Shown piece after piece: positions 1 through 64,000 of a stretch of 64,000 nucleotides of DNA. The translations under genes and the position numbers were made by a program. This stretch comes from Haloterrigena salifodinae (GTDB lineage: Archaea; Halobacteriota; Halobacteria; Halobacteriales; Natrialbaceae), in NCBI RefSeq assembly GCF_003977755.1, contig NZ_RQWN01000004.1, positions 310,001-374,000 of the forward strand, in the 5' to 3' direction. Under the pieces are notes generated by a model. The model worked only from the letters and a program-made list of their open reading frames with translations, made no database searches and was not told the origin of the DNA. Position 1 is the first letter of the stretch; each line of letters opens with the position of its first letter.

Positions 1-272
1 ATCGCGAGGGGTAGCGACCCGTGTCGGCCCAGTCCGTTCCGTTTGGAACAGTCAAACGGTTCGCGAAACAGGACGGCTCGGGCAGAACCGGGCTCGACCG
101 CGGCTTCGCTTTCGCTACGTCGAGCGGAACGCTCAGCAAACTCGAGAGACTTGCTCTCGGAATTCCCAGCCCATTCACCCGGTCGGCTCGATCCGATAAT
201 CCGACGGACGGTCTCTCTCGAGTCCAAAAATCCGAAAAATGCTTGATAGTGGAGGAAGTGCCTCCGGTACGG

Positions 273-2693
273 ATGACCGTACTCTGGTTAGACGAAATTA
301 GCAGCGGCGACCTGGAGCGGGTCGGCGGCAAAGGAGCGTCACTGGGCGAACTTACGGGCGCCGGGCTGCCCGTGCCCCCGGGATTCGTCGTCACCGCCGG
401 GGCCTACCGATCGTTCATCGAAGAAGCCGAAATCGACGAGGAGCTGTTCGCGGCCGTCGACATCGACGTCGACGACTCGTCGGCGCTGGCCGAGGCGGCC
501 GACCGCGCTCAGGAACTCATCCTCGAGACGCCGTTCCCCGACGAACTGCGCGAGGAGATCCTCGAGTCCTACCGGCAGGTCGGCACGGACGGGGCGAGCC
601 CGTCCGATCGCGGGACGTCGTCCCGCGCAGGCGAAGCGTTCGTCGCGGTGCGGTCGTCGGCGACGGCCGAGGACCTGCCGGACGCCTCCTTCGCGGGCCA
701 ACAGGAGACGTTCCTCAACGTCACCGCCGAGGACCTGTTAGACCGCGTTCGGGAGTGTTGGGCCTCGCTCTTTACGCAGCGAGCGATCTACTACCGCCAG
801 GAGCAGGGCTTTGACCACTCGGCGGTCAACATCGCGGTCGTCGTCCAGCAGATGGTCGACGCAGAGAAGTCCGGCGTGATGTTCACGAGCCACCCCTCGA
901 CGGGCGATCCGACGATGATCATCGAGGCCGCCTGGGGACTAGGCGAAGCGGTCGTCTCGGGTGCGGTCTCCCCGGATAACTACGTCATCGAGCGCGAGGA
1001 TCGGTCGATCGGCGTCACCGTCGCCGAGAAGAAGGTGATGCACGAAAAGGACGAGGAGACCGGCGAGACCGTCGAGCGTGAGGTCCCCCAAGACAAGCGG
1101 AACGAACGGGTCCTCTCCGACGACGAGATCAGCGCGCTGATAGACCTCGGCGAGCGCGTCGAGGACCACTACGATGAGCCCCAAGACGTCGAGTGGGCCA
1201 TCGTCGACAGCGATGAGCAGAGCTCATCTGGCAGCCGGACGCAGTCCGGCGATGGCGAGGTCTACATGCTCCAGTCCCGGCCGATCACCACCATCGACGA
1301 GGCGGCCGAAACCGGCGATGTCGACGCCTCGAAGGGGCTGACCGACGGCAGCGGCGGCGTTCAGGCCGCCAGCAGCGGCGCCGGCACCAGCGGCGCGGAC
1401 TCGAGTGGGTCTGGCGAGGTAATCGTCGACGGACTGGGCTCGAGTCCGGGGACGGTCAGCGGGCCGGCCCGGATCGTCACGAAGCTCGACGACCTCGCGA
1501 AGGTCGGCGAGGGAGATATCATCGTCACGGAGATGACGATGCCCGACATGGTGCCCGCGATGAAGCGGGCGTCGGGGATCATTACCGATGAGGGCGGCAT
1601 GACTAGCCACGCCGCCATCATCTCCCGCGAACTCGGAGTCCCGGCTATCGTCGGTACTACCAACGCTACCTCCGTCCTCGAGGACGGCCAGGTCGTCACG
1701 CTCGACGGCAACAAGGGCGCGGTCCTCGAGGGGACGGAAGTCGAGCCCGACGAAGAGACCGAACCAGTCGAGGAGGTCCGCCCGCAGTCGCCAGTCAAGC
1801 CAATGACCGCGACGGAGGTCAAGGTCAACGTCTCCATTCCGGAGGCCGCCGAGCGCGCGGCCGCAACCGGCGCCGACGGCGTCGGCCTCCTCCGGACCGA
1901 GCACATGATCCTCTCGCTGAATCAGACGCCCGAGAAGTTCATCGAAGAAAACGGCACGGACACCTACACGCAGGAACTGATCGACGGCATCCGCGGCGTC
2001 GCCGACGAGTTCTACCCCCGGCCCGTCCGCGTGCGTACGCTGGACGCCCCGACCGACGAGTTCCGCCAGCTCGAGGGCGGTGCGGACGAGCCGAAGGAGC
2101 ACAATCCAATGCTGGGCTATCGCGGCATCCGGCGCTCGCTCGACCGTCCCGACGTCTTCGCCCACGAACTCGAGGCGTTCCGGCGGCTCTACGAGCTGGG
2201 CTACGACAACGTCGAAATCATGTTCCCGCTGGTCAACGACGCCGAGGACATCTACCAGGCCAAGTCGCTCATGAAGGAGGCCGGCATCGATCCCGAGAAA
2301 CGAAAGTGGGGCGCGATGATCGAGACGCCGGCCGCGGCGCTGGCGGTCGAGGAACTGGCCAAAGCGGGTATCGACTTCGCCTCGTTCGGCACGAACGACC
2401 TGACCCAGTACACGCTCGCGGTCGACCGGAACAACGAGCACGTCGCCGACCGCTTCGACGAACTCCATCCCGCCGTCCTGCGGCTGCTCGGCGACGTCAT
2501 CGAGACCTGCCGCGAACACGACGTCGACACCAGCATCTGCGGCCAGGCCGGCTCCAAGCCGGAGATGGTCCGGTTCCTCGTCAACGAGGGTATCAGTTCG
2601 ATCTCGGCTAATATCGACGCCGTCCGCGACGTCCAGCACGAGGTCAAACGCGTCGAGCAGAAGTTGCTGCTCGAGTCGCGGCGGGCGGAGTGA
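273..2693 (+). CDS. ppsA: Phosphoenolpyruvate synthase
   Basis: Converts pyruvate, ATP and water to PEP, AMP and phosphate, the entry step of gluconeogenesis in the cytoplasm. Domains in order: N-terminal ATP-grasp pyruvate-binding domain (opens with a VGGKGASLGEL motif), central phosphohistidine swivel domain with GGMTSHAA (His about residue 446), and a C-terminal PEP-binding TIM barrel containing GTNDLTQ. At about 806 residues it matches the family. The reading frame stays open for 84 codons upstream, but the homologous protein begins at MTVLWLDE, so I chose the ATG at 273; a GGAGG lies 17 nt upstream. A Ser/Gly/Glu-rich linker of about 45 residues before the swivel domain is typical of haloarchaeal low-complexity insertions. 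The window begins just upstream, so the promoter is only partly visible. It would consume pyruvate released by the catabolic pathways encoded further right. Confidence 0.95.
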   Translation: MTVLWLDEISSGDLERVGGKGASLGELTGAGLPVPPGFVVTAGAYRSFIEEAEIDEELFAAVDIDVDDSSALAEAADRAQELILETPFPDELREEILESYRQVGTDGASPSDRGTSSRAGEAFVAVRSSATAEDLPDASFAGQQETFLNVTAEDLLDRVRECWASLFTQRAIYYRQEQGFDHSAVNIAVVVQQMVDAEKSGVMFTSHPSTGDPTMIIEAAWGLGEAVVSGAVSPDNYVIEREDRSIGVTVAEKKVMHEKDEETGETVEREVPQDKRNERVLSDDEISALIDLGERVEDHYDEPQDVEWAIVDSDEQSSSGSRTQSGDGEVYMLQSRPITTIDEAAETGDVDASKGLTDGSGGVQAASSGAGTSGADSSGSGEVIVDGLGSSPGTVSGPARIVTKLDDLAKVGEGDIIVTEMTMPDMVPAMKRASGIITDEGGMTSHAAIISRELGVPAIVGTTNATSVLEDGQVVTLDGNKGAVLEGTEVEPDEETEPVEEVRPQSPVKPMTATEVKVNVSIPEAAERAAATGADGVGLLRTEHMILSLNQTPEKFIEENGTDTYTQELIDGIRGVADEFYPRPVRVRTLDAPTDEFRQLEGGADEPKEHNPMLGYRGIRRSLDRPDVFAHELEAFRRLYELGYDNVEIMFPLVNDAEDIYQAKSLMKEAGIDPEKRKWGAMIETPAAALAVEELAKAGIDFASFGTNDLTQYTLAVDRNNEHVADRFDELHPAVLRLLGDVIETCREHDVDTSICGQAGSKPEMVRFLVNEGISSISANIDAVRDVQHEVKRVEQKLLLESRRAE

Positions 2694-3062
2694 GTTCGAT
2701 AGACCGGGTCTCGACTCCAGCTGGTGGACAGTGAGCGGATGAGTTCACGGACTGCAATCGTCCATCGGTCCACGAGAAATCACATCGGCTCACGAGACGG
2801 AGTCGATTCGGTCGCCGGAGCGATATTTTGTGCGAGCTTCGAGAATTAGCTTCCTCGAGACGCCCGCTTTGCGTGTGACCGAAAACGCCGGGCGCCGAGC
2901 GCCGCTCAACGACTGACTGTCGGCGTCCGTCCGTTTCGCAGTAACTGCCGGTCGGTTCTCAGCGATCGCAGGAGTACGGACTACTACGGGTCGGACGAGA
3001 TGGGGCTAAACGAGTGCCCCTCGAAACGTCTACGGTACGCGGATATCGGATCGGTGGGCGGT
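2694..3062. other. Convergent intergenic spacer
   Basis: About 370 bases lie between the converging ppsA and sugar-porter genes. I see no gene, tRNA or convincing repeat, only short GC-rich dyads such as GGCGC/GCGCC near 2890. Confidence 0.5.
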
Positions 3063-4541
3063 TCAGTCGTTTGCGTGATCGGTCTGATCGACCTGCTCAG
3101 TCGGATCGACCTGCTCGGCCTGCTCGCTGAGCGCCAGATTATCGTCGGCGACGCCAGTTTCACGCAGATCGGCCTCGATCTCCTCGAGGGACCGGCCTTT
3201 TGTCTCTGGGACCAGCGCGTAGACGAAGACGAACCCGACCGCCGTGATTCCCGCGAACACGCCGAACGCGACCGTGGGACCGATCTCGAACAGCGACGGG
3301 AAGAACTGTGCGACGAGGAAGTTCGAGAACCAGAGGACCAGCGTCGTCACTCCCATCGCGGCCCCGCGGACGTTGAGCGGGAAAATCTCGGAGATTATCA
3401 GCCAGACGACCGAGCCGAGACTGACCGCGTGGAAGCCGACGAACAGCATGAGGCTCACGACCGTGATCGGGCCGAGGACCCCACCCATGCTAGGCAGCAT
3501 GTAAGCTCCGGCGAGGATAGTCACCGAGATACACATCCCGACGAGACCGAAGAGCAACAGCGGCCGACGGCCGACGCGGTCGACCAGGAACAGCGCGACG
3601 ATCGTCAGCAGCACGTTGATCGAGCCGATCCCGATCGTCCCGAAGAGGGACGCGATGTCGCTGTATCCGGACGACTCCAGTATCGTCGGCGCGTAGTAGA
3701 CGACCGCGTTGATGCCCGAGACCTGCTGTAACATCGCGAGGCCGAGGCCCACGATCAGGACCGGGCGAAGCCACGGCTGGAGGAGATCGCGAAAGCTCCC
3801 CTGCTCGCGTTTGGACATCTGCATGATATCCTTCATTTCGGCCTCGATATTCGCGCCGTTCCTGACCCGGCTCAGGATGGATCGAGCCTCCTGCTCTCGG
3901 TTCTTTTCGACGAGCCACCGCGGACTCTCCGGCATGAAGATGATCCCGCCGAACAGGATCATGGCCGGAAGCATCCCGAGCCCGAGCATGATTCGCCACG
4001 AGAGGCCGGCGTCGAAGGCCATGTTCGCGATGAACTGGTTCGTGATGTAGGACACGAGGATCCCCCCCGTGATAGCGACGTTGTTGAGCGTAACGAGCGA
4101 TCCGCGGATCTTCGCCGGCGCCATCTCCGAGATGTACAGCGGTCCGACGACGGATGCGAAGCCGATCCCGATTCCGTCGAGGAGCCGCCCGAGGATGAGC
4201 ACCTCGACGGTAGGAGCAACCGCCATGATGAACGACCCAACGAAGAACAGGACGGCCCCGAGCAGGATGAGCCGGCGCCGACCGATCCGATCCGCGAGCC
4301 GGCCGCCGAAGGCCGCGCCGACGATCGCGCCGACCATCGCACCGCTGACGACGGTCCCCTGCAGGAACGCGTTCGCCTCGAGTTGCGGGAACGTCTCGGA
4401 CATGTACAGCAACGCTCCCGAGATAACGCCGGTGTCGAACCCGAACAGTAATCCGTTCAGCGCAGCGAGCGCGGAGATGACGATAACGAACGGCCCGATA
4501 TCATCGTCTTCGAGCGGCAACAGTCGGTGAATCAGACTCAT
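3063..4541 (-). CDS. MFS sugar porter (sugar:H+ symporter type)
   Basis: A twelve-helix major facilitator of 492 residues. Sugar-porter signatures are clear: RIGRRR after helix 2, PESPRWL at the end of helix 6, the helix 7 QQVSGINAVVYY segment and PETKGRSLEEIE after helix 12. The sugar-binding QQxSG motif supports a monosaccharide or polyol substrate, but the exact sugar cannot be read from sequence. The cytoplasmic C-terminal tail is acidic and repetitive (EQVDPTEQVDQTD), a halophilic feature. It stands alone and convergent to ppsA. The ATG at 4541 is directly followed by a conserved N-terminal helix, so the start is secure. An alternative reading as inositol or xylose carrier is equally possible. 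Confidence 0.9.
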   Translation of the reverse strand: MSLIHRLLPLEDDDIGPFVIVISALAALNGLLFGFDTGVISGALLYMSETFPQLEANAFLQGTVVSGAMVGAIVGAAFGGRLADRIGRRRLILLGAVLFFVGSFIMAVAPTVEVLILGRLLDGIGIGFASVVGPLYISEMAPAKIRGSLVTLNNVAITGGILVSYITNQFIANMAFDAGLSWRIMLGLGMLPAMILFGGIIFMPESPRWLVEKNREQEARSILSRVRNGANIEAEMKDIMQMSKREQGSFRDLLQPWLRPVLIVGLGLAMLQQVSGINAVVYYAPTILESSGYSDIASLFGTIGIGSINVLLTIVALFLVDRVGRRPLLLFGLVGMCISVTILAGAYMLPSMGGVLGPITVVSLMLFVGFHAVSLGSVVWLIISEIFPLNVRGAAMGVTTLVLWFSNFLVAQFFPSLFEIGPTVAFGVFAGITAVGFVFVYALVPETKGRSLEEIEADLRETGVADDNLALSEQAEQVDPTEQVDQTDHAND

Positions 4542-4942
4542 CGTTTGACTCTATTGGTAGCGCACAACTCCGCGGCACTCGGAATTACACTATACATCGG
4601 GCTGTATGCCCATGCCTCGGCTTGGCACCTCATATCAAGATCGCACGGTGATATCGCTAATAAATCCTCCGATAAATAGATGAGGAATAGTGTCTTCGCC
4701 ATCCGGACGACGGAACGCGACTGTACAGCGTCACCGAACACAGGGAAACCAACGCGACGAACCCGCCAGGGAAGCCGTAGGAGTTCAGTTCGTCGTTCGC
4801 TCGAATAGAACGGCGCATCGAGAGTCACGGTTCGCGTGCTCAGTTACGCGGGATCCGTTTGTGAAGTTCAAACAGCGACGGTCCAATCACCGGTGTCGCC
4901 GACGGATCCGAATCGCCGATCGCACCCGGAATCAGTGATCGG
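4542..4942. other. Tail-to-head spacer
   Basis: About 400 bases between the UspA stop and the sugar-porter start. AT-rich sequence at about 4660-4680 (complement contains ATTTATTAG) could be the sugar-porter promoter. No credible gene was seen; the short ORFs here have arginine/serine-rich compositions unlike haloarchaeal proteins. Confidence 0.4.
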
Positions 4943-5425
4943 TTATCCCTGATCACGGACGAACGTCACCGGACAGGGCGCGTTGAGAAGCACTTTTTGG
5001 ACCATGCTGCCGAAGATCGCTTTCCCCGTCGGACTCCGCTGTTGCCCGCCGATGATCACCCGATCGGCGTCTACCTCCGCGGAGATATCCACGATGCCCT
5101 GGCCCTTTCTGCCGGTGGTGGCGCGGACGTCACAGTCGATCGAGTTCTCCGCGAGTCGGTCGGTGATCTGTTGAACGACAGCCATCTGAGAGGCCAGTTC
5201 GTCGGGTTCGATATACTCGTCGCCCGTGTTGGAGATACTCTGGACGGTCTCGGTGTACGAGTCCTTGTCGAACACGTGGACGACGACCACTTTCGATCGT
5301 TCCGGCGTGGTAATTTGCAGCGCTACGTCGACGAGTCGCTTGACGCGATTCTCGTCGCGCCCGCCTACGGCGAGGACGACGGTCTCGAGTCCAAACGGGT
5401 CCGTGGAACCACGGTCATTTGACAT
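4943..5425 (-). CDS. UspA-family universal stress protein
   Basis: A 160-residue Usp-domain protein, cytoplasmic and probably nucleotide-binding. It has the alpha/beta fold pattern with a C-terminal ATP-binding motif, GGQQRSPTGKAIFGS (G-2x-G-9x-G-S), followed by the usual hydrophobic VQKVLL and a final NAPCPVTFVR strand. The frame continues 77 codons upstream, but that part is Arg/Ser-rich and a TATA box ends 26 nt before the ATG at 5425, so I take MSNDRG as a leaderless start. Its precise role is unknown; Usp proteins in haloarchaea often accompany transporters or stress loci, and a second one lies 1.2 kb away in the opposite direction. Confidence 0.88.
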   Translation of the reverse strand: MSNDRGSTDPFGLETVVLAVGGRDENRVKRLVDVALQITTPERSKVVVVHVFDKDSYTETVQSISNTGDEYIEPDELASQMAVVQQITDRLAENSIDCDVRATTGRKGQGIVDISAEVDADRVIIGGQQRSPTGKAIFGSMVQKVLLNAPCPVTFVRDQG

Positions 5426-5450
5426 CACAGTAGCACACTGACCGGTGAGA

Positions 5451-5460
5451 TATAAATAAT
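5451..5460 (-). promoter_or_regulatory. TATA box of UspA gene
   Basis: On the minus strand ATTATTTATA lies 26-35 nt before the ATG at 5425. That spacing places transcription start at or next to the start codon, the usual leaderless arrangement in haloarchaea. Confidence 0.6.
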
Positions 5461-6140
5461 TATCTCCATTCGAACGCGATCGCGCCGTTAGCCGTCGGAT
5501 TCGCGACGCGCGGGCCATCGTCTCCGTAGAAAGGACGGGACCACACCGCCGCGCGTTTGAAGTAGACGAACGAAAATTCCGATTCGGGCGAATTTTCCGG
5601 ACTATCGACGGGCCCATCGGGAGGAATTCTCGCGCTATCGAGCGGCTACTGGCCAATCGGAGGACGGATACCAGCCGATCGCTGGGACGAGTACCTCAAG
5701 TGCCAGTCCGAAAACGCATCTCGAGTCTTACGAGACGGTGTTAGTAGTCGTCAAACGGAATCGACGCTCCGTGCGCGAGACACATCGACAGAAATCAGCT
5801 AGATCGGTCGAATTAGTGCGGACGGACTCAAGCGAGTTGCGGCTTATCCCGAGGGAACGAGCAGTGGCCGCACGGAACGATGCGACGCGTACTCGCGCTA
5901 CCCGGTTCCTGTAGAAGTACGCGAAACGCGTTTTCAGACGGGTCAGACCCACACCGAAACCGGCGGTAGACTCTCAGCGAACTCCCTACGACGGCCGACC
6001 GATGAGCAAACAGCTGGCGCCCGAACACCCCGTCGACTGCGAAAGGCCCATTCAATCTGTTTGTAACTCTCAAACGATTGGTCGGGACGCTAGAGGTTGT
6101 GAGATGCCTCATCCCCTGCCTTAGAGTCTGCCAGAAGGTT

Positions 6141-6160
6141 TTACAGGAGTACATCTGTAA
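6141..6160. repeat. Dispersed 20-nt palindromic element, copy 1
   Basis: TTACAGGAGTACATCTGTAA, followed by ATA. Arms TTACAG/CTGTAA flank an 8-nt centre. Two near-identical copies occur at 20253 and 31756, all intergenic and all continuing into ATA. Confidence 0.6.
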
Positions 6161-6620
6161 ATATACACTCTTGTATGCTGCATTCGTTCTCATCCGTTCT
6201 CGTTCGTCATGGGATGAGATGCGCGACAACACTGAACTCGTAAGTTCCATCTCTCGACGGGTTCACTGAATCGAGACATCATCCTCTTTAGCGAGGTGCG
6301 AACCGAAATTCTATCCAGGTGACGGATAGGGTGCTTCCAACGGATTAGTGATCCCTTCGAGATGCCGTTCATAGAGTAAATACCGAGATTCTGTTTTCGA
6401 TCTGGATAGAACGTCATGAAGTATCTTCGCGGTTAGGCGAATAGACAATCCAGCCTGTCTTCCCCGTCAGAGAATTAGCGAGAAACGAATTTCGATCGGG
6501 CTACTAATCCCGGCATCCTCGAGAGAGCGATCCGCAGTCCTCTCGAGCCACTGGTTCGAATAGACCTGGACAGTCACGACGGAGAAACAACTATAATAAT
6601 GCGGGTTATGAGAACTGATT

Positions 6621-7052
6621 ATGGTGATCGTTGCAGCAGTCGACCGTTCGAAGCGAGCGTCAGACGTCCTCAAGCAGGCGGCCGCCTTGGCCGACCAGCT
6701 CGGAGAAACCCTACACGTTGTCCACGTGATGACGAGATCGGAAGCCATCGATGCCGAAACCACGGGCATCAGCAAGGACGAGGGTGTCGAGATATCGGAG
6801 TTGCGTGCAGTTGCTGCGAGCGTGGTGACGGACCTACTCGAAGAACATCCCGTTGCGGTCGAAACGACGGAAATCGGACGGATCGGCGATCCGGCGGACG
6901 AAATCGTCGAGTACGCGGACGACCACGACGCGCGATACATCGTCGTTGGTCCGCGACGGCGGTCGCAAACGGGGAAGATGCTCTTTGGGAGCGTCGCTCA
7001 GTCTATCCTTCTCAACACGAATCGGCCGGTGGTGTCCGTGTTGGGCCAGTGA
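6621..7052 (+). CDS. UspA-family universal stress protein
   Basis: A 143-residue single Usp domain. It opens with the MVIVAAVDRS strand and ends with the nucleotide-binding VGPRRRSQTGKMLFGSVAQSILL pattern (G-2x-G-9x-G-S). A TATA-like CTATAATAAT lies at 6591-6600, 21-30 nt before the ATG, consistent with leaderless transcription. It is a separate single-gene unit. It resembles the UspA at 4943-5425 only at family level, so the two are not a recent duplicate. The ligand is unknown. Confidence 0.88.
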   Translation: MVIVAAVDRSKRASDVLKQAAALADQLGETLHVVHVMTRSEAIDAETTGISKDEGVEISELRAVAASVVTDLLEEHPVAVETTEIGRIGDPADEIVEYADDHDARYIVVGPRRRSQTGKMLFGSVAQSILLNTNRPVVSVLGQ

Positions 7053-7693
7053 ACGAGCCGAAGTACGGCCCGTAGCGGTCTCTCGTACACTTCGATACCA
7101 GTCAGCGATCGTGCGCCGCGGAGAACTACAAGCAGTGATGCGACACGAAGACAGCCGGTCCGCAATATCGCGACGTGTATCGCGGCAGATTGCAGGGTTC
7201 GACTGCTCGAGTGGACCCGTAGACCGGGTGGTACACGAGCGTCGCTAACCGGTGTTGACACCGTCTGGCTTCGCGAGATGCGAAGGCGGATAACCGGTAC
7301 GGTGCGAACGGGTCCGTCTACCCCTTTCAGGTCATATTCGCTAGAGTGGTTATCGATACGCCTCCTCTCCGGCCAGTTTCTCGGCAAAGAACTCTGGAGC
7401 GCTCCATCGGAAGTGACTCCGAGCGCTGGTCGGCTACTGCCGTTCTACACGCGTATGGAAAGGAAAACTTAGGACCAAATCATCAGGATCCCTACCCTGT
7501 TCGACGGTACGCTCCATTCGTTACTCACCCGGTATTGATACGGATCTGAGCTCCTCACTGGCAGAGTGTGCAGCTGATCCCGACGCGCTTCGGTTGGTTC
7601 GGCTGTGCGACATATGCAACCTTCTAATGAATTAGAACCGGATAATCCCCCAATCTTTATGCATAATTAGCTGGTTGTGTAGTATGGGTTACC
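7053..7693. other. Intergenic spacer with TRAP-operon promoter
   Basis: About 640 bases without a supportable gene. At the right end TCTTTATGCA (7654-7663) is a TATA candidate that would start the TRAP transporter transcript a few bases before the ATG at 7694. Confidence 0.45.
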
Positions 7694-8707
7694 ATGGCAG
7701 AACAAGGACGGCGACCGCTATTGAAAGCTATCGGTGGCACGGCAGCACTCGGTATCAGCACGCTTGCCGGCTGTATCGGCGACGGAACGTCGGGAGACAA
7801 CTTCAAGATCGCTGCGACGTTCGGGCAAGACCACTCGCAAGTGCAACTCCTCGAGCGGTGGGGAGAGAACCTCTCGAACGAGACCGACGGAAGTCTGAGC
7901 ATCGAGTACGTGAGCCTCGGCGGGGAGGAAGACCACATAAGCGCCACGTCCTCCGGGAGTATCGCCGGTCACGGCGTGGCGATGACGGCGCTCACCCAGT
8001 CGTACGGCACCGAGTACGGGTTCCTAGAAGCGCCGTTCGTCGCCGAGGACTGGGAGCACTTTCAGGCGCTCATGGACGAGTACGTCTACGGCGACGGCGG
8101 GTTCAACGATCAGCTGATCGAGGACGCCAACCAGCGAATCCTGGGGTCGGCGTTCCGCGGTCTTCGAGGAACGACCGCGAACAAAGAAGTGAGCGAGCCG
8201 TCCGATATCGAGGGCGTCAAGATGCGACTCCCCGAGTTCGAGACGTGGGTCAACAGCTGGGAAGAGATCGGCGCCGAGGCGACGCCGGTTCCGTACGACG
8301 AACTGTACCAGGCGCTTCAGACGGGCGTCGTTTCGTCCTCCGAGGGGCCAATCGCGCAGTTCGTGGATTCCAGCCTGTACGAGGTGCAGACGCACTTCTC
8401 GCAGACCGATCATCTTCTCCAGACGCAGAACTGGGTGATCAACGAGGATCGGTGGCAAGGGCTGGACGAAAGCGAACAAGAGGCGATGCAGACGGCGCTG
8501 GACGAAGCGATCGAGTGGGGTAACGAAGAGACCCGATCCCAAGCGGACGAACTCCTCCAGATGGTGCAAGACGAACACGACGTAACGGTCGTCTCCAGTG
8601 ATGACGTCAACCAAGACGCGTTCCGGAGCGCCGCGGAACCGCAGTTAGAGGAGTTCTTCAGCGACCGCTGGAAGCCGAGCCTGGAAGACGTACAGTCGTT
8701 AGCCTAA
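7694..8707 (+). CDS. dctP: TRAP transporter substrate-binding lipoprotein (DctP family)
   Basis: The external solute receptor of a tripartite ATP-independent periplasmic transporter, 337 residues. The N-terminus carries twin arginines (RRPLLK) and a lipobox ending at Cys27 (TLAGC), pointing to Tat export and lipid anchoring. The body has DctP landmarks, including the region around MRLPEFETWVNSWEEIGAEATPVPYDELYQALQTGVV, where the family binds the carboxylate of its ligand through an arginine. Known ligands are organic and sugar acids. The permease genes follow at 28 nt, and acid-sugar enzymes lie next door, so import of an aldonate-type acid is inferred. Confidence 0.92.
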   Translation: MAEQGRRPLLKAIGGTAALGISTLAGCIGDGTSGDNFKIAATFGQDHSQVQLLERWGENLSNETDGSLSIEYVSLGGEEDHISATSSGSIAGHGVAMTALTQSYGTEYGFLEAPFVAEDWEHFQALMDEYVYGDGGFNDQLIEDANQRILGSAFRGLRGTTANKEVSEPSDIEGVKMRLPEFETWVNSWEEIGAEATPVPYDELYQALQTGVVSSSEGPIAQFVDSSLYEVQTHFSQTDHLLQTQNWVINEDRWQGLDESEQEAMQTALDEAIEWGNEETRSQADELLQMVQDEHDVTVVSSDDVNQDAFRSAAEPQLEEFFSDRWKPSLEDVQSLA

Positions 8708-8734
8708 CGTGGATGGACGTGAATAGAGAACACC

Positions 8735-9286
8735 ATGACTAGCATACGAGATATAGTCACCCTGAATTTCGCGATGTCCGTCCGACCCCTGCTGGACAGG
8801 ATAGAACAGCTGCTGGGCGGCCTCGGGAAGCTCACCCTGGCGACGATGGGAGTTATCGTCGGACTACAGATCATCTTTCGATTCGTTCCGGTGAGTTTCC
8901 CGAGCGTTTGGACGACCGAGGTCGCTCGATACATGCTCGTGTTCATGACGCTAACCGGCGTTCCGTACGCGATGCGGCGCGACAATCACATCTCGGTACG
9001 GCCGCTGTTGCGGATGGTATCCGATTCGATCCGGAACCTCATGATCTCGCTTTCGAACGTCTTGGTCGTCGTGATGTGCTCGCTCATGATACTATCCGGT
9101 TTCAGCGTCCTGGAACGAACGATGTTGCAGTCGCTTCCGACGGTCGGCTGGCTGAAAGTCGGATACCTGACGGTCTACCTCATCGTCGTGTTCGGCCTCT
9201 GTATCGTGTTTATCTTCGAGCAGACGGCGCGGATTTGGACCGGCGAAGTCACGGAGCCGGACGCCCGGGTGGTCGATGATGACTGA
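8735..9286 (+). CDS. dctQ: TRAP transporter small permease (DctQ family)
   Basis: A 183-residue membrane protein with four predicted helices, as expected for the small TRAP subunit. The family segment R-Y-M-L-V-F-M-T-L-T-G-V-P-Y-A-x-R-R-D-x-H is visible at about residues 67-88. It starts 28 nt after dctP and its last codons overlap the start of dctM, so the three are one operon. It forms the membrane complex with the large subunit. Confidence 0.9.
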   Translation: MTSIRDIVTLNFAMSVRPLLDRIEQLLGGLGKLTLATMGVIVGLQIIFRFVPVSFPSVWTTEVARYMLVFMTLTGVPYAMRRDNHISVRPLLRMVSDSIRNLMISLSNVLVVVMCSLMILSGFSVLERTMLQSLPTVGWLKVGYLTVYLIVVFGLCIVFIFEQTARIWTGEVTEPDARVVDDD

Positions 9287-10583
9287 TCCGATACTGCTGG
9301 CCGTGCTGTTCGTCGTGCCGTTGCTAGTCATGTACGTGTTCGGCGTTCACGTCGCGTTCGCCCTCGGGTTAGTCTCCGCGCTGGTGATGCTGCTCGGCGT
9401 CGGTCCGATGTGGACCGTCAATACGTTTGCAAATCAGATGTACAGTTCGCTGAACAGCTTCACGCTGCTCGCGATCCCGTTTTTCCTGTTCGCGGGACGA
9501 ATGATGAACTCCATCGGCCTGACGGACGACATCTTCGACTTCGCCGAAGCTCTGGTGCGTCCGCTCCCCGGCGGACTCGGCCACGTGAACGTCGTGGTGA
9601 GTATTATCTTCTCCGGGATGAGCGGCGCAGCGGTGGCCGACGCCGCCGGACTCGGATCCATCGAGTACGAGGCGATGACCAGCCGCGGGTACGACGGCTC
9701 GACCGCGGCCGGAATCACCGGCGCGTCCTCGACCATCGGACCGATCATCCCGCCGAGTATTCCGATCATCGTCTACGGCGTGACCGCGCAGGTCTCGATC
9801 GGGGCCCTCTTTCTCGCCGGGATCGTCCCCGGTCTGGTGATGGGCCTCGGCCTCATGGCGTTCATCACCGTCGGCGCGCTGAGGAGCGGCACGGCATCCG
9901 TGGAGTCGTTCAGCCTCCGCGAACTCTTCGAGTCGAGCGTGCGGGCGCTGCCCGGCCTCATCGCACCGGCAATCATCATTGGCGGCATCGCGACCGGCCT
10001 GTTCACGCCGACCGAGGCGGCCGCCGTCGCCGGAATCTACGCGGTAGCGCTGGGCGGGCTCTACTACCGGAACCTCGATCCGAGCACGCTCTGGTCCATC
10101 CTCGGCGACACGTTCGAGGACACCGCCGTGCTGACGCTCATCATCGCGTTCGCGAACGTCTACGGGTTCGTGCTCACCATCTCGGGCCTGCCGACGGTCC
10201 TCACCGAGCAGCTCCTGACCATCTCGTCGGAGCCGACGGTCCTGCTCCTCCTGTTCGCCCTGTTCTTCCTGATCCTCGGCACGTTCATGGAGACCATCGC
10301 GATCATCATGATCGTCGTCCCGATCGTCGCCCCGATACTCCCGCAGATCGGCATCGATCCGATCCACTTCGGCATCGTGATGATGGTCGCCCTGATGATC
10401 GGCCTCATCTCGCCGCCGTTCGGCGTCGTGCTCTTCGCGCTCGAACGCGTCACCGATCTGGATATCGAGGACATCATCAGAGGGATCATCCCGTACTACG
10501 TTCCGTTGCTCGGGGCCCTGGTGCTGCTGATCCTCTTCCCCTCGGCTGTCCTCGCCGTCCCTCGCTACTTCGGTCTCGTGTAG
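9276..10583 (+). CDS. dctM: TRAP transporter large permease (DctM family)
   Basis: The ion-coupled translocation subunit, 435 residues, with about twelve hydrophobic segments. The DctM pattern is plain: IPFFLFAGRMMNSIGL early, GASSTIGPIIPPSIPIIVYG in the first half and a conserved LISPPFGVVLF near the end. Start ATG at 9276 overlaps dctQ by 11 nt; a second in-frame ATG at 9279 is equally plausible. Transport is driven by a cation gradient, probably sodium in a halophile (inference). It ends the TRAP operon; the next gene is convergent. Confidence 0.93.
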   Translation: MMTDPILLAVLFVVPLLVMYVFGVHVAFALGLVSALVMLLGVGPMWTVNTFANQMYSSLNSFTLLAIPFFLFAGRMMNSIGLTDDIFDFAEALVRPLPGGLGHVNVVVSIIFSGMSGAAVADAAGLGSIEYEAMTSRGYDGSTAAGITGASSTIGPIIPPSIPIIVYGVTAQVSIGALFLAGIVPGLVMGLGLMAFITVGALRSGTASVESFSLRELFESSVRALPGLIAPAIIIGGIATGLFTPTEAAAVAGIYAVALGGLYYRNLDPSTLWSILGDTFEDTAVLTLIIAFANVYGFVLTISGLPTVLTEQLLTISSEPTVLLLLFALFFLILGTFMETIAIIMIVVPIVAPILPQIGIDPIHFGIVMMVALMIGLISPPFGVVLFALERVTDLDIEDIIRGIIPYYVPLLGALVLLILFPSAVLAVPRYFGLV

Positions 10584-10731
10584 CGAGTTACCCCCTCTTC
10601 CGTCACCCCCTTCGCTTCAGCCGACGAGCCTGCGGCGCTACCGAATACGTCGCTCACCGATGGCTCGAGGAAAAAAGCACTCGAAAACGCGCGTGGATCG
10701 TGCGACCGGACGATCCGGACCGTAACTCCGA

Positions 10732-11493
10732 TTAGTTGTCGACGAGGTCCTCGAACTCCGCTCGCGCCGCGTCGCTCCCCTCCGAAAGGTAGACGATGTC
10801 GGCGCCGGCTATCAGGAAGTCAACGTCCGCGTCGGTCCAGCGGTGGATACTCTCGCGGTCGGTGGCCAGCATCCCGACGGCCGTGTCGTAGTCCCGGGCC
10901 GTCGTCACGATCGAGTCCAATGCCGACTCGAACCGCTCGTTCTCCCACTCTCCGAAGACGCCCAGCGAGGCAGAGAGGTCTCCGTGACCGATTATGACCG
11001 CATCGACGCCGTCGACGGCGAGGATATCCGACGCGTTTTCCACGCCTCGTTCCGTTTCGATCTGGAGGATCGTAGTCAACTCGTCGTCGGCGGTCTCGAA
11101 GTACTCGCCGAAGGTCCGGCCGTAATCGGACGCGCGTGCGGGTGCCACTCCGCGCGTTCCCGCTGGCGGGTACTGCATCGCGTCGACAGCCTGCGCCGCC
11201 TGCTCGGCGGTTTCGATCATCGGAATCATGAGCCCCGCAACGCCGAGGTCGAGGACGCGCTTGATCCACCCCGGGTCATTCAGCGGGACGCGGACGATCG
11301 CCGCCGCGTCGTCGTCGACCGCCCGGAGCATATTCCCGATCGTCTCGAGGCCCATATCGGTGTGCTCCATATCGATAACGACGAAGTCGAATCCCTCGGA
11401 ACAGATTTCCGCGACGGCCGGATGGCCGATCGAAATCCAGTTCCCCGTCGCAGACTCGCCTGGCTGGAACAGTTGCGCTGTGTCGTCCGTCAT
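10732..11493 (-). CDS. HpcH/HpaI-family aldolase
   Basis: A 253-residue class II (metal-dependent) aldolase of the HpcH/HpaI, 2-keto-3-deoxy-acid aldolase or citrate-lyase-beta-like superfamily. Visible motifs are DMEHT near the start, YPPAGTRGV in the middle and the metal-ligand region IETERGVEN, all in family order. Such enzymes reversibly cleave 2-keto acids to pyruvate or a related ketoacid plus an aldehyde. I place the start at the ATG at 11493; a GTG six codons upstream is the alternative. It converges with dctM and diverges from the SDR gene. Its substrate in this locus is unknown; cleavage of an acid-sugar intermediate is an inference from the neighbours. Confidence 0.85.
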   Translation of the reverse strand: MTDDTAQLFQPGESATGNWISIGHPAVAEICSEGFDFVVIDMEHTDMGLETIGNMLRAVDDDAAAIVRVPLNDPGWIKRVLDLGVAGLMIPMIETAEQAAQAVDAMQYPPAGTRGVAPARASDYGRTFGEYFETADDELTTILQIETERGVENASDILAVDGVDAVIIGHGDLSASLGVFGEWENERFESALDSIVTTARDYDTAVGMLATDRESIHRWTDADVDFLIAGADIVYLSEGSDAARAEFEDLVDN

Positions 11494-11750
11494 GAGTGTA
11501 CGAAACACCACTGACGATTAAAAACTTGCTGTCCGAGGGGCCTCTCCGCGGGATCCTCGACCGTGTGATCGGACCGGAGAGACGAGACGGCCGGTACCGA
11601 AACGGACGGCTTCGACGGCTCGACTGCGGAGTTCGGATCGACCGCGAGTCGTTCGTCCGTGCTCGGTTCATCGTAGCGCCCTCCTCGAGCATTAGACTCA
11701 TCTATAGCGAAACTGCACATCGAACCGCTCCTTTGCTATCAGCGCTACAC

Positions 11751-11777
11751 TTATATAGGTGGGAGAAGAATTCCCAC
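11751..11777 (+). promoter_or_regulatory. TATA box plus candidate operator for the SDR gene
   Basis: TTATATAGG (11751-11759) lies about 27-34 nt before the ATG at 11785. Immediately downstream a 6-bp inverted repeat, GTGGGA-gaagaat-TCCCAC (11759-11777), occupies the space between TATA box and start codon, where a bound repressor would block transcription. The binding protein is unknown; the IclR regulator at 19420 is a candidate. Confidence 0.5.
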
Positions 11778-11784
11778 AGGAATC

Positions 11785-12573
11785 ATGCCCGATTGGTTAG
11801 CGGATGATGTAGCGGTAGTTACTGGCGGCTCGAGCGGTAACGGACGAGCGATCAGCCTGACGTTGGCAGAACACGGCGCAAACGTCGTCGTCGCCGACCT
11901 GCAGTCGGACCCCCGCGGCGGGGGCGTTCCGACCCACGAGAAAATTCAGGAAGAGTACAGTCAGGAAGCGGCCTACGTCGAATGCAACGTCGCCAACGTT
12001 TCGGACCTCCGCGACGCGATCGACGTCGCCGACGAGTTCGGCGGCGTCTCGATCATGGTCAACAACGCCGGCATCACGCACAGCGACGAGTTCCTCGAGA
12101 CGACCGAGGAGGACTTCGACCGAATCATGGATATCAACGTCAAGGGTGTCTTCTTCGGCGCCCAGGCGGCCGCCGAGAGCATGGTCGAAGCGGGGCGGAG
12201 CGGCTCGATCATCAACATGTCCAGCGTCACGTCGTTCATCGGCCGCGGCGACGGCGTGCGGTACTCCACGTCAAAGGGCGCGGTCGAATCGATGACGTAC
12301 GCGCTGGCGGATCGACTCGGACACGAGGGTATTCGCGTGAACTCGATCCACCCGAGCATGATCGAGACGCCCATGACGGCGGACGACCTCGAGCTGATCG
12401 ACAACGAGTCGTCCGAGGAACACGAGCAGGCGACGCCGCTCGGTCGGATCGGCCAGCCCCAGGACGTGGCGGACACCGCGCTGTACCTCGCCAGCCCGCT
12501 CGCGAGTTTCATCAACGGCGAGACGATGGTCGTCGACGGCGGCGTCACGACCACGATGGGCGGCGGCTACTGA
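11785..12573 (+). CDS. Short-chain dehydrogenase/reductase (SDR)
   Basis: A 262-residue classical SDR, cytoplasmic and NAD(P)-dependent. The cofactor motif TGGSSGNGRAI lies near residue 11, NNAG near residue 90, the catalytic Ser in MSSVTS and the Tyr-Lys pair in YSTSKGAVESM. The C-terminus ends with the usual NGETMVVDGG. Family members oxidise sugar or polyol hydroxyls. The setting, between a sugar-acid transporter, an aldolase and a lactonase-like hydrolase, suggests it may oxidise an aldose to its lactone or act on an acid-sugar intermediate. The ATG is nearly leaderless behind a strong TATA box. Confidence 0.9.
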   Translation: MPDWLADDVAVVTGGSSGNGRAISLTLAEHGANVVVADLQSDPRGGGVPTHEKIQEEYSQEAAYVECNVANVSDLRDAIDVADEFGGVSIMVNNAGITHSDEFLETTEEDFDRIMDINVKGVFFGAQAAAESMVEAGRSGSIINMSSVTSFIGRGDGVRYSTSKGAVESMTYALADRLGHEGIRVNSIHPSMIETPMTADDLELIDNESSEEHEQATPLGRIGQPQDVADTALYLASPLASFINGETMVVDGGVTTTMGGGY

Positions 12574-12720
12574 TCGAACCACCGTATGGCAGCGACGATT
12601 GCGTCACTAAAAGCGGATTCGCCCGGCGAGCACAGGTAGCCGCGGGGTACTACCTGAGACCGTCGCAGTGATCGTCTGGATCAGTTCGGCGCCACTCGCG
12701 TCGCCGTGCGATTGCTGTCG

Positions 12721-12810
12721 TTCTTCGGGCGGTTGAGGGTACTCGATGATAGTCTCGCCCACCGAGTAGAGCGACCTCGAACTCGTGATCCTCGAAGGAG
12801 GCCTTCTACG
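12721..12810 (-). pseudogene. Frameshifted remnant of a VOC (glyoxalase-fold) gene
   Basis: Reading the minus strand, the fragment encodes LYSVGETIIEY, almost the same as LYSVGETIIEF in the intact VOC gene at 13911-14336, and before it FEDHEFEVAL matching FEDDHCEVAL. A 2-nt loss between the two segments breaks the frame. Only about 30 codons remain. It is best explained as a leftover of a duplicated or rearranged VOC gene. Confidence 0.6.
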
Positions 12811-12820
12811 AGTTCGTTCA

Positions 12821-12842
12821 CGTTCGAACGAAAATATTTATC
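12821..12842 (+). promoter_or_regulatory. Palindrome and TATA box before the UlaG-like gene
   Basis: A perfect 10-bp palindrome CGTTCGAACG (12821-12830) directly precedes AAAATATTTA (12831-12840), whose spacing to the ATG at 12870 suits a leaderless promoter. The palindrome covers the BRE position, so it could be a regulator site; this is inference. Confidence 0.4.
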
Positions 12843-12869
12843 ATGATACATCCGTTATAATTGTCAAGT

Positions 12870-13763
12870 ATGGTGCATTCCACCTGGGGAGATGCGTTCC
12901 TAAAGCGGGAAGTCGAAGCGAGCGAACCGGACCGGCTTACCGTCTGGTATATGGGCTGTAACGGGTTCGTACTTCGGTCGCCCGAAGCGACGGTTTACGT
13001 CGACCCGTATTTCGGGGACGGCGATCCGCCGACGTGGTACCGAATGATACCCGTCCCCCTCGATCCCGAGGACGTGACCGACTGTGACGCTGTCCTCATC
13101 ACACACGAGCACTTCGACCACTTCCATCCCGATTCGTACGGTCCGATGGTGGAGAACCTTGATGCGGACCTGTACGCGTCCGAGACCTGTTTCGAGTCAC
13201 CGCAGAAGGACTACGCTGAGTTACGCGCCCCGAAGCCCCGGCGCCGGATCGTCGAACCCAACACCTCGTACACCGTCGGCGATTTAGTGATCCACGTTCG
13301 CGAAAGCAACGATCCGGACGCGGTCGGCGATGTCTCCTACGTTATTGAGCACGAGACGGGCACTTTCTTTACGCCCGGAGACAGCCGATTCACCGAAGCG
13401 TTTCACGAAATCGGCACGGAGTTCGATATCGACTTGGGTTCCCTTGCGTTCGGCACTCACGCTCAGGTGTTCTACGGCGACGACTGGGCTTCGTTTACCG
13501 GAGCGGAGCGTCCGCACTCGTCGGCCGGAAAGCTCTACATGAACGAGAACGACGTGATCAAGTCGGCGAATGCTCTCCGACTCGACCGCTTACTCCCGTG
13601 CCATTATGATATGTGGAAGGGCGGATTAGCAGACCCGAAATCGCTGCACGAGCACAGGGCTTCGTTTCCGTTTCCACGGAGTATCGAAATCGCAGAAGTC
13701 GGAGACAGGATGAACGTCGAGGAACACGGCGTGACTCCAATGCGCGATCTCGTCAAGCACTGA
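12870..13763 (+). CDS. Metallo-beta-lactamase-fold hydrolase, UlaG-like
   Basis: A 297-residue MBL-fold metal hydrolase. The metal-binding HxHxDH motif reads THEHFDHFHPDSYG at about residues 82-95; further ligands are suggested by FTPGDSRF and a late LPCHYDMW. The overall pattern follows the UlaG group, whose founding member opens L-ascorbate-6-phosphate lactone. A lactonase role on an acid-sugar lactone is therefore inferred from family and neighbours, not proven. The start is the ATG at 12870; a TTG three codons upstream is less likely given the TATA spacing. It is downstream of the SDR gene but has its own promoter. Confidence 0.82.
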   Translation: MVHSTWGDAFLKREVEASEPDRLTVWYMGCNGFVLRSPEATVYVDPYFGDGDPPTWYRMIPVPLDPEDVTDCDAVLITHEHFDHFHPDSYGPMVENLDADLYASETCFESPQKDYAELRAPKPRRRIVEPNTSYTVGDLVIHVRESNDPDAVGDVSYVIEHETGTFFTPGDSRFTEAFHEIGTEFDIDLGSLAFGTHAQVFYGDDWASFTGAERPHSSAGKLYMNENDVIKSANALRLDRLLPCHYDMWKGGLADPKSLHEHRASFPFPRSIEIAEVGDRMNVEEHGVTPMRDLVKH

Positions 13764-13910
13764 GATCCGATTCTCAACCGAAGCCTGATATCTTCGATGA
13801 GGGGGCAGGCCGTACCGACCCGGCGCCTTCTCCGCTCTCGTTTCCGACGACGTTTCGTCGAGAACGGATGGCTTCTCGATAGGAAGTGTAACCCGAACCC
13901 TCTTTTTCCG

Positions 13911-14336
13911 TTACGCGCGCTCGTCGACGGGCCGCGGATCTTCGACGAGCTGCATGGGGAGCGGCGTGTCGTGATAATCGAGCGTGGTGATCTTCCAGTC
14001 GATCCCGTCTCGTATCTCGTCGACGAAGCCGTACCCCAGTTCCTCGAGTTCCGCCCGCCGCTGCTCGATATCGTCGACCTCGAACGCGATGTGGAAGAAG
14101 CCGGGGCCGTGCTCCTGGAGGTGTTCATAGTGCCAGCCGCGTTCGCCGGTCGGAGACGTGAACTCGATGATGGTCTCGCCGACCGAGTAGAGTGCGACCT
14201 CGCAGTGGTCGTCCTCGAAGTGGACCTTCTGAATCCGCTCCATGCCGAAGTCGTCCTCGAACACGGCCGTATATTCGTCTATCTCTCGCTCGACGCCGCC
14301 GATAAGTATCGCTATGTGGTGGATTCGTTCGAACAC
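13911..14336 (-). CDS. VOC-superfamily protein (glyoxalase/methylmalonyl-CoA epimerase-like)
   Basis: A 141-residue protein with two VOC beta-alpha-beta modules: FERIHHIAILIGGVE at the N-terminus and PGFFHIAFEVDDIEQRRAELEELGY in the second half, each contributing a metal-ligand His. An ETIIEF segment supplies a likely glutamate ligand. It resembles methylmalonyl-CoA epimerase and glyoxalase I in layout. The start codon is GTG at 14336; no in-frame ATG is available. It is antisense to its neighbours. An epimerase or isomerase role on a sugar-acid intermediate is possible, but the substrate cannot be read. A broken copy lies at 12721-12810. Confidence 0.8.
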   Translation of the reverse strand: MFERIHHIAILIGGVEREIDEYTAVFEDDFGMERIQKVHFEDDHCEVALYSVGETIIEFTSPTGERGWHYEHLQEHGPGFFHIAFEVDDIEQRRAELEELGYGFVDEIRDGIDWKITTLDYHDTPLPMQLVEDPRPVDERA

Positions 14337-14481
14337 ATCGAAGAGTGCGTTCCTCGGTCACAAATAACTTTTCCCGCGGTAACGCCGATCACACGAGACG
14401 TTTAGGGTGGAGGGAAACGTACCAGCAAATATTGCAACAAGCAAAGTATTCTTACAATTTCGGACCGGCGTATGAACCACG

Positions 14482-15285
14482 ATGCCAAGAGACATTCGAC
14501 TAGTCGATAGCATCACCCAGCCGAAAGAGTCGCGAGGGTCGGCCATCGTCGCCGGCAGTCACGGCGGCATCTCGTCGGGGCGATACGCGGCACAGCTCGG
14601 GCTCACCGGGATCGTCTTCAACAACGCCGGCGTCGGGAAAGACGACGCCGGCATCGAATCGCTCTCCTACCTTGAGGAGCTCGGCCTGCCGGCCGCGACG
14701 GTCGACAACCAGAGCGCGCGAATCGGCGACGGCGTGGATATGTCTCGCGGCGAGATCAGCCACGTCAATAGCGTCGCCGAAGACTGCGGTTGCGAAGTCG
14801 GCCAGTCCGCCCTCGAGTGCGCGGCGACGATGCACGACGCGGACGTCGAGCCCGTCGAAGAAGACGTCGGAAGCGAGATGACCCAGACGAGGGTCGAAGA
14901 CGGCGAGGTGCCGGTCTGGACGCTGGATTCGATCGGGCTGATCTCCGAGGAACACGAGGGGGCGATCACGGTCACCGGCAGCCACGGCGAGCGCCTCGCC
15001 GGCGAGTTCGACTCCTACATCCAGGCCGACATCGCGGGAATCACGCTCTTCGACGCGGGCGTCGGCAAAGACGACGCCGGCATCGGTCGGCTTCGAACGA
15101 TGAACGACCGAGGGATTCCCGCCGCGACCGTCGACGTCGAGTCGGCACGGATCGGCGATTCGAAGTCGGCACTGGACGGCGGCGTTCTCAGCCACGTCAA
15201 CGATGTCGCCTCGGATCTCGGCATCGAACCCGGCGACAGCTGTTCGAGCTTTGTCGAAACCGTTCGCGCGTCCGTACAGCAGTGA
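14482..15285 (+). CDS. Two-repeat protein of unknown function in acid-sugar locus
   Basis: I do not recognise this 267-residue protein. It consists of two homologous halves, about residues 8-109 and 148-249, offset by 140. Each half has a D-S-I start, a GSHG turn (residues 25-28 and 166-169), an identical AGVGKDDAGI segment (49-58 and 192-201), then G-x-P-A-A-T-V-D and SARIGD, and ends with SHVN. There are no membrane segments or signal peptide, so it is cytoplasmic. The strict conservation of KDD, SARIGD and GSHG in both halves suggests paired ligand or catalytic sites. It lies 75 nt upstream of the RuBisCO-like gene and reads the same way, so it probably serves the same pathway. Assigning an enzyme activity would be speculation. 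Confidence 0.8.
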   Translation: MPRDIRLVDSITQPKESRGSAIVAGSHGGISSGRYAAQLGLTGIVFNNAGVGKDDAGIESLSYLEELGLPAATVDNQSARIGDGVDMSRGEISHVNSVAEDCGCEVGQSALECAATMHDADVEPVEEDVGSEMTQTRVEDGEVPVWTLDSIGLISEEHEGAITVTGSHGERLAGEFDSYIQADIAGITLFDAGVGKDDAGIGRLRTMNDRGIPAATVDVESARIGDSKSALDGGVLSHVNDVASDLGIEPGDSCSSFVETVRASVQQ

Positions 15286-15360
15286 CGACGAGTTCGTGTG
15301 GAGACGGGCGAGCGGACGCCAAACGAGGATCGAGCGACCAGCAACCTACCAACTGAGTAC

Positions 15361-16626
15361 ATGTCACGGATACGCGCAACCTACCGAATCGAAACCCCCG
15401 ACGAGCCCGAGCACGCGGCCGAGGCGATCGCAAACGAACAGTCCTCCGGGACCTTCGTCGAGGTCTCGACCGAAACGGACGGCCTCGCCGAACGACACGG
15501 TGCGACGGTCGAGTCGATCACCGAACTCGAGGTCGTTGACGAACCGTCCCTTCCGGGCTCCGCTCCGCCCGCCGGCGCCGCGGAGTCACCGACGTACACG
15601 CGAGCGGAGGTCGACCTCTCGTACCCCGTCGGGAACATCGGGACGTCGCTGCAGAATCTGATGACGCTGATCGCGGGGAACCTCTTCGTGCTGAAGGAGC
15701 TGTCCGGCGTTCGGCTCGTCGACCTCTCCCTGCCCGAGGAATTCGCGGCCGCCCAACCGGGACCGCAGTTCGGCATCGAGGGGACCCGCGAACTCCTCGG
15801 CGTCCAGGATCGACCGATCATCGGGAGCATCATCAAGCCCAGCGTTGGCCTCTCTCCGGAGGAGACCGGCGACGTCGTCGAGACGCTCGTCGAGGCGGGC
15901 GTCGACTTCATCAAGGACGACGAACTCATCGCCAGCCCGCCCTACTCTCGGGTCGAAGACCGCATCGCGGAAGTGATAGACCCCATCCGCCGCCACGAAG
16001 CGGAGACCGGGAAAAGGGTGCTGTACGCCTGTAACGTCACCGGCGACGTCGACGAAATGCTGGAGCGACACGACGCGGTGAAGGAAGCCGGCGGCAACTG
16101 CCTCATGGTGAGCCTCCGCAGCGTCGGTCTCGCTGGCGTCCAGAAACTCCGCGAGGAGTCGGACCTCCCGATCCACGGGCACCGAAACGGATGGGGCGCG
16201 CTCTCCCGGTGTCCCCAGCTGGGGTTCAGCTACGAAGCGTGGCAGAAGCTCTGGCGACTCGCCGGCGTCGACCACCTGCACGTGAGCGGCATCCGAAACA
16301 AGTTCACGGAATCGGACGAATCGGTCGTCTCCTCCGCCATAGAGTGCCAGACGCCGATCGCTTCCGACGACGACACGGTGATGCCCGTGTTTTCCTCGGC
16401 TCAGTGGGCCGGACAGGCGCACGACACCTACGAGTCCGTCGGGAACACCGACCTCATGTACCTGGCGGGCGGAGGCATCCACGGCCACCCCGACGGACCT
16501 CGAGCGGGCGTCGCTCACCTCAAGCAAGGGTGGGAAGCCGCGATGAAGGGCGTCCCGCTCGACGAATATGCAGAGACGCACGACGAACTGCGAACCGCGA
16601 TCGAGTACTACGGAGACCATGACTGA
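15361..16626 (+). CDS. RuBisCO-like protein (OiaC/OiaX-type candidate)
   Basis: A 421-residue protein of the RuBisCO large-subunit superfamily. Residues aligning with RuBisCO active-site positions are visible: Lys159 in IIKP (RuBisCO K175), the carbamate-lysine motif KDDE at 185-188 (K201, D203, E204), HGHR at 272-275 (H294, R295), His307 and Lys314 (H327 and loop-6 K334) and GGGIHGHPDG at 370-379. The second lysine of KPK is Ser161, so it is not a true CO2-fixing RuBisCO. Known relatives beside DUF1537 kinases decarboxylate or split 3-oxo-isoapionate 4-phosphate. The gene overlaps the kinase gene by 8 nt, supporting that role. The ATG at 15361 is preferred over an upstream GTG at 15298. Confidence 0.88.
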   Translation: MSRIRATYRIETPDEPEHAAEAIANEQSSGTFVEVSTETDGLAERHGATVESITELEVVDEPSLPGSAPPAGAAESPTYTRAEVDLSYPVGNIGTSLQNLMTLIAGNLFVLKELSGVRLVDLSLPEEFAAAQPGPQFGIEGTRELLGVQDRPIIGSIIKPSVGLSPEETGDVVETLVEAGVDFIKDDELIASPPYSRVEDRIAEVIDPIRRHEAETGKRVLYACNVTGDVDEMLERHDAVKEAGGNCLMVSLRSVGLAGVQKLREESDLPIHGHRNGWGALSRCPQLGFSYEAWQKLWRLAGVDHLHVSGIRNKFTESDESVVSSAIECQTPIASDDDTVMPVFSSAQWAGQAHDTYESVGNTDLMYLAGGGIHGHPDGPRAGVAHLKQGWEAAMKGVPLDEYAETHDELRTAIEYYGDHD

Positions 16627-18019
16627 TACCGACCTACTGCTGACGTTCTACGGAGACGACTTCACGGGATCGACGGACGCGTTGGAGGGATTGGCCGACA
16701 ACGGCGTTCGGGCAGTCCTCTTCACGAGACCGCCGACTACGGAAGACTTGGAACGCTTCGATGACCTCGACGCCGTCGGTGTCGCGGGCGTGAGTCGCAC
16801 CATGACGCCGGAGGAGATGGAGTCGGAGCTCCCGTCGGTTTTCGACGCGCTCGGCGAACTGAACGCTCCGATTGTCCACTATAAGGTCTGTTCGACGTTC
16901 GATTCCTCGCCGGAGGTCGGGAGCATCGGGACCGCGATCGACGTCGCTCAAGACGCGTACGACTCGCCGTTCGTGCCCGTCTCTCAGGGAACAGAGGTCC
17001 CGCACGGGCGCTACGTCGCGTTCTCGAATCTCTTCGCAGAACGCGGCGGGGAGATGTACCGGATCGACCGCCACCCGACCATGCGCGACCATCCGGTCAC
17101 CCCGATGCACGAGAGCGACCTCCGGCGCCACCTCGGAGAGCAGACGAGTCGTCCGATCGGCCGCGTCGACCAACGGTTCCTCGACGACTACGAGGCCGCC
17201 GAGGCGGAGCTCACGGGGACGATTCGCGAGAACGAGGACGAAATCGTCGTCCTCGACGCGCTGGACACGGACCACCTCGAGACGATCGGACGCCTCCTGT
17301 GGGACCGCGCGACCGACGCGTCGGGCCCGCTGTTCGCGGTCGGCTCCTCTGGTCTCGAGCATCACGCCCTCGTCAGTCACTGGGACGAGACCGGCGAGAT
17401 CGATCGGGATGCGACGTACTTCGAGAAGCGAGAGCCGGCGGACAACATCGCCGTCATGTCCGGCAGCGCCTCCGAAGAGACGGCGGCGCAGATCGACTGG
17501 GCGAACGAACACGGGTTCCGCCTCGTTTCGATCGACACCGAGCGTCTGGTCGACCCCGACCAGAAGAGCGACGCGCGGGCCGCCGCAGTCGAGGAGGCCC
17601 TCGCCGCGCTGGACGACGGCGAGAGCGTCGTCCTCTACTCCGCCCGCGGTCCGGACGACCCCGCTATCGACGCCACACGAGCGGCGTTCGAGGAGCACGG
17701 GACGGCGGAGAACCTCGAATCGTATCTGGGGCACCAGCAGGGGGTCATGTTCCGCGAACTCCTCGAGCGATCGGACGTGACGCGCGCCTGCGTCGCCGGC
17801 GGGGACACGAGCAGCCACGTGATCTCCGAGCTGAACCTCGACGCGCTCGAGGCGATCGCCCCGGCCGCGCCCGGCGGGCCGCTGTGCCGAGCGCACTCGG
17901 CGACTACGGCGTTCGACGGCCTCGAGCTCGCGCTCAAAGGCGGGCAGGTCCATACGGAAAACGACGAGTTCGACTACTTCGGCGTCGTCGAGCAGGGCGG
18001 ACTCGAAAACGCCGACTGA
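16619..18019 (+). CDS. DUF1537 four-carbon/branched acid-sugar kinase (OiaK-like)
   Basis: A 466-residue acid-sugar kinase. The N-terminal substrate domain opens with LLLTFYGDDFTGSTDALE, the diagnostic YxADDxTG-like motif; the C-terminal nucleotide domain contains GGDTSSHVISEL and a PGGPLCRA segment. Known family members phosphorylate threonate, erythronate, 3-oxo-tetronates or 3-oxo-isoapionate. Its start overlaps the stop of the RuBisCO-like gene by 8 nt, indicating translational coupling and a shared pathway. Given that partner and the ApnO-like dehydrogenase next door, 3-oxo-isoapionate kinase is the best guess. Confidence 0.9.
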   Translation: MTDTDLLLTFYGDDFTGSTDALEGLADNGVRAVLFTRPPTTEDLERFDDLDAVGVAGVSRTMTPEEMESELPSVFDALGELNAPIVHYKVCSTFDSSPEVGSIGTAIDVAQDAYDSPFVPVSQGTEVPHGRYVAFSNLFAERGGEMYRIDRHPTMRDHPVTPMHESDLRRHLGEQTSRPIGRVDQRFLDDYEAAEAELTGTIRENEDEIVVLDALDTDHLETIGRLLWDRATDASGPLFAVGSSGLEHHALVSHWDETGEIDRDATYFEKREPADNIAVMSGSASEETAAQIDWANEHGFRLVSIDTERLVDPDQKSDARAAAVEEALAALDDGESVVLYSARGPDDPAIDATRAAFEEHGTAENLESYLGHQQGVMFRELLERSDVTRACVAGGDTSSHVISELNLDALEAIAPAAPGGPLCRAHSATTAFDGLELALKGGQVHTENDEFDYFGVVEQGGLENAD

Positions 18020-18129
18020 CCGACTTCCCGTTCTCGTCTCGTACTGAGTACGCTGTGACGGCGACGGGCGTTCCGCTCTCGAAAGCGAGTCACCGGGCAA
18101 CGAGATTTCGAGAGCGCTAGCCGGCGTTT

Positions 18130-18969
18130 CTACGCCACTTCGGACGCGATCTCCTCGAGCTTCTCCTCGGAAAATACTCGGTCTTTCCAGTCGGCCCTGA
18201 AGAGGTCCCGTTCGGTCTCGTCGATGATCTCCCGCGCGCCGTCGGAGAACGGGAAGTCAGTGAATCCGAACACGATCCCCAGTTCGACCCTGAAATGGCC
18301 GAAGAGGAAATCCCGTGCCGCCTGTTCGGGGACCCCCTGCTCGACCACGTGATCGTACGCTTCCCGGACGGCGTACAGACACGAACCGAGCACCATTTCG
18401 ACGAGCGCCGGCTCCAGCAGGAACATCTGCTCTGTCGTCAGTTCGTGGGCGCGGCGGACCGGCGCATAGATGTCGCGTGCGAGGGCCTCGCCGCGCTCGT
18501 AGTCCTCGTCGGGGCCCTGATGAAGGGCACAGACGATGTCCTGTTCCTCTCGACCCCGGCCGCCGAACCAGTCCGGATCGTCGCGGCTCAAATCCGAACT
18601 CGCATCGATGATCGACGGGTGGGCGGGGTGGGTGATGAAGTAGGAGATATCGTCCCGCTCGGCGAGCGTGTCGGCGTACGCCGCCGCGGGGTCCAGGAGC
18701 ACGACCATCGTTCCGCTGTCGATCTTCGGGACGATATCTTCGGAAATCGGCCCGATGAGGTCGTCCGGAACCGCCATGACGACGATCCCGGCGCCGTCGA
18801 GCGCCTGCGCTTCGTCGACCGCGGAGACGCCTCGATCGGCGAGTCTCTCCCGGCCCTCCTCGCTCGGTTCCACGTACCGCACGTCGTATCTGGCGTTATC
18901 CTTGAGGCGGTCGGTGATTCTGCAACCCATCTTTCCGCCGGCTCCCAGAAGAGCGACTCGAGTAGTCAT
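18130..18969 (-). CDS. NAD-binding dehydrogenase, ApnO-like (D-apionate oxidoisomerase candidate)
   Basis: A 279-residue protein with an N-terminal Rossmann motif, VALLGAGGKMG, and a helical C-terminal domain of the phosphogluconate-dehydrogenase-C type. Conserved-looking stretches include VVMAVPDD, ITHPAHPSI and LLEPALVEM. D-apionate oxidoisomerases (ApnO) belong to this kind of protein and form 3-oxo-isoapionate, the substrate of an OiaK kinase and a RuBisCO-like enzyme. Both genes sit immediately left, converging on this one. I chose the ATG at 18969, where the Rossmann domain begins; the frame is open far upstream but non-conserved there. Specificity is inferred from neighbourhood. Confidence 0.78.
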   Translation of the reverse strand: MTTRVALLGAGGKMGCRITDRLKDNARYDVRYVEPSEEGRERLADRGVSAVDEAQALDGAGIVVMAVPDDLIGPISEDIVPKIDSGTMVVLLDPAAAYADTLAERDDISYFITHPAHPSIIDASSDLSRDDPDWFGGRGREEQDIVCALHQGPDEDYERGEALARDIYAPVRRAHELTTEQMFLLEPALVEMVLGSCLYAVREAYDHVVEQGVPEQAARDFLFGHFRVELGIVFGFTDFPFSDGAREIIDETERDLFRADWKDRVFSEEKLEEIASEVA

Positions 18970-19419
18970 GCTTACTGATCCATGTCCACCAATACCGTCC
19001 GGCGAGTTAAACATTGTTGCTACGGCGCGAATGCGGCAGATTCGCGAGAGACGATACCAGTGACTGAACGATATCGTCGAGGAGGTTCCTCGCAGAAGCT
19101 GACGGAAACTCCGTGAGACGACTTTTCGCGAGTGACAGAGAAAATATGCCGCGCAGTGTTCCAATGACGGATATGAAGGGTGATACAGACAAACATGTAC
19201 ACAGCAGTTCGTTTTCCTCCTCGCTAACCGACCTTCAGTCCGAGGCCGAATCTCAGACACTCCTCGCTTCGACGATGATAGTGGACCGAACGGTTTCGGG
19301 CGACTCGAGTCTGTAGTGTCGTCGATTTCGACCCGAAATGAAAACAACTCGAGCGAATAATAGGAATATCTGCAGCGAATTATCCGAAGTATTTTGCCGG
19401 TAGAAGCTAGAGGTCGACT
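18970..19419. other. Divergent spacer between ApnO-like and IclR genes
   Basis: About 450 bases with the promoters of two divergent genes. Short ORFs here are not credible. No strong inverted repeat was seen. Confidence 0.4.
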
Positions 19420-20193
19420 ATGGACGAAGATTTTAGCGAGATGCGAACGGTGCAGGCGACGGAGACGGCATTCGACATCGTGGAGTACCTCCAGACGGAA
19501 AACGGGGCGAAACTCCACGAGATCGCGGAAGCGCTGGGCCTGGCGAACAGCACGGTGTACCACCACTTGAATACCCTCCTCAAGCGGCGGTACGTCACCA
19601 GAGACGGCGACACGTACCATCCCGGCTTGGAGTTTCTCAACGTCGGGGGACTAGTTCGCGACCGACGGAGAGTGAACCGCCTCTCCGAGTCGTTCGTCGA
19701 AGCGCTCGCGGAGGAAACCGGCGAACAGGTGCAGTTCATCGTCGAGGAGAACGGGCTCGGCTACCACGTGTACACAGCGACCGGCGAACACGCGACGTCG
19801 ATCGATAGCCGGCCGGGGAAGCGAATTTTCCTCCACGCGAACGCGGCGGGGAAGGCGATCGTCGCCTACGACTCCGAGGATCGCCTCGACGAAATCATCG
19901 ATACGGTGGGGCTGCCCGCACTCACCGAACATACGATCACGGATCGAGAAGAACTGGTGGCCGAACTCGAGCAGGTCCGCGAACAAGGATACGCGTACAA
20001 CTGGGAGGAGCACGTCGAAGGGTACTGTGGAATCGCGGTTCCCATCCGGCCGGAGGACGAGGTTCTCGGAGCGCTCGCGCTCGGCGGGCCGATCGAGCGA
20101 ATCAAGAACGAACAGTCGAAGGAAGCGTTGACGCAGCGACTTCGCGAAACGGGTAACGAGTTCGAGCTGGAGCTCAAGTTCCCCGATTTATAG
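19420..20193 (+). CDS. IclR-family transcriptional regulator
   Basis: A 257-residue regulator. Residues about 1-75 form a winged helix-turn-helix with the recognition helix in LHEIAEALGLANSTVYHHLNTL; the remainder is the IclR effector-binding domain, including HANAAGKAIVA and a late CGIAVPI segment. Effectors of this family are usually small acids or sugar acids. It lies at the end of the acid-sugar cluster, divergent from the ApnO-like gene, and is the obvious candidate regulator of 7694-18969. Its sites are unknown; the GTGGGA inverted repeat at 11759 is one candidate. Confidence 0.92.
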   Translation: MDEDFSEMRTVQATETAFDIVEYLQTENGAKLHEIAEALGLANSTVYHHLNTLLKRRYVTRDGDTYHPGLEFLNVGGLVRDRRRVNRLSESFVEALAEETGEQVQFIVEENGLGYHVYTATGEHATSIDSRPGKRIFLHANAAGKAIVAYDSEDRLDEIIDTVGLPALTEHTITDREELVAELEQVREQGYAYNWEEHVEGYCGIAVPIRPEDEVLGALALGGPIERIKNEQSKEALTQRLRETGNEFELELKFPDL

Positions 20194-20894
20194 CCGGTTC
20201 TAACGGGCGATTTCGGCTATCGAGACTTGGGGCACTGATTGCTCTGGGGCCTTTACACGCATACATATGTAAATAAAAGATGCTAGGAAAGACAACTGTC
20301 CACCTGACGATCGGACATCCGAAACGGAGCGTATCGAGCCACTCGAAAATCCTCTCAGCACAGCGATTGCGGTTTCGTCGGGAAGTGGTGCCCTCTTCGC
20401 GTTTCGACTTCGGCTAGAGGAATGCCTCGATCGCGTTCGTTCAGAATTCGCGTGCGATCGGTCTCTCGAGGTCGTCTCCGCCCGAGGTTCATCGATTGCG
20501 ATCCCCAGAGGGGACGTACCCACGCAAAATCACACTTGATTATCGAAGTAATCACGTGTGTTTCCTTCAAAGACGATTCGGCCGGTTTCGGCGATGAAGA
20601 GCCGTCAGTACCGCAAACTCATCATTCATAAATCCCATACTGCTATAGAAAATTCCGCCAGCAACACGATACGGCAGAATCCGGAGAGGGAGGTCGTCGT
20701 TCGCGAGCAATGGTGGTAGCCGTCTCGAGAAAGTGGTTCCGAGTGGCCCCGTACTGCTCGCCAACCGTCCCGTGGTGTATACCCACGACCACCGCATCAC
20801 AGCGCGGATCGGTGACGAAGAACAATAAGATGACGGTTGTCCCTGACGCTTTTCACAGCACGGCGTGAGAGGCCAGTAACGAGTCCGATACACA
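20194..20894. other. Gene-poor spacer
   Basis: About 700 bases without a convincing gene. It contains copy 2 of the dispersed 20-nt palindrome. The minus strand at about 20644-20840 has an open stretch with CDAVVVGIHH, vaguely like the end of a Usp domain, but too short and degenerate to call. Confidence 0.4.
20253..20272. repeat. Dispersed 20-nt palindromic element, copy 2
   Basis: TTACACGCATACATATGTAA, followed by ATA. It shares the GCATACAT centre with copy 3 and differs from it at two positions, C for G in the left arm and A for C in the right arm. Confidence 0.6.
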
Positions 20895-21896
20895 ATGGAA
20901 GACGTCCCCGAACTACAACCGATCGATATCGTAACGCAGCGCCTTCGTGACGGCGCTCACGAGAGCGTCAGCACGTCGTTCCGGGCATATCAGCGAGCGG
21001 AACCCAAACGACGGAAGGAACTGCTCCGATCGATGCGATCGGTCGCGGACGATCGCCCGGACGTTCTCGCTCCACACGTTCACGAACTGGTCCCATTTCT
21101 CACCGACGAGACGCGATCGGTTCGGCTGAACGCCGCGAAACTGTTCGTCGCCCTCTCGAGGGCGAATCCGGACACCGTGATCGACGACGTCGACGCGCTC
21201 GCCGGTCGACTCGCCGACGAGGAGGAGTTCTACTACGTTCGGGCGCGCTCCGCCGAGGCGCTCGGCTACATTGGAGCCGACTACCCCCAGGACGTCGCGA
21301 CGCCGGATCTACTGGCGAACCTCGTGATCGGACTGTCGTTCGACGAACCGGAAGTGAGGGAGAAACTCGCCAAAGCGCTCGCGTATATCGCGCTGGGTGA
21401 TCCGGGCCGGTTGCGTCACCGAGTCGCGGATCTCGCGGCACATCTCGACGCCGAGGAGGAACTCGTGCGCTATCACCTCTGTACGGCGCTCGTCGCGGTC
21501 GGCAGCGAGTATCCGGCTGCCCTGTCCGATGCGGTCGACGCCCTCTCGACGCGCCTCGAGGACGAGCGTCCGCACGTTCGCGGGCGCGCCGCCGAGGCGC
21601 TCGGGTTGGTCGCTCGGACCGCTCCGAACGGATCGCCACTCTCATCCGAACGACTCGCGACGCTCGCCGAGGAGAGCGACGAACCGTTCGTAACCGAACG
21701 CGCACGCTTTGCAACGGCTACGGGGAAGAACACGGCCGGCGATACCGACGAGATCGGGTCGCTCGGGTCGATTCGCGAACGGACGGACGAAATCGTCGAC
21801 GAAATCACGTCTCCTGACCACGAATGTCCGCATTGCGGGGCGGCCGTGCCGGAAAACGGATCGCCGCTGTGTCCGCACTGCGGCGGCCCATACTGA
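20895..21896 (+). CDS. HEAT-repeat protein with C-terminal zinc ribbon
   Basis: A 333-residue protein made mostly of alpha-helical HEAT repeats (about residues 20-260), with recurring R-x-x-A-A-x-x-L and ARSAEALGYIG / GRAAEALGLVA signatures, ending in a double CPHCG zinc ribbon (CPHCG-x9-CPHCGGPY). HEAT repeats bind proteins or, in phycobilisome-lyase-like archaeal forms, act as scaffolds. The zinc ribbon suggests nucleic-acid or protein contact. No partner is evident; it lies alone upstream of the iron cluster. The function is unknown and the domain assignment is firm. Confidence 0.85.
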   Translation: MEDVPELQPIDIVTQRLRDGAHESVSTSFRAYQRAEPKRRKELLRSMRSVADDRPDVLAPHVHELVPFLTDETRSVRLNAAKLFVALSRANPDTVIDDVDALAGRLADEEEFYYVRARSAEALGYIGADYPQDVATPDLLANLVIGLSFDEPEVREKLAKALAYIALGDPGRLRHRVADLAAHLDAEEELVRYHLCTALVAVGSEYPAALSDAVDALSTRLEDERPHVRGRAAEALGLVARTAPNGSPLSSERLATLAEESDEPFVTERARFATATGKNTAGDTDEIGSLGSIRERTDEIVDEITSPDHECPHCGAAVPENGSPLCPHCGGPY

Positions 21897-22097
21897 GAGC
21901 TGGGCCACTCGTCGGTGCAGACGGGTCGATTCTCCGATGGCGCCCGCAGTTGCAGAACTGGGACCAGTTTTCCAGTAGGATCGCCGCTCGCCAGCCGCCT
22001 ATCGCCTGATCGAACGGACCGATAAATCGGATGGAGACGAAGCGGAACCAGAACAAAATGTACCGTAGAGAGCCACAGCGTGATTACCGACCAGTGA

Positions 22098-22145
22098 TTA
22101 GGCTTGCCTAAAACCAGAACGATTTTATATTTTAGGCTGGCCTAA
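22098..22145 (+). promoter_or_regulatory. Iron-type operator pair flanking a TATA box
   Basis: Two palindromes, TTAGGCTTGCCTAA (22098-22111) and TTAGGCTGGCCTAA (22132-22145), resemble DtxR/IdeR-family sites. Between them TTTTATATTTT (about 22123-22133) is a TATA box. Spacing puts transcription start near 22150, at the ATG at 22152. A bound metal-loaded repressor would block TATA access and initiation. Confidence 0.75.
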
Positions 22146-22151
22146 ATAGAT

Positions 22152-22343
22152 ATGAGACGCAAATTCGGGTGGCTGGGGACGTCGGTTCAGCAACGTCGTC
22201 TGCCGTCCGGCGGTGGAGTCAGCGGCGGCGTATCACTCGAACGGCGGCTGGAACCGTATGGAAACGGTGGCAACGCGCGCAACGAAACCGAGCGCACCGG
22301 AGAGCCGCTCTCGAGCGAACCGGCCGGAACGATTCGAGGATGA
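22152..22343 (+). CDS. Short leader ORF overlapping the FecCD permease start
   Basis: A 63-codon ORF starting MRRKFGWLG at the predicted transcription start and ending in a TGA that overlaps the permease ATG (ATGA at 22340-22343). The product is Arg/Gly-rich and unlike haloarchaeal proteins, so the peptide may have no function of its own. The arrangement suggests translational coupling, and a 22-codon ORF with the same architecture precedes the binding-protein gene at 23649. An alternative is that this is simply untranslated leader. Confidence 0.4.
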   Translation: MRRKFGWLGTSVQQRRLPSGGGVSGGVSLERRLEPYGNGGNARNETERTGEPLSSEPAGTIRG

Positions 22344-23470
22344 GCGAGAAGAAGTCGAACGTCGGAACGGGACGAACCGCGAGCTCGCGGCTAACCGAGT
22401 CGCGGCTCGGGTGGCTCCTGGATCCGAAACTCGCCACCGTGGTACTCGCCAGCGTCGCCGTCGTCTTCGTCGGCGGGCTGATACAGATCAGTTACGGCGC
22501 CTACTCGATGACGTTTTTCGAGGCGTGGCGTGCGCTGTTCAATCCGGACGTGGTGTTCAACCCGCAGGCCTGGGATGCGTTCTTGCTAGGCGAAACGATG
22601 CCCGAGATGAGTTCCGAGAGCCTCATTGTCTGGAACATCCGGCTGCCGCGGGTCTTCGTCGCAGCTCTCGTCGGCATGAACCTCGGCGTCTCGGGAACGA
22701 TATTTCAGGCGGTGACCCGAAACGAACTCGCGAGCCCGTTCATTCTCGGCGTCTCCTCGGGTGCCGGGCTCATGATTCTGTTGACGCTCGTCGTCTTCGG
22801 GAGTCTGACGGCGTTTCTCCCGATAATCGCCGCGGTTGGCGGTGCCGTGGCGTTTCTGATCGTCTACGTAATCGCCTGGAAGAACGGAACCTCGCCGATT
22901 CGGCTGGTTCTCGCCGGCGTCATCGTCGGAACGGTCTTCGGGTCGCTCCAGACGGGGCTGTTCTTCTTCGCGGACGATATCGGAGTCGTGCAGTCGGCCA
23001 TCGCGTGGACCACCGGGTCGCTCATCGGAACCGACTGGGATCAGGTGAGACTCATTCTCCCGTCGACAGCCGTAGTGGTCCTATTCGCTGTCGCCGGTTC
23101 GCGCCAGATGGACGTCCTCCTCTTGGGCGAACAGACCGCGCAGTCGCTCGGCATGTCGATCGAAAAAGCCCGATTCGCGCTGTCGGGCGTCGCCGTTCTC
23201 GCGGCGTCAGCGAGCATCGCCGTCGCCGGAATCGTCGGGTTCGTCGGGCTCATCGTGCCGCACATGGTGCGAAACCTCGTCGGCAGCGACTCCAAGAAGC
23301 TGATCGTCGGGTGCCTGTTCGTCGGGCCGGCGTTGATGGTCAGCGCCGACGTAGGCGCACGGCTGGCGTTGAGCCCGACCCAGATTCCCGTCGGAATCGT
23401 CACCGGTCTCCTCGGCGGCCCGTACTTCCTCTATCTGATGCGGAAACAGGAGGATATGGGTGAAATCTGA
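22340..23470 (+). CDS. FecCD-type iron/siderophore ABC permease
   Basis: A 376-residue polytopic permease of the FecCD/BtuC family, about ten helices. Landmarks are R-L-P-R-V near residue 102, GVSGTIFQAVTRNELASPFILGVSSGAGL, a central LAGVIVG and the C-terminal FVGLIVPHMVRNLVGSD coupling region that contacts the ATPase. It would move ferric chelates, heme or cobalamin across the membrane. Start ATG 22340 (MSEKKSN) is favoured because homologous sequence begins soon after; the frame is open 57 codons further up. Iron control is indicated by the operator pair at 22098-22145. No ATPase gene is present in the window. Confidence 0.92.
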   Translation: MSEKKSNVGTGRTASSRLTESRLGWLLDPKLATVVLASVAVVFVGGLIQISYGAYSMTFFEAWRALFNPDVVFNPQAWDAFLLGETMPEMSSESLIVWNIRLPRVFVAALVGMNLGVSGTIFQAVTRNELASPFILGVSSGAGLMILLTLVVFGSLTAFLPIIAAVGGAVAFLIVYVIAWKNGTSPIRLVLAGVIVGTVFGSLQTGLFFFADDIGVVQSAIAWTTGSLIGTDWDQVRLILPSTAVVVLFAVAGSRQMDVLLLGEQTAQSLGMSIEKARFALSGVAVLAASASIAVAGIVGFVGLIVPHMVRNLVGSDSKKLIVGCLFVGPALMVSADVGARLALSPTQIPVGIVTGLLGGPYFLYLMRKQEDMGEI

Positions 23471-23594
23471 ACCGAATCGACCGGTGTGGATGCACGCAGG
23501 ACAAGCGACTCGAGGTACACAGCGGGCGCCGATATCGGCAATCCAGCCGAGACGTTCGCTACCTCGCCTTTCACAGACCGACTACCGGAAGATT

Positions 23595-23644
23595 TTAGGC
23601 TCACCTAACAATCGGAGGCTTTATTATATTTTAGGCTAGCCTAA
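23595..23644 (+). promoter_or_regulatory. Second iron-type operator pair flanking a TATA box
   Basis: TTAGGCTCACCTAA (23595-23608) and the perfect palindrome TTAGGCTAGCCTAA (23631-23644) bracket TTATTATATT (23621-23630). The layout is nearly identical to that at 22098-22145 (36 versus 34 bp between box starts). It would control the binding-protein operon. Confidence 0.78.
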
Positions 23645-23648
23645 ATCC

Positions 23649-23717
23649 ATGAGGAGAGACGAGATGAGACGCGTTCGCCGACGCGGAGACCAGCTGATAA
23701 CGGAGGCAGCCAAATGA
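23649..23717 (+). CDS. 22-codon leader ORF coupled to binding-protein gene
   Basis: ATG at 23649 begins about where transcription should start and encodes MRRDEM...EAAK, 22 residues rich in Arg. Its TGA overlaps the ATG of the next gene (ATGA at 23714-23717). A GGAGG lies inside it 13 nt before that ATG. The coupling parallels 22152-22343. It is probably a regulatory leader rather than a functional peptide. Confidence 0.45.
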   Translation: MRRDEMRRVRRRGDQLITEAAK

Positions 23718-24880
23718 GAGATACTGACGACAGCACGACTGAGACGCCGACACGAAGAGACACGCTGAAATACGGCGGCGCGCTCGCGGCCGGTACCGCC
23801 CTCGCGGGCTGTTCGGAGTTGCTCGGACAGAGCGAAACGGACGAGACGCCCGCAGAGGGGACCTATTCGGTCTCGATGGAACCGATGGGGTCCGTCGCGT
23901 TCGACGAGGTACCCGAACGGTGGGCCGCGTACGACGGCGGCTACGCCGACATGGCCGTTGCGCTCGGACAGGCCGACGGGCTGGCGGGCGTCGGCGGCGC
24001 AGATCGTTACTACACGTACGTCTACGACGAACTCCCGGACGTGACCGTCGATCGAGACGTCATCGAGCAGTATCCGGAGGTTCGAACCAAGGAAGAGTTC
24101 TACGCGCTCGAGAGTGACGTACACCTGTACGACCCCCAGATGCTGATCAACTGGTTCGACTGGGACGAGGACGACGTCAACGAAATCGCGTCGACCGTCG
24201 CGCCGTTCGTCGGGAACCTGATCTTTCGGCGCTCCGACGACTGGCACGACTATCGCTACTACACGCTGTACGAGGCGTTCGAAAAAGTGGCCGAGGTGTT
24301 CCAAGCGCGAGCGCGCTACGAGGCGTTCAGCGAACTCCACACCGAGTTCATCGCGTCGATACAGGAGCGACTCCCGCCGACCGACGAACGGCCGGACGTC
24401 TTCCTCACGTTCGAAGGGGCCGACGAACCGGAGGCGTTCTCTCCGTACCGGCTCGACGATGCGGGGACGAGCAAGAAGCAGTGGCGGGATCTCGGCGTTC
24501 ACGACGCCCTGACGGGGACGGGCACCGACAATCTCAGCACCACGAACCGCGGAAAGCTCGATTACGAGAACCTGCTCGAGATCGATCCCGACGTGCTTCT
24601 CATTCGGGGTCACGAGCGAAAGTCCGCGGCAGAGTTCCGCGATACCGTTCTCGACTACATGCAGAGCCACCCTGTGGGGAGCGAACTCACCGCCGTCCAG
24701 AACGGGCGCGTGTACCGCGGCGGCTACCTCAACCAGGGCCCGATTCACAACCTCTTCCTGACCGAGCGAGCGGCGAAGCAACTGTTCCCCGACGAGTTCG
24801 GGGCCGTGACCGGCGACGACCAACTGTTCGACCGCCAAGCCGTTGCGGACATTATCAACGGAGACCTCACCGATGACTGA
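23714..24880 (+). CDS. Iron-chelate ABC substrate-binding lipoprotein 1
   Basis: A 388-residue cluster of class III (FecB/BtuF-like) binding protein. The N-terminus has a Tat motif (TRRDTLKYGG) and a lipobox ending at Cys33 (ALAGC), so it is anchored outside the membrane. The two lobes are joined by a long helix; the pattern SMEPMGSVAFDEVPERW is the typical opening, and VQNGRVYRGG the typical C-terminal one. It overlaps the next gene by 8 nt; that gene is a paralogue with the same signal (TRRDxLKYGGALA). Iron-responsive operators lie upstream. The chelate carried is unknown. Confidence 0.88.
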   Translation: MRDTDDSTTETPTRRDTLKYGGALAAGTALAGCSELLGQSETDETPAEGTYSVSMEPMGSVAFDEVPERWAAYDGGYADMAVALGQADGLAGVGGADRYYTYVYDELPDVTVDRDVIEQYPEVRTKEEFYALESDVHLYDPQMLINWFDWDEDDVNEIASTVAPFVGNLIFRRSDDWHDYRYYTLYEAFEKVAEVFQARARYEAFSELHTEFIASIQERLPPTDERPDVFLTFEGADEPEAFSPYRLDDAGTSKKQWRDLGVHDALTGTGTDNLSTTNRGKLDYENLLEIDPDVLLIRGHERKSAAEFRDTVLDYMQSHPVGSELTAVQNGRVYRGGYLNQGPIHNLFLTERAAKQLFPDEFGAVTGDDQLFDRQAVADIINGDLTDD

Positions 24881-26054
24881 GAACGCAGACCGGACGACCG
24901 GAGAACCGACGCGAAGAGACGCACTGAAGTACGGCGGGGCACTCGCAACCACCGTTTCCCTCGCAGGCTGTTCGGAACTGGTCGGACAGGGTGAGGACGG
25001 GAACGACCGCTCCGACGGGGCCTATTCGGTGACGATGGCCCCGATGGGCGAGGTGTCGTTCGATTCGCCGCCGGAGAGCATCTTCACGCGGCTGACCCAC
25101 CACGCCGGCATGGCGTTCGCCCTCGGACGCGGCGACGACGTCAACGCGATGCACGCGCCCGAGTATTACGACCAACTGTGGAATCAGTTCACCGAACGGC
25201 TCCCCGGCGTCACGCTGGACTGGACGGGCCTGTACTCGTCCTGGGATCCGAGCAAGGAGAAACTCTACGAACTCGACAGCGACGTCCACCTCGCCGATCC
25301 GGCGAGCGTGAACGCTCTCGACAGCAAGGACGCGTCGGACGTCGAGGAGATCCGAGATACCGTCGCCCCGTGGTTCGGGAACAAGTTCAGCGACAGACAC
25401 GACGAACCGCCGGCCGAGTGGGCCGACCGGTACGAGTATTACACGCTGTGGGAGATGTTCGAGAAGGTTGCCCGGGTGTTCCGCGAAGAGGAGCGGTACG
25501 AGGCGCTCGCGGAGATACACGGGAGGCTGCTCGAGACGATCGAGGAAAAGCTTCCGCCCGAACAGGAGCGCCCGACCGCAGTGCTGGCAGGGATGAGCGA
25601 CATCGATAGCATCTACGTCTACACGCTGGACACGCCCGGATTTCTGACGGCGCACATGCGCCCGCTCAGTCCGGTCGGCGCTCTGAGCGACAATATCTCC
25701 TCCGGGGACACGATCGATATGGAAGTATTGCTCGAGGCCGATCCCGACGTGATCTTCTCGCTGGGCGGGCTACACCCCGAAACCGATATGGCCGGGATTC
25801 GATCGTCGCTGCGAGATCACGCCGCCGGACAGAAGCTTGCCGCGGTCCAAAACGAGCGCGTCTATTCGCAGGGCGCCCGCTACCAGGGGCCGATCCTGAA
25901 CCTGTTCCAGTTGGAGATGACCGCGAAACAGCTCTACCCCGACGTCTTCGGCGAGTGGCCGACCTACACCGAGGGGCCGTATCCGGAGATACCTGACGGC
26001 GAGCAACTGTTCGACCGCCAGGCGGTCGCGGAGATCATCACGGGTGATCGGTGA
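24873..26054 (+). CDS. Iron-chelate ABC substrate-binding lipoprotein 2
   Basis: A 393-residue paralogue of the preceding protein. It has a TRRDALKYGG Tat motif, lipobox Cys33 (SLAGC), the opening TMAPMGEVSFDSPPE and the closing VQNERVYSQG and FDRQAVAEIITGD. ATG 24873 overlaps the upstream stop (ATGACTGA), so the pair is co-translated. The ligand lobes have diverged from those of paralogue 1, suggesting related but different iron chelates (inference). The next small ORF begins immediately after the stop codon (TGAATG). Confidence 0.88.
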   Translation: MTENADRTTGEPTRRDALKYGGALATTVSLAGCSELVGQGEDGNDRSDGAYSVTMAPMGEVSFDSPPESIFTRLTHHAGMAFALGRGDDVNAMHAPEYYDQLWNQFTERLPGVTLDWTGLYSSWDPSKEKLYELDSDVHLADPASVNALDSKDASDVEEIRDTVAPWFGNKFSDRHDEPPAEWADRYEYYTLWEMFEKVARVFREEERYEALAEIHGRLLETIEEKLPPEQERPTAVLAGMSDIDSIYVYTLDTPGFLTAHMRPLSPVGALSDNISSGDTIDMEVLLEADPDVIFSLGGLHPETDMAGIRSSLRDHAAGQKLAAVQNERVYSQGARYQGPILNLFQLEMTAKQLYPDVFGEWPTYTEGPYPEIPDGEQLFDRQAVAEIITGDR

Positions 26055-26228
26055 ATGCGCGCTCGAGAGTGGGCGATCGCCGGCGCCTTCCGCGAGCCGG
26101 AAGCGTACGACATCCCCGACCTGCCGTCGTGGCGCGTTTGTCGTACCGAGTGCGGCGGACTGGCCTTCGCCGACGGAGACGGTGAGCCGTTCATCGCTGC
26201 CGACCGCCCAATGAAGGTCAGACGCTGA
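26055..26228 (+). CDS. Small protein, 57 residues, unknown
   Basis: ATG at 26055 directly abuts the TGA of the binding-protein gene and gives MRAREWAIAG...PMKVRR. The composition is balanced and includes CRTECGG (C-x3-C) and an acidic FADGDGEPFIAAD segment, which look like a real haloarchaeal protein. I do not recognise a family. Position within the iron operon suggests an accessory role. Confidence 0.55.
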   Translation: MRAREWAIAGAFREPEAYDIPDLPSWRVCRTECGGLAFADGDGEPFIAADRPMKVRR

Positions 26229-26237
26229 CGACAGCCC

Positions 26238-26330
26238 ATGATCGGTACCACTACCGAGACGACACCGCGAGCGCCGTTCGAGAGACTGCAAGCGGCGGAC
26301 GGCACAACGGAGGCGGTCACCAGTGAGTGA
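26238..26330 (+). CDS. Tiny ORF coupled to the FAD oxidoreductase
   Basis: A 30-codon ORF (MIGTTTETTP...AVTSE), 9 nt after the previous stop. Its end overlaps the GTG start of the oxidoreductase by 8 nt. It is rich in Thr and Ala with no recognisable motif. It may be a short peptide or only a coupling leader. Confidence 0.35.
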   Translation: MIGTTTETTPRAPFERLQAADGTTEAVTSE

Positions 26331-27270
26331 GAGAGATAGCACCCGAACGGAGGCAGCGTTCGATCACGACGTCGTCGTCGTTGGCGGCGGTCCAGCGGGT
26401 TGCGCGGCGGGCGTGTTCACCGCTCGCCACGGGCTGGATACGGTCATCTTCGATCGCGGCCGCTCGTCGATCCAGCGGTGTGCACACCTCGGGAACTACC
26501 TCGGCTTCCCCGGGGGGATCGACATCGAGACGCTGTACGGGTTGATGCACGACCATGCCGAGGAGGCGGGGTGCGAGATCGTTCCCGCCCTCGTCGAGTC
26601 GATCGAGCGCAATGACGGCGGTGAGGGATTCGTCATCGATCTGCAGGACGTGGTACCGGTCACCGCCCGTCGAGTGATCGCGGCCACGCGCTACGACGGC
26701 GAGTACATGCGGGGGCTCGACGACGAGGGTGCGATGTTCGAGACGCACGAACACGACGGCGAGGAACACGAGTACTTCGACAAGGACTACGCCGAGCGCG
26801 ACGGGACGACGCCGGTCGACGACCTGTTCATTGCGTCGCCGTACGGGGATACCGGCTACCAGGCGCTGATGGCCGCCGGTCGCGGCGCTCGGACCGCAAT
26901 CTCCGTCGTCGAGGCCGTCCGCCGAGAGCGGGGCTACCCCGACTCGCTGGCCAACTACTACGACTGGGTGCGCCGAGAGACGGAACTCGAGGACGAATCG
27001 GCCGCCCGGAACCGCTGGCGCGAGCACTTCGACGAGCGAGTGACCGAAGATCACGACCTCGAGGAAGACCGGCTCGCGGAGCTACGCGAGCGAAAGATCG
27101 ATCGCAAGATCGGCATGTACATCTCGGATGACGAGATCGAGCGTCGGCGGGAGCGCGGGCAGGAGCGGCTGCTCGAGCACATCGACGACGACTTGATCCT
27201 CGACGCAGCGCGGGCGATCGAGGCCGAGAAACGGCCTACACAGCGACAGCAGGGAGCCGACGGCAAGTGA
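26323..27270 (+). CDS. FAD-dependent pyridine nucleotide oxidoreductase
   Basis: A 315-residue flavoprotein related to thioredoxin reductases. The FAD-binding VVVVGGGPAGCAAGVFTARHG lies at about residues 17-37 and a late DLFIASPYGDTGYQALMAAGRG forms the second FAD contact. The redox CxxC of thioredoxin reductase is absent, and the C-terminus is a long charged helical extension (about residues 215-315). It starts at GTG 26323. As the last gene of the iron operon it may reduce ferric chelates inside the cell, an inference from position. Confidence 0.8.
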   Translation: MSERDSTRTEAAFDHDVVVVGGGPAGCAAGVFTARHGLDTVIFDRGRSSIQRCAHLGNYLGFPGGIDIETLYGLMHDHAEEAGCEIVPALVESIERNDGGEGFVIDLQDVVPVTARRVIAATRYDGEYMRGLDDEGAMFETHEHDGEEHEYFDKDYAERDGTTPVDDLFIASPYGDTGYQALMAAGRGARTAISVVEAVRRERGYPDSLANYYDWVRRETELEDESAARNRWREHFDERVTEDHDLEEDRLAELRERKIDRKIGMYISDDEIERRRERGQERLLEHIDDDLILDAARAIEAEKRPTQRQQGADGK

Positions 27271-27640
27271 TTCGCGTCGGGGGCATTCTGTAACTGTACC
27301 ACCCTGCGACCGTTCTCCATGAAAGATCTATCTTACATCCATCACTAAGAATCTAATGTATGAATCATAGATTTAGATCTTAGGGGGAAGAAGGGGTCGC
27401 GATGGTATCGGAGTCGTCGTGACATGAGTTCAGCGGCTTTGTAGCACCCTACGTTCGCGACTAGTGGAACTTCCGCAGTCGTAGATACGACGTACGTTCG
27501 CGGAATTACACCACACGGGCTATCAGACGTGGTCCGACAACGCCGTCAAAATGAGAAGCCTCCTCGACGGGCGAATGCGAACGAACAAGTAAGGGGATAC
27601 CAGCGTGAGCAGCCCCAAAGTGCCCGAATCCAACTTTCAA
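27271..27640. other. Convergent spacer with AT-rich dyads
   Basis: About 370 bases between convergent genes. It holds nested inverted repeats (27324-27383) and otherwise no gene-like sequence. Confidence 0.45.
27324..27383. repeat. Nested inverted repeats, AT-rich
   Basis: AGATCTA (27324-27330) pairs with TAGATCT (27374-27380), CTAAGA (27345-27350) with TCTTAG (27378-27383), and AATCTA (27350-27355) with TAGATT (27368-27373). The alternatives are mutually exclusive. Its location just after the oxidoreductase stop would suit a terminator or processing site. Confidence 0.35.
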
Positions 27641-29527
27641 TTACGCCCTACCGTCGAATTCTATCCGTAGCCGTAGCGACGTCACGGGACTACTGACGGT
27701 CTGTGCAATGCGAGCGCGCCAGACGTCGCGCGTCCCGTCGACCGTCTCGAGAGCGTCCGCAAGCCGTTCGACGCTACGTTTGGCGTCCGGATCGTCCGGC
27801 GTTACTCGCAGGCGACCGCGTTCGCCGTCGACAACGAGCCTCCGCTCGTCGATTCGAATCGGGAACGTGGAGATAAGCGTGGACTCGAACGTGTTGTCCC
27901 CGTTCGCGAACACCGCGTCGTCGTCGACCGAGACGACGCCGTCGGTTCGGTCGAGCGTTACGGTCCGGCGGAGCGACTCGAGTCCGGCGTCCTCGGGGTA
28001 GCAATCCGCGAGTTCCATCTCGAACGCGTCGACCGTTGACGAGGAGCGTCGGTCGAGTACCGTCGCGGCGAACTCGTCGCCGGCGGCCTGTTCGACGCCG
28101 TTCACGTACGGAACGGAGTGACCGAGAGAATGCGCAGCGACGTATTCGTAGCGAGCCGGACCGAAGTAGTCTCGGTCGTACTCGGGACGCCCCGGGTCGG
28201 TGAGGAGCGACTCGCCGTTCTCGTGAACGACGAACGAGCCGCAGTCGTTGTGGTTGTGTGGCTCGCCGTTGTGGCCGGCTTTCGCGGCGACAACGAGACC
28301 ATCCGGGTCGGCCGGGTTCGACCGTGTAATCCACCACTCACAGCCTCCGAAGTATCGACGGGTCGGCGGGGTGGCACGCGTCCACGACGCGGGGACCGTC
28401 CGCGTCCAGTGGAGGTCGCGGACGATCTCAGGGAGCGACGCGACGTTCGGGCCGGCGAACGCGTCCGTACGGCGCGCCATCTCCCACCGTCCGCGAGCCG
28501 CCAGACCCGGCTTATCCAGGCGGCGTCCGAGCCACGCAGCCGCACGCGGCGCGACGGCGCTCTCCTCGTCCGAGTCCGAGAACGGAACGAAGTGTCCGGG
28601 GCTGAGTTCGATGGCGAGGGGATACGCGGCGAGGCGCTCGAGTTTCGGGGGCGAGCAGAGCGAGTACGAGCCGTCGGTCGCGCTCTCGAGGGCGTCCGCG
28701 AGCGCGACGTAGTTTCCCACGCCGTAATTCCAGTAGCCAACTCCTTCCGTCGTCCCGCCGTCGACGCCGAAGCCGTCGAGGTAGTAGCCGAGACCGTCGG
28801 CGACGCGTTCGACGATGCGCGCCTGTCGGTCAGCGTCGTCTATGAGGTGGAGCGCGGCGAGCGCGACGCCCGCGCTACAGACCGCGTTCCAGTTGTTCGT
28901 CGCCGTCGTCCACCAGAGATCGTCGCGTTTCTCGTAGGGGGTGAAGACGCGACGGTCGACTTCGGAACGGATGCGCTCGCGGAGCGCGGGATGGAGACGG
29001 TCGCCGAGAATCGCGTCGACCTCCGCGAGGAGGAGCGCCGCACCGACGGTGAAGAGCGCGACCGTCCGCTCTTCGTTCGGGACGGCACCCGGGAGCCCCT
29101 CCCGAGATTCGTCTCCGAGGTGTGCGGGCCACGTCCACGTCGCCTGCTCGCAGAGCGCCCACGCGTAGTCCAGAATCGGATCGAAGTCGTCGTCGCGCTC
29201 GACGCACGCGGCGATGACGAGCGCGGAGAGGCGACCCCGGCGTTCGCGGGCGGCGGCTTCGTAGCGTGTCCGGTCGCCCGTTCGCTCGTAGTCGAGATAC
29301 TGGCTGGCCGTGAGCGACGGGATGTCGCCGTCGCGAGCCGATTCGGCGTCGTCGAGCAGCGCCTCGACCGGCTCGCGGGTCAGTTCGTCCGTGCGGAGGG
29401 CCGTCCACGCCGCTTCGTCGTCGTACGTCGGGAGCGTGAACGCCTCCCCGGGGCCCTCGAGGGCGTCCCGGAGGCCGCCAACCGTCCAGTCGCCCGGTGG
29501 ATAGTCCTGATCGTGCGCCGTCGGCAT
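27641..29527 (-). CDS. Heparinase II/III-family polysaccharide lyase-like protein
   Basis: A 628-residue protein with an N-terminal alpha/alpha-toroid (about residues 60-370) and a C-terminal beta-sandwich. The family motif HNHNDCGSF...LLTDPG is at about residues 423-443, containing the conserved His and Asn. Such enzymes cleave uronic-acid-containing chains by beta-elimination. There is no signal peptide, so it probably acts on imported oligosaccharides in the cytoplasm. ATG 29527 is preferred to an upstream alternative because the family-like sequence starts there. It is divergent from the sugar isomerase at 29638. The substrate (an oligouronide) is inferred. Confidence 0.85.
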   Translation of the reverse strand: MPTAHDQDYPPGDWTVGGLRDALEGPGEAFTLPTYDDEAAWTALRTDELTREPVEALLDDAESARDGDIPSLTASQYLDYERTGDRTRYEAAARERRGRLSALVIAACVERDDDFDPILDYAWALCEQATWTWPAHLGDESREGLPGAVPNEERTVALFTVGAALLLAEVDAILGDRLHPALRERIRSEVDRRVFTPYEKRDDLWWTTATNNWNAVCSAGVALAALHLIDDADRQARIVERVADGLGYYLDGFGVDGGTTEGVGYWNYGVGNYVALADALESATDGSYSLCSPPKLERLAAYPLAIELSPGHFVPFSDSDEESAVAPRAAAWLGRRLDKPGLAARGRWEMARRTDAFAGPNVASLPEIVRDLHWTRTVPASWTRATPPTRRYFGGCEWWITRSNPADPDGLVVAAKAGHNGEPHNHNDCGSFVVHENGESLLTDPGRPEYDRDYFGPARYEYVAAHSLGHSVPYVNGVEQAAGDEFAATVLDRRSSSTVDAFEMELADCYPEDAGLESLRRTVTLDRTDGVVSVDDDAVFANGDNTFESTLISTFPIRIDERRLVVDGERGRLRVTPDDPDAKRSVERLADALETVDGTRDVWRARIAQTVSSPVTSLRLRIEFDGRA

Positions 29528-29637
29528 ACGCACTAGGACCGACGGTATGCCAATAAATCCCGAGGTAGTAACCGGACTCGATACCAGTCGGTACTGTTTC
29601 ATAAAAGCCTACGTACGATTGGCGAGTTGTAGCGACC

Positions 29638-30462
29638 ATGCAACTCGCACTGTCGACGCTCGGGTGCCCAGACTGGGACCTCGAGCGAATACTGTCCGTC
29701 GGTCGAGACGCCGGCTACGACGGCGTAGATTTCCGAGGCTACCGGGACGAGATCGACGTCACGCGCCATCCCCTGTTCACCGACCGAGCCGACGAAACAC
29801 GGTCGAGACTCGAATCCGCCGGGCTGAGCATCAGTGCCCTCAGCTCGAGCATTACTCTCTGTGAAACCGACGACCGTGCGGCCCACGTGGCGGAGGCGCG
29901 CAGACTGGTCGAGGTTGGTGACACGTTCGACGTCGACCGTATCCGCGTGTTCGGCGGCGGCGACCCCGAGGACCGCTCGAGAGCCGAACTCGCGCGTGCC
30001 GGGGGCGAAACCATGCGGGAGATCCTCTCGATCGACGGCGCGGAAAACTTCCAGTGGGTCCTCGAAATGCACGATGCGTGGACCGCCTCAGATGACTGCC
30101 AGCAACTCTTAGACGAGCTTCCTGCCGACAACGTCGGCGTCCTGTGGGACGCCGCGCACACCATTCGCCTCGCCGACGAGACCCCACGGGAGACTCTCGA
30201 CGCGCTCGGCGACCGGATCGAGTACGTCCACCTGAAAGACGCCGTCTACGAGCCGGATCACAACGACGCGACCGACGACGGCTACGTGTACGCGGTCCCC
30301 GGCGAGGGCGACCTGCCGATGGCCGATGTCGTCGCGGCGCTCCGCGAGCGGGGCTACGACGGCTGGCTCGTCTTCGAACACGAGAAACGATGGCACCCCT
30401 CTATCGCCGATCCTGACGTCGCCCTCCCGGCGTTCGTCGAGTGGTTCCGCGACCAGCGGTGA
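29638..30462 (+). CDS. Sugar phosphate isomerase/epimerase-like TIM barrel
   Basis: A 274-residue xylose-isomerase-like (AP endonuclease 2 superfamily) TIM barrel. Metal ligands are suggested by WVLEMHDAW (Glu), GVLWDAAHT (Asp, His), VHLKDA (His) and a late FEHEKRW (Glu). Members interconvert keto and aldo sugars, or dehydrate inositol derivatives. It is cytoplasmic. With the hydroxyacid dehydrogenase 46 nt downstream and the heparinase-family lyase upstream, it likely handles a uronate-derived sugar; the actual substrate is unknown. Confidence 0.85.
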   Translation: MQLALSTLGCPDWDLERILSVGRDAGYDGVDFRGYRDEIDVTRHPLFTDRADETRSRLESAGLSISALSSSITLCETDDRAAHVAEARRLVEVGDTFDVDRIRVFGGGDPEDRSRAELARAGGETMREILSIDGAENFQWVLEMHDAWTASDDCQQLLDELPADNVGVLWDAAHTIRLADETPRETLDALGDRIEYVHLKDAVYEPDHNDATDDGYVYAVPGEGDLPMADVVAALRERGYDGWLVFEHEKRWHPSIADPDVALPAFVEWFRDQR

Positions 30463-30478
30463 GCGGACATATCCTTGC

Positions 30479-30488
30479 GTTTATACTA
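30479..30488 (+). promoter_or_regulatory. TATA box of the hydroxyacid dehydrogenase gene
   Basis: GTTTATACTA lies 21-30 nt before the ATG at 30509, so the dehydrogenase probably has its own leaderless transcript in addition to any read-through from the isomerase gene. Confidence 0.5.
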
Positions 30489-30508
30489 TCGGAGAAGTTA
30501 CGAGGGAT

Positions 30509-31498
30509 ATGAACATTCTCGTCACGCTACCGGAAGGGGAACTTCGGGACGACTTCGTCCCGAACGAAGTTCAACACCGACTCGAGTCGCTGGGCGCTGT
30601 CTCCTGGAATCCGTCGACCGACGACCTCTCGGAGGACGCCCTCCGCGAGCGTATCGACGGCGTCGACGTACTGGTCACGGGGTGGGGCAGTCCGCAGGTC
30701 ACCGCCGACGCCCTCGAGGCGGCCGACGACCTGCAACTGATCGCCCACACCGGCGGGAGCGTTGGAACGCTCGTCTCCGAGGCGGTCTACGACGCGGGGA
30801 TCCGCGTCGTGAGCGCCAACGACGTGATGGCCGACTATACGGCGGAACACACGTTCGGCTCGATCGTCGCGAAACTGCGGGCCGTTCCGGAACTCGACGC
30901 GTCGATGAAAGCGGGCGAGTTCGGCGCCGACGACGTCGACATTCGGACGCTCTACGGGAAGGACGTCGGCCTCGTCGGACTGGGAACCATCGGTCGGAAA
31001 TTGCTCAACCACATGGCCTCGTTCGACGTGTCCGCCAGTGTCTACGATCCCTACGTGGACGCGGAAGAGCTAGCGGAGTACCCGTTCGCGACGCTAACGG
31101 ATCTGGAGACGGCGCTGGACGCGGAGATCGTCTCCGTCCACGCGGCCCGAACCGAGGAAACGATCGGCATGCTGGACGCGGATCGACTGGCACGGATCCC
31201 CGACGGGGCGCTGTTCGTCAACACCGCACGCGCCGAGATTGTCGACGAAGCGGCGCTCGTGGCGGAACTGCGGTCGGGTCGACTTTCCGGCGTTTTCGAC
31301 GTCTACCATCGGGAGCCGCTTCCCGCCGACCACGAACTCCGAGAACTCGATAACGTCTTGCTCACTCCGCACGTCGGCGGCTCTCAGATCCGCGGGCCGC
31401 TAACCGAGGCCGTCATCGACGACATCGAGCGGTTCGAGCGGGACCAACCGCTCGAACACGAGATCCCGAGACGACAGTGGAAAACGATGACTCGATGA
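30509..31498 (+). CDS. D-isomer-specific 2-hydroxyacid dehydrogenase
   Basis: A 329-residue NAD(P)-dependent dehydrogenase. The nucleotide motif GLVGLGTIGRKL is at about residues 153-164; catalytic residues of the family are seen in VNTARAEIVDEAAL (Arg), a Glu in FDVYHREPLP and His in LLTPHVGGSQ. It interconverts 2-hydroxy and 2-keto acids. Beside sugar-acid genes it could reduce a keto acid such as glyoxylate, hydroxypyruvate or a 2-keto-aldonate. The ATG at 30509 follows GAGGGAT. Confidence 0.88.
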   Translation: MNILVTLPEGELRDDFVPNEVQHRLESLGAVSWNPSTDDLSEDALRERIDGVDVLVTGWGSPQVTADALEAADDLQLIAHTGGSVGTLVSEAVYDAGIRVVSANDVMADYTAEHTFGSIVAKLRAVPELDASMKAGEFGADDVDIRTLYGKDVGLVGLGTIGRKLLNHMASFDVSASVYDPYVDAEELAEYPFATLTDLETALDAEIVSVHAARTEETIGMLDADRLARIPDGALFVNTARAEIVDEAALVAELRSGRLSGVFDVYHREPLPADHELRELDNVLLTPHVGGSQIRGPLTEAVIDDIERFERDQPLEHEIPRRQWKTMTR

Positions 31499-31755
31499 GA
31501 CGGACGTAACGACCGGTTCCTCTCGGCCGGAATCGTCGAGTCGACACGTCTCACGCGTTCGATCAGGAGACGAGTTCGTCTCGAGCGGTACCGCTCTCAG
31601 TGTCCGCCACCGACGAAAAAAGACGACGACTAGGCGTAGTCAGGAGATCCCGCGCTTCGAAACTGGGATCGGCGCCCTCCGACAGACATGCGCAAACCGA
31701 CGTCCGGTAATACCGGAAATTTCGCTGCTATCAGTGGACGCTCTTCGCACATATA

Positions 31756-31775
31756 TTACAGGCATACATCTGTAA
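31756..31775. repeat. Dispersed 20-nt palindromic element, copy 3
   Basis: TTACAGGCATACATCTGTAA followed by ATA. This is the most symmetric copy, with arms TTACAG/CTGTAA around GCATACAT. Confidence 0.6.
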
Positions 31776-31855
31776 ATACCTCCTGCTCTACCGACGGGGT
31801 GTCGTTCTACCGACCGAATTATAGTGGGAGAAGCGTTCGGAAGCGAAGTTCACTG

Positions 31856-31897
31856 CTGTCCGGCAGCACCGGACAGCCGTGACAATTTCTATCACGG
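31856..31897. repeat. Two adjacent 21-nt hairpins
   Basis: CTGTCCGG-cagca-CCGGACAG (31856-31876, perfect 8-bp stem) is followed without a gap by CCGTGA-caatttcta-TCACGG (31877-31897, 6-bp stem). Between convergent genes, this may be a bidirectional transcription-end or RNA-processing structure. Confidence 0.5.
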
Positions 31898-32003
31898 TTC
31901 GGTCACCAGCAAGTCGACGATTGGCGCAATCGTCGATCCCGCCGAGAAGAAGGGCGGGCGTGGCGATCCGAAAGCGACCGGTTCGCACGATTTGTCGCGC
32001 CCG

Positions 32004-32309
32004 TCAGATCATTCGATACACCTCGTCCATCCACTGGTCGGCGTCGTCGTCGAGAATGATCCCGTCCATTTCCTCGTCCCAGCGGGCCTGTGCGTCGCTC
32101 GTCTCCATCACGTCTCGAATCGCGTCCGGATCGTCGAGTTCCATGAACCCGAAGACGTGTCCGTCCGACTCGAAGACGCTGTAGGTCTCGAGCCCGGCGT
32201 CGGAGTCGAGATACGCCTCCTCGAGCCACGTCGGGACGTCCTCGTGGGCCTCGCGGTACGCCTCGCGCTGTCCGTCGGCGAGTTCCAGATGGAACGCAAT
32301 GCGTGCCAT
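32004..32309 (-). CDS. rhaM: L-rhamnose mutarotase family protein
   Basis: A 101-residue protein matching the RhaM family length and pattern: MARIAFHLELADGQREAYREAH at the start, ETYSVFESDGHVFGFMELDD in the middle, and ARWDEEM late. The enzyme interconverts alpha and beta anomers of L-rhamnose in the cytoplasm, feeding the form used by the dehydrogenase. It lies downstream of the rhamnonate dehydratase and an LLM oxidoreductase on the same strand. The conserved His of the AYREAH segment is present; other active-site positions are less certain by eye. Confidence 0.82.
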   Translation of the reverse strand: MARIAFHLELADGQREAYREAHEDVPTWLEEAYLDSDAGLETYSVFESDGHVFGFMELDDPDAIRDVMETSDAQARWDEEMDGIILDDDADQWMDEVYRMI

Positions 32310-32506
32310 ACGGGAGACGAATCGAGCGGGAGTCCCATAGCTATTCCCCTGACCCTCACCCACTCGAGCGGTACTCGCCGATATCGGATAGCCGGCAGCA
32401 CCGGATGCCTCTCGGACGCGCCCAGAACGGACCGGCGGCGGCGGAGGAACAGCGAACCGCTGCAAAAACGAGACCGCGATCGACGATCGACGGCTGCAAC
32501 GCGGCG

Positions 32507-33538
32507 CTACCGGAACTGCGGTATCACTTCGTCGGCGAACAGTTCCATCCCGCCGGTGTCGGGGAAGTCGACGAACCAGCACTGGAACTTCGTGACGCCG
32601 GCGTCGATCCGCCGCTGGATTCCTTCGGCACACTCCTCGGGCGTGCCCATGAGGAAGTAGTCGCTGGCGATCTCCTCGGTCGTGATATCGGCCTGATCGA
32701 CGTACTCCTCCTCGAACTGGATCGGAATCATCAGATCGAGCAGGCGCTCGTATTTCTCGGGGTCGCGCGTGCAGATGACGTGGCCGTCCCAAGAGTACTC
32801 GATCTCGTCGGGGTCGCGGCCGACCGTCTCGCAGTGGTCCTCGATGACGTCGATCTTGTGCGCTACGGTCTCTGCCCTCCCGCTGAACACATCGGTGTTC
32901 CAGACGTCGGCGTGTTTGGCGACGAGTTTGAGCGTCACGTCTTCGCCCTGGCCGCCGACGAGGATCGGCGGATGCGGGTCCTGTACGGGACCGGGGTTGC
33001 AGTAGGCGCCGTCGATCTGGTAGCGATCGCCTGCGAAGGAGGCGCCGTCGCCCGAATCGGCGGTCCACATCGCTTTCATCAGCCGGATGCTCTCATCCAA
33101 GCGCATCAGTCGCTCGAAGCCGTCGCGGTACTCCCAGCCGTAGGCCTCGTACTCGGGTTCGTGCCAGCCCGCGCCGAGCCCGAGCTCGAGCCGGCCGTCG
33201 GAGATCACGTCGAACGTCGCCGCCATCTTCGCGACGAGCGCGGGGTTGCGGTAGTCGTTACAGAGGACGAGCGAACCGAGGTTGATCTCGTCGGTGAGCC
33301 CCGCCAGCGCGGACAGCAGCGTCCAGCACTCGTACTCGGCGTGATCGCGGCCGAGCATGATGTGGTCGGGCGCCCACGCGGCGTCGAAGCCCAGTTCCTC
33401 GGCCGTCAGGACGCCCTCCTTCGTGGTCTCCCAGTCGAGTTCCTCGTAGCACGGCGTGTCGCGGTGGGTGGGGTCCGTTCCCGACTCCGGCGCGCCCGCG
33501 AACACCGGTACGTTGAACTCGAAGGTGACGTCGGTCAT
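32507..33538 (-). CDS. LLM-class (F420/flavin-dependent) oxidoreductase
   Basis: A 343-residue luciferase-like TIM-barrel protein. Family features include FDAAWAPDHIML near residue 50, GLGAGWHEPEYEAYG in the middle and a PPILVGGQGEDVTLKLVAKHADVWN segment. In archaea such proteins usually use coenzyme F420. The start lies 3 nt after the stop of L-rhamnonate dehydratase, so they are co-transcribed and probably co-translated. That suggests a redox step in deoxy-sugar-acid breakdown, for example on the dehydratase product; this is inference, as no such role is established to my knowledge. Confidence 0.88.
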   Translation of the reverse strand: MTDVTFEFNVPVFAGAPESGTDPTHRDTPCYEELDWETTKEGVLTAEELGFDAAWAPDHIMLGRDHAEYECWTLLSALAGLTDEINLGSLVLCNDYRNPALVAKMAATFDVISDGRLELGLGAGWHEPEYEAYGWEYRDGFERLMRLDESIRLMKAMWTADSGDGASFAGDRYQIDGAYCNPGPVQDPHPPILVGGQGEDVTLKLVAKHADVWNTDVFSGRAETVAHKIDVIEDHCETVGRDPDEIEYSWDGHVICTRDPEKYERLLDLMIPIQFEEEYVDQADITTEEIASDYFLMGTPEECAEGIQRRIDAGVTKFQCWFVDFPDTGGMELFADEVIPQFR

Positions 33539-33541
33539 GGA

Positions 33542-34747
33542 TCACTCCACGCTGTAGTGCTCGAGGGCCTCGGGGTTGGTCGCCGAGCTCAGGCCGACGG
33601 TCTCGGGGAGCGGAACGGTGCCGCCCTCGGCCTGGGGCGGGTTGGCGTAGATAGCGTCGGCGTAGGTCGACTCCTGCTCGCCCTGGCGCTCCTTGTACCA
33701 CTCCGGAATGGGGAAGTACTCCGCCATCGGCGCGTTGGTCGAGGCGGCGATGAAGTGCAGCGTCGGGTTCGTCCCGGAGTGGGGGATCACCGGCACGTCG
33801 CGGGCGCTGGCCATTGAATCGATCTTCAGCAACTCGGTGAGGCCGCCACAGCGGTGGATGTCGGGCTGGAGGATATCAACGGCCTCGCGCTCGAGCAGTT
33901 CCTTGTGGCCCCAGCGGGTGAACTCGTGTTCGCCGCCGGAGATCGGCACGTTCGAGGCCTCGCGAACCTCGGCGTAGCCGTCGATGTCGTCCGGGATGAC
34001 CGGCTCCTCGACCCACTCCATGTCGTAGCGCTCGAGGCGCTTGAGCATCTTCTTCGCGTAGCGGACGTCCCAGCCCATGTAGGCGTCGCCGGCGATCGCG
34101 ATCTCGTCGCCGACGGCGTCCCGGACCGTCTTCACGATCTGCTCGTTTTCCTTCATCCCCTTGCGGCCCGCTTCTGGCCCGTAGCGAAAGCGCAGCTTCA
34201 TCGCGTCGAAGCCCTGCTCGGCGTAGTTCTGGGCCTCCCGCTCGAGTTTCTCGTGATCGACGGGGTGGAGATTGCTCGCGTAGCAGGGGATCTCGTCGGT
34301 GACCGGGCCGCCCAGCAGTTCGTAAACGGGCTTGTCGGCTTCCTTGCCGGCGATATCCCAGAGTGCGAGGTCGACCGCGCTGATGGCCTCGATGGCCGCC
34401 CCTTTCCGACCGAAGGGAATCGTCGCCCGGTACATCATGTCCCACAGTCGTTCGCGCTCGTGGGGATCCTCGCCGACGACGAGCTTCGAGAGCGTCTCGT
34501 CGACGATCGTCTCGATCGACCCCGTCGCCCAGTTGCCGACGCCGACGCCGGTGATTCCCGCATCCGTCTCGACCTCGACGACGACGTCGCCGACCGGCCC
34601 CATCCACTTCCGGCGGGCCTGCGGATTGTCGCCATCGGCGTTGTTGTACTCGTCGAACTTGCTCATGACGGTGACGAGCGGGAACTCGACGAACTCGCCC
34701 CAAGAATCGGTACTGACCTTCGTGACGGTAATGTTCGTGATCTCCAT
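33542..34747 (-). CDS. L-rhamnonate dehydratase (enolase superfamily)
   Basis: A 401-residue mandelate-racemase-type enolase. Its subgroup signatures match L-rhamnonate dehydratase: KLRFRYGPEAGRKGM, AGDAYMGWD (first metal Asp), WVEEPVIPDDIDGYAEV (second metal Glu), SGGEHEFTRWGH (third metal Glu) and VIPHSGTNPTLHF (catalytic His). It removes water from L-rhamnonate to give 2-keto-3-deoxy-L-rhamnonate in the cytoplasm. It is followed by the LLM oxidoreductase and rhamnose mutarotase, and preceded by the transporter and rhamnosidase on the same strand. ATG 34747 starts the conserved MEITNITVTKV. Related aldonates cannot be excluded as substrates. Confidence 0.9.
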   Translation of the reverse strand: MEITNITVTKVSTDSWGEFVEFPLVTVMSKFDEYNNADGDNPQARRKWMGPVGDVVVEVETDAGITGVGVGNWATGSIETIVDETLSKLVVGEDPHERERLWDMMYRATIPFGRKGAAIEAISAVDLALWDIAGKEADKPVYELLGGPVTDEIPCYASNLHPVDHEKLEREAQNYAEQGFDAMKLRFRYGPEAGRKGMKENEQIVKTVRDAVGDEIAIAGDAYMGWDVRYAKKMLKRLERYDMEWVEEPVIPDDIDGYAEVREASNVPISGGEHEFTRWGHKELLEREAVDILQPDIHRCGGLTELLKIDSMASARDVPVIPHSGTNPTLHFIAASTNAPMAEYFPIPEWYKERQGEQESTYADAIYANPPQAEGGTVPLPETVGLSSATNPEALEHYSVE

Positions 34748-34892
34748 GGTAGTCAAGCCCAAGACTCGTATCGAGATGTGAGAAACAGCCATATAAGTGT
34801 TCGCGATATTGCCCGAACGCCCAACAGCACCGATCGGTCGAACGAAAGGAGGTGGCCTCCCAGCGGACTCGGTCGGCGAACTAGCCGACCGA

Positions 34893-35162
34893 TCATAAGC
34901 GCCCCGCCCGGCGGAGGAGCACGAGACCGACGAGCACGTAGATCGTCCCGCTGATGAGGTTCATGGACGTGGGTCTCCACGGCGCGTCCGACGGCATGTC
35001 GGTAAACAGCGGCGTCACGAGGACGAGAACGCCCATGATCAGGATAATCGCACCCGCGTACAGGTCGATCGGGAGGTCGTACTCGTCGGTTCCGGACGCC
35101 GTCTGCTCCCGCGGGTCGTCGATCGGTTCGTCTTGCGTCTGCGTGAGTGAGTCATCTGACAT
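34893..35162 (-). CDS. Small two-helix membrane protein beside the SSS transporter
   Basis: An 89-residue protein with an acidic N-terminal tail of about 30 residues and two hydrophobic helices (IDLYAGAIILIMGVLVLVTPLF and ISGTIYVLVGLVLL). Its start lies 4 nt after the stop of the SSS symporter, so they are one operon. I do not recognise the family; a small partner subunit of the symporter is a plausible inference. Confidence 0.7.
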   Translation of the reverse strand: MSDDSLTQTQDEPIDDPREQTASGTDEYDLPIDLYAGAIILIMGVLVLVTPLFTDMPSDAPWRPTSMNLISGTIYVLVGLVLLRRAGRL

Positions 35163-35166
35163 GGTG

Positions 35167-36798
35167 TTACGCTTGGAAGATGATGATCGCGGAACCGAGT
35201 AACGCGAACGCGACGCCAATCGTTACGACGGCGATTCGCTTCACTCGCGGGGTCAGAGTGGCTGAATCGCCGGTAAGCGACGATTCGACGAAGTTGGTCG
35301 GCGTTTCGTGCGCTTTCGGGGTCGTCAGGAGGCTAACAGCCACGACGATGCCGATTACGAGGACGAAGGCGTACAGTGAGCGAGAGTACAACGCCTCGTG
35401 TCCGAGCGTGAACCCCATGTAGACGCTGACCGCCAACCCGATCGCGATACCGAGTATCGCACCCGTGCTCGTCGAACCGTCCCAGAGACCACCGACGATC
35501 GCCACGGCGGCGAACGTCGGCATTATCGTCGCGAGAATCGACTGCGCGACGAGGTACATCGAATCCTCCATCGAGAACAGGTACGCGACGCCGATACAGG
35601 CGACCATGAAGACGATCCCCGCGATCCGACCGACCCGAACGTAGTGGGACGGCTTTCGGTCCGACGCCACGTAGCGACGGTAGATCCGTTCCGTGAACAG
35701 CGTCTGGAAGTTGTTGAGTTGCGAGTCGACGCTCGAGAGGACGCCCGCGATCAGGCCGACGACGACGACGCCGTACAGACCCGGTGGCATGACGTCGCTG
35801 ATGAGCATCGGCATCGCGTGATCCGCGACCTCGAGGTTCGGGTAGAGGACGGCGGCGACGAGCCCCGGGACGAGGATGAAAAGCGGGACGAGGATCGCGT
35901 ACCAGATGCTCGTGTACAGGTAGCCGACCTGCGCGGATTCCGGATCTTCGGCGGAGAGCGGGCGCTGGAGGACCTGCGATTCGGCGCTCCAGTAGGAGAT
36001 CGCCGACGCGAGAAAGCCGAAGTACAGCAAGAACACCGCAATCGGGCCGCCGACCGGGAATTCGGCTGCCAGCGGGTGATCCGACGGCGTCATCGACGCC
36101 TGATGCGTCGCCAGACCATCGATCAGGCCGGAGATGCCCCCCACCATGTACAGCGAAACCGGGAGCAAGAGGATCAGCGGAACGAACATGAGGACGAACT
36201 GGATGGTGTCCGAGCCGGCGACGGCGCCGAACCCGCCGAGAATCGTATAGGCCGTTCCGACGACGATGATCACGCCCATCGAGAGCCAGAGATTCCATCC
36301 GAGGAGCGTGTTCAGAACGAGCGAGCCAGCGTAGATGTACAGCCCCATGTTGACGAACATCCAGACGAACGTCCAGATGAAGTCGTACGCATCGCCGACC
36401 GGTCTCGAGAAGCGTCGCGTGAGCCACTCGCCCAGTGAGAACGCCTGTATCTGCCTGATGAACGGAATGATCGCGATGGTCGCGAGGACGATAGCGATCG
36501 CGTTCGTAATAGGGCCCAGCAAGACGATGATCCCGTACGCGTACGCGAACCCGGCGAGTCCGAGGAAGTCGTTCGCGTTCAGATTGGTCGCGACGGTCGA
36601 GAACGCCTGTACCGATGGCGGAAGCGACCGGTCCGCGAGGAACGTGCTCGCGGAGTCAGCGGTGTTCCGACGCATGTACGCGCCGAACACGACCAACCCG
36701 ACGATGAACACGCAGATAGCGATCCATTCGGTCAGGACGAGCGTCTGTCCGCCGATACCCTGGAGCGGAGAGGGGCGTGCAGTGGTAAGTGCAATCAT
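35167..36798 (-). CDS. Sodium:solute symporter (SSS family)
   Basis: A 543-residue sodium/solute symporter with about thirteen to fourteen helices. SSS landmarks are present: SLPPSVQAFSTVATNLNANDFLGLAGFAYAYG early, FSLGEWLTRRFSRPVGD, GGFGAVAGSDTIQF, and SSVDSQLNNF in helix 9. Substrates of the family include sugars, sugar acids and carboxylates. Location between the GH78 rhamnosidase and rhamnonate dehydratase suggests rhamnose or a rhamnose-containing product. ATG 36798 is preferred over a GTG three codons upstream. Confidence 0.9.
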   Translation of the reverse strand: MIALTTARPSPLQGIGGQTLVLTEWIAICVFIVGLVVFGAYMRRNTADSASTFLADRSLPPSVQAFSTVATNLNANDFLGLAGFAYAYGIIVLLGPITNAIAIVLATIAIIPFIRQIQAFSLGEWLTRRFSRPVGDAYDFIWTFVWMFVNMGLYIYAGSLVLNTLLGWNLWLSMGVIIVVGTAYTILGGFGAVAGSDTIQFVLMFVPLILLLPVSLYMVGGISGLIDGLATHQASMTPSDHPLAAEFPVGGPIAVFLLYFGFLASAISYWSAESQVLQRPLSAEDPESAQVGYLYTSIWYAILVPLFILVPGLVAAVLYPNLEVADHAMPMLISDVMPPGLYGVVVVGLIAGVLSSVDSQLNNFQTLFTERIYRRYVASDRKPSHYVRVGRIAGIVFMVACIGVAYLFSMEDSMYLVAQSILATIMPTFAAVAIVGGLWDGSTSTGAILGIAIGLAVSVYMGFTLGHEALYSRSLYAFVLVIGIVVAVSLLTTPKAHETPTNFVESSLTGDSATLTPRVKRIAVVTIGVAFALLGSAIIIFQA

Positions 36799-36915
36799 TG
36801 CACACACCGACGATCGATGCGCGTTGCATTAAATATTTGTATTAATAGTTAATAATAAGTGTGATCGCACGCTAGAAGATCGCTCGGAAGTTCGCGCCGC
36901 AGTGACGAGTCGGCG

Positions 36916-39900
36916 CTAGCGAACCGCGAACTCGTACGTGCCGGATCCGAGTTCGACGACGAGGGCATCACCGTCTTCGCGAACCGACTCGATTCCCGCG
37001 GTCTCCTCGGAGGATAGCGACGATCCAGACTCGGCCATGTCGGCCTCGGCGGCGTCCGGCAAGCGAACGGTCGCGTTCGTGTTCCAGGGAATGGTGACGG
37101 ACAGCTCGTACGACCCGGCGTCGGCATCGCGGCGCCACTCGGTCGCTAACTCGCCGTTGCGCGTCTCGAGACTGGCGGTGACCCACGAGAGATCGTCGAC
37201 GAGCGCGGGAGCGACGGTCACGCGGTCGGTGACGGGACGGTCGCCGATCCGAATGCCCGCGAGTACTTCGTAGAAGAACTCCGAGACGTGGGTGAACGGC
37301 GAGTGATTGAAGGAGTTCATCCCGTCGCCGACGCGGTCGTCGCTGTCCCAGCGTTCCCACATGGTCGTCGCCCCGTTACGAGCCATATACACCCATCCGG
37401 GTCGGTCGGGCTGACTGACGACGTCGTACGCGACGTCCGCGTGACCGTGTGCGGCGAGCGTGTGGAGGAGCGGCCTGGTCCCGAGGAATCCCGTTTTGAG
37501 CGTACAATCGTCGGCTTCGACTTTCTCGACGAGGTTGGCCACCACCGACTCGACCCTCGAGTCGGGAACCAGACCGAGAAAGAGCGGAACCGCGTACGAC
37601 GACTGGGTTTCCGGCCCGTACGCGTCCTCGTCGACATCGAAGAATCGCTCGTTGAACGCGTCCGCGATCCGATCGGCGCGATTTCGATACGCTTCCGCGT
37701 CCGCATCGTTCTCCAAGACGGCGGCGATCTTCGCGAACGTATCCGTGACCTGGTAGAGGAACGCCGTGTTGTACAGGTCGTGTGGGAGTCCGCGTCGGTC
37801 GTCCACGTTCTCGAAGGCGAGCCAGTCGCCGAACTTCCCGTAGTCGTCCGTCAGAATGCCGTCCTCCGCGACCGAGAGCCAGTACTCGACGTATTCTCGC
37901 ATCCCTTCGTACTGCTCCCGAAGGAGGCGCTCGTTCCCGTCGTGGCGGTAGAGATACCAGGGGATCATCACCCTCGTAATCGACCACGTCGGATCAGCGG
38001 GATCCTCGCTCGCCTTGTTCGGAATCACGTCCGGAACGTAGCCCATCTCCGAGGCGACGTCGTCGTGATCGCGGGCCCACTTCTCGTCGAACCGGGCGGC
38101 GTCGAAGTTGAACAGAAGCGACCGCGTGGAGATGTGAGCGTCGCCCGTCCACCCGAACCGTTCGTCGCGCTGGGGACAGTCCTCGGGAACGGAGTGCGTG
38201 TTGCCGCGAAGCCCCCACACGGCGTTGTGTTGGACCCGATCGAGATCCTCGTTAGAACACGAAAAGGTTCCCCGACGGTCCATCGCGGTGTGGACGACCT
38301 TCGCCGTGACGAGTTCCGGATCGAACTTGCCCGGATAGCCCGTGATCTGTGCGTACCGGAAGCCGTGGTAGGTGAATCGCGGCTCGTACCGCTCTCCCTC
38401 GGCGCCGGCGGCAACGTAGACGTCCGTCGCGTCCGCGCTCCGAAGGTCGGTCGTCGACAGCTCCCCGTCTTCGGTGAGTCGTTCGGCGTGGCGAAGGATG
38501 ATCTCGTCACCCTCGTCCGGATCCCGGATCTCGATCTCGAGCCAGCCGGTCAGGTTCTGGCCGAAGTCGAGGATCGGGCCGTCCGGGTGCTCGTGAACCT
38601 CCGCCACGTCGAGCGTTTCGACGACGCGCATCGGTTCGACGCGCTGCGGTCGAAGCACCCCGCCGGGATCGGCGACGACGGATGCGGGATCCCAGTCCCC
38701 GTCGTCGAACCCGGGCGAACGCCACCCGTCCTCGGACAGTCGGGCGTCGAACAGTTCGCCGTCGTAGATATCGTTCTCCCGGATCGGACTCGCCGTCGCC
38801 CGCCAGTCACCGTCGGTCGCGATCGTCCGCGTCGAACCATCTTCGAACGTCGCAGTCAGTACGAGGCGGGCGCGCGGAGAGCCGTCGGGAACCCAGTAGG
38901 CACCTCCCTTCGAGAACCAGCCTCGACCGAGCCACACGCCGATCGCGTTCTCGCCGACCGCGACCCGATCGGTCAGATCGTAACTCGAGTAGCAGACGCG
39001 CTTCTCGTAGTCCGTCCAAGCGGGATTCAGCCGGTGATCGCAGACCCGTTCGCCGTTGACGTGGAGTTCGCCGTAGCCGACGGCGGCGAGGTGGGCGCGG
39101 ACCGATTCGACCGGTTCCTCGATAGCGAACTCCGTCCGCAGCAGCGGCGACGTCGCCGCGAGTTCGGACTCGACGCGCCCGTTCGCGAAGTGATCGCGGC
39201 CCCACGCGTCGGTTTCGACGGACGACGAGGCCTCGACCGGTCGTCCGCGAGCCAGGTTTTCGTCCCCGTTTCGCACCTCGAGCGCCGCCAACGCGAAACA
39301 CTGCCAGGCGTCGACGCGTTCGGTCCGCCGACCCGCACTCTGGGCGTGAGACGACTCCTCGGCGAGCGGTTCGAACGCGAAGCGGTCCGTCGCGGTGACC
39401 CGCACGTACCGACCGTCGACCTCGAATCCGTCGTGCGTGCGGACGGGTTCCGTCTCCTCAGGGACGCCGTCCGGGGGCTCGCCGTCGGCTTCGTCGGACG
39501 CGTCGACCTCGAGGACGGTCGTCGGGGATTCGAATCGCGGGTCGTCCGCGACCTCGATCCGATAGGCGTTCGGAAAGCCGAAGCCGTCGAGCGGGTTGTC
39601 GAACCAGGATCTCGTGACCGCCACGTCGTCTGGCGTTCGAACGACGGTGACCGGCGACGACGGGTGAAGATCGACGGCCGTGATCCGTCGGCTGGAGCCG
39701 AGGTCCACCTGGACCCACTCTTCGACCGATTCGTCCGCGCTCCGCCACCGGCTTCGCCACCCGTTGGTGTCTCCCGCTCCCGGCTGGTGGGTTATCCATT
39801 CGCCGCACCACCGCTCGGGGCGCAGCGCCGTGACGAAAGCGGACAGGTCCGCCCAATCGGTTTCACCCTCGTCGGTCCAGAGTTTCACCGACCAGTGATA

Positions 39901-40185
39901 CCGCGTGTCGGAACCGAGGTCGGGACCGTCGTACGGAACGTTCGTCGACAGCGACGATTCGACGCGGCCGGAGTCCCAGAGCGAGCCCTGACCGGAGCCG
40001 ACCGCACTCCTGTCGTGACCGATTACGATCCGATACGCCGTCTGGCGAGTTCCGCGAGCATCGGTCGAAACGCGCCATGAGAATCGAGGCGGTTCCGTCG
40101 GGTCGACGTTCGTCGGGGCCGGTTCGTACTCGACTCGAAGGTCCGTCGGGCGACGGTCACCCGCGGTATCGGCTACCGAAGACAT
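36916..40185 (-). CDS. GH78 alpha-L-rhamnosidase
   Basis: A 1089-residue glycoside hydrolase that releases terminal alpha-L-rhamnose. Order: N-terminal beta domain, a carbohydrate-binding-like insertion (residues about 130-330), bacterial-rhamnosidase domains, the (alpha/alpha)6 catalytic barrel and a C-terminal beta domain. The GH78 signature DCPQRDERFGWTGD (general acid Asp in this segment) is near residue 665, and TTMWERWD (catalytic Glu) near residue 940. No signal peptide, so it acts on imported oligosaccharides. It is first in line with the SSS and rhamnonate genes on the minus strand. The large insertion about residues 130-330 exceeds many GH78 proteins. Confidence 0.93.
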   Translation of the reverse strand: MSSVADTAGDRRPTDLRVEYEPAPTNVDPTEPPRFSWRVSTDARGTRQTAYRIVIGHDRSAVGSGQGSLWDSGRVESSLSTNVPYDGPDLGSDTRYHWSVKLWTDEGETDWADLSAFVTALRPERWCGEWITHQPGAGDTNGWRSRWRSADESVEEWVQVDLGSSRRITAVDLHPSSPVTVVRTPDDVAVTRSWFDNPLDGFGFPNAYRIEVADDPRFESPTTVLEVDASDEADGEPPDGVPEETEPVRTHDGFEVDGRYVRVTATDRFAFEPLAEESSHAQSAGRRTERVDAWQCFALAALEVRNGDENLARGRPVEASSSVETDAWGRDHFANGRVESELAATSPLLRTEFAIEEPVESVRAHLAAVGYGELHVNGERVCDHRLNPAWTDYEKRVCYSSYDLTDRVAVGENAIGVWLGRGWFSKGGAYWVPDGSPRARLVLTATFEDGSTRTIATDGDWRATASPIRENDIYDGELFDARLSEDGWRSPGFDDGDWDPASVVADPGGVLRPQRVEPMRVVETLDVAEVHEHPDGPILDFGQNLTGWLEIEIRDPDEGDEIILRHAERLTEDGELSTTDLRSADATDVYVAAGAEGERYEPRFTYHGFRYAQITGYPGKFDPELVTAKVVHTAMDRRGTFSCSNEDLDRVQHNAVWGLRGNTHSVPEDCPQRDERFGWTGDAHISTRSLLFNFDAARFDEKWARDHDDVASEMGYVPDVIPNKASEDPADPTWSITRVMIPWYLYRHDGNERLLREQYEGMREYVEYWLSVAEDGILTDDYGKFGDWLAFENVDDRRGLPHDLYNTAFLYQVTDTFAKIAAVLENDADAEAYRNRADRIADAFNERFFDVDEDAYGPETQSSYAVPLFLGLVPDSRVESVVANLVEKVEADDCTLKTGFLGTRPLLHTLAAHGHADVAYDVVSQPDRPGWVYMARNGATTMWERWDSDDRVGDGMNSFNHSPFTHVSEFFYEVLAGIRIGDRPVTDRVTVAPALVDDLSWVTASLETRNGELATEWRRDADAGSYELSVTIPWNTNATVRLPDAAEADMAESGSSLSSEETAGIESVREDGDALVVELGSGTYEFAVR

Positions 40186-40342
40186 GGCTCCGATGTCACC
40201 GGTTCCGCCCGTAAATGTTTGCCCGAACCCTCAAGAGACGGCGGTATAGCGTGACAGTTCCACGCGTTCGTAATCGAGGGGGAACGGTGAGTCGGCTGGT
40301 ACCGCCCGCAATCAGTCGACGGCCGGTCGATTGCACCTAAAG

Positions 40343-40351
40343 TTATATATG
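40343..40351 (+). promoter_or_regulatory. TATA box of the zinc alcohol dehydrogenase gene
   Basis: TTATATATG lies about 50-58 nt before the ATG at 40401, predicting a 5' leader of about 25 nt with GAGGTAA as a ribosome-binding site. Just downstream lies GTGAGAGTCCCCCAC, a weak dyad. Confidence 0.45.
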
Positions 40352-40400
40352 TGAGAGTCCCCCACGTATTGATAGCTCGACCAGAGCGAGGTAACCCTAG

Positions 40401-41435
40401 ATGAAGGCCATAGTACATACCGGTCCCAGAGCCATCGAGATTCGCGAGCGCGAGAAGGCCGTCCCCGACGACGACGAGGTGCTCGTTCGTGTTCACTCAG
40501 CGGGCCTCTGTGGTAGCGACGCCCACGCGTACAAGTACGAGGACGGCTACGAGTGGATTCCGATTCCCCGGACCATGGGCCACGAGTACTCCGGCGAGGT
40601 CGTCGAAGTCGGCGACGACGTCACCGACTTCGCGGTCGGCGACCACGTCGTCGAGGAGCCGATCCACGACTGCGGCTCGTGTTTTCAGTGCAAGAACGGC
40701 CAACCCAACGTCTGCCAGAACTTCGAGATCACGGGCATGCACAACGACGGCGCGTACACGGAGTACACGACGGTCCGGCCGCGCGATCTGCACCAGATCC
40801 CCGAGGACGTGCCGCTCGGCCACGCGAGCATCACCGAGCCGCTCAGTATCGCGACACGGGCGGTATTCGATCAGTCCGCGGTGACGCCGGGCGATACCGT
40901 CCTCGTCGAAGGACCCGGCCCGATCGGCGTGCTCGTCGCGGCCGTCGCGGACTCGCTGGGCGCCGACGTCGTCGTCTCGGGACTGGGCAAGGACACCGCG
41001 TACCGGCTGCCGCTGGTCGAAGACCTCGGGATCGAGACGATCGATGTCGAGGCGACCGATCTCGAAGCGATCGTCGACGAGCGGACCGACGGCGTCGGCT
41101 TCGACGCGGTGTTCGATACGACTGGCCACTCGAGCGGCGTCGAGATGGCCATCGACCACGTCCGGAAGGGCGGACAGGTCGTCGTCGTCGGCCTCCCCGG
41201 CTCACCCAGCGAAGTGTTCATGACGCCAGTCGTCCGCGGCGAGGTCGACGTGAACACCTCCTACGGTTCGACCTGGCGGAACTTCGAACAGGCCATTCGA
41301 CTCCTCTCGGCCGGCGCGATCGACGCCGACGCGATCATCGATCGCTCGTACAGCGTCGACGAGCCGACCGCCGCGTTCGAGGCGTTCCTCGAGTCCGAAA
41401 CCTGCAAGCCGGTCTTCTCGTTTGCGGACCACTGA
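40401..41435 (+). CDS. Zinc-dependent medium-chain alcohol/sugar dehydrogenase
   Basis: A 344-residue MDR dehydrogenase. Catalytic zinc ligands are Cys37 in LCGSD and the GHE motif (GHEYSGEV, about residues 60-67); structural zinc cysteines form CGSCFQCKNGQPNVC; the Rossmann motif is GPGPIGVLVAA. Relatives oxidise sorbitol, threonine and deoxy-sugar acids. In this locus it could oxidise L-rhamnose or 2-keto-3-deoxy-L-rhamnonate, both needed and otherwise unassigned steps. The adjoining plus-strand genes (GH97 and lactonase) follow. Confidence 0.88.
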   Translation: MKAIVHTGPRAIEIREREKAVPDDDEVLVRVHSAGLCGSDAHAYKYEDGYEWIPIPRTMGHEYSGEVVEVGDDVTDFAVGDHVVEEPIHDCGSCFQCKNGQPNVCQNFEITGMHNDGAYTEYTTVRPRDLHQIPEDVPLGHASITEPLSIATRAVFDQSAVTPGDTVLVEGPGPIGVLVAAVADSLGADVVVSGLGKDTAYRLPLVEDLGIETIDVEATDLEAIVDERTDGVGFDAVFDTTGHSSGVEMAIDHVRKGGQVVVVGLPGSPSEVFMTPVVRGEVDVNTSYGSTWRNFEQAIRLLSAGAIDADAIIDRSYSVDEPTAAFEAFLESETCKPVFSFADH

Positions 41436-41578
41436 GCGATCGACCCCCACTACAGGTGCGCCCGCTCGCCGGTCGCATCACCCATCATCGACGGCGTCCG
41501 ACCGGGGTGGCGGCACAGTCCTTGCGTCTACGACACACAAGTCGATTCTTTGATGTTCGTGACTCGCGGACGGTGTGT

Positions 41579-43294
41579 ATGGTTCAGGTTACGGATCCCG
41601 ACGGGACCATCACGATCGACGTCGACCCGAACGGGGAGTTGCACGTAGATCGATCCAGAGAGACCGTTTTCGAACCGTCTCCCTACGGACTTCCGACGCC
41701 GTACGGCTCGTTTCCCGAAGAATTCGAACTCGACGACGTGCAAACCCGTACGATCGACGAATCGTACGAACTCGTTCACGGAAAGCAGTCGAATCCGCAT
41801 CACCGAGCAGTCGAGAAAACGCTCTCGTTCGAGAGCGACGGCGGCTCGGTGGACCTCCAAGTCCGCGCCGCAGACGACGGCATCGCATACCGATACCGGT
41901 TGCGAGGCGAGCGGAACGAGTATCTTCACCCAGGCGACGAGTCCGGCTTCCGGTTCCCGCCAGGTGCCGTCGCGTGGCTCTCGGACTATCAGGCCAACCA
42001 CGAGGGACACAGCCGGCAAGTACCGGTAACCGCCATCGACGGGGAGTACAATCTCCCCGGGCTCTTCCGCGTCGAGGACACTTGGGCACTCGTATGCGAG
42101 GCCGGCGTCGACGGCAATTGGATGGCCGGCCGACTCGTCGGAACGAACGACGACGCGCCGGGCGTCGACATCGGATTCCCCGACTCCCACCCGACGTCAC
42201 ACGTGTGGGCCGACGACCCCGTGACGACGCCGTGGCGCGTTGCGATCATCGGCGACCTCGCGACCGTGGTCGAGTCGACGCTCCCGACCGACCTCGTCGA
42301 CGGGCCGCGGATCGACAGCGACTGGGTCGAACCCGGTCGCGTCGCGTGGTCGTGGTGGTCGAGTGACTCGAGCGTCCGGTCGCTCGAGGAGGAGCGCGCG
42401 TACGTCGACTACGCCGCGGAGCGGGGGTGGGAGTACGTGTTGGTCGACGCCGGCTGGGACGACGAGTGGCTCCCGGACCTCGTCGCGTACGCGAACGACG
42501 CCGGCGTCGACGTCGAACTCTGGTCGCACTTCATCGACCTGAACGCGGAGTCAAAGCGCGAGGAACGCCTTTCGAGGTGGGCCGAGTGGGGTGTCGCCGG
42601 CATCAAGGTCGACTTCATGGACAGCGATGACCAGGGGCGGATGCAGTTCTACGACGACCTCGCTCGCGCCGCCGCCGAATACGAACTGACCGTGGACTTC
42701 CACGGGTCGGCCGTCCCGACAGGGCTCCGCCGGCGCTGGCCCCACATTATGACGTACGAGGGCGTTCGCGGCGCCGAGTACTACAAGTGGACGACGAACA
42801 CGCCCGAGCACAACGCGACGCTCCCCTTTACCCGCAACGTCGTCGGTCCGATGGACTACACGCCCGTGACATTTTCCGCCGATCGACGCGCGACATCGGC
42901 GGGTCACGAACTCGCGCTGTCGGTCGTCTACGAGTCCGGACTCCAGCATTACGCCGACGGCATCGAGACCTACGAGTCGTACCCGATCGCAGAGCGCGTC
43001 CTCGAGGCCGTTCCGGCGGCCTGGGACGAGACGAAGTTCCTCCGCGGCCGACCCGGATCGGAGGCCACGTTCGCGCGACGGAAAGGCGACGACTGGTTCG
43101 TCGGCTCGATCACCGCCGGTCCGGCGTGCTCGATCGCGGTGCCGCTCTCGTTTCTCGACGGGGAGACGACGGCCGTCGTCGCGACCGACGCCGACGAGGG
43201 TACCGGTCTCGAGGAGTACGAACGCGCGGTATCGCCGGACGAATCGCTTCGCGTGTCGACCGCGGGGAACGGCGGCTTCGTCGTTCGACTCTGA
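41579..43294 (+). CDS. GH97 family glycoside hydrolase
   Basis: A 571-residue GH97 protein (alpha-glucosidase/alpha-galactosidase family). The N-terminal super-sandwich domain is followed by a TIM barrel with YVLVDAGWDDEW, GIKVDFMDSDDQ and TYEGVRGAEYYKW, all typical, then a C-terminal beta domain. Retaining and inverting forms exist and cannot be separated by eye. It lacks a signal peptide and is shorter than many bacterial members at about 650-700. Probable role: removing galactose or glucose side units from imported rhamnogalacturonan fragments (inference). Confidence 0.9.
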   Translation: MVQVTDPDGTITIDVDPNGELHVDRSRETVFEPSPYGLPTPYGSFPEEFELDDVQTRTIDESYELVHGKQSNPHHRAVEKTLSFESDGGSVDLQVRAADDGIAYRYRLRGERNEYLHPGDESGFRFPPGAVAWLSDYQANHEGHSRQVPVTAIDGEYNLPGLFRVEDTWALVCEAGVDGNWMAGRLVGTNDDAPGVDIGFPDSHPTSHVWADDPVTTPWRVAIIGDLATVVESTLPTDLVDGPRIDSDWVEPGRVAWSWWSSDSSVRSLEEERAYVDYAAERGWEYVLVDAGWDDEWLPDLVAYANDAGVDVELWSHFIDLNAESKREERLSRWAEWGVAGIKVDFMDSDDQGRMQFYDDLARAAAEYELTVDFHGSAVPTGLRRRWPHIMTYEGVRGAEYYKWTTNTPEHNATLPFTRNVVGPMDYTPVTFSADRRATSAGHELALSVVYESGLQHYADGIETYESYPIAERVLEAVPAAWDETKFLRGRPGSEATFARRKGDDWFVGSITAGPACSIAVPLSFLDGETTAVVATDADEGTGLEEYERAVSPDESLRVSTAGNGGFVVRL

Positions 43295-43374
43295 GGCCGA
43301 CCGTCGGGGACCGCTCTCCTGGTCACGATGCGACTGTCGGTTTTCTCACAAAGTTTAGTAGCGTTGGATACGGT

Positions 43375-43390
43375 ATCGTTTGTAAACGAT
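43375..43390. promoter_or_regulatory. Inverted repeat overlapping the lactonase start codon
   Basis: ATCGTTT-gt-AAACGAT, perfect 7-bp arms, ends inside the ATG at 43389. Such a position would block initiation if bound; regulator unknown. Confidence 0.4.
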
Positions 43391-44258
43391 GGTGCTTGAC
43401 ACGCATACTCACGCCTGGGCGCAACCGAACCGGAACCACCCCTGGGTCAACGGCCCGCTCGTCGAGACCGTCGACGAGTTTTCCGTCGACGCGGTCTACA
43501 CCGCGGAGAAACTCCTCGAAGACATGGATTCCGTCGGTATCGATGAGGCGGTGGTCGTCGGCTACCCGATTTGCGAGTGGACTGACAACTGGTACACCGT
43601 CCGGTGCGTCGAGGAGCACGACGACCTCACCGGGATCGTGATGCTCGACCCATTCGCCGACGACGCGGCCGGCCGACTGCGTGAGGCGATGGCCGTCGAC
43701 GGCGTGCTCGGCTTCCGGCTGGGCACGATCTGCCCGTACGACCGCATGTGGGAGATGTTCGATCCGACGGTGAGCTGGCTGCGCGACGCGATCGACGAGA
43801 CCGAGTTCTGGGCGGCCGCTCGCGAGACCGACGCACTGGTCCAAATTCTGGCCCACGTGGACCAGCTCGAGCAGGTGCTCGACCTCGTTGAAACCTATCC
43901 CGAGCTCTCCTACGCGCTCGATCACTTCTGTCACGCCGGTCCCGACGTCCCGCCCGGCAAAGCGCTCGCCGCGCTCGAGCCCCTCGCCGGCGACGAGTAC
44001 GACGTTGCCGTGAAAATCTCCGAGGTCGTCCACCGCTCCGAGAAGGAGTTCCCCTACCGCGATATGCACGACCACGTCCGCTGGCTGCTCGAGACCTTCG
44101 GGCGCGAGCGGGTCGTCTGGGGCTCGGACTTCCCGAACGTCAGCGATGAGGCGAGCTACGCGGAGAGTCTCGAGTGGCTCCAGCACGTCGACTGTCTCTC
44201 GAAGAACGACCGCAAGTGGCTCACCGAACGATCGATTCGGGAGTTGTACGGAATCTGA
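43389..44258 (+). CDS. Amidohydrolase 2 family, L-rhamnono-lactonase candidate
   Basis: A 289-residue metal-dependent hydrolase of the amidohydrolase-2/COG3618 group. It opens with LDTHTHAW (metal-binding HxH), has LDHFCHAG in the middle and ends with VVWGSDFPN (metal-ligand Asp). Family members include the L-rhamnono-gamma-lactonase and L-fuconolactonase of oxidative deoxy-sugar pathways. In this neighbourhood, opening L-rhamnono-lactone before the dehydratase is the best reading. It converges with the FAH-family gene 3 nt away. Confidence 0.85.
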   Translation: MVLDTHTHAWAQPNRNHPWVNGPLVETVDEFSVDAVYTAEKLLEDMDSVGIDEAVVVGYPICEWTDNWYTVRCVEEHDDLTGIVMLDPFADDAAGRLREAMAVDGVLGFRLGTICPYDRMWEMFDPTVSWLRDAIDETEFWAAARETDALVQILAHVDQLEQVLDLVETYPELSYALDHFCHAGPDVPPGKALAALEPLAGDEYDVAVKISEVVHRSEKEFPYRDMHDHVRWLLETFGRERVVWGSDFPNVSDEASYAESLEWLQHVDCLSKNDRKWLTERSIRELYGI

Positions 44259-44261
44259 GCG

Positions 44262-45104
44262 CTACTGTTCGACGACGTGATTCTCGAGCGTGCCGATCCC
44301 CTCGACCTCGGCCTCGACCGTGTCGCCGGGCGAGAGCAGTTCCGGCGGCTCGCGGAAGATGCCGACGCCGCCCGGAGTACCGGTCGAGATGACGGTGCCG
44401 GGCTGGAGCGTCATTCGGTGGCTGAGGAACTCGATGGTGTCGCCAACGTCGAAGATGAACTCCGCCGTCGAGGACTCCTGTTTCACCTCGCCGTTGACCC
44501 GGAGTTCGACCTCGGCGTCGTTGGCATCGATCGCGTCGGGCGCGGTCAGAGCCGGCCCCATCGGCGCGAACGTGTCGTAGCTCTTGCCCCGGAAGAACTG
44601 GCCGTCTTCGAACTGGGCGTCGCGCGCGCTGACGTCGTTGACGACCGTGTAGCCGGCGACGTACTCCTCGGCCTCGTCGGCCGAGACGTCGCAGGCGGTT
44701 CGGCCGATGACGACGCCGAGTTCAACCTCGTAGTCGACCTGCTCGACGTCCTCGGGGTGGACGATCGGCGCGTCGGGCCCAGTGACGCTTCCGGGCGATT
44801 TCGCGAACAGCATCGGGGTGTCGGGGATCTCTTCGTCCTGCTCTTCGGCGTGGTCGTAGTAGTTCAGGCCGACGCAGATGATCTGCTCGACCGACGGGAT
44901 CGGCACCAGCCGGTCCTCGTCGTCGGGGTCGTCGATTTCCGGGAGTTCCCCGGTCTCAACGGCGCGCCGGACGCGGCGACGGTAGCCGGGCGTGGCGAGG
45001 TCCTCGAGTGACGGTGCTCCGAAGCGGTCCAGCGCGTAGGTCCGGTCGTCGACGGAAACGCCCCAGCGGACGCCGCCATCGGTCGCGAATCGAACGAATT
45101 GCAT
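44262..45104 (-). CDS. FAH-family hydrolase, 2,4-diketo-3-deoxy-L-rhamnonate hydrolase candidate
   Basis: A 280-residue fumarylacetoacetate-hydrolase-family protein. Visible pieces: GLNYYDHAEE, the metal-binding YEVELGVVIG (Glu-x-Glu pattern) and VNDVSARD. Members cleave C-C bonds of diketo acids. In the archaeal L-rhamnose route a member of this family splits 2,4-diketo-3-deoxy-L-rhamnonate to pyruvate and L-lactate; adjacent lactonase and lactate-oxidation genes fit this exactly. ATG 45104 opens MQFVRFATDGG. Confidence 0.88.
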   Translation of the reverse strand: MQFVRFATDGGVRWGVSVDDRTYALDRFGAPSLEDLATPGYRRRVRRAVETGELPEIDDPDDEDRLVPIPSVEQIICVGLNYYDHAEEQDEEIPDTPMLFAKSPGSVTGPDAPIVHPEDVEQVDYEVELGVVIGRTACDVSADEAEEYVAGYTVVNDVSARDAQFEDGQFFRGKSYDTFAPMGPALTAPDAIDANDAEVELRVNGEVKQESSTAEFIFDVGDTIEFLSHRMTLQPGTVISTGTPGGVGIFREPPELLSPGDTVEAEVEGIGTLENHVVEQ

Positions 45105-45233
45105 CGTCTCGAAATTCCGGTCCTGGATCTTGAATCTTTCTCTCGACGGTGCGCGAACGAAACCATCCGCCCGATCGCGCGGACTCGCCGAGCGGACGCG
45201 GTCTCGTCAAACGGAAGCGGAACCGTCCGGAGA

Positions 45234-47459
45234 TCACTCGGACCCGTCCGGAGCAACGAGAGAAATCGGATGTCGCGGTCGGCGGGCTAACAGTCCGTCC
45301 AGTTGCTCGAGACACGACGTCCCGCTGGCCACGACCGTTCGATCGGCGGCCTCGGGCATCTCGAACTGTTCTTTCAGTCGCTCGCCGACATCCACGCTCA
45401 ACTCGTAGTACTCGCTCTTGTAGCCGAAGCTCCCAGCCATCCCGCAACACTCGACGTCGGAGGTGACGACATCGTACCCCAGCCGTTCGAGGACGTCCGT
45501 CGTGTACGCCTCGAGTTCGAGCGTGCGCTGCTGGCAGTGGGAGTGGTACGCGAGGGCGGAGCCGGCGCCGCCCGCGTCGTCGGCGCCGCTCAGCGACGCG
45601 GGATCGACCCCGTTCTCGAGCAGGCCGTAGACGTACTCGAACACCTCGTAGCTGCGCTCGGCGATCGTCTCGGAGCGCCGCTCGTCGAGCAGGCGCTCGT
45701 ACTCGCCGCGGAACATCGCGAGGTCGCTGGGCTCGACGGCGACGACGTCGTAGCCGGCTTCGAGGTAGGGCTCGAGATTCGCGGAAACCTCGCGAGCGTG
45801 GTCTTCCGCGGTGGCGATCATCCCCTGCGAGAGCGGCGCGCGGCCCGAGGATGCGACCTCGGGGACTTCGACCGCGACGCCCAGCGCCTCGAGCGTTCGC
45901 ACCGTCGCCTTCCCGCGGTCGGTCCGAATATAGTTCGTGTAGAGGTCGGGGTAGACGACGGCGTGGTAATCGGCGTCGACGGGACGGGGAACGTCCCGGT
46001 TCCGGAACCACTCCACGAACGTCTCGCGCTCGAATTCGGGCAGGTCGCGGCGGCGGTCGACGCCGAGTACTCGCTCCATAGCCAGCCGCGAGGGGAGCGT
46101 GTCCGCGACCCAGTTCGAAACGGGCGCGGTCGCGGAGCCGAGTTTGGCCAGCGTCGCAAAGTTACCGAAGAACCGTTTTTGCAGGTCCATCCCGGCCGGC
46201 TCTTCGTCAGGCGTGAGTCCCTCGACCAGAAAGTCGAGTTGACCGTCCTCAGCCCCGCGATTGCGCCGGTCGCGGACGACCGTGTTGATCCACGGGATAT
46301 CGATCTTCACCGGACACTGATTGACACACCGCGAGCAGCCGGTACAGAGGTCGTTGAAGTCGTCGGCCGACTCCCGGCCGTGGACGCCGGCCTCCCAGCC
46401 GGTCGCGATGCCTCCGGAGTAGGTCTCGCCGCCGAAGGCGTGGCCGCCGACCGACTGGAAGTTCGCACACGAGTTCGAGCAGGCGCCGCAGCGGATGCAG
46501 TACAGGGTCTCCCGGAGCTGGTCGTCCTCGCGCATGTCCATCCGGCCGTTGTCCAGCAAGACGAGGTGAAAGTCTCGGTCGGCCGGGTCGTCGGCGATCG
46601 GACCGTCGTCGTCGAAGTCGACCGGCGGCGTCGCGACCGGCGGCGAGAACAGCGAGACGTAGGAGGTGATGTCCTGACCCGTCCCCGAGCGCGCGATCAA
46701 TTCGACGAACGGCTGGAGGTCCTCGAACGTCGGCACGATCTTCTCGACGCCCGCCACCGCGACGTGGGTGTCGGGCACGGCGACGGTCTTGCGGGCGTTC
46801 CCCTCGCTGGTGACCAGCGCCATCGTCCCCGTGTCCGCGGTCACGAAGTTGGCGCCGGTGACGCCGATGTCCGCGTTCTCGATCCGGTCGCCGAGGTACT
46901 CCCGTGCGAACGCGGTCAACTCTTCGGCCGTCTCGAGTTCCATATCCGGGTCGAAGTACTCGTTGAACAGGGCGGCGATCTCCTCGCGCGACTGGTGGAT
47001 CGCCGGCGCGACGAGATGACTGGGCGCCTCGTCGGCAACCTGCAGAACGAACTCGCCGAGGTCGGTCTCCCAGACGTCACAGCCCTCGGCGTCGAGGGCC
47101 TCGTTCAAATCGATCTCCTCGGTCGTCATCGACTTGGACTTGACGACGGTCTCGGCCGCCCGTTCACGGGCGAGTTCGCGGACGTACCGGTTCGCGTCGG
47201 CGGCGTCGTCGGCGAGGTAGACGGTCCCACCGTTTTCCTCGACCGTCTCGCGCACCCGCTCGATCAGTTCGGGGAGGCGCTCGATCGCGTCCTCCTTGAT
47301 CGCCCGCGCCCGATCCTTGTACGCGTCGTACTCCTCGAGCCGGTCGACGGAGTCGTACCGGCCCTCATTGAACCCGCGGGTGTTGCGCTCGACGCTGTCG
47401 CCTTCCGCGGCCATGATCCGCCGGATCCGATCGGCCGTTCGAGAGCGGTCGGTCGCCAT
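45234..47459 (-). CDS. LutB-LutA fusion, L-lactate dehydrogenase iron-sulfur subunit
   Basis: A 741-residue fusion. The N-terminal half is LutB-like: a LUD domain (about residues 60-300) followed by two 4Fe-4S motifs, CIRCGACSNSC and CTGCSRCVNQC. The C-terminal half is LutA-like with CCG-type segments, including HSHCQQRT and VECCGMAGSFGYKSEYYE. In bacteria LutA, LutB and LutC are three proteins that together oxidise L-lactate to pyruvate; here two are one chain. The start codon shares one base with the stop of lutC (TAATG). Role: consume L-lactate from rhamnose breakdown. Confidence 0.92.
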   Translation of the reverse strand: MATDRSRTADRIRRIMAAEGDSVERNTRGFNEGRYDSVDRLEEYDAYKDRARAIKEDAIERLPELIERVRETVEENGGTVYLADDAADANRYVRELARERAAETVVKSKSMTTEEIDLNEALDAEGCDVWETDLGEFVLQVADEAPSHLVAPAIHQSREEIAALFNEYFDPDMELETAEELTAFAREYLGDRIENADIGVTGANFVTADTGTMALVTSEGNARKTVAVPDTHVAVAGVEKIVPTFEDLQPFVELIARSGTGQDITSYVSLFSPPVATPPVDFDDDGPIADDPADRDFHLVLLDNGRMDMREDDQLRETLYCIRCGACSNSCANFQSVGGHAFGGETYSGGIATGWEAGVHGRESADDFNDLCTGCSRCVNQCPVKIDIPWINTVVRDRRNRGAEDGQLDFLVEGLTPDEEPAGMDLQKRFFGNFATLAKLGSATAPVSNWVADTLPSRLAMERVLGVDRRRDLPEFERETFVEWFRNRDVPRPVDADYHAVVYPDLYTNYIRTDRGKATVRTLEALGVAVEVPEVASSGRAPLSQGMIATAEDHAREVSANLEPYLEAGYDVVAVEPSDLAMFRGEYERLLDERRSETIAERSYEVFEYVYGLLENGVDPASLSGADDAGGAGSALAYHSHCQQRTLELEAYTTDVLERLGYDVVTSDVECCGMAGSFGYKSEYYELSVDVGERLKEQFEMPEAADRTVVASGTSCLEQLDGLLARRPRHPISLVAPDGSE

Positions 47460-47971
47460 TATTCCGCCGCGTCCTCCACGATGACCGCGTGGGTCTCTCG
47501 CGGACCGTGCACGCCGTGGACGAGGTCGCCCATGTCGGCGGTCGCGCTCGGACCGGTCGCGAGCACGGCGTCGTCGTTGCCGTCGCGGAACCGCTCGCCC
47601 AAGCGCTCGAACGCCGCGGCCATGTCGGCGACGAGGTCCCGCTCGCGGACGACGACCACGTGTCGGTCGGGGAAGAGCCCGGCGAGTTCGGCGCCCGCCG
47701 GCGTTGACTCGAGGACGACCGTCCCGTAGTCGGCGACGCCGAGCGCGGCGGCCGTGACGCCACAGGTCGCCTCGCGGAGCTGGTCGGGTGTCGGCTCAAG
47801 GACGACGCCGGTCCCCTCGAGCGAGAGTTCCGCGAAGGGGATCGGCGCGCCGATGGCGGGCTCGTCGATAACGTCACCGAGCACGTCCTGAAACGCGGCC
47901 GGCGAGGTCCGGGTAACGCCGGTCCGGACGCTACCGAGGTTCGTCTCGAACGTCTCTAGCTGTGTCTGCAT
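47459..47971 (-). CDS. lutC: LutC, LUD-domain lactate utilisation protein
   Basis: A 170-residue LUD-domain protein that completes the LutABC lactate-oxidation system. Recognisable pieces: GVTAAALGVADYGTVVLES and HVVVVRERDLV, then VLATGPSATADMGDLVHGVHGPRETHAVIVED at the C-terminus, diagnostic of LutC. The ATG at 47971 starts MQTQLETFE; upstream open frame is not conserved. It heads the unit with the LutBA fusion. A 9-mer TGGATCTTG is present before this gene (48004) and also before the FAH-family gene (45124). Confidence 0.9.
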   Translation of the reverse strand: MQTQLETFETNLGSVRTGVTRTSPAAFQDVLGDVIDEPAIGAPIPFAELSLEGTGVVLEPTPDQLREATCGVTAAALGVADYGTVVLESTPAGAELAGLFPDRHVVVVRERDLVADMAAAFERLGERFRDGNDDAVLATGPSATADMGDLVHGVHGPRETHAVIVEDAAE

Positions 47972-48343
47972 TGCGTAGTCGTGACTAACCGATGCCAGGG
48001 ATTTGGATCTTGTCATTACCCACCATATCGCGTAACGAACGTACCGATCGGTCACACAGCGGCGGGTCCGCATCAGAGTCGGCGATCCCGGGTTGCAGTC
48101 ACTCAGACTCGAGAATATCAGATAGATCCGTCCGGTGACACCGAAGAGACGCGATACGACAATAGGGCGGATGCTTCAATATCGGCACTCTCGGTGACGC
48201 TCGCACCGTCGGTTTCGACGGAAATACGGGGTCCCCAACTCGATCGGCGTTGTGGCGTCCTCAACTGAACCAGAGGCCGCCGGAACAGCAATATCCGGCG
48301 TGGCCGGACAAGTATTAAATATATCCTAGTTGTATGCGAGTGT
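47972..48343. other. Divergent spacer between lutC and the IclR gene
   Basis: About 370 bases carrying two divergent promoters. TTAAATATAT (about 48315-48324) is a TATA candidate about 20-29 nt before the IclR ATG. No gene. Confidence 0.45.
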
Positions 48344-49108
48344 ATGTCGAGCAAACCACGCCAACCGGTGCAGGCCGCCGCGACGACGTTCAGGATCATC
48401 GAGACGCTGCACGAACTCAACGGAGCCGGCGTCTCCGAACTCGCGGACGAACTCGAGATGCCCAAAAGTACGGTCCACGACCACCTCCAGACGCTGAACG
48501 AGGCCGAGTATCTCGTTAAGCGGGACGGTGGCTATCACGTCGGGGCGCGGTTTCTCGAGTTAGGCGGGTTCGCTCGCAGTCAGATGAAACTGTACCAGAT
48601 CGCCACCCCCGAAATCGAGAAGTTGGCAGAGGAAACCGGCGAACACGCGAACCTCATGATCGAGGAGCACGGCAAGGGGATCTTTCTCAACAAGGCGAAA
48701 GGACGGGACGCCGTGAACCTCGATACGCACATCGGCAAGCGCGTTCACCTCCACACCACCGCGTTAGGGAAGGCGATCCTCTCGAAACGCTCCGAAGCAT
48801 TCGTCGACGAGATTATCGATCGCCACGGACTCCCCCGCGTGACCGAGAAGACGCTCACGGACGCCGACGAGCTCAAGAGCCAACTGGCGGAGATCCGCGA
48901 ACGAGGGTATGCCATCGACGACGAGGAACGGGTCGCCGGAATGCGGTGTGTCGCAGCGCCGATCTGCGATAGCGACGAGACGCCCCTCGGAGCGATCAGC
49001 GTCTCGGGCCCGACGAACCGATTCAACGACGAGACGTTCAGAACCGAGATCCCGAAGACCGTTTTGAGCACCGCGAACGTCATCGAAGTGAATATGACCT
49101 ACTCCTGA
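48344..49108 (+). CDS. IclR-family transcriptional regulator (rhamnose locus)
   Basis: A 254-residue regulator. The winged HTH (residues 10-75) contains VSELADELEMPKSTVHDHLQTL; the effector domain follows, with LHTTALGKAILS and MRCVAAPI. It sits between lactate-oxidation and transporter operons, divergent from lutC and convergent with the ABC operon. Haloarchaeal rhamnose catabolism is known to be controlled by an IclR-type activator, so this is the likely locus regulator. It is only family-level similar to the IclR at 19420. Confidence 0.92.
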   Translation: MSSKPRQPVQAAATTFRIIETLHELNGAGVSELADELEMPKSTVHDHLQTLNEAEYLVKRDGGYHVGARFLELGGFARSQMKLYQIATPEIEKLAEETGEHANLMIEEHGKGIFLNKAKGRDAVNLDTHIGKRVHLHTTALGKAILSKRSEAFVDEIIDRHGLPRVTEKTLTDADELKSQLAEIRERGYAIDDEERVAGMRCVAAPICDSDETPLGAISVSGPTNRFNDETFRTEIPKTVLSTANVIEVNMTYS

Positions 49109-49265
49109 TCCAGCCGCCACACCGGAATAGGGCGCTGATCGGTCGGCTTCGTGTTGGCTACCGAATGTACAGTCAGAGAGCTGTAGAACCGGGAGCGGCG
49201 ACACGAGTCCGCAGTCAGTGGCTATTCAGGTCGCGCCGAAGCGCCGTGGGAACGAACGTCGGGCG

Positions 49266-49520
49266 CTACGAACCGTAGCGATACCAGATCCGGTACGCGA
49301 CGACTCCGACGATGGTCGCGGCGAGGAGCGAAAGCCCCCACAGCCCGAGCACACCTGCCATCGGCCCGTCGAAGAGGAGCAACCCGGCGAGCAGCAGCAG
49401 GATCGAGACCCCGATCGATACCTGGACTCCCCGACTACCCGGGAGACGCACGGATCGGCGGCGGTTGGTGTTCGGTTCACTGGACGGTTCCGTCGTGGTA
49501 GTATCAGTTATATCGGACAT
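49266..49520 (-). CDS. Small two-helix membrane protein in ABC operon
   Basis: An 84-residue protein with a Thr/Ser/Glu-rich N-terminal tail, then two helices (VSIGVSILLLLAGLLLF and GLWGLSLLAATIVGVVAYRIWY). Its start lies 23 nt after the stop of the last ABC ATPase gene, suggesting the same transcript. I do not recognise it; it could assist the importer. Confidence 0.6.
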   Translation of the reverse strand: MSDITDTTTTEPSSEPNTNRRRSVRLPGSRGVQVSIGVSILLLLAGLLLFDGPMAGVLGLWGLSLLAATIVGVVAYRIWYRYGS

Positions 49521-49543
49521 TGCTGTGTTATCGGAACGGCCGC

Positions 49544-50629
49544 TCACGGTGAGTCAACCGGCGGCTCGTCGGCTATCTCGGGGCTATTCCAGTACTCGTG
49601 GGTATCGTCCGCTCGGAAGCAGCGGGCGAAGTTCTCTTCGTTGCCGTTCGCGTGAATCCGCCCCGGATGCTGGCGTTTACACACCTCTCGAGCGTTCGGA
49701 CAGCGCGGGTGGAAGCTACAGCCGGAGGGGAGGTTCGTCGGATCGGGGACGTCGATTTTCCGCAGGGGGAACTCCTCGTCGTCCTCGTCCTCGTAGAGGT
49801 TCGCCGTCGCCCACTGCAACGCCTTCGTGTAGGGATGTTGCGGGTTCTCGACGATCTCCTCGACGGTGCCGATCTCGACGATCTCGCCGAGGTACATCAC
49901 GGCGATCCGCCCACCGGACTTTTCGGCGATGTACCGCGCGTTCGAGAGATCGTGGGAGATGAACAGGTACGAGGTCTGGAACAGGTCCTGTAGCTCGAGC
50001 ATGAGGTCCATCATCTCGACGCGCAGGGAGACGTCCAGCGCCGAGATGGCCTCGTCGGCCAGGATCAGATCGGGATTCAACAACAGCGCGCGAACGAGGA
50101 CCGCGCGCTGAGTTTCCCCGCCGCTCAGCTGGTGGGGGTACCGATTCAGGTAATCGCTCGGTGGCGACATCCCGACGCGTTCGAACAGCGTGTGGATGCG
50201 CTCCTCTCGCTCCTCGCGGCTGAGTTCGGGGTACCACTTCTTCAGCGGGAGCATCAGCGAGGTGAGGATCCGCTGGTTCGGGTTGAGCGCGCTCCCCGGA
50301 TCCTGGTGGATGATCTGGAGCGAGTGGCGGATCTCGTCGAATGGGATCGAGGCGTTACTAGAATCGTTTCGCGCCTCCCAGATGTCCTGGCCGCGGTAGC
50401 TGACCGTTCCGCTGGTCGGCTTCTGGGCGCCGATCGCCGTCTTTCCGAGCGTCGATTTCCCGCAGCCGCTCTCGCCGATCAGCGTGAGCGTCTCCTCTTC
50501 GCCGAGCTCGAGGGAGACGTCGTTGACCGCGCGGACCGTCTCCGAGTCGCCGAAGAGATCGAGCACGCCACCGTCGTCGGTGAACTCGACGGAGACGCCG
50601 TCCATCGAGAGCATCGGGTCGGACACCAT
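49544..50629 (-). CDS. Peptide-type ABC transporter ATPase (DppF/OppF)
   Basis: A 361-residue ATPase. Walker A GESGCGKSTL, signature LSGGETQRAVLVRALLL and Walker B LILADEAISALD are plain, and the C-terminal OppF-type extension ends with a cysteine cluster (CSFHPRCPNAREVC) for an iron-sulfur site. It pairs with the next upstream ATPase, sharing one base of start and stop. It energises import by the permeases at 51763-53770. A carbohydrate rather than peptide cargo is inferred from the surrounding genes. Confidence 0.93.
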   Translation of the reverse strand: MVSDPMLSMDGVSVEFTDDGGVLDLFGDSETVRAVNDVSLELGEEETLTLIGESGCGKSTLGKTAIGAQKPTSGTVSYRGQDIWEARNDSSNASIPFDEIRHSLQIIHQDPGSALNPNQRILTSLMLPLKKWYPELSREEREERIHTLFERVGMSPPSDYLNRYPHQLSGGETQRAVLVRALLLNPDLILADEAISALDVSLRVEMMDLMLELQDLFQTSYLFISHDLSNARYIAEKSGGRIAVMYLGEIVEIGTVEEIVENPQHPYTKALQWATANLYEDEDDEEFPLRKIDVPDPTNLPSGCSFHPRCPNAREVCKRQHPGRIHANGNEENFARCFRADDTHEYWNSPEIADEPPVDSP

Positions 50630-51693
50630 CAGTTCTCACCCCCGTCGGTCGCGGCGCTTTGACCGCTCGCCGGGCGGGTCTCGGGCGCGGCGCTGATCGT
50701 CACGGCGTCGTCGGCCTCGTCGTAGTAGAAACACGCGGACTCGTGGGAGTTACTTACCGTCATCATCGGCGGGTCGTCGGATCGACATCGTTCGTCGGCC
50801 ATCGGACACCGGGGGTGGTACGAACAGCCCGGAATGTGGTCGACCGGATCCGGCTTGCTCCCCTCGATGATGTTCATCTCCTCGACCGGCACGTTCAGAT
50901 CCGGCGTCGTGTCGAGAAGCGCGCGCGTGTACGGGTGCGACGCGTTGTAGAGCAGATCGTCCGTCGTCCCGATCTCGACGATGTTGAACGCGTACATCAC
51001 GGCGATGCGGTCGGCGAGCTTGGTCAACAGCGGGAGATCGTGCGTGATGAACACGAGCGTCAGATCGTACTCCTCCTGGAGGTCGCGCAGGAGCGTGACG
51101 ATCGAGCGCTGCATCAACAGGTCCAGCGCGGCCGTCGGCTCGTCGAGAACGAGGACGTCCGGCTCGAGGACCAGCGAGAGCGCGATGAGCGCGCGCTGTT
51201 TCATCCCGCCGGAGAGTTCGTGGGCGTACGAGTCGAGGATCCGGTCCGGATCGAGGTAGACGCTCTCTAAGAGTTCACGCGCGCGATCCATGCCGGCGGG
51301 AATGTCCCGGTTGTGGTCCTGCAGGGTCTCCCTGAAGTGCGTCCGAATCGTCGTGACGGGGTTGAACGAACTCATCGCCCCCTGGAACACCATGGCGATC
51401 TCCTCCCAGCGGAACCGGTTCAGTTCGGATTCGGAGAGGTCCAGCACGGAGACCGGTTCGCCGTCGTCCGGATGGTAGGTGACCTCGCCAGTCGAGACGC
51501 CGGGTTCGACGACGGCGTTGAGAAACGACGAGGCGAGCATGGACTTTCCGCTCCCGCTTTCGCCGATGATGCCGAGCGTCTCGTTGCGAGCGACGTCGAG
51601 ATCGGCGTCGCGGACGACGCGCGACTGCCCGCGATTCATCTCGAACGTGACGTTGAGGTCGCGGACCTCCACGATCGTGTCTGAGTTACTCAT
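50629..51693 (-). CDS. Peptide-type ABC transporter ATPase (DppD/OppD)
   Basis: A 354-residue ATPase with Walker A GESGSGKSML, signature LSGGMKQRALIALSLVL and Walker B VLVLDEPTAALD. The C-terminal extension carries CSYHPRCPMADERC. It is followed directly by the second ATPase and preceded by the permease pair at 70 nt. Together they form the heterodimeric motor of the importer. Confidence 0.93.
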   Translation of the reverse strand: MSNSDTIVEVRDLNVTFEMNRGQSRVVRDADLDVARNETLGIIGESGSGKSMLASSFLNAVVEPGVSTGEVTYHPDDGEPVSVLDLSESELNRFRWEEIAMVFQGAMSSFNPVTTIRTHFRETLQDHNRDIPAGMDRARELLESVYLDPDRILDSYAHELSGGMKQRALIALSLVLEPDVLVLDEPTAALDLLMQRSIVTLLRDLQEEYDLTLVFITHDLPLLTKLADRIAVMYAFNIVEIGTTDDLLYNASHPYTRALLDTTPDLNVPVEEMNIIEGSKPDPVDHIPGCSYHPRCPMADERCRSDDPPMMTVSNSHESACFYYDEADDAVTISAAPETRPASGQSAATDGGEN

Positions 51694-51762
51694 GCGTTGT
51701 CTTGTCAGTGTGAATTGCGGACAGTGATATAGTACTACCGTTATATCTATTCGTTGTTAGTT

Positions 51763-52758
51763 TCATGGTTCGGGACCTCCGTCGTCATCGATCGTCGACG
51801 AGTGTCGCGCCCTGAGTCGGACGTTGAACACGCTGTCCATCCCCTGGGAGAACAGCACGAGTCCGAACGACATCAGGAAGATCGTCAGTAACGGGAACGC
51901 GAGGAAGTGGTACATGCTCGGCTTACTCAGCGCGTTCCCTTCGTACGCGATGTTCATCATGACGCCCCAGTTGAACGTCGTGAACGGGAGGATCCCGAGG
52001 AAGTACAGCCCGACGGACTCGAAGATGATGCGTCGGGACGCCAGCGCCGCGTTCACCGTGATGTAGGGCATCAGCTGAGCGAGCACGTCTCGACGGAGGA
52101 TCGTCCCCGTCGAAATCCCCATGATCTGCGAGGCCTCCACGTACGACTCCTCCCTGATGCTGAGCACCTGGGATCGCACAGTCCTTGCCAATCCGGGCCA
52201 GTTGTCGAGTCCGAGCAGGACGCCGATGACGTACGGGTCCTTTGGCTGGAAGATCGCGATCAGGACGATGACCAGCGGGAGCCCGGGGATCGTGATGATG
52301 ATGTCGGTGATCGACATCAGAATCGTGTCGATCTTCGACCCCCGGAGGAACCCCGAGAGGACGCCGACCAGCGCCGCGAACCCGATGCTCACGACCGCGC
52401 CGGCGAACACCATCCGGAACATGTCCGGCGTCGCGTGAATGAGTTGCGCCCCGATCGGCTGGCCGAAGGTGTCCGTCCCGAGAATGTAGTTGGGGTTCTG
52501 GAACGGCGGTACGAGAACGGGCGCGACGTTACTCGTCGGTCTGTCGACGAGCCAGACGCCGACGGTCCCCATCAGGACGAACATCGCGATGATTGCCGTC
52601 CCAACGATGGCTCGCCAATCGGTCATCGCCACCCGGGCGGGCGCGACGACGTACAGGTCGAACTGTCGCTTGAGCCGCTGGGACCGCGGCGTCGGTTCAC
52701 GGTCGATGTCCGCGTCGAAGAGCGTCTCGAGGTCGTCGTCGGGTCGTTCGTTACTCAT
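51763..52758 (-). CDS. Peptide-type ABC permease (DppC/OppC)
   Basis: A 331-residue permease with a cytoplasmic N-terminal stretch and six helices. The BPD-transp-1 region includes the IDTILMSITDIIITIPGLPLVIVLIAI stretch and the EAA-type loop YVEASQIMGISTGTILRRDVLAQL that docks to the ATPase. It overlaps DppB by 8 nt, so the two permeases are co-translated. Confidence 0.92.
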   Translation of the reverse strand: MSNERPDDDLETLFDADIDREPTPRSQRLKRQFDLYVVAPARVAMTDWRAIVGTAIIAMFVLMGTVGVWLVDRPTSNVAPVLVPPFQNPNYILGTDTFGQPIGAQLIHATPDMFRMVFAGAVVSIGFAALVGVLSGFLRGSKIDTILMSITDIIITIPGLPLVIVLIAIFQPKDPYVIGVLLGLDNWPGLARTVRSQVLSIREESYVEASQIMGISTGTILRRDVLAQLMPYITVNAALASRRIIFESVGLYFLGILPFTTFNWGVMMNIAYEGNALSKPSMYHFLAFPLLTIFLMSFGLVLFSQGMDSVFNVRLRARHSSTIDDDGGPEP

Positions 52759-53770
52759 TGTTTCCTCCGGACGAGATTCGGGGGTCGATGAAGCCGTACG
52801 TCAGATCCGCGATCAGGATCGCGACGATCGTCACGAGCGTGAAGACGATGAGCGATCCCATGAGGACGGGGTAGTTTCGCACTTGGATGGCGTCGTACAC
52901 CAGCAGTCCCACGCCCGGGTAGGAGAAGATCTCCTCAACGATGACGGAGCTGCTGAGCACGCCGGCGATGCCGATCATGAACTGCGTGTACATCGGCAGG
53001 ATGGCGTTTCGGCCCACGTACTGGGTCGCGATACGGGAGTTGCGCAGCCCGCGCAGTTCCGCGACGCGGAGGTAGTCCTCCCCGAGGACGCGGACGGAGT
53101 TCCCTCGCATCGTCAGCGCCGTGCCGAGTCCGAGCACGCTCATCGACAGTATCGGGAGCGCGGCGTAGAGCGCGATGCTCTGCATGAACGCCAGGTTGAA
53201 TCCCGGTTCGATACCGAGGCCGTACCGGCCGCCCGTCGGGAAGAAATTGTTCCGAATGCTAAAGAAGAAGATGAACAGGATCCCCGCGACGTAGTACGGC
53301 GTGGAGTTGAGTCCGATAACGACGACGGACGACACCGAGTCGAATCGGGACTTCTCCTTGAAGGCCATCACTGCGCCGAGCACGATGCTCACGGAGTAGC
53401 CGATGACCATCGCGTAGACGCTGATGAGCATCGACCACGGGAGTCGCTCGGCGAGGAGCGACGTCACGGTGTCCTCCGAGTAGAGCGACTCGCCGAGATC
53501 GAACTCGAGGAAGACGCTGCTCATGTACTGGTAGTACTGCACGTAAATCGGCGCATCGCTCTCGAGATTCGTGTAGTTCTCGACTAGCTGTTCGATTTGC
53601 TCCGGATTGATCGTATTCGACGATCCCATCTGCTGGGAGAGGATCTGATTCCGAAGCGCCTGCTCAGGGCCGCCCGGCATCATCTGGTACAGAACGAACG
53701 TTAGCGTCACTGTCGCGAAAAACGTCAGTAGCGCCTGTCCAATGCGCTTCGCGAGGTAATTCCCTTGCAT
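52751..53770 (-). CDS. Peptide-type ABC permease (DppB/OppB)
   Basis: A 339-residue permease. It begins with the DppB-type YLAKRIGQALLTFFATVTLTFVLYQMMPGGP and has a coupling loop DYLRVAELRGLRNSRIATQYVGRNAILP. It lies 50 nt downstream of the first binding-protein gene. With DppC it forms the channel for the imported oligosaccharide (inferred cargo). Confidence 0.93.
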   Translation of the reverse strand: MQGNYLAKRIGQALLTFFATVTLTFVLYQMMPGGPEQALRNQILSQQMGSSNTINPEQIEQLVENYTNLESDAPIYVQYYQYMSSVFLEFDLGESLYSEDTVTSLLAERLPWSMLISVYAMVIGYSVSIVLGAVMAFKEKSRFDSVSSVVVIGLNSTPYYVAGILFIFFFSIRNNFFPTGGRYGLGIEPGFNLAFMQSIALYAALPILSMSVLGLGTALTMRGNSVRVLGEDYLRVAELRGLRNSRIATQYVGRNAILPMYTQFMIGIAGVLSSSVIVEEIFSYPGVGLLVYDAIQVRNYPVLMGSLIVFTLVTIVAILIADLTYGFIDPRISSGGNNE

Positions 53771-53819
53771 GTCCTATAGTCCTATATCCTATTATTACGG
53801 GTATTGTGATCGAGACGGT

Positions 53820-55595
53820 CTAATTCGTCGAAATGCGTCCTCGTAGTAGCGCGAACGGTCCCGGGTTCGGACGGTCCATCCGGAACTCGTCCTCGCTCGG
53901 GAAGTCGAAGTTCTCGACGTCGCCGGCGAAGCCGCGGTTCTCCTGTAAGTGGATAATCGCGGGCAGGTCGAAGTTAACCCACTGGACGAGCGTTCGCGTC
54001 AGTTCCTTCGTTTCTTCCTCGGACGATGCGCCCTCGAGGTCGACCATGAGCTGGGCCGGGTTGATCTCGACGCCGTTGCTCCCGACTTCCGTCGCGCCGA
54101 CTTCCTCGGGGATCTCGAGCGAGAACGGCACGCCGGTCGGTCCCGTATCGCTATCGCTGGTGACGTCGCCGGCGAGGAGACCGTAGAAGTCGTTCGAGAA
54201 GTACGCCATGGGGTGCCAGTACGGCAGCGCGACGTGCCACATCCAGGCGATGTCGAACTCCCACTCCTGAACCCGCGAGTAGTAGTCCTGACCGACGGCC
54301 TCCATCTCCGCGTTCAGCCCGAACGCGTTGAGGTGATCGGTGAAGACTTTCGTCGGCTGGGACTGCGAAACGTCGGATTGCGTGATGACAGTGAAGTCGG
54401 TCGCGTTACCGTCAGGACTGATCCATTCGCCGTTTTCCCGCGAGTAGCCGGCGTCCTCCATGTAGGCGATCGCCGTCTCCTCGTCGGCCTCGACGGGGTA
54501 CTCGATGAGCTGGTCGACGAAGTCCTCGCCGAGGTACTGGTCTTCGATGGTCTCCCTGATCCCCGTCTGGACCTGCGTCGGGCTCGCGAGCATTCCCGTC
54601 TGCGTCGCAGCGTCGATGATCGAGGGAATGTCGATCGCGGAGATGATCGCTCGGCGAACCGATCGGTTCGCGAGGTGCTCGTTACTCCAGTTCAACATGT
54701 ACTTCTGGCAGTTGTAGTGACTCAGTTCGTAGATGTTCTCGATGTTGTCGGGATACTCCGAACGCTGACTCTCGGTGATGTACTGAGTCATGTCGAGCTC
54801 GTCGCTCTTCTCGAGTTGCTCGACCTGCGTCCCCGATTCGATGTTCGGAAGGACCCGAATCTGCTCGATATCCGTCTCGTCCGCCCACGGGTGGTCCTCC
54901 CACTTGGTCGCCAGCGTCTCCGAGGAATTGAAGTCCTCGATCTTGAAGAGCGAACTGCCGTATCCTTCGTCGACGAACTCCTCGGTATCGATCGTCAGCT
55001 GGAGGAGGTCCTCGGTAACCGACTGACGGCCGCTTTCTCCGCCTGCGTCCTCGTAGCGCTCGTAGTACTCTCGGAAGACCGATTTCGGGGCGCTCGTCCC
55101 GAGGCCCGCGTTCGATTTGGCGATAACCGGCGAAACCTCGTCCTTGTAAATTCGTTTGACGGTGTAGTCGTCGACCAATTCATGGCCTTCGAAGGGCGAG
55201 GCCTCCGGATCCTGGTAGCGCCAGAGCTCCGCCTCGATGAAGTAGTCTTCGGCGGTGATGTCGTTGCCGTTCCAGAAGTTCCACTGATCCGAGAACTCGA
55301 TCGTGACCTCGCGGCCGTCGACGCTAATATCCTCGAAGAAATCCGTGGACACCGACCCGTCGGAATGCGTCGCGAGCGTTTCCTGTGTCCAGTAGATGCT
55401 GTAGGTCTGTCCGTAGTCCGAGGCGTTCCAGGGGTTGAAGTGGACCTCCGTCGGCGGGCGACCGCCTTCGAACGCCGTGACGAACTCCGCACTGTTATCG
55501 CCGCCACCGACACACCCAGCTAGCGTCGCTGCAAGCGTTCCGGCGCTTGCCCCGACAAAGTGACGTCTACTCAAATGACTGTGGTCCTTGATCAT
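53820..55595 (-). CDS. ABC substrate-binding lipoprotein A (SBP family 5)
   Basis: A 591-residue extracytoplasmic family-5 (DppA/OppA type) binding protein. The N-terminus has a twin-arginine SRRHFVGASAG and lipobox ending at Cys28 (TLAGC). ATG 55595 is preferred over the GTG three codons before. Nearly every region matches the upstream paralogue at 55780-57549, for example FNPWNASDY and EFSDQWNFWNGNDITAEDY. It is the closer of two binding proteins to the permeases. Cargo is inferred to be rhamnogalacturonan oligosaccharide. Confidence 0.92.
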   Translation of the reverse strand: MIKDHSHLSRRHFVGASAGTLAATLAGCVGGGDNSAEFVTAFEGGRPPTEVHFNPWNASDYGQTYSIYWTQETLATHSDGSVSTDFFEDISVDGREVTIEFSDQWNFWNGNDITAEDYFIEAELWRYQDPEASPFEGHELVDDYTVKRIYKDEVSPVIAKSNAGLGTSAPKSVFREYYERYEDAGGESGRQSVTEDLLQLTIDTEEFVDEGYGSSLFKIEDFNSSETLATKWEDHPWADETDIEQIRVLPNIESGTQVEQLEKSDELDMTQYITESQRSEYPDNIENIYELSHYNCQKYMLNWSNEHLANRSVRRAIISAIDIPSIIDAATQTGMLASPTQVQTGIRETIEDQYLGEDFVDQLIEYPVEADEETAIAYMEDAGYSRENGEWISPDGNATDFTVITQSDVSQSQPTKVFTDHLNAFGLNAEMEAVGQDYYSRVQEWEFDIAWMWHVALPYWHPMAYFSNDFYGLLAGDVTSDSDTGPTGVPFSLEIPEEVGATEVGSNGVEINPAQLMVDLEGASSEEETKELTRTLVQWVNFDLPAIIHLQENRGFAGDVENFDFPSEDEFRMDRPNPGPFALLRGRISTN

Positions 55596-55779
55596 CTTTC
55601 CCACGGAGTATCCGTTACGAGCTATACTTATGTAACTTTTGGTAAGATATCATAGATATCATCGTACATAGTATGGGACTATTCAGCAGAGGATCGTCTC
55701 GTTTACTAGTGGTGAAGGGGGGAGCAGGAAGACTGTTCGCAGGGAGTACAGTCTTTCCTGTGTACGGGCGCGGCGTTAT

Positions 55780-57549
55780 TTAGTTGGTCGAGATGTGGCC
55801 GTTCAGAAGCGCGTTCGGGCCCGGGTTGGAGCAATCCATGCGGAAGTCGTCCTCGCTCGGGAAGGTAAAGTTCTCCACGTCGCCGGCGAAGCCGCGGTTA
55901 TCCTGGAGGTGAACGATCACGGGCAGATCGTAGTTGACCCACTGGGCGAGCGTTTGCGTGATCTCGATCGTTTCCTCCTCGGACGACGCGCCCTCGAGGT
56001 CGACCATGAGCTGGGCCGGGTTGATCTCGACGCCGTTGCTGTCGACCTCCGTGGCGCCGACCTCTTCGGGGATTTCCAGCGAGAACGGCACGCCGGTCGG
56101 TCCCGTATCGCTATCGCTGGTGATGTCGCCGGCGAGGAGGCCGTAGAAGTCGTTCGAGAAGTACGCCACGGGGTGCCAGTACGGGAGGGCGACGTGCCAC
56201 ATCCAGGCGATGTCGAACTCCCACTCCTGAACTCGCGAGTAGTAATCCTGTCCGACGGCCTCCATCTCCACGTTCAGTCCGAATTCGTTGAGGTGGTCGG
56301 TGAAGACCTTCGTCGGCTGGGACTTCTTGACGCCCGCCTGCGTGATGGCGGTGAAGTCGGTTGCGTCGCCGTCGGGACCGATCCACTCGCCGTTTTCCCG
56401 CGAGTAGCCGGCCTGCTGCATGTACTCGACGGCCGCCTCCTCGTCGGCCTCGACGGGGTACTCGATGAGCTGGTCGACGAAGTCTTCGCCGAGGTACTTC
56501 TCCTCGACGGACGATCGGATTCCCGTCTGAACCTGGGTCGGCGTCGCCATCACCCCGGTCTGGTTCGCGGCGTCGACGATCGAGGGAATGTCAATGGCGG
56601 AAATGATCGCTCGCCGGACCGGCCGCCTCGCGAGGTGCTTGTTGTTCCAGTTCAAGATGTATTTCCGACAGCTGTAATGGTCTAGCTTGTAAATGTTCTC
56701 GATGTTATCGGGGTACTCCGACCGCTGGTCCTCAGTGATGTACTGGGTCATGTCGAGGTCGTCGCTCTTCTCGAGTTGCTCGACCTGAGTCCCCTCGGTG
56801 GGCTTTACGCGGATCTGCTCGATATCCGTCCGGTCGGCCCACGGGTGGTCCTCCCACGTGGTCGCCAGCGTCTCCGAGGAGTTGAAGTCCTCGATCTTGA
56901 AGAGCGAACTGCCGTACCCTTCCTCGACGAACTCCTCGGTGTCGATCGTCAACTGGAGGAGATCCTCGCTAACGGCCTCCCGCTCGCTCTCCGTGGTGGC
57001 GTCCTCGTAGCGCTCGTAGTACTCCCGGAAGACCGACTTGGGCGCGGCCGTCCCGGCACCGGCTTCCGACCGCGCGATCGTCGGCGAGATCTCGTCCTTG
57101 TAGATCCGCTTGACGGTGTAATCGTCGACCAGTTCGTGGCCTTCGATCGGCGAGGCCTCCGGATCCTGATAGCGCCAGATCTCCTGTTCGATGAGATAGT
57201 CCTCGGCGGTGATGTCGTTGCCGTTCCAGAAGTTCCACTCGTCGGAAAACGTGACCGTGACCTCCCGACCGTCGACGCTGAGATCCTCGAAGAAATCGGT
57301 CGACACCGTCCCGTCGGCGTGCGTCGTAACCGTGCCCTGGAGCCAGTAGATGCTGTAGGTCTGCGCGTAGTCCGACGCGTTCCAGGGGTTGAAATGAACC
57401 TGCGTCGGCTGGCGCCCACCCGCGAACGCCGTGACGAACTCCGTCGCGTCGCTGCCGCTACCGAGACAGCCCGCGAGCGTGGCCGCGACCGTGCCGGCGC
57501 TGGCACCGATAAACTCCCGTCTGTTCACCCGAGTGCGATTATGTCTCAT
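55780..57549 (-). CDS. ABC substrate-binding lipoprotein B (SBP family 5), tandem duplicate
   Basis: A 589-residue paralogue of lipoprotein A. Tat signal NRREFIGASAG and Cys28 lipobox. Identity by eye is well over half throughout, with long identical stretches such as the ALPYWHP-x-AYFSNDFYGLLAGD region; differences cluster in residues 150-330 and the last 60. It is the first gene of the importer operon. The duplicate probably widens substrate range or raises capture capacity. Confidence 0.92.
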   Translation of the reverse strand: MRHNRTRVNRREFIGASAGTVAATLAGCLGSGSDATEFVTAFAGGRQPTQVHFNPWNASDYAQTYSIYWLQGTVTTHADGTVSTDFFEDLSVDGREVTVTFSDEWNFWNGNDITAEDYLIEQEIWRYQDPEASPIEGHELVDDYTVKRIYKDEISPTIARSEAGAGTAAPKSVFREYYERYEDATTESEREAVSEDLLQLTIDTEEFVEEGYGSSLFKIEDFNSSETLATTWEDHPWADRTDIEQIRVKPTEGTQVEQLEKSDDLDMTQYITEDQRSEYPDNIENIYKLDHYSCRKYILNWNNKHLARRPVRRAIISAIDIPSIVDAANQTGVMATPTQVQTGIRSSVEEKYLGEDFVDQLIEYPVEADEEAAVEYMQQAGYSRENGEWIGPDGDATDFTAITQAGVKKSQPTKVFTDHLNEFGLNVEMEAVGQDYYSRVQEWEFDIAWMWHVALPYWHPVAYFSNDFYGLLAGDITSDSDTGPTGVPFSLEIPEEVGATEVDSNGVEINPAQLMVDLEGASSEEETIEITQTLAQWVNYDLPVIVHLQDNRGFAGDVENFTFPSEDDFRMDCSNPGPNALLNGHISTN

Positions 57550-57646
57550 GGCTACAAGTAGTCATTAATTATCGACCCTTATGTAGATTGGGACTAGTAA
57601 TCGGTCGTCGGTGCACACGGGATTCGATCGCCCGGCGCAGTCGCCG

Positions 57647-57871
57647 TTAGTCCGCGCGTCGCCCGCAGACGACCATCATCGCAAACGAGAAGGCACCGAT
57701 CACGGCGAACGTCGCGAGTTGGACGATCGTAATAATGTGCGTTCCGGTCCCTCGCTCGATAGCCGGCAGCGCGGCGCCGAGAACGATCAGCGCCAACACC
57801 GAGACCATAAACAGCAGTCGGAAATGATGCCGGAACCGGCAGAACGCGCCGACGAGGGTTTCCTCCGTCAT
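57647..57871 (-). CDS. Small two-helix membrane protein
   Basis: A 74-residue protein with two hydrophobic helices (LLFMVSVLALIVLGAALP and IITIVQLATFAVIGAFSFAMMVV) joined by a short acidic loop. It lies 97 nt upstream of the importer operon on the same strand. I do not recognise a family; it is one of three small two-helix proteins next to transporters in this window. Confidence 0.6.
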   Translation of the reverse strand: MTEETLVGAFCRFRHHFRLLFMVSVLALIVLGAALPAIERGTGTHIITIVQLATFAVIGAFSFAMMVVCGRRAD

Positions 57872-58160
57872 GCCGTCATCGTTTTCGCTCAGCCATCACA
57901 AGTGTTACTGTGTGAGTCAGTGGCACGATTATCACGTTCGACCGAGAAACGAGTCCGTCGAACAGCACCTTCGAAGTGATTCGGTTCCCGCGAACGCGTG
58001 TGATCGGACGGCGACTCGGACGGTCCGCCACGCGCTCGAGTAAGGCGACCTCGAGTACGTTCTCCAGTGGAGAACGCTCTTCTCATCGTGACTGATTCGG
58101 TGTTGTGAGTGTCGCTACCCAAAAATTCTAATAAGATGTCATAAATTGAGAGATCGAGGT

Positions 58161-58193
58161 GTGGAATTCGATGACAGACGCAAACACGAATAG
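58161..58193 (+). CDS. Mini-ORF overlapping PL11 gene 1 start
   Basis: GTG at 58161 opens a 10-codon ORF (MEFDDRRKHE) that reads through the PL11 ATG at 58171 in another frame. The same 10-nt offset recurs in the other two PL11 genes. Confidence 0.3.
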   Translation: MEFDDRRKHE

Positions 58194-60219
58194 GAGACGG
58201 TATCGACGCGACGTGCTAGGCGGAATCGCAATCGGGACGACAGCAATCACAACCAGTGGTGTCGGCGCAGCGATCCCCGGCAGTCAGTCCCACCGGTCTG
58301 CCCGCGGAAACAGGAGTGATACTGAGACGCCGGAGGGAACACGGCAGATGGAGTCACTCGGTCGAGGTCTCGTGGCCGTTCCGGTCGACAACGGAGTGCT
58401 CGTCCGCTGGCGACTGCTCGGGACCGACCCAGCTGATCTGGGTTTCCACGTGTTCCGCGACGGCGAGCGGGTGAACAACAAGCCGATCACCGAGAGCACG
58501 AACTTCCTCGACCCCGAGGGGACGACCGATTCGACCTACGCTGTTCGACCGGTCGGCGTCGGTCGAGCCGGTGGCGGAAAACACAACGGACGGAAACACG
58601 GCAGAGGGAAACACGGTGAGGACGGCAGTGACCGCAAACCCGGCATGTCGGAGTCCGTCAAGGTGTGGGAGAATCAGTACAAGGAGATCCCGCTGAACAA
58701 ACCCGATCCGGTCGAGGGCGAGGACGGTGAGACGATTACGTACCACGCCAACGACGCCAGCGTCGGCGATCTCACCGGGAACGGCACGCTCGACATCGTC
58801 CAGAAGTGGACTCCATCGGACGCAGGGGACAACTTGCCGGGTCATAGAAGCGACGTCCTGCTCGACGGCTACACGATAGAGGGCGAGCACCTCTGGCGGA
58901 TGAACCTCGGACAGAACATCCGGGCTGGACCACACTACACGCCGTTCGCCGTCTACGACTTCGACGGCGACGGGAAAGCCGAACTGGCCGTGCGGACGTC
59001 CGACGGCGCCACGGACGGGACCGGCACGGTCATCGGCGACCCGGACGCCGACTACACGAACGAGGACGGATTCGTCCTCGAGGGACCGGAGTACCTCACC
59101 GTCTTCGACGGCGAAACCGGCGAGGCACTCGCAACAGAAGACTTCGAGCCCGCGCGCGGCGACGTCTGCGACTGGGGCGACTGCTACGGCAACCGCGTCG
59201 ATCGATTCCTCGCCGGCGCCGCCTACCTCGACGGCGAGCGTCCGAGCATCCTCATGACGCGGGGCTACTACGAGAAGACCATGCTGGCCGCGTGGGACTT
59301 CCGCGACGGCGAACTCACCACCCGCTGGATCTTTGACAGCACCGACGGCAATCAGGAGTACGAGGGCCAGGGTAACCACCAGCTCGCCATCGCCGACGTC
59401 GACGGTGACGGGAAGGACGAGATCGTTTACGGCGCCTGTGTCATCGATCACGACGGCACCGGGCTCTACTCGACCGGGTGGCACCACGGGGACGCCCTCC
59501 ACGTCGGTGACTTCGACCCTAGTCGGGACGGACTCGAGGTCTTCCAGCCACACGAGTACGGGGAGTATGGAGCGTCGTTCCGGGATGCCGAAACGGGCGA
59601 GCTCCTGTGGGGGATCGGAGACGGAAGCAGCGACGTCGGTCGGGGCATGATCGCAGACATCGATCCGAACTACGACGGCGCGGAAGCGTGGGCGGGCGTT
59701 CCCCTGTCCGATGGCGGACTCGGCACGTGGTCCGCCAGCGGCGAGCAAATCAACGAAAATACCGTCAACTCGATCAACTTCGGGATCTGGTGGACCGGAG
59801 ACCTGCACCGGGAGCTGCTGGACCACGACTTCCTCGGCTGGGAGGAAGGATACGGCGTCGGCTGGATCAAGAAGTGGAACCCCGAAACCGAGGAGCTCGA
59901 CCTGCTGAAGTCCTTCGAGGGAACTCGGTCGAATAACTCGTCGAAGGGGACGCCGTGTCTCTCGGGAGACATCCTCGGCGACTGGCGCGAAGAGGTGATC
60001 TGGCGGACCGAAGACAGCGAGACGCTGCGGCTGTACGCGACGCCGTACGAGACTGATCACCGACTGCACACACTGTTGCACGACTCGCAATATCGAACCG
60101 CGCTCGCATGGCAGAACGCCGGCTACAATCAGCCGCCGTGGCCGAGTTACTTCCTCGGACACGGGATGGACGACCCGCCGAAACCCGACATCGAACTCGT
60201 CTCCAGCGATAACGGCTGA
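58171..60219 (+). CDS. PL11 rhamnogalacturonan lyase 1, Tat-exported
   Basis: A 682-residue polysaccharide lyase of family 11 that cleaves rhamnogalacturonan I by beta-elimination outside the cell. N-terminus YRRDVLGG gives a Tat motif, with a hydrophobic h-region to about residue 30. PL11 landmarks: GLVAVPVDNGVLVRWRLLG near residue 70, then a beta-propeller with calcium-binding DFDGDGK and DVDGDGK loops. A Lys/His/Gly-rich insert (about residues 134-158) is unusual. ATG 58171 is preferred; an in-frame GTG at 58159 adds four residues. First of three tandem copies. Confidence 0.93.
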   Translation: MTDANTNRRRYRRDVLGGIAIGTTAITTSGVGAAIPGSQSHRSARGNRSDTETPEGTRQMESLGRGLVAVPVDNGVLVRWRLLGTDPADLGFHVFRDGERVNNKPITESTNFLDPEGTTDSTYAVRPVGVGRAGGGKHNGRKHGRGKHGEDGSDRKPGMSESVKVWENQYKEIPLNKPDPVEGEDGETITYHANDASVGDLTGNGTLDIVQKWTPSDAGDNLPGHRSDVLLDGYTIEGEHLWRMNLGQNIRAGPHYTPFAVYDFDGDGKAELAVRTSDGATDGTGTVIGDPDADYTNEDGFVLEGPEYLTVFDGETGEALATEDFEPARGDVCDWGDCYGNRVDRFLAGAAYLDGERPSILMTRGYYEKTMLAAWDFRDGELTTRWIFDSTDGNQEYEGQGNHQLAIADVDGDGKDEIVYGACVIDHDGTGLYSTGWHHGDALHVGDFDPSRDGLEVFQPHEYGEYGASFRDAETGELLWGIGDGSSDVGRGMIADIDPNYDGAEAWAGVPLSDGGLGTWSASGEQINENTVNSINFGIWWTGDLHRELLDHDFLGWEEGYGVGWIKKWNPETEELDLLKSFEGTRSNNSSKGTPCLSGDILGDWREEVIWRTEDSETLRLYATPYETDHRLHTLLHDSQYRTALAWQNAGYNQPPWPSYFLGHGMDDPPKPDIELVSSDNG

Positions 60220-60306
60220 ACGGCGTGTCCCGCCGTGGCGCCGTTTAGTTACGGTAGAATTACCCCAAACAGTTATATTAATAGATAATATACCAAATTT
60301 CGGAGT

Positions 60307-60324
60307 ATGAGGGAAGATGACTAG
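60307..60324 (+). CDS. Mini-ORF overlapping PL11 gene 2 start
   Basis: ATG at 60307 encodes MREDD and stops at a TAG. It begins 10 nt upstream of the PL11 ATG (60317), about 30 nt downstream of the TATA-like GTTATATTAA (60272-60281). Confidence 0.35.
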   Translation: MREDD

Positions 60325-62362
60325 TCCAGACGCCAACACTACGGAGTATCGAGGGTATCGACGCGAACTGCTGAGCGGGATTGCGGCCGGAACAACGGTG
60401 TTCGCAACCAGCGGGGCGGCGGCTGCCACGAGTCGAAACGACCGATCCGCCGTCGGAAACGACGGGGCTGGATCGCCGCGTCAGATGGAGGCGCTCGACC
60501 GCGGCCTCGTGGCGGTTCCGGTCGAAAACGGGGTCCTCGTCCGCTGGCGACTGCTCGGGACGGAGCCCGCCGATCTGGGATTCCACGTGTTCCGCGACGG
60601 CGAGCGGGTGAACAACAAGCCGATCACCGAGAGCACGAACTTCCTCGACCCCGAAGGGACGACCGATTCGACCTACGCCGTTCGACCGGTCGGTAACGGA
60701 CGGGCCGGCGGCAGAAAACACAACGGACGGAAACACGCCAGAGGGAAACGCGGCGAGAACGGCAGTGACCGCAAACCCGGCATGTCGAAGTCCGTCGAGG
60801 TGTGGGACGAACAGTACAAGGAAATCCCGTTGAACAAGCCCGACCCGGTCGAGGGGGAAGACGGCGAGACGGTCACGTACCACGCCAACGACGCGAGCGT
60901 GGGCGACCTCACGGGCGACGGCACGCTCGATATCGTCCTCAAATGGACCCCATCGGATGCGAAGAACAACGCCTTCGAGGGGCAGACGAGCGACGTCTTA
61001 CTCGACGGGTACACGATCGAGGGCGACCACCTTTGGCGAATCAACCTCGGGCAGAACATCCGCGCCGGCGCGGCCTACACGTCGTTCGCCGTCTACGACT
61101 TCGACGGCGACGGAACGGCGGAAGTAGCGATGCGGACGTCCGACGGCACTACGGACGGCACCGGGGCGGTCATCGGTGATCCGGACGCCGATTACACGAA
61201 CGACGCGGGACGCATCCTCGAGGGGCCGGAGTATCTGACCGTCTTCGACGGCGAGACGGGTGAAGCACTCGCGACGGAAGACTTCGAGCCCGCGCGTGGA
61301 GACGCCTGTGATTGGGGCGACTGCTATGGCCATCGCGTCGATCACTTCCTCCCGACGCCCGCCTACCTCGACGGCGAACGACCGAGCATCGTCATGGGTC
61401 GGGGCTACTACGAGAAGACGATGGTGGCGGCGTGGGACTTCTGCGACGGCGAACTCGACGTCCGCTGGATTTTCGATAGCGACGACGGCAACCAGGAGTA
61501 CGAGGGGCAGGGCAATCACCAACTCTCCATCGCTGACGTCGACGGCGACGGCAAGGACGAGATCGTCTACGGCGCGATGGTCGTTGACCACGACGGCACC
61601 GGGCTCTACTCGACCGGCTGGGGCCACGGCGACGCCCTCCACGTCGGCGATTTCGATCCCAGCAGGGAGGGCCTCGAAGTCTTCCAGCCTCACGAGTACG
61701 GGACCTACGGTGCGACGTTCCGCGACGCCGGAACTGGCGAGTTGCTGTGGGGGAAGGGAGACGGGGAGAATGACATCGGCAGAGGAATGATCGCGGACAT
61801 CGATCCGAACTACGAGGGCGCTGAAGCGTGGGCAGGGATTCCTCTCTCCGACGGCGGACTCAATACATGGACCGCCAGCGGTGAACGGATCCGCGAGACG
61901 CCAATCGGTTCGGCCAATTCGGCGATCTGGTGGACGGGAGACCTCCACCGCGAGCTGCTGGACCACGACTTCCTCGGCTACGACGAGGGAGGGTACGGTC
62001 ACGGCTGGATCAAGAAGTGGAACCCTGAGACCGAAGAACTAGAGCGCCTGAAGACCTTCGACGGCACGCGATCGAACAATGGCTCGAAGGGGAATCCGTG
62101 TTTCTCGGGCGACATCCTCGGCGACTGGCGCGAAGAGGTAATCTGGCGGACCGACGACAGCGAAGCGCTGCGGCTGTACGCGACGCCCTACGAGACCGAT
62201 CACCGGCTGTACACGCTATTGCACGACCCGCAGTACCGGACCGCGCTCGCGTGGCAGAACGTGATATATAACCAACCGCCGTGGCCGAGTTACTTCATCG
62301 GACACGGGATGGACGACCCGCCGAAACCCGATATCGAACTCGTCTCCGCTGACGGCGAGTGA
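60317..62362 (+). CDS. PL11 rhamnogalacturonan lyase 2, Tat-exported
   Basis: A 681-residue PL11 lyase highly similar to copies 1 and 3. Tat motif YRRELLSG then an Ala-rich h-region to about residue 35. The calcium-binding DFDGDGT and DVDGDGK loops and GLVAVPVENGVLVRWRLLG are present. The Lys/His/Gly-rich insert here is RKHNGRKHARGKRG, about residues 130-155. It lies 97 nt after copy 1 with its own promoter. Secreted depolymerase supplying oligosaccharides to the importer. Confidence 0.93.
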   Translation: MTSPDANTTEYRGYRRELLSGIAAGTTVFATSGAAAATSRNDRSAVGNDGAGSPRQMEALDRGLVAVPVENGVLVRWRLLGTEPADLGFHVFRDGERVNNKPITESTNFLDPEGTTDSTYAVRPVGNGRAGGRKHNGRKHARGKRGENGSDRKPGMSKSVEVWDEQYKEIPLNKPDPVEGEDGETVTYHANDASVGDLTGDGTLDIVLKWTPSDAKNNAFEGQTSDVLLDGYTIEGDHLWRINLGQNIRAGAAYTSFAVYDFDGDGTAEVAMRTSDGTTDGTGAVIGDPDADYTNDAGRILEGPEYLTVFDGETGEALATEDFEPARGDACDWGDCYGHRVDHFLPTPAYLDGERPSIVMGRGYYEKTMVAAWDFCDGELDVRWIFDSDDGNQEYEGQGNHQLSIADVDGDGKDEIVYGAMVVDHDGTGLYSTGWGHGDALHVGDFDPSREGLEVFQPHEYGTYGATFRDAGTGELLWGKGDGENDIGRGMIADIDPNYEGAEAWAGIPLSDGGLNTWTASGERIRETPIGSANSAIWWTGDLHRELLDHDFLGYDEGGYGHGWIKKWNPETEELERLKTFDGTRSNNGSKGNPCFSGDILGDWREEVIWRTDDSEALRLYATPYETDHRLYTLLHDPQYRTALAWQNVIYNQPPWPSYFIGHGMDDPPKPDIELVSADGE

Positions 62363-62441
62363 ACGTCACGCGTCTCGTCACGTCACGATCCGCTACCGGT
62401 CGACTGCACGGACCTGAGTAGCCAGTTGGTACGCGAGGTAT

Positions 62442-62461
62442 GGGACCGTCGTCTCGGTCCC
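62442..62461. terminator. Possible terminator hairpin after PL11 gene 2
   Basis: GGGACCG-tcgtct-CGGTCCC, perfect 7-bp stem, 80 nt after the stop of PL11 gene 2. No strong T-run follows, so a terminator role is only possible. Confidence 0.3.
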
Positions 62462-62573
62462 CTTCAGTCGTCGGCGATTCGAGACCGAACTGTCTGTTCA
62501 GTATTAGATGTACTATTCATATCCCATAGTGACAAATATTTATATGACGTGATATGGACGGAGGAACTGCGGT

Positions 62574-62591
62574 GTGAAAGAGAATGACTAA
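62574..62591 (+). CDS. Mini-ORF overlapping PL11 gene 3 start
   Basis: GTG at 62574 encodes MKEND and stops at TAA. It begins 10 nt upstream of the PL11 ATG (62584), about 29-38 nt downstream of ATATTTATAT (62536-62545). Confidence 0.35.
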   Translation: MKEND

Positions 62592-64000
62592 TTCGAGTAC
62601 GAACGAGAGACGACTGCGACAATACCGACGCGAACTGCTGAGTGGAATAGCGGCCGGAACGACGGTGTTCGCAACCGGTGCTGCGGCGACTCCGACGGAC
62701 GGGAACGGCCGATCCGGGGGCAGGAATAGAAATGGCGCCAAGAAGAACAGATCGGCGCGCCAGATGGAATCACTCAATCGGGGCCTCGTGGCCGTTCCGG
62801 TAGACGACGGGGTACTCGTCCGGTGGCGCCTGCTCGGAACCGAGCCCGCCAATTTGGGTTTCCACGTGTTCCGCGACGGCGAGCGGGTGAACAATAAGCC
62901 GATCACCGAGAGCACGAACTTCCTCGACCCCGAAGGGACGACCGATTCAACCTATGCGGTTCGACCGGTCGGCAACGGTCGGGCCGGAGGAAGGCGGAAA
63001 ACCGGCGGGAGCGACCGCAAACCCGGCATGTCGAAGTCCGTCGAGGTGTGGGACGAACAGTACAAGGAAATCCCGTTGAACAAGCCCGACCCGGTCGAAG
63101 GCGAGGACGGCGAGACGGTCACGTACCACGCCAACGACGCGAGCGTGGGCGACCTCACTGGGAACGGCACACTCGATATCGTCCTGAAGTGGTCCCCATC
63201 GGACTCGAAGGTAAACCCGCTCGACGGATATACGAGCGACGTCCTGCTCGACGGCTACACGATCGAGGGCGAACACCTCTGGCGAATCAATCTCGGACGG
63301 AACATCCAGGCCGGCCCGGCGTACACGTCGTTCGCGGTCTACGACTTCGACGGCGACGGGACGGCGGAAGTGACGATGCGGACGTCCGACGGCACCACGG
63401 ACGGGACTGGAACGGTCATCGGTGATCCTGACGCCGACCACTCAACCGAGGACGGACGGATCCTCGAGGGGCCGGAGTATCTGACCGTCTTCGACGGCGA
63501 AACGGGTGAAGCACTCGCAACAGAGGACTTCGAACCCGCGCGTGGTGACGTCTGCGACTGGGGCGACTGCTACGGTCACCGCGTTAATCATTTCCTCCCG
63601 GCGCCCGCCTACCTCGACGGCGAGCGCCCGAGCATCGTCATGGGTCGCGGCTACTACGAGAAGACCATGCTGGCCGCCTGGGACTTCCGCGACGGCGAAC
63701 TCGAAACCCGCTGGATCTTCGACAGCACCGACGGCAACGAGGAGTACGAGGGACAGGGCAACCACCAACTCTCCATCGCCGACGTCGACGGCGACGGGAG
63801 GGACGAGATCGTCTACGGCGCAATGGTCGTCGACCACGACGGCACCGGCCTGTACTCGACCGGCTGGGGCCACGGCGATGCCCTTCACGTGAGCGATTTC
63901 GTCCCGGATCGAGAGGGACTCGAGGTCTTCCAGCCCCACGAGTACGGGACGTACGGCGTGACGTTCCGCGACGCCGGAACGGGCGAGTTACTGTGGGGGA
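62584..64000 (+). CDS. PL11 rhamnogalacturonan lyase 3, truncated by window end
   Basis: The first 472 codons of a third PL11 lyase; the rest lies beyond the window. Tat motif YRRELLSG and h-region as in copy 2. The basic insert is shorter (GGRRKTGGSDRKPG, about residues 134-147) and a second Gly/Arg/Lys-rich stretch lies right after the signal (residues about 41-57). Calcium loops DFDGDGT and DVDGDGR are present. Most sequence matches copy 2 (for example KSVEVWDEQYKEIPLNK), so the two are the closest pair. Partial only because of the window boundary. Confidence 0.92.
   Translation, partial: MTNSSTNERRLRQYRRELLSGIAAGTTVFATGAAATPTDGNGRSGGRNRNGAKKNRSARQMESLNRGLVAVPVDDGVLVRWRLLGTEPANLGFHVFRDGERVNNKPITESTNFLDPEGTTDSTYAVRPVGNGRAGGRRKTGGSDRKPGMSKSVEVWDEQYKEIPLNKPDPVEGEDGETVTYHANDASVGDLTGNGTLDIVLKWSPSDSKVNPLDGYTSDVLLDGYTIEGEHLWRINLGRNIQAGPAYTSFAVYDFDGDGTAEVTMRTSDGTTDGTGTVIGDPDADHSTEDGRILEGPEYLTVFDGETGEALATEDFEPARGDVCDWGDCYGHRVNHFLPAPAYLDGERPSIVMGRGYYEKTMLAAWDFRDGELETRWIFDSTDGNEEYEGQGNHQLSIADVDGDGRDEIVYGAMVVDHDGTGLYSTGWGHGDALHVSDFVPDREGLEVFQPHEYGTYGVTFRDAGTGELLWG

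Follow-up and report, generated by a model that had tools for sequence, protein, structure and literature searches.

A duplicated DUF1805-like protein encoded beside RuBisCO-like and TPP-enzyme genes in haloarchaea and bacteria

The window, the whole stretch of 64,000 nucleotides of Haloterrigena salifodinae DNA that we analysed (contig NZ_RQWN01000004.1, positions 310,001 to 374,000), contains a gene for a 267-residue protein made of two repeats (14482..15285, plus strand), with its ATG at 14482 and a stop codon that ends at 15285. Upstream of it lie the genes for a TRAP transporter (7694..10583, plus strand; binding protein, small and large permease, in an order kept in the L009 and L010 clusters), an HpcH-type aldolase on the other strand, an SDR dehydrogenase (11785..12573, plus strand), a metallo-beta-lactamase-fold protein (12861-13763, plus strand) and, on the other strand, a VOC/glyoxalase-fold protein (13911..14336, minus strand; PF13669, 6e-15) that is conserved next to the two-repeat gene in haloarchaea. 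The metallo-beta-lactamase-fold protein is weakly similar to L-ascorbate-6-phosphate lactonase (71 bits, cut-off 306), and the annotation of the Natrinema and Haloarcula clusters shows no copy of its gene in the equivalent position. Downstream follow the genes for a RuBisCO-like protein (15361..16626, plus strand), a DUF1537-type kinase (16619..18019, plus strand), a PGDH_C-type dehydrogenase on the other strand that is possibly an ApnO-like D-apionate oxidoisomerase (18130..18969, minus strand; PF16896, 3e-44), and an IclR regulator. An earlier reading of this DNA from the sequence alone had placed the two-repeat gene just 5' of the RuBisCO-like gene, and indeed the former ends at 15285 and the latter starts at 15361. 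The kinase start and the RuBisCO-like stop overlap by 8 bases (16619-16626), suggesting translational coupling of this pair.

In connection with the downstream genes, the best NCBIfam models are OiaX for the RuBisCO-like protein (NF042437, 509 bits) and OiaK for the kinase (NF042436, 449 bits), both below the cut-off of 700, and the nearest solved chain to the RuBisCO-like protein is 3nwr. Though it falls below the OiaX equivalog cut-off, the RuBisCO-like protein may act like OiaX. OiaK and OiaX belong to the D-apiose/apionate pathway, reportedly described by Carter and colleagues in 2018, a paper that PMC6302742 cites; to our knowledge, the two-repeat protein is not part of the pathway as described. 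The substrate of OiaK and OiaX, 3-oxo-isoapionate, is 2,4-dihydroxy-2-(hydroxymethyl)-3-oxobutanoate, a dihydroxy-acetolactate. RuBisCO-like proteins of the apionate pathway decarboxylate or transcarboxylate/hydrolyse 3-oxo-isoapionate-4-phosphate (PMC6302742 summary).

The two-repeat protein is internally duplicated and has two near-equivalent halves, namely repeat 1 (about residues 4-119; 14491..14838, plus strand) and repeat 2 (about residues 144-266; 14911..15279, plus strand), each a DUF1805-like alpha/beta domain. The halves are identical in 48 of 106 aligned columns, their alignment scores 205 against 34±6 for 1000 shuffles (maximum 74), and the family profiles of half 1 and half 2 match each other with an hhalign probability of 100% (E 6e-43), so that the two-halved organisation proposed from the sequence alone holds. 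The motif GSHG recurs at residues 25 and 166 (offset 141), AGVGKDDAGI at 49 and 192, PAATVD at 70 and 213, SARIGD at 78 and 221 (offset 143 for all three), and SHVN at 93 and 237 (offset 144). The same reading had listed the first four motifs at a constant offset of 140 residues; the repetition is confirmed, but the spacing of 141-144 is nearly, not strictly, constant. The two copies of AGVGKDDAGI are also identical at 28 of 30 DNA positions. The host genome has a single copy of the two-repeat gene, and homologues with unbroken frames occur in both bacteria and archaea, showing that the gene is real.

Next to nothing in the family databases recognises this protein. We found no match in NCBIfam, and the Pfam match to DUF1805 (PF08827) reaches 20.1 bits (E 7.5e-4), below the gathering cut-off of 29.5, in keeping with the earlier description of an unrecognised protein outside any characterised family. 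At a looser threshold (E up to 1), however, 48 of the 54 family members do match DUF1805, the strongest with E 6.4e-9. Against a comparison profile of 12 archaeal single-domain DUF1805 proteins, the halves gave hhalign probabilities of 95.5% and 94.1%, each over the C-terminal two thirds of the profile, while 40 column-shuffled controls stayed at or below 7.4% and the reversed control at 0.1%. Weak phylum-wide matches in methanogens likewise proved to be single-domain DUF1805 proteins (for example in genome G235), and the DUF1805 relatives matched also include proteins of Bacillus subtilis and Methanosarcina acetivorans. The single-repeat profile search that the sequence-only reading had proposed thus leads to a family for which we found nothing functional in the literature on DUF1805, YunC and TA1206.

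Structure prediction, proposed there as well for the repeat and the full protein, gave confident AlphaFold2 models of both the whole protein (mean pLDDT 93.6, pTM 0.90) and half 1 alone (pLDDT 95.1, pTM 0.90). After realignment, the top PDB match was 1QW2, the DUF1805 protein TA1206 of Thermoplasma acidophilum, with Z 7.7 for the whole protein and Z 8.1 for half 1 (rmsd 2.2 over 74 residues), the runner-up for half 1 having Z 5.1. The Foldseek E-values are all weak (0.16-0.26 for 1QW2, without significance; 0.03 at best, for half 1 against SteA), and the fold claim therefore leans on the realigned Z-scores and the sequence profiles. Taken with the sub-threshold Pfam score, these identify the two-repeat protein as a distant, duplicated relative of DUF1805 that lies outside DUF1805 by Pfam's criterion. 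Each half has the DUF1805 fold, but DUF1805 proteins consist of one domain of about 100 residues and the two-repeat protein of two copies. Their own motif, GxVxCGYxD, differs too: its Cys-Gly (C37/G38, invariant in 12 of 12 DUF1805 sequences) is absent from the two-repeat family consensus, which instead has GSHGG, NDAG-GKD, SARIGD and SxxN. No homologue of known activity was found for the two-repeat protein, and DUF1805 is likewise a family without an assigned function. Other matches were at chance level: asparaginases in a solved-structure sequence search with the protein, DepH and others in a solved-structure search with family profiles, and DNA polymerase IV through a local G-V-I-S-x-x-N-x-A stretch that also explains Pfam IMS matches.

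We then considered which residues are kept in both halves across an alignment of 54 homologues. Positions conserved in at least 80% of sequences in both halves number 22, against 8.9 expected, and include eight polar pairs: D9/D149, S26/S167, H27/H168, D48/D191, D54/D197, R80/R223, S93/S237 and N96/N240. In repeat 1 these residues lie in the GSHGG loop, which comes after a beta strand (14551..14571, plus strand; S26 and H27, conserved in 54/54 and 51/54), the N-N/D-AGVGKDDAGI loop (14620..14655, plus strand; residue 48 and D54), the SARIGDG loop (14710..14733, plus strand; R80, along with D83) and the SHVN motif (14758..14769, plus strand; S93 and N96, the latter in 54/54). Residue 48 is Asp in 51 of the 54 homologues and Asn in the window protein. 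Repeat 2 has the corresponding GSHG loop (14974..14994, plus strand; S167 and H168, the latter in 54/54), DAGVGKDDAGI loop (15049..15084, plus strand; D191 and D197), SARIGD loop (15139..15162, plus strand; R223) and SHVN motif (15190..15201, plus strand; S237 and N240, the latter in 54/54). According to the secondary structure of the AlphaFold2 model, the GSHGG, NDAG-GKD and SARIGD loops each come after strands and S93/N96 sits at the end of one; alpha/beta folds usually carry their active or binding site on such post-strand loops, which would be putative sites here. The pairing of polar residues between the halves and their conservation across the homologues suggest that the protein carries two equivalent putative sites, in agreement with the earlier emphasis on duplicated polar motifs.

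To place the protein among its relatives, we scanned 84,980 prokaryote genomes by alignment. There were 357 relatives among the candidates, and we analysed the best 80, calling genes in unannotated loci by similarity; this selection covers the nearest members of a larger set, and Achromobacter is over-represented in it. Of these best 80 loci, 60 encode a TPP enzyme nearby and 20 have none in the examined stretch; among the 46 whose flanks extend 5 kb or more in each direction, 37 encode one. An acetolactate-synthase-like enzyme occurs in 50/80, E1alpha in 36/80 and E1beta in 36/80, and an E2 gene in none of these 80. Some relatives adjoin fatty-acid or aromatic catabolism genes. Clusters of the acetolactate-synthase-like enzyme with E1alpha/E1beta, lacking nearby E2/E3, recur with the two-repeat gene (L019-L095, for example L026, L076 and L084) and are apparently unnamed. 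They differ in this respect from acetoin/pyruvate dehydrogenase-type clusters (E1alpha, E1beta, E2, E3), which have E2. Among the known components of such clusters (AcoX, AcoD and others) we know of none that the two-repeat protein resembles. A distant relative on an Aminobacter plasmid (L015, 8633-10735) has an N-terminal extension, MNRRIFLGSSALLAVSLLTY..., that is absent from other members and looks, from its sequence, like a secretion signal; the second gene upstream of it is an RraA gene.

Three other haloarchaeal relatives do lie within acetoin/pyruvate dehydrogenase-type clusters, in the order VOC, two-repeat protein, E2, (SDR), E1alpha, E1beta, together with TRAP genes; SDR and E3 genes are present in two of the three. 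Their VOC, SDR and TRAP types match those of the window, the SDR of the window being about 50% identical to theirs. The window gene order itself recurs on Natrinema and Haloarcula plasmids, and its core of two-repeat, RuBisCO-like and kinase genes in Natronosalvus. In a tree of 91 family members, whose root is not fixed, the E1/E2-linked haloarchaeal clade (support 100/97) is sister to the clade linked to the RuBisCO-like protein (100/100), both lie inside one haloarchaeal group (91/98), and the TPP linkage is spread through the bacterial part. The sister relationship and the bacterial TPP linkage suggest that the RuBisCO link arose late, through a switch of partner in a single lineage.

What could one protein do beside such different partners? 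Both acetolactate synthases and E1 enzymes of the acetoin type work on acyloins and 2-hydroxy-3-oxo acids, and the OiaK/OiaX substrate is, as noted above, itself acetolactate-like. Since the partners act by family on such compounds, an enzyme that prepares an intermediate of this kind is the most economical hypothesis, and we favour it at a probability of roughly 40%: the duplicated DUF1805-like protein would be a small catabolic enzyme with two equivalent sites, acting on a carbonyl intermediate before C-C cleavage. Each domain would bear one set of residues, made up of Ser-His from GSH(G), Asp from NDAG..K-D, Arg from SAR-I-GD and Ser/Asn from S-x-x-N. The substrate would be an acyloin or a 2-hydroxy-3-oxo-acid (acetolactate-like), handled immediately prior to cleavage, and the reaction would most likely be an isomerisation, epimerisation or hydration, although this is a guess. 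In most lineages the cleaving partner would be a TPP enzyme (acetolactate-synthase-like and/or E1alpha/E1beta), which the OiaK-type kinase and OiaX-type RuBisCO-like protein would replace in the plasmid lineage of the window. The proposed link to acyloins and acetolactate draws on the structures of the compounds and on the annotation-level function of the neighbours, where neither the acetolactate-synthase-like enzyme, nor the E1 pair, nor the window RuBisCO-like protein is an assigned equivalog. As it stands, an unnamed, conserved and widespread family accompanies C-C-cleaving enzymes of catabolism across haloarchaea and several bacterial phyla. If its members are enzymes, the current picture of these pathways misses a step, the uncharacterised acetolactate-synthase-like/E1 clusters and the haloarchaeal RuBisCO-like clusters could be tested jointly, and the DUF1805 fold would gain a first functional clue. 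More tentatively, the family might supply a new step on acetolactate-like or acyloin intermediates that is common to two mechanistically unrelated cleavage routes, the TPP enzymes of most bacteria and the haloarchaeal kinase/RuBisCO-like pair; if true, the DUF1805 fold would thereby acquire its first function.

The main rival is a sensor or regulatory role, which would fit the same neighbourhoods. The protein would then be a non-catalytic accessory or ligand-binding component, either a subunit or an effector sensor of C-C-cleaving enzymes with two ligand sites, and we regard this as unlikely, yet worth serious consideration. Acetolactate synthases do have regulatory subunits, a symmetric two-site architecture suits a binding protein as well, and operon coupling to the acetolactate-synthase-like gene is tight, the distance being 250 bp or less in 41 of the best 80 of 357 loci. 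The lineage of the window, however, has two unrelated enzymes instead of a TPP partner, so that a dedicated subunit would have needed to change partners, and the conserved Ser-His, Asp, Arg and Asn set appears richer than mere binding requires. Improbable in turn is a hydrolase of the esterase, lactonase or deacylase type that would use the G-S-H-G-G loop to open or trim a substrate entering the cleavage steps. With a strand before it and a helix after it, that loop is reminiscent of the elbow of alpha/beta hydrolases, and 4 of 54 members have weak Pfam alpha/beta-hydrolase matches (best E 7e-4), but these are local and the fold match is to DUF1805 rather than to alpha/beta hydrolases.

We rate just as improbable the suggestion, made in the sequence-only reading, that the protein is a missing step dedicated to the RuBisCO-like/kinase pathway, here the haloarchaeal OiaK (apionate-type) route. 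The link on which it was based is real, but limited to a small haloarchaeal plasmid lineage: the two-repeat gene lies directly 5' of the RuBisCO-like (OiaX-type) and OiaK-type kinase genes in the window and on Haloterrigena, Natrinema, Haloarcula and Natronosalvus plasmids, and a remnant persists in Halomarina. Among the best 80 of 357 relatives, by contrast, neither a RuBisCO-like nor a kinase gene was found near the two-repeat homologue in any examined stretch (0/80). The survey of DUF1537/RuBisCO-like neighbours, in which a lack of conservation was to count against the link, has therefore turned against it, and the TPP-enzyme neighbourhood takes its place. Conversely, among six haloarchaeal genomes with an OiaX-type protein at least 63% identical, three have the two-repeat gene adjoining, one has it elsewhere (G102) and two are without it (G030, G066). 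The gene was likewise not found in canonical bacterial PGDH_C-oiaK loci, in a haloarchaeal DUF1537 kinase locus, or in the records of haloarchaeal plasmids with DUF1537 kinases 48-53% identical, and the haloarchaeal relatives mentioned above pair it with E1/E2. On the Halomarina sp. PSR21 plasmid (NZ_CP119993.1; L017, 10001-10273), a deletion of about 170 residues fuses half 1 (at residue 51) to half 2 (at residue 222). This collapse and the OiaK/OiaX-type loci without the gene indicate that it is dispensable for RuBisCO-like/kinase loci. Rather than being a step dedicated to the RuBisCO-like pathway, the protein is probably an enzyme that assists catabolism more generally.

Membership of the RraA-like (HMG/CHA aldolase; PF03737) or phosphohistidine swivelling-domain (PEP-utilizers, PF00391) families, considered for a common strand-helix-strand pattern in each half, the visual similarity of an NDAG..KD..GI..L..GIPA stretch to both, and low-Z matches to swivelling domains, for example residues 777-866 of rifampin phosphotransferase (Z 5.0), is most improbable, as the profile probabilities are 0.1-0.2% and 0.2-0.4% (from alignments that may include a few misframed rows) against 94-95% for DUF1805.

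Lastly, two of the plasmid loci contain genes that read in more than one frame. In Halomarina sp. PSR21 the kinase adjoining the two-repeat remnant reads in two frames and the RuBisCO-like gene is open. On the plasmid of Natrinema sp. SYSU A 869 (L009, 8849-12562) the RuBisCO-like and PGDH_C genes each match in two frames, reflecting either a frameshift or a sequencing error, and the two-repeat gene is intact.
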